From contig CAMMBO010000044.1 in NCBI GenBank assembly GCA_946494435.1, forward strand, positions 1 to 6,761: DNA of 6,761 bases, written 5' to 3'. A program made the position numbers and the translations under genes. Within the stretch, counting starts at the first letter, position 1. Each line of letters begins with the position of its first letter. Below the pieces are notes generated by a model. It saw nothing but the letters and a program-made list of their open reading frames with translations. It was not told the DNA's origin and did no database searches. Source of the stretch: an uncultured Mycoplasmatota bacterium (GTDB lineage Bacteria > Bacillota_I > Bacilli_A > RF39 > UBA660). Below are positions 1 through 6,761 of this stretch, in pieces.

Positions 1-449
1 ACACTAATATTTTCTTTTCTTTTGCCGCCACAAATATAATTTATAGGAATGTGATATGTCATCGCTAATAAAACGAGTTTATTAGTTGGTATCCTAGTTT
101 TACCATCTTCATAATAAGAATAACTAGATTGTCTGATGTTTAAAACTTTTGCAAATTCTCTTTGTGTTTTCTTTAACTTTAGGCGATATCTTTTAAGTTG
201 ATTTCCAATAAATTCTACACTTATATCTTTTTCATAGATGATTTCTCTTTTATCAGAAGTTAAGTTAAGCATATATTCTACGTTAGTATGAAAATATCTT
301 GCTAGTTCTACTAACTTCTCTATTGGAAAATTCACATCACCTAATTCCCACATAGCGTAGGTAGTTCTTTTAACGCCAAGAATTTTAGCAACGTCTATTT
401 GTTTTAAATCATGATCTTCTCTTAAATCTCTAATTTTCCCAAACTGCAT
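1..449 (-). CDS. Tandem double-HTH Xre/Cro-CI family transcriptional regulator (3' end outside window)
   Basis: An open frame of 149 codons runs leftwards from ATG at 449-447 and leaves the window at base 1 without a stop. On the minus strand AAGGTGG lies 5 nt before the ATG. The protein holds two copies of the same DNA-binding fold. Copy 1 (about residues 5-62) has Q17-x3-A21-K22-x-L24 as the first helix and R28-T-T-Y31 as the recognition helix. Copy 2 (about 80-141) repeats this with Q96-x3-A100-K101-x-L103 and R106-Q-S-S-Y110. The copies share spacing and the patterns KL-V/L-LA and NYI/EYM near their ends, which suggests internal duplication. The Cys-Gly-Gly-Lys-Arg region after copy 2 suggests the stop is close to the edge. 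Single-HTH Xre proteins are common beside bacteriocin operons; a two-headed form could contact two half-sites as a monomer. Divergent placement suggests control of the exporter operon, which is inference. Confidence 0.85.
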   Translation of the reverse strand, partial: MQFGKIRDLREDHDLKQIDVAKILGVKRTTYAMWELGDVNFPIEKLVELARYFHTNVEYMLNLTSDKREIIYEKDISVEFIGNQLKRYRLKLKKTQREFAKVLNIRQSSYSYYEDGKTRIPTNKLVLLAMTYHIPINYICGGKRKENIS

Positions 450-570
450 CTTTACCACCTTAACCATATTTTATTACAGTCATTTAAATATTAAGAGATT
501 TGTCAAAATAACTGATAAACAAAAATTTTTGGAGCAAAAAAATAGATATTGTTAATTATTATAATAGGAG
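450..570. promoter_or_regulatory. Divergent intergenic region between the regulator and the bacteriocin operon
   Basis: This 121-bp AT-rich gap must carry the promoters of both divergent genes. On the minus strand a perfect TTGACA occurs at 506-501, but no convincing -10 lies 16-18 nt downstream of it. TAAAAT at 473-468 on the minus strand is a fair -10 without a matching -35. On the plus strand TTGTCA at 500-505 also lacks a -10 at the right distance, and TATAAT at 560-565 touches the Shine-Dalgarno and has no -35. The exporter promoter is therefore not recognisable as a plain sigma-A promoter, which may mean that it needs an activator. Confidence 0.45.
476..515. repeat. Imperfect inverted repeat, possible operator for the double-HTH regulator
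   Basis: ACAGTCATTT at 476-485 is the reverse complement of AAATAACTGA at 506-515 at 8 of 10 positions. The arm centres are 30 bp apart, about three helical turns, and the minus-strand TTGACA touches the right arm. An AT-rich region this short will give some chance dyads, so the operator role is only a suggestion. Confidence 0.25.
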
Positions 571-571
571 G
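566..571 (+). promoter_or_regulatory. Shine-Dalgarno AGGAGG that argues against the GTG start of the exporter
   Basis: A full-consensus AGGAGG (extending to AGGAGGTG at 566-573) ends on the first base of the GTG at 571. A ribosome bound here would place its start site about 5-9 nt downstream, at codons ATA 577 or ATA 580, rather than at GTG 571. No other Shine-Dalgarno lies upstream of the GTG. Confidence 0.7.
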
Positions 572-2664
572 TGTTAATAATAAAAAGATTAAAATTAGTT
601 TCGCAGGAATCAACTTATGACTGTGGGGTTTCCTGCCTGCTCATGGTGGCTAAATATTATAATTGTAATGTTTCAAGAGACTACTTAGAAAGAGTTAGTG
701 AGACTATCTATGATGGGACAACGATGTATGGACTTAGGGAAGTTCTTTTGTCTCTTGGCTTTGATGCTTATGGTAAGAAGGGTAATGTCAGTGATATACC
801 TAAATTATCACTTCCTGTAATTGCCCATATAAAGATAGATGATAAGAAAAATCTCTATCACTATGTAGTAATTACCAATATCACTGATAAGAGAGTTATT
901 ATTAAAGACCCTAGTAATCTTATTAAGTCTCTTTCCATAGATGAGTTTAATAAGATATCGACAGGTAATTATCTTTTTGTTAAGAAAACAGCTAGTATTA
1001 AGAGATTTGTAAAGGTTAAAACTATTAAAAATGAGATACTTAAGTTAATAACTAGTAACAAAAATATTCTTGTTTTAATGATAATCTCTATAATACTTAG
1101 TATTAGTCTTGAACTTTTGAATTTGTTTTCTTTAAAGATAATTATTAATAATGCTTTAACAGTTAAATCTACTTATAATTTGGTAGTTTTACTGTTTATC
1201 TTTCTTTACCTTTTAGTATTAAAGACTTTTTATGCCTATTTTATACAGCTTATTACGATGAAACTTACAAAGAAATTTAGTTATCAGTTAAAACTTAATT
1301 TAACTAAACAGTTATTATCACTTCCTAATTTATACTATCAAACTAAGGAAAGGGGGATTATTATATCTTTGTTTAACGATATTGATACTTTTGCTGATTC
1401 ATTATTAAGTGGGGTATTAACATTTATTAACAGTATTATCATCTTGGCGTTTATCTATTTATTCTTTTTAAGCTTGTCAAGCTCTTTAGCTTTAATTCTT
1501 ATAGTTAGTAGTATTATTTTACTTATATTTATCTATTCTCAGAAGAGATTAAGTATTAGGTTGTTATCTAAATATTATAAAGTTAGAGATAATTATAATA
1601 GTAAGTTACAACAGGTAGTAGTTAATAATGATAAGATTAAAGGTCTACATTTAGAAGAGGTGATGTTTAAGAGGACTAGAAAAGTAACAGATACTTTAGA
1701 AGATGAAAGTTATAGAGTAAGTAGATATAGTGAGGTTATAAGAAATATCTTAAGCTTGTTAGAAGGTGCTATCTACTTGTTAGTTTTAGGAGTAGGAGGA
1801 ATTCTTTTAATAACAACAACTAAAATAAGTTTAGCGACATTTTTACTACTAGAAGGTTTTATCTTTATGGGTTTAAAGAATGTAGAAAACTTAGTTTTAA
1901 TTATATTAAAATATCAGAATGCTAGAAAAATAAAGATGAGATTAGATGATATCTTTAATTATGAGAAGGAATTGCTGTTACCTTTTCCTAATTCTAATTA
2001 CCTTACTAAAAATATGGATATAACTATATCTAATTTATACTTTAAATATAGAGATAATCTTGTACTTAATAATATTAATATGAAGATTAAAGCAGGGGAT
2101 AAAGTATTTATTTATGGAGATTCTGGTAGTGGAAAAAGTACTCTTGTTAAATTATTAGGGAGATTCTTACCACTATCGTTTGGACATATTAAGCTTGGTA
2201 ATATTGACTTGACTCATTATAATCTTGCAGACCTTAGAAATATTGTTACTTATGTTTCTAATAAAGAGATGTTTAGTAATACTAATATTAAAGATAATAT
2301 TTATTTATCTAGAAAGCCTTATTTTAATCAAAATACACTTTTATCTATTACGGGGGTAAAGAAGTTATTTAATGATAAGAACTATAGTCTTGATACTGTT
2401 CTTTTGGAAGGTGGGGAAAATATTAGTATGGGGGAAAGGTCAAGAATAAATCTTGCTCAAGCTTTGTTTAAGCCTAGTTATATTTATATATTAGATGAAT
2501 GTCTTAGTAATGTAGATGTTGCTTTAGAACGAGAGATATTAAAAAACATTATAAATTACTATCAAGATAAGATAATTATTTATATTTCTCATCGTCTTAA
2601 TAATAAAGATTTGTTTAATAGAGTATTTTATTTAGAGAAAGGTAAATGTCATGAAGAATTATAA
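571..2664 (+). CDS. Peptidase-C39 ABC transporter: bacteriocin leader protease and exporter
   Basis: Inner-membrane exporter that should cleave double-glycine leaders and pump out the mature peptides. Numbering is from GTG 571. The N-terminal C39 protease domain (about 5-145) has Gln12, catalytic Cys18 in YDCGVSC, His97 in YHYVV and Asp113 in KDPS. A membrane domain (about 160-445) has hydrophobic spans near 165-190, 203-225, 281-325 and 392-435. The ATPase has Walker A GDSGSGKST (516-524), Walker B YILDE with Glu643, SNVD D-loop and H-loop His674. Two motifs deviate: the Q-loop reads YVSN with Asn564 where Gln is usual, and the signature is ISMGE (618-622) instead of LSGGQ. The length is normal for LagD/ComA-type exporters. 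The next in-frame ATG lies after Cys18, so the start must be GTG 571 or the better-spaced ATA 580, which would begin M-KRLKLVSQ. Function is firm; the start is not. Confidence 0.95.
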   Translation: MLIIKRLKLVSQESTYDCGVSCLLMVAKYYNCNVSRDYLERVSETIYDGTTMYGLREVLLSLGFDAYGKKGNVSDIPKLSLPVIAHIKIDDKKNLYHYVVITNITDKRVIIKDPSNLIKSLSIDEFNKISTGNYLFVKKTASIKRFVKVKTIKNEILKLITSNKNILVLMIISIILSISLELLNLFSLKIIINNALTVKSTYNLVVLLFIFLYLLVLKTFYAYFIQLITMKLTKKFSYQLKLNLTKQLLSLPNLYYQTKERGIIISLFNDIDTFADSLLSGVLTFINSIIILAFIYLFFLSLSSSLALILIVSSIILLIFIYSQKRLSIRLLSKYYKVRDNYNSKLQQVVVNNDKIKGLHLEEVMFKRTRKVTDTLEDESYRVSRYSEVIRNILSLLEGAIYLLVLGVGGILLITTTKISLATFLLLEGFIFMGLKNVENLVLIILKYQNARKIKMRLDDIFNYEKELLLPFPNSNYLTKNMDITISNLYFKYRDNLVLNNINMKIKAGDKVFIYGDSGSGKSTLVKLLGRFLPLSFGHIKLGNIDLTHYNLADLRNIVTYVSNKEMFSNTNIKDNIYLSRKPYFNQNTLLSITGVKKLFNDKNYSLDTVLLEGGENISMGERSRINLAQALFKPSYIYILDECLSNVDVALEREILKNIINYYQDKIIIYISHRLNNKDLFNRVFYLEKGKCHEEL

Positions 2665-3031
2665 GAAGAATGGAATGCTTTTAGTATCTATAACTGTTGT
2701 TTTTCTTTTAACTATAGTGTTCTTTTATCTGTTAGTCTCTATTAAATTATGGACTTATAATTCTGTTAGTATCTTAAATATAGATGATGATGTTATTACT
2801 GTTTTTACTACTTTAGACTTAGAATTATTTGAAGATAATAACTTCTTCTATTATGATACTTTGAAATATAACTATAAAATAAATAGTAAAGATAATTTTG
2901 AAGAGGGGGTTATCTTAACTTTAGAATTAGAAAAGTCTTTTAAATTAGTTAATGATGATATTATAATACTTTTACCTAATAAACGAGTGACAATACTTAG
3001 TTTGATAATAGATAGTTGGAGGGTAAAATGA
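2651..3031 (+). CDS. Small single-pass membrane protein, probable miniature HlyD-like export accessory
   Basis: 126 aa. AAAGG at 2638-2642 lies 8 nt before the ATG. The gene overlaps the exporter by 14 nt and ends in a 4-nt ATGA overlap with the first precursor peptide, so it belongs to the export operon. A basic N-terminus (KNYKK) precedes one hydrophobic helix at about 9-31. The rest (about 35-126) alternates hydrophobic and acidic stretches typical of beta structure and would lie outside. The C-terminal stretch, with VNDDIIILLPNKRVTIL and a final SW, resembles the last part of HlyD/LcnD membrane-fusion proteins. The coiled-coil hairpin and lipoyl-type domains that make those proteins about 400-470 aa long are missing. 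Position and topology support an export adaptor; the homology is judged by eye. A role in immunity is the main alternative. Confidence 0.6.
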   Translation: MKNYKKNGMLLVSITVVFLLTIVFFYLLVSIKLWTYNSVSILNIDDDVITVFTTLDLELFEDNNFFYYDTLKYNYKINSKDNFEEGVILTLELEKSFKLVNDDIIILLPNKRVTILSLIIDSWRVK

Positions 3032-3183
3032 AAGAATTAACAAAAAATGAAATGAAGAATATTAAAGGAGGAGCGACTATTTCTGCTGCTGTTATTGGAA
3101 TTGGGGTATCTATAATTATTTCCTTTGTGGTGGGAGTAATTAGTGGCTTTACTAATCCAGAACCATGTGGAGGAGGTGATTAA
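3028..3183 (+). CDS. Double-glycine leader bacteriocin precursor A (51 aa)
   Basis: GGAGGG at 3018-3023 precedes the ATG by 4 nt, and the ATG overlaps the upstream TGA as ATGA. The leader MKELTKNEMKNIKGG has the hydrophobic residues L4, M9 and I12 at the spacing typical of class II leaders and ends in GG at 14-15, the expected cut site of the neighbouring C39 exporter. The 36-residue core begins ATISAAVIG and is rich in Gly, Ile, Val and Ser. It has a GxxxG motif (G36-VIS-G40) in a hydrophobic helix of about residues 18-40, then a polar tail NPEPCGGGD with a single Cys47. This fits one half of a class IIb two-peptide bacteriocin and recalls the lactobin A/cerein 7B group, by eye only. The final Gly-Gly-Gly-Asp codons also form the Shine-Dalgarno of the next gene. 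At 51 codons it is easily overlooked. Confidence 0.88.
   Translation: MKELTKNEMKNIKGGATISAAVIGIGVSIIISFVVGVISGFTNPEPCGGGD
3171..3179 (+). promoter_or_regulatory. Shine-Dalgarno of precursor B, inside the end of precursor A
   Basis: AGGAGGTGA lies within the last codons of precursor A. The AGGAGG core ends 8 nt before ATG 3185, near the optimum. This fixes the start of precursor B and rejects the upstream GTG at 3143, which has no ribosome site and would remove the double-glycine leader from the N-terminus. Confidence 0.9.
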
Positions 3184-3184
3184 A

Positions 3185-3355
3185 ATGAAAGATTTATCAG
3201 TTAAAGAGTTAAAAAATATTAAAGGAGGCTTTTCTTTAACATCAACTGCTATTAAATATGTAGGAGACTTAATTGAAATATTAATATTAGCAGGTAGAAA
3301 GTTAGGAAGTTCTCTTAGAAGAATAGGGAGTGGTGATATATGTCCCTTAGAGTAA
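3185..3355 (+). CDS. Double-glycine leader bacteriocin precursor B (56 aa)
   Basis: Starts one base after the precursor A stop. The leader MKDLSVKELKNIKGG is 15 residues, the same length as that of precursor A and with the same KNIKGG end. The 41-residue core begins FSLTSTAIKYVGDLIEIL, predicted to be an amphipathic helix, followed by the basic segment GRKLGSSLRRIG and the end GDICPLE. It holds a GxxxG motif (G37-RKL-G41) and a single Cys53. The core is cationic and helical, whereas precursor A is hydrophobic and nearly uncharged, which is a common division in class IIb pairs. The LGRSLG..RR-like segment recalls the lactobin A/cerein 7B group from memory, not from a search. The target is probably the membrane of related bacteria. 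The 3' end overlaps the following 39-aa gene by 16 nt. Confidence 0.88.
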   Translation: MKDLSVKELKNIKGGFSLTSTAIKYVGDLIEILILAGRKLGSSLRRIGSGDICPLE

Positions 3356-3459
3356 AGAGATTTATAAGATTAGTAGGTTTTAGCTTACTTAACGTTATAT
3401 TAGTCCTTACTTTTTATAATTTTGGTCTATTTTTAGGAGAAATGTTACAAAAAATGTAA
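3340..3459 (+). CDS. 39-aa basic single-helix membrane peptide, candidate immunity protein
   Basis: ATG 3340 lies within the end of precursor B in another frame (16-nt overlap) and TAA is at 3457-3459. GGGAG at 3326-3330 is 9 nt upstream, with GGTGAT closer. The product starts MSLRVKRFIRLVGF: four Arg/Lys in the first ten residues, then a hydrophobic helix of about 11-32 and a short tail with EMLQKM. The basic N-terminus before the helix predicts an inside N-terminus. It has no double-glycine leader, so it is not a third precursor of the same type. The last position of a bacteriocin operon is the usual place for immunity genes, and small membrane immunity proteins are known, but 39 aa is short for one. 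It could also be an export helper or a chance ORF, though the overlap and ribosome site argue for translation. Confidence 0.55.
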   Translation: MSLRVKRFIRLVGFSLLNVILVLTFYNFGLFLGEMLQKM

Positions 3460-3476
3460 AAAATGTCAAAAAAATG
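3450..3476 (+). promoter_or_regulatory. A-tract UP-element-like region before the rpsU promoter
   Basis: Three A-runs, at about 3450-3454, 3458-3462 and 3468-3474, are separated by ATGT words and spaced roughly one helical turn apart. They fill the stretch just upstream of the -35, where the alpha subunit of RNA polymerase binds UP elements. This fits a strongly expressed ribosomal protein gene. It also covers the end of the 39-aa gene. Confidence 0.4.
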
Positions 3477-3506
3477 TTGTACTTTAAATGTTCTTAGTGT
3501 TATAAT
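3477..3506 (+). promoter_or_regulatory. rpsU promoter (sigma-A type)
   Basis: TTGTAC at 3477-3482 serves as the -35 and a perfect TATAAT at 3501-3506 as the -10, with an 18-nt spacer. TGT directly before TATAAT gives an extended -10. The start would fall near 3513, leaving a short leader with GGGAGGG at 3527-3533 before rpsU. It separates the bacteriocin operon from the conserved genes. Confidence 0.8.
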
Positions 3507-3542
3507 CAGTTGTAGTAAAACGTGAAGGGAGGGATAATAGCA

Positions 3543-3746
3543 ATGGCACAGGTAACTGTAAAAAACGGTAATCTTGATGGAGCGATTAAAAGATATAAAC
3601 AAAAATTAGCTCGTAGTGGTGTCCCTTCTGAAGCAAAGAAGCATGATGCTTATGATAAACCAGGAGTAAGAAGAAGAAAGGCTAAGAAAGAAGCCATTAA
3701 GAATGCTCGTAAAAATGAACGTAAGAGAAGAAGAGAAAGAGATTAA
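3543..3746 (+). CDS. rpsU: 30S ribosomal protein bS21
   Basis: 67 aa, within the bS21 range. The N-terminal part, MAQVTVKNGNLDGAIKR, followed by KLARSG and the Y-x-KPGVRRRKAKKEA segment, is diagnostic. The C-terminal tail is almost wholly Lys/Arg/Glu, as is usual for this RNA-binding protein of the 30S platform near the 3' end of 16S rRNA. ATG 3543 is chosen because GGGAGGG lies 9 nt upstream; a GTG at 3522 lies before that site and is rejected. It stands first in the conserved block, before yqfC and yqfD as in many Firmicutes, but yqeY, which often follows rpsU, is not here. Confidence 0.97.
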   Translation: MAQVTVKNGNLDGAIKRYKQKLARSGVPSEAKKHDAYDKPGVRRRKAKKEAIKNARKNERKRRRERD

Positions 3747-3767
3747 TCTTTCTTTTCTTTTTTTCCA
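3731..3767 (+). terminator. Possible weak intrinsic terminator or attenuator after rpsU
   Basis: The end of rpsU, AAGAGAAAGA at 3731-3740, pairs with TCTTTCTTTT at 3747-3756 (10 pairs including one G-T), with GATTAA as loop. A T-rich tract follows to about 3764. The stem is mostly A-U, so termination would be partial at best and yqfC may be reached by readthrough. Confidence 0.35.
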
Positions 3768-3800
3768 TTTAAAAACATAAAATGCTATAGGTGAAGTTTT

Positions 3801-4043
3801 ATGGCTTATAATTATTTAAGAAATTTTTTAGATCCAATAGATTTTCATATTGATATTTATAGTAAGATGATACATATTACTAATTATGAGAAAATATTAA
3901 CACTTGGTAGTAGTAAAATAATTATAAAAGCTAAATCTTGTAAGATAACATTAGAAGGAAGAGATTTTTCTTTAAATAAGTTAGCAGATAGAGAATTATT
4001 AATATTAGGCAGATTAGACAACTTGGAGATTAAATATGAGTAG
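3801..4043 (+). CDS. yqfC: YabP/YqfC-family sporulation protein
   Basis: 80 aa, a little shorter than the Bacillus protein. The family pattern is visible: IHITNYEKILTLGSSKI, then a central KITLEGRDFSLNKL and the closing ELLILGRLDNLEI. The protein has no membrane helix and is predicted to be mostly beta. In Bacillus subtilis yqfC and yqfD are expressed in the mother cell under sigma-E, and the related YabP acts in coat assembly. AGGTGA at 3789-3794 lies 6 nt before the ATG. It overlaps yqfD by 8 nt, the standard pairing. No clear sigma-E promoter was found in the 54-nt gap before it. Confidence 0.88.
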   Translation: MAYNYLRNFLDPIDFHIDIYSKMIHITNYEKILTLGSSKIIIKAKSCKITLEGRDFSLNKLADRELLILGRLDNLEIKYE

Positions 4044-5214
4044 TTATATATTAAAAATAACTGGTAAGAGAATAGATACCTTTTTAATGTTATTAGTTAG
4101 ATTTAGTATTAATTTTAAGATGCTTAAAAGAGGAAGAGACTTTATTGTAATAGAAGTCTTGGAAGAAGATTATGATAATCTTTTAAAGATTAGTACTACT
4201 TATAAAATAGAGATAGTTAAAAGAAAGGGACTTCTTAATGTAGTTCATTTTATTAAGACTAGAAAGTTTTTTGTAGTAATGGTTTTACTTGGTTTTCTTT
4301 TCTTTAATCTTCTTACTAATATAGTCTTTTCTATTAAAGTAATTGATACTGATAGTGAGTTAAGAGAGATAATACTTACGGATTTAGAAGAGTTAGGACT
4401 TAGAAAATATAATTTTAAGATAAGTTATAAAGAAAAAGAGAAGATAGAAGAGAAGGTACTCAAAAAAGAAAAAGATATATTAGAGTGGATAGAGATAGAA
4501 GAAGTAGGTGTTAGTTATGAGGTTAAACTTATTAGAAGAGTTAAAGATGATATTAAAAAAGAAACAGAGCCTCGGGATATTATTGCTAAGAAAACAGGGT
4601 TAATTACAAGGATTGAAGCAGAGAGTGGGGAAGTTGTTACTAAGAAGAATGCTTATGTTAAGAAAGGTGATACTTTAATAAGTGGTCTTATCAGAAATAA
4701 TGGTAATATTGTTAGTAAAGTAAGAGCGGAAGGAAGAGTATATGCAGAGATTTGGTATAAAGTAGCACTTTCTTTGCCACTTACTTATCATGAAGAGATG
4801 AAAACTGGTAATAATAAAAATGTACTTGAAATTAGTTTTTTAAGTGATGATATTGCTATTACAGATTTTTCAAAATATAAACATTCAAAAGATACAAAAA
4901 AAGTTCTTTATAAACATCCTTTGTTACCTATTAGTATTAATTTAACGAAAAAAGAAGAGGTTAAGACTACTGATATAGACTTTAGTGAAAATTATGAAGA
5001 GAATATAAAACCCTTAGCAGTGGAGAAGTTAAAAAATAAATTAGGTAATGATATTAAAATACTTTCTGAAAAAGTTTTGAAAAGAGAGGAAAATACTGAT
5101 AGAATAGATATAGAAATCTTTTTTAAAGTAGAAGAAGATATTACTAGTTATAAATCTTTAAAAGACTTTAATATTGAAGAAGAAAATAAGAAATTGGAAG
5201 AAGAAAGTAACTAG
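4036..5214 (+). CDS. yqfD: Sporulation membrane protein YqfD
   Basis: 392 aa, the normal family length. An N-terminal domain (about 1-70) precedes one strong membrane helix (about 78-100), then a long outside domain rich in Lys and Glu with the pattern RDIIAKKTGLITRIEAESG at about 179-197, a stretch in this family that resembles a short biotinyl/lipoyl-like beta unit. The IVSKVRAEGRVYAEIWYKV region follows. The C-terminus is a charged helix ending in EEES. GGAG at 4025-4028 lies 7 nt before the ATG. YqfD is a sigma-E regulon protein needed for efficient sporulation in Bacillus; its molecular action is not settled. The overlap with yqfC supports joint translation and a sporulating ancestry. 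Confidence 0.93.
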   Translation: MSSYILKITGKRIDTFLMLLVRFSINFKMLKRGRDFIVIEVLEEDYDNLLKISTTYKIEIVKRKGLLNVVHFIKTRKFFVVMVLLGFLFFNLLTNIVFSIKVIDTDSELREIILTDLEELGLRKYNFKISYKEKEKIEEKVLKKEKDILEWIEIEEVGVSYEVKLIRRVKDDIKKETEPRDIIAKKTGLITRIEAESGEVVTKKNAYVKKGDTLISGLIRNNGNIVSKVRAEGRVYAEIWYKVALSLPLTYHEEMKTGNNKNVLEISFLSDDIAITDFSKYKHSKDTKKVLYKHPLLPISINLTKKEEVKTTDIDFSENYEENIKPLAVEKLKNKLGNDIKILSEKVLKREENTDRIDIEIFFKVEEDITSYKSLKDFNIEEENKKLEEESN

Positions 5215-5233
5215 AAGAGGGAAAGTGATATAA

Positions 5234-5833
5234 ATGTTTACAAGTTTAAGTCGTACTATTGGTAATGTTTTTGAATTTAGTCTACCAATGATAATAATAT
5301 CAGTAGTGGTTGCAATTACTTTAAGAGTTGCTGATATAGTTAAAAATAAAAGAGAGTTTTGTTTTTATAAAGAATTGATTGCTTTATCATTTATCATTTA
5401 TATACTATGTTTGTTCCAAGTAGTTACTTTTCAAGATAATAATAATATTTCTAGTAATAATTTAATTCCTTTTAGAGAGATGTTTAGATATGATTTAGGA
5501 AGTAGATTATTTTTAAAGAATGTTTTGGGTAATATTATTATGTTCTTACCATATGGTTTCTTTACTAGTTACTTTTTAAAAGAAAAAAAATTATTGCCAA
5601 TATTCATACTAACAGCAGTGGCATCTTTAACAATTGAGTCTACTCAGTTAATGATAGGTAGAGTTTTTGATATAGATGATATTTTGTTAAATATAGTAGG
5701 AGGAATATTAGGTCATTATTTATATATTGTTATTTTGAAGATAGGGGATATGTGTCCTAGGGTATTACAAAGAGAGTGGTTTTTGAATTTAGTGTCTATT
5801 ATTCTTTTAGTGGGATTAATAACATTACTTTAA
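5234..5833 (+). CDS. VanZ-family membrane protein
   Basis: 199 aa with about five or six hydrophobic segments (near 14-32, 46-65, 95-115, 120-138, 150-170, 184-199). The VanZ pattern is clear: NLIPF (76-80), NVLGNIIMFLPYGFF (96-110), then ESTQLMIGRVFDIDDIL and NIVGGILGHYL (135-163). VanZ from the vancomycin cluster gives low-level teicoplanin resistance, but most VanZ-like proteins stand alone and have no known substrate. Resistance should not be assumed here, as no vanHAX-type genes are present. It starts 19 nt after yqfD with GAGGG at 5217-5221 upstream. The position between yqfD and ybeY is normally held by phoH and pgpH in Bacillus, so the gene is a lineage-specific neighbour. Confidence 0.88.
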   Translation: MFTSLSRTIGNVFEFSLPMIIISVVVAITLRVADIVKNKREFCFYKELIALSFIIYILCLFQVVTFQDNNNISSNNLIPFREMFRYDLGSRLFLKNVLGNIIMFLPYGFFTSYFLKEKKLLPIFILTAVASLTIESTQLMIGRVFDIDDILLNIVGGILGHYLYIVILKIGDMCPRVLQREWFLNLVSIILLVGLITLL

Positions 5834-5857
5834 AAACTTCTTTTTTTATGATATATT
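5829..5857 (+). promoter_or_regulatory. Predicted promoter of ybeY-dgkA
   Basis: TTTAAA at 5829-5834 and TATATT at 5852-5857 are separated by 17 nt, with TGA before the -10 as an extended element. The -35 overlaps the stop codon of the VanZ-like gene. The start would be near 5864, just before AAAGGA at 5869-5874. This would give ybeY and dgkA expression independent of the sporulation genes. Confidence 0.5.
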
Positions 5858-5877
5858 ATAGGCATTAGAAAGGACTG

Positions 5878-6336
5878 GTGTTTAATTTGAATGAGGTTAC
5901 TATCTATAATGAGACAGATGAAGAGTTTCCTTATGAGGAGATAATAGAAAAGGTTATTAATAAGGCTTTCGAAATTGAAAGATTAAAAAAGGCAAGTTGT
6001 AGTATAATAATTGTAGATAACTCTTATATTCATAAATTAAATAAAGAATATAGGGGGATTGATAGGGTAACTGATGTTATTAGTTTTGCTCTAGAAGATG
6101 AGAAGAGTATGGTTATTCCTGATGGGACAAGATTATTGGGAGATATTTATATTTGTTTAGATAAAGCGAAGGAACAAGCGAAGGAGTATGGACATTCTTT
6201 GGAGAGGGAACTATGTTTTTTAGCAGTTCATGGGCTTTATCATTTGTTAGGTTATGATCATGAGACTGAAGAAGAGGCAGAAGTTATGTTTAAAAAACAA
6301 GAGGAGGTTTTAAAGGCATATGGCATCACCAGATAG
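5878..6336 (+). CDS. ybeY: Endoribonuclease YbeY (rRNA maturation factor)
   Basis: 152 aa, normal for the family. The metal site H-x3-H-x5-H is complete: His118, His122 and His128 in HGLYHLLGYDH. Arg59 in the EYRG segment and the TDVISFAL and LLGDIYIC motifs are also present. YbeY is a single-strand RNase with a Zn-type site that acts in 16S rRNA 3' maturation and ribosome quality control. The start is uncertain: GTG 5878 lies only 3 nt after AAAGGA, while TTG 5887 lies 12 nt after it. The GTG start gives MFNLNEVTIYNETDEE, in line with the family's length. The gene overlaps dgkA by 17 nt, the usual order in Firmicutes. Confidence 0.96.
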   Translation: MFNLNEVTIYNETDEEFPYEEIIEKVINKAFEIERLKKASCSIIIVDNSYIHKLNKEYRGIDRVTDVISFALEDEKSMVIPDGTRLLGDIYICLDKAKEQAKEYGHSLERELCFLAVHGLYHLLGYDHETEEEAEVMFKKQEEVLKAYGITR

Positions 6337-6712
6337 AAAGAATAAAAGTTTTGGTATTAAGAGGATTTTTGCTAGTGTTAAGAATTCTTGGAATGGGTTA
6401 AAGGTTACATATAAAAATGAACAAAGTGTATATATTCATTTAGTATGTACGGTTATTTTGTTATTATTAAGTTTTTTACTTAAAATATCTTTGACACAGT
6501 GGTTAATTATAATTGCAATTATTGGGTTAACTTTAGTAGTTGAACTTATAAATACAGCGATAGAAAGTACAGTTGACCTTGTTACTAAAGAGTTTCATCC
6601 TTTTGCTAAAGTTGCTAAAGATACAGCAAGTGCAGCGGAGTTTATATTGACGTTGACTAGTACAATTATTGCTTTGATGATTTTTGTTCCTAAGCTTATA
6701 GATTTACTTTAA
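6320..6712 (+). CDS. dgkA: Undecaprenol/diacylglycerol kinase, DgkA family
   Basis: 130 aa, with three membrane helices at about 37-56, 60-78 and 106-126 and a basic cytoplasmic N-terminus. Family residues are present: Glu34 in KNEQS, the motif E75-LINTAIE-S, Asp87 and the KDTASAAE segment (100-107). In Gram-positive bacteria this enzyme phosphorylates undecaprenol with ATP, recycling the lipid carrier for cell-wall synthesis, and less so diacylglycerol. The start lies inside ybeY (17-nt overlap); GAGGAGG at 6301-6307 is far (12 nt), and AAAGG at 6312-6316 is close (3 nt), so coupled translation is likely. Two stops, TAA TAA, end it. There is no fused PAP2 phosphatase domain. In Bacillus cdd and era follow; here the window ends. 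Confidence 0.95.
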   Translation: MASPDRKNKSFGIKRIFASVKNSWNGLKVTYKNEQSVYIHLVCTVILLLLSFLLKISLTQWLIIIAIIGLTLVVELINTAIESTVDLVTKEFHPFAKVAKDTASAAEFILTLTSTIIALMIFVPKLIDLL

Positions 6713-6714
6713 TA

Positions 6715-6745
6715 ACTAATGACCATACGGTGCATGGTCATTAGT
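6715..6745. repeat. Perfect 12-bp inverted repeat after dgkA
   Basis: ACTAATGACCAT at 6715-6726 and ATGGTCATTAGT at 6734-6745 are exact reverse complements around the 7-nt loop ACGGTGC. The hairpin begins 2 nt after the dgkA stop. No T-run follows, so it is not a textbook intrinsic terminator. It may protect the 3' end of the mRNA, terminate with help, or belong to a feature starting beyond the window. GGG and CCC at 6749-6751 and 6759-6761 could form a second short hairpin. Confidence 0.75.
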
Positions 6746-6761
6746 CTAGGGTTTAATTCCC

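Follow-up and report, generated by a model that had tools for sequence, protein, structure and literature searches.

Across the genomes examined, a pair of different, adjacent peptide genes belongs to a core locus of one order of gut Bacilli (RF39), a locus that is inherited vertically and usually lies beside rpsU, in which it is unlike the usual bacteriocins. The two peptides, here called A and B, carry GG leaders and are encoded with a C39-peptidase ABC exporter (PCAT), an accessory protein (ACC) and, in many loci, a small membrane protein (C). Judging from the sequences, A and B may be secreted as a pair of the class IIb type that acts on membranes, its genes established as a core locus and C being a B-like decoy or immunity protein; belief and doubt in this reading are about evenly balanced. 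Features of the window, by which we mean the whole 6,761-nucleotide stretch analysed, are collected in Table 1.

Table 1 The peptide cassette and its flanking genes in the window (TM, transmembrane)
Feature	Position	Strand	Basis and remarks
Double-HTH regulator (two HTH_3 stretches)	3..467	-	Pfam HTH_3; divergent; runs off the window start
PCAT, C39-peptidase ABC exporter, 697 aa	571..2664	+	Pfam Peptidase_C39 (1.4e-30), ABC_tran, ABC_membrane
ACC, 126-aa accessory protein	2651..3031	+	One N-terminal TM helix and a small beta domain
Peptide A precursor, 51 aa	3028..3183	+	ATG at 3028, stop ends at 3183; 15-aa GG leader MKELTKNEMKNIKGG; 36-aa hydrophobic core with GxxxG (G36/G40) and PxxC (Cys47)
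Peptide B precursor, 56 aa	3185..3355	+	ATG at 3185, stop ends at 3355; 15-aa GG leader MKDLSVKELKNIKGG; 41-aa helical core, GxxxG-xxx-RR-...-C (G37/G41, Cys53)
Gene C, 39-aa leaderless one-TM protein with GxxxG	3340..3459	+	19/19 close relatives have C
Ribosomal protein S21 (rpsU)	3543..3746	+	Pfam 5.5e-16; chromosomal neighbour, outside the system

The PCAT/ACC, ACC/A and B/C frames overlap in the window, which suggests one coupled operon, and GGAGG precedes the start codons of both A and B. On the 3' side of rpsU, the window encodes a YabP-family protein (YqfC), YqfD, VanZ, YbeY and a diacylglycerol kinase. The double-HTH protein is a possible regulator of the cassette, and its homologues (58-86% identity) adjoin the cassette in five of 20 loci (L056, L057, L058, L060 and L062). 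The listed GTG start of PCAT (571) falls inside the AGGAGGTG ribosome-binding site and is followed in frame by TTA-ATA-ATA, so translation may really begin a few codons downstream, perhaps at a non-canonical start.

A PCAT scan of species genomes yielded 19 close relatives (best-segment identity 64-100%), including Candidatus Onthousia excrementipullorum and O. faecipullorum, and all 19 keep the gene order PCAT, ACC, A, B, C, S21 together with both cysteines. NCBI places Candidatus Onthousia among Bacilli incertae sedis; its order in GTDB we take to be RF39. Further loci were fetched, 20 from the family and 20 from other members of the order, the latter mostly weak matches, and 40/40 of them have a PCAT homologue on the 5' side of A and B. 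The gene for S21 lies downstream of B in 29 of the 39 loci where this can be tested (18/20 in the family and 11/19 in other order members, one locus of the second 20, L127, ending at B), at up to about 4 kb from B and mostly within a few hundred bases. The genes yqfC-yqfD-ybeY often come after S21, and in L121 YqeY is next after it. In one fetched locus (L070:1571-3665, in the orientation with B on the plus strand) PCAT is present as two ORFs, owing to mutation or an assembly error, and A, B and C appear intact.

Rereading the sequence bore out the coordinates, leaders, motifs and cysteines that a preliminary description of this DNA had given for A and B, as well as its account of the A core as hydrophobic (net charge -2). 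The same description had called B a cationic amphipathic helix; the helix stands and is moderately amphipathic, but its cationic character is weak (net +1 in the window, with a median of +2 over 80 rows). The AlphaFold2 model of B has a helix at residues 17-48 (block means of 82 and 87 over residues 21-40, 73 overall). A search for PDB relatives of the A and B cores found none. Among the relatives of B in the database, 40/77 are annotated with an upstream start that makes them 70 aa long; L016, L017 and L019 have the 56-aa frame without this extension.

A lone GxxxG in one sequence is weak evidence, since shuffling the window cores yields the motif in 0.72 of trials for A and 0.39 for B. The evidence becomes strong because the place of the motif is fixed across the order. 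From 129 loci, 132 B-like frames were extracted and reduced to a non-redundant set of 79 B peptides, 77 of them with A nearby; this set leaves out the C protein of the L053/L071 locus and a repeated A there. GxxxG is present in 79/79 B and 75/77 A peptides (L128 and L129 being without it), and the distance from its first Gly to the Cys is 16 residues in 77/79 B and 11 in 73/77 A peptides. A Cys in the C-terminal region is kept in 78/79 B peptides and, by position, in 77/77 A peptides; this residue is the last of B in many of the most divergent members. Among 24 diverse peptides of each kind, the invariant columns include G36, G40, P44 and C47 in A and G37, G41, R45, R46 and C53 in B. The elements that the preliminary description had brought together, namely different adjacent peptides with GG leaders and one GxxxG and one Cys in each, are conserved and found together, beside a C39 exporter, well beyond the window.

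That description had also named the loss of a single gene or of the Cys as evidence against its proposal, and such cases are few. A lies within 420 nt of B in 77/79 non-redundant loci; of the two remaining, L051 carries its A some 700 nt upstream and L037 is truncated where its contig stops. The only B without the C-terminal Cys (1/79) belongs to the second pair of an A-B-A-B tandem array found in one genome (L130:5551-6124, oriented with B on the plus strand). The first pair of this array has both C-terminal cysteines, and the second has neither, its A also being without PxxC. Each peptide of the second pair has a Cys elsewhere, that of A inside GxxxG. Elsewhere, a third GG-leader peptide without a C-terminal Cys precedes A and B at L128:5639-5773 (same orientation).

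The fixed geometry between GxxxG and Cys supports a predicted proximity of the A and B cysteines. What the thiols do is a separate matter, and there is a substantial, if minority, case for a class IIb-type toxin in which the cysteines do not cross-link A to B and instead serve in metal binding, lipid or thiol attachment, or homodimers. A lone Cys beside a membrane helix has such alternative possible uses, and DsbB (PF02600), VKOR (PF07884) and Thioredoxin_4 (PF13462) were each without a match (E<=1e-5) in 20/20 order genomes, while the same searches were positive in controls (6/14, 3/14 and 7/14, respectively); a catalysed disulfide is therefore disfavoured. If there is an A-B disulfide, it would have to form without these enzymes; otherwise the thiols would serve another role. 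Against a role other than an A-B cross-link stand the fact that each mature peptide usually has exactly one Cys (72/77 A and 76/79 B), its fixed spacing from GxxxG in both partners, and the occurrence of a Cys at exactly the same +16 position as in B in eight C proteins. That both C-terminal cysteines are missing from the second pair of the tandem array points the same way but is suggestive only, since it is one event and each of those peptides has a Cys elsewhere.

Searches with profiles of the peptides can reveal how widely the pair is distributed, and these were run on draft genomes without stated completeness. A B profile built from eight sequences matched 207/291 genomes of the family at E<=1e-3, and one built from 24 sequences matched 357/385 genomes of the order at the same threshold, mostly once per genome. 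A search for A in 20 of the 28 order genomes in which the 24-sequence profile found no B (E<=1e-3) gave six matches at E<=0.05, two of them clear: one cut by a contig end (G195), one in G260 and four weak. The G260 match (L150:1486-1617, minus strand) is an A-like frame with leader and GxxxG and without PxxC, preceded by 68 nt of contig, and B was not seen in the approximately 0.5 kb after it; this is a possible single-gene case, whether a loss or remnant or an assembly fault. In 296 genomes of the class, the B profile matched 36 at E<=1e-4, comprising 35 order members and one leader-only frame outside the order, and the A profile matched 39 at E<=1e-3, comprising 34 order members and five leader-only matches outside. 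At the search sensitivity used, the A-B pair is therefore characteristic of the order. The five leader-only A-profile matches are frames of 73-139 aa (G509:C3, G579:C1, G484:C1, G641:C5 and G665:C3) and are possible further exporter substrates.

Sequence comparison can also indicate how the pair has evolved. Between the two main Onthousia clades, Nei-Gojobori omega is 0.04 for S21, 0.095 for B, 0.12 for A, 0.14 for YqfD (resting on 11/20 sequences), 0.14 for YqfC, 0.19 for PCAT, 0.25 for ACC and 0.30 for C. Against the more distant L016, L017 and L019, the values are 0.09-0.19 for B, 0.12-0.33 for A and 0.16-0.21 for PCAT. A is therefore not always more constrained than PCAT, its omega being 0.33 and 0.24 against L017 and L019, where that of PCAT is 0.16 and 0.19. 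Distances of mature A+B correlate with those of YqfD at r=0.91 (n=21), close to the figures for PCAT with YqfD (0.88) and for YqfD with YbeY (0.90); in larger sets that include the most divergent members, they correlate at r=0.54 with PCAT (44 loci) and 0.65 with S21 (33 loci). Purifying selection acts on A and B, whose divergence follows that of chromosomal genes, and the overall pattern looks like vertical inheritance, not an exchange of weapons.

Bacteriocins usually vary between strains, and near-universality combined with purifying selection is unusual for a weapon. The pair could instead be physiological, acting on its own population as a signal, a kin cue, or an envelope or sporulation-linked factor, with C as a membrane partner or receptor subunit. 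Its presence throughout nearly all of the order, its vertical descent, a level of purifying selection between the main clades comparable to that of the sporulation genes YqfC and YqfD, and the frequent succession of S21 and yqfC-yqfD-ybeY downstream all argue for such a role. We nevertheless consider it the less likely reading: different helical GxxxG peptides with a small TM protein are what class IIb loci look like, no sensor kinase turned up in a scan of ten window proteins, and the double-HTH regulator stands beside only part of the loci. As for the preliminary designation of A and B as a class IIb bacteriocin pair, paired helical GG-leader peptides with GxxxG and Cys beside a C39 exporter are indeed what is found, but the label "simply a bacteriocin" is unsupported because the system occurs in nearly all of the order, mostly as one copy, descends vertically and is subject to purifying selection.

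Gene C, which was missing from the preliminary description, resembles B. Its ATG sits within the Ile-Cys codons of B. Defined as an ORF of 30-75 aa that begins near the stop of B and encodes a TM segment and GxxxG, C was identified in 42 of the 72 loci with enough sequence and was not found in the other 30; the count of 42 leaves out a leader-bearing A (L130), and that of 72 leaves out the L053/L071 row in which C had passed as B. In profile comparisons, the end of C aligns with the GxxxG-RR region of B (P 4.2e-5, at a probability of only 70); the hhalign score of C against B is 24.6, with a maximum of 12.8 over 100 column shuffles, and the comparison of A with C gave nothing. The C of L053/L071 passes 22 bits with the B profile. 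An Arg at +8 from the first Gly is present in 28/42 C and 73/79 B proteins. The N terminus of C is positively charged (mean +3 in 14 residues), which suggests an N-in, C-out topology. From these features, we read C as a putative leaderless, membrane-anchored, B-like partner for A, either an immunity decoy or a receptor. It cannot be the sole protection because of the 30 loci where it was not found.

Care must be taken with a frame of this kind, as the start of C overlaps the last codons of B in most loci and its omega (0.30-0.57) is the least constrained of the set or nearly so. The overlap could alone hold the Cys codon of B, but loci without C retain this Cys as well. That C is a chance frame over the 3' end of B is nonetheless very improbable: its starts fall at two offsets in 39/42 cases (28 at -16 and 11 at -13), such an ORF arose in 0/1580 mononucleotide shuffles of the downstream stretches, its GxxxGxxxR lies far past the overlap, and its omega is below 1. 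Least credible of all is an ordinary two-peptide bacteriocin, conserved locally, whose order-wide matches share nothing beyond a generic GG leader: the leaders do match (A versus B, leaders alone, P 8.9e-10), A matches the B profile through its leader and the A profile finds leader-only frames outside the order, but most matches within the order cover almost the full 56 positions, E is below 1e-8 for the 357 apart from about 20, the extracted sequences retain GxxxG, RR and Cys, PCAT, A and B occur together in 40/40 fetched loci, and the core alignments contradict it. The weak B matches in the order could be A peptides that match via the shared leader.

The exporter has relatives outside the order. 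In the mycoplasmas, the Mbov_0121/MAG1140 exporter pair (NF045998, NF045999) consists of a related PCAT and a 126-position accessory family, although both window proteins score far under the family cut-offs. ACC reaches 17.4 against NCBIfam NF045999 (MAG1140; cut-off 35), and 6/7 of its relatives match this model at E<=1 (best 5.2e-5); in its AlphaFold2 model, the TM helix and beta domain have a mean pLDDT of 84. In 7/7 loci of mycoplasma-type genomes (L143-L149), a PCAT, called by BLAST in six loci and by Pfam in L148, and a MAG1140-family frame lie upstream of YbeY, near the same place as in the window. Past YbeY in these loci come a cytidine-deaminase gene and then an Era-like gene (GTPase plus KH), both identified by test in L144 and judged similar by eye in the other loci. 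No GG-leader peptide was seen beside this exporter in the 12-kb regions of L143-L149, and the exporter may predate the peptides. The mycoplasma family MPN313, which 9/24 A peptides match weakly (best 4.2e-4), was dropped; its search gave 0 matches in the seven mycoplasma-type genomes and 0 in 14 controls, a result that speaks neither for nor against its presence.

Class IIb is defined by synergy of its two peptides at a 1:1 ratio. Class IIb systems such as lactococcin G, plantaricin EF/JK and carnobacteriocin XY share with the A-B set adjacent GG-leader precursors with different helical cores, GxxxG in both peptides, a C39-peptidase exporter and an adjoining gene for a small TM protein. The A-B set differs in being an order-wide core locus under purifying selection, with a near-invariant Cys per peptide at fixed spacing and a TM protein that resembles B. 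In PMC8538875, nearly all class IIb peptides are stated to have GxxxG and their immunity proteins at least one TM segment; here, the adjacent GG-leader peptides and their motifs are as counted above, and the membrane-associated immunity protein has a candidate in C. CbnZ, described in PMC6957408, is a 42-aa one-TM immunity protein of carnobacteriocin XY whose protection was demonstrated by expression; C is alike in length (39 aa) and in its single TM but is a candidate only, for which CbnZ may serve as a precedent for an immunity protein this small. The comparison with the lactobin A/cerein 7B model (TIGR03949, cut-off 21.5) that the preliminary description proposed gave a divided answer, window A passing at 24.9 and window B failing at 16.4. 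Among relatives, 22/24 A and 10/24 B match it at E<=0.1, and the matches end at residue 40 in A and 35 in B, short of PxxC and RR...C. Against Pfam Bacteriocin_IIc (PF10439), A scores 23.0, under the gathering cut-off of 27.1, and B has no match. None of the literature matches listed, as seen in titles and abstract openings, describes this A-B system; the candidates of IIBacFinder may include these peptides.

If A, B and C do form a class IIb-type system, its action could be pictured as follows. The C39 exporter and the accessory protein, as their domains and gene order suggest, would cut A and B after GG and export both. Outside the cell, the two helices would pair via their GxxxG faces in a fixed register, as the invariant spacing implies, and this register would bring the cysteines of the C-terminal regions close together, possibly as a disulfide. 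By analogy, the pair would then insert in membranes and permeabilise them, while C, a leaderless one-helix anchor with the GxxxGxxxR face of B, would bind A in the producer membrane and thereby protect the cell. A further proposal, tentative and of rather low confidence, is that A and B are an ancient, near-obligatory two-helix secreted complex in the core biology of the whole order (a self-directed signal, the envelope or kin) rather than a variable weapon, assembled through GxxxG and the Cys pair, with C as a membrane-anchored receptor or decoy.

Class II bacteriocins are usually regarded as sporadic, fast-changing weapons of strains, whereas the A-B set is present in nearly every genome of the order examined, and its evolution in the genus looked at in detail resembles that of housekeeping genes. 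This raises testable questions about the purpose of a near-universal two-peptide system and about self-protection or self-sensing by a membrane-anchored copy of one partner. As an exported product, the A-B pair also offers a way to study bacteria that are known mainly from metagenomes.
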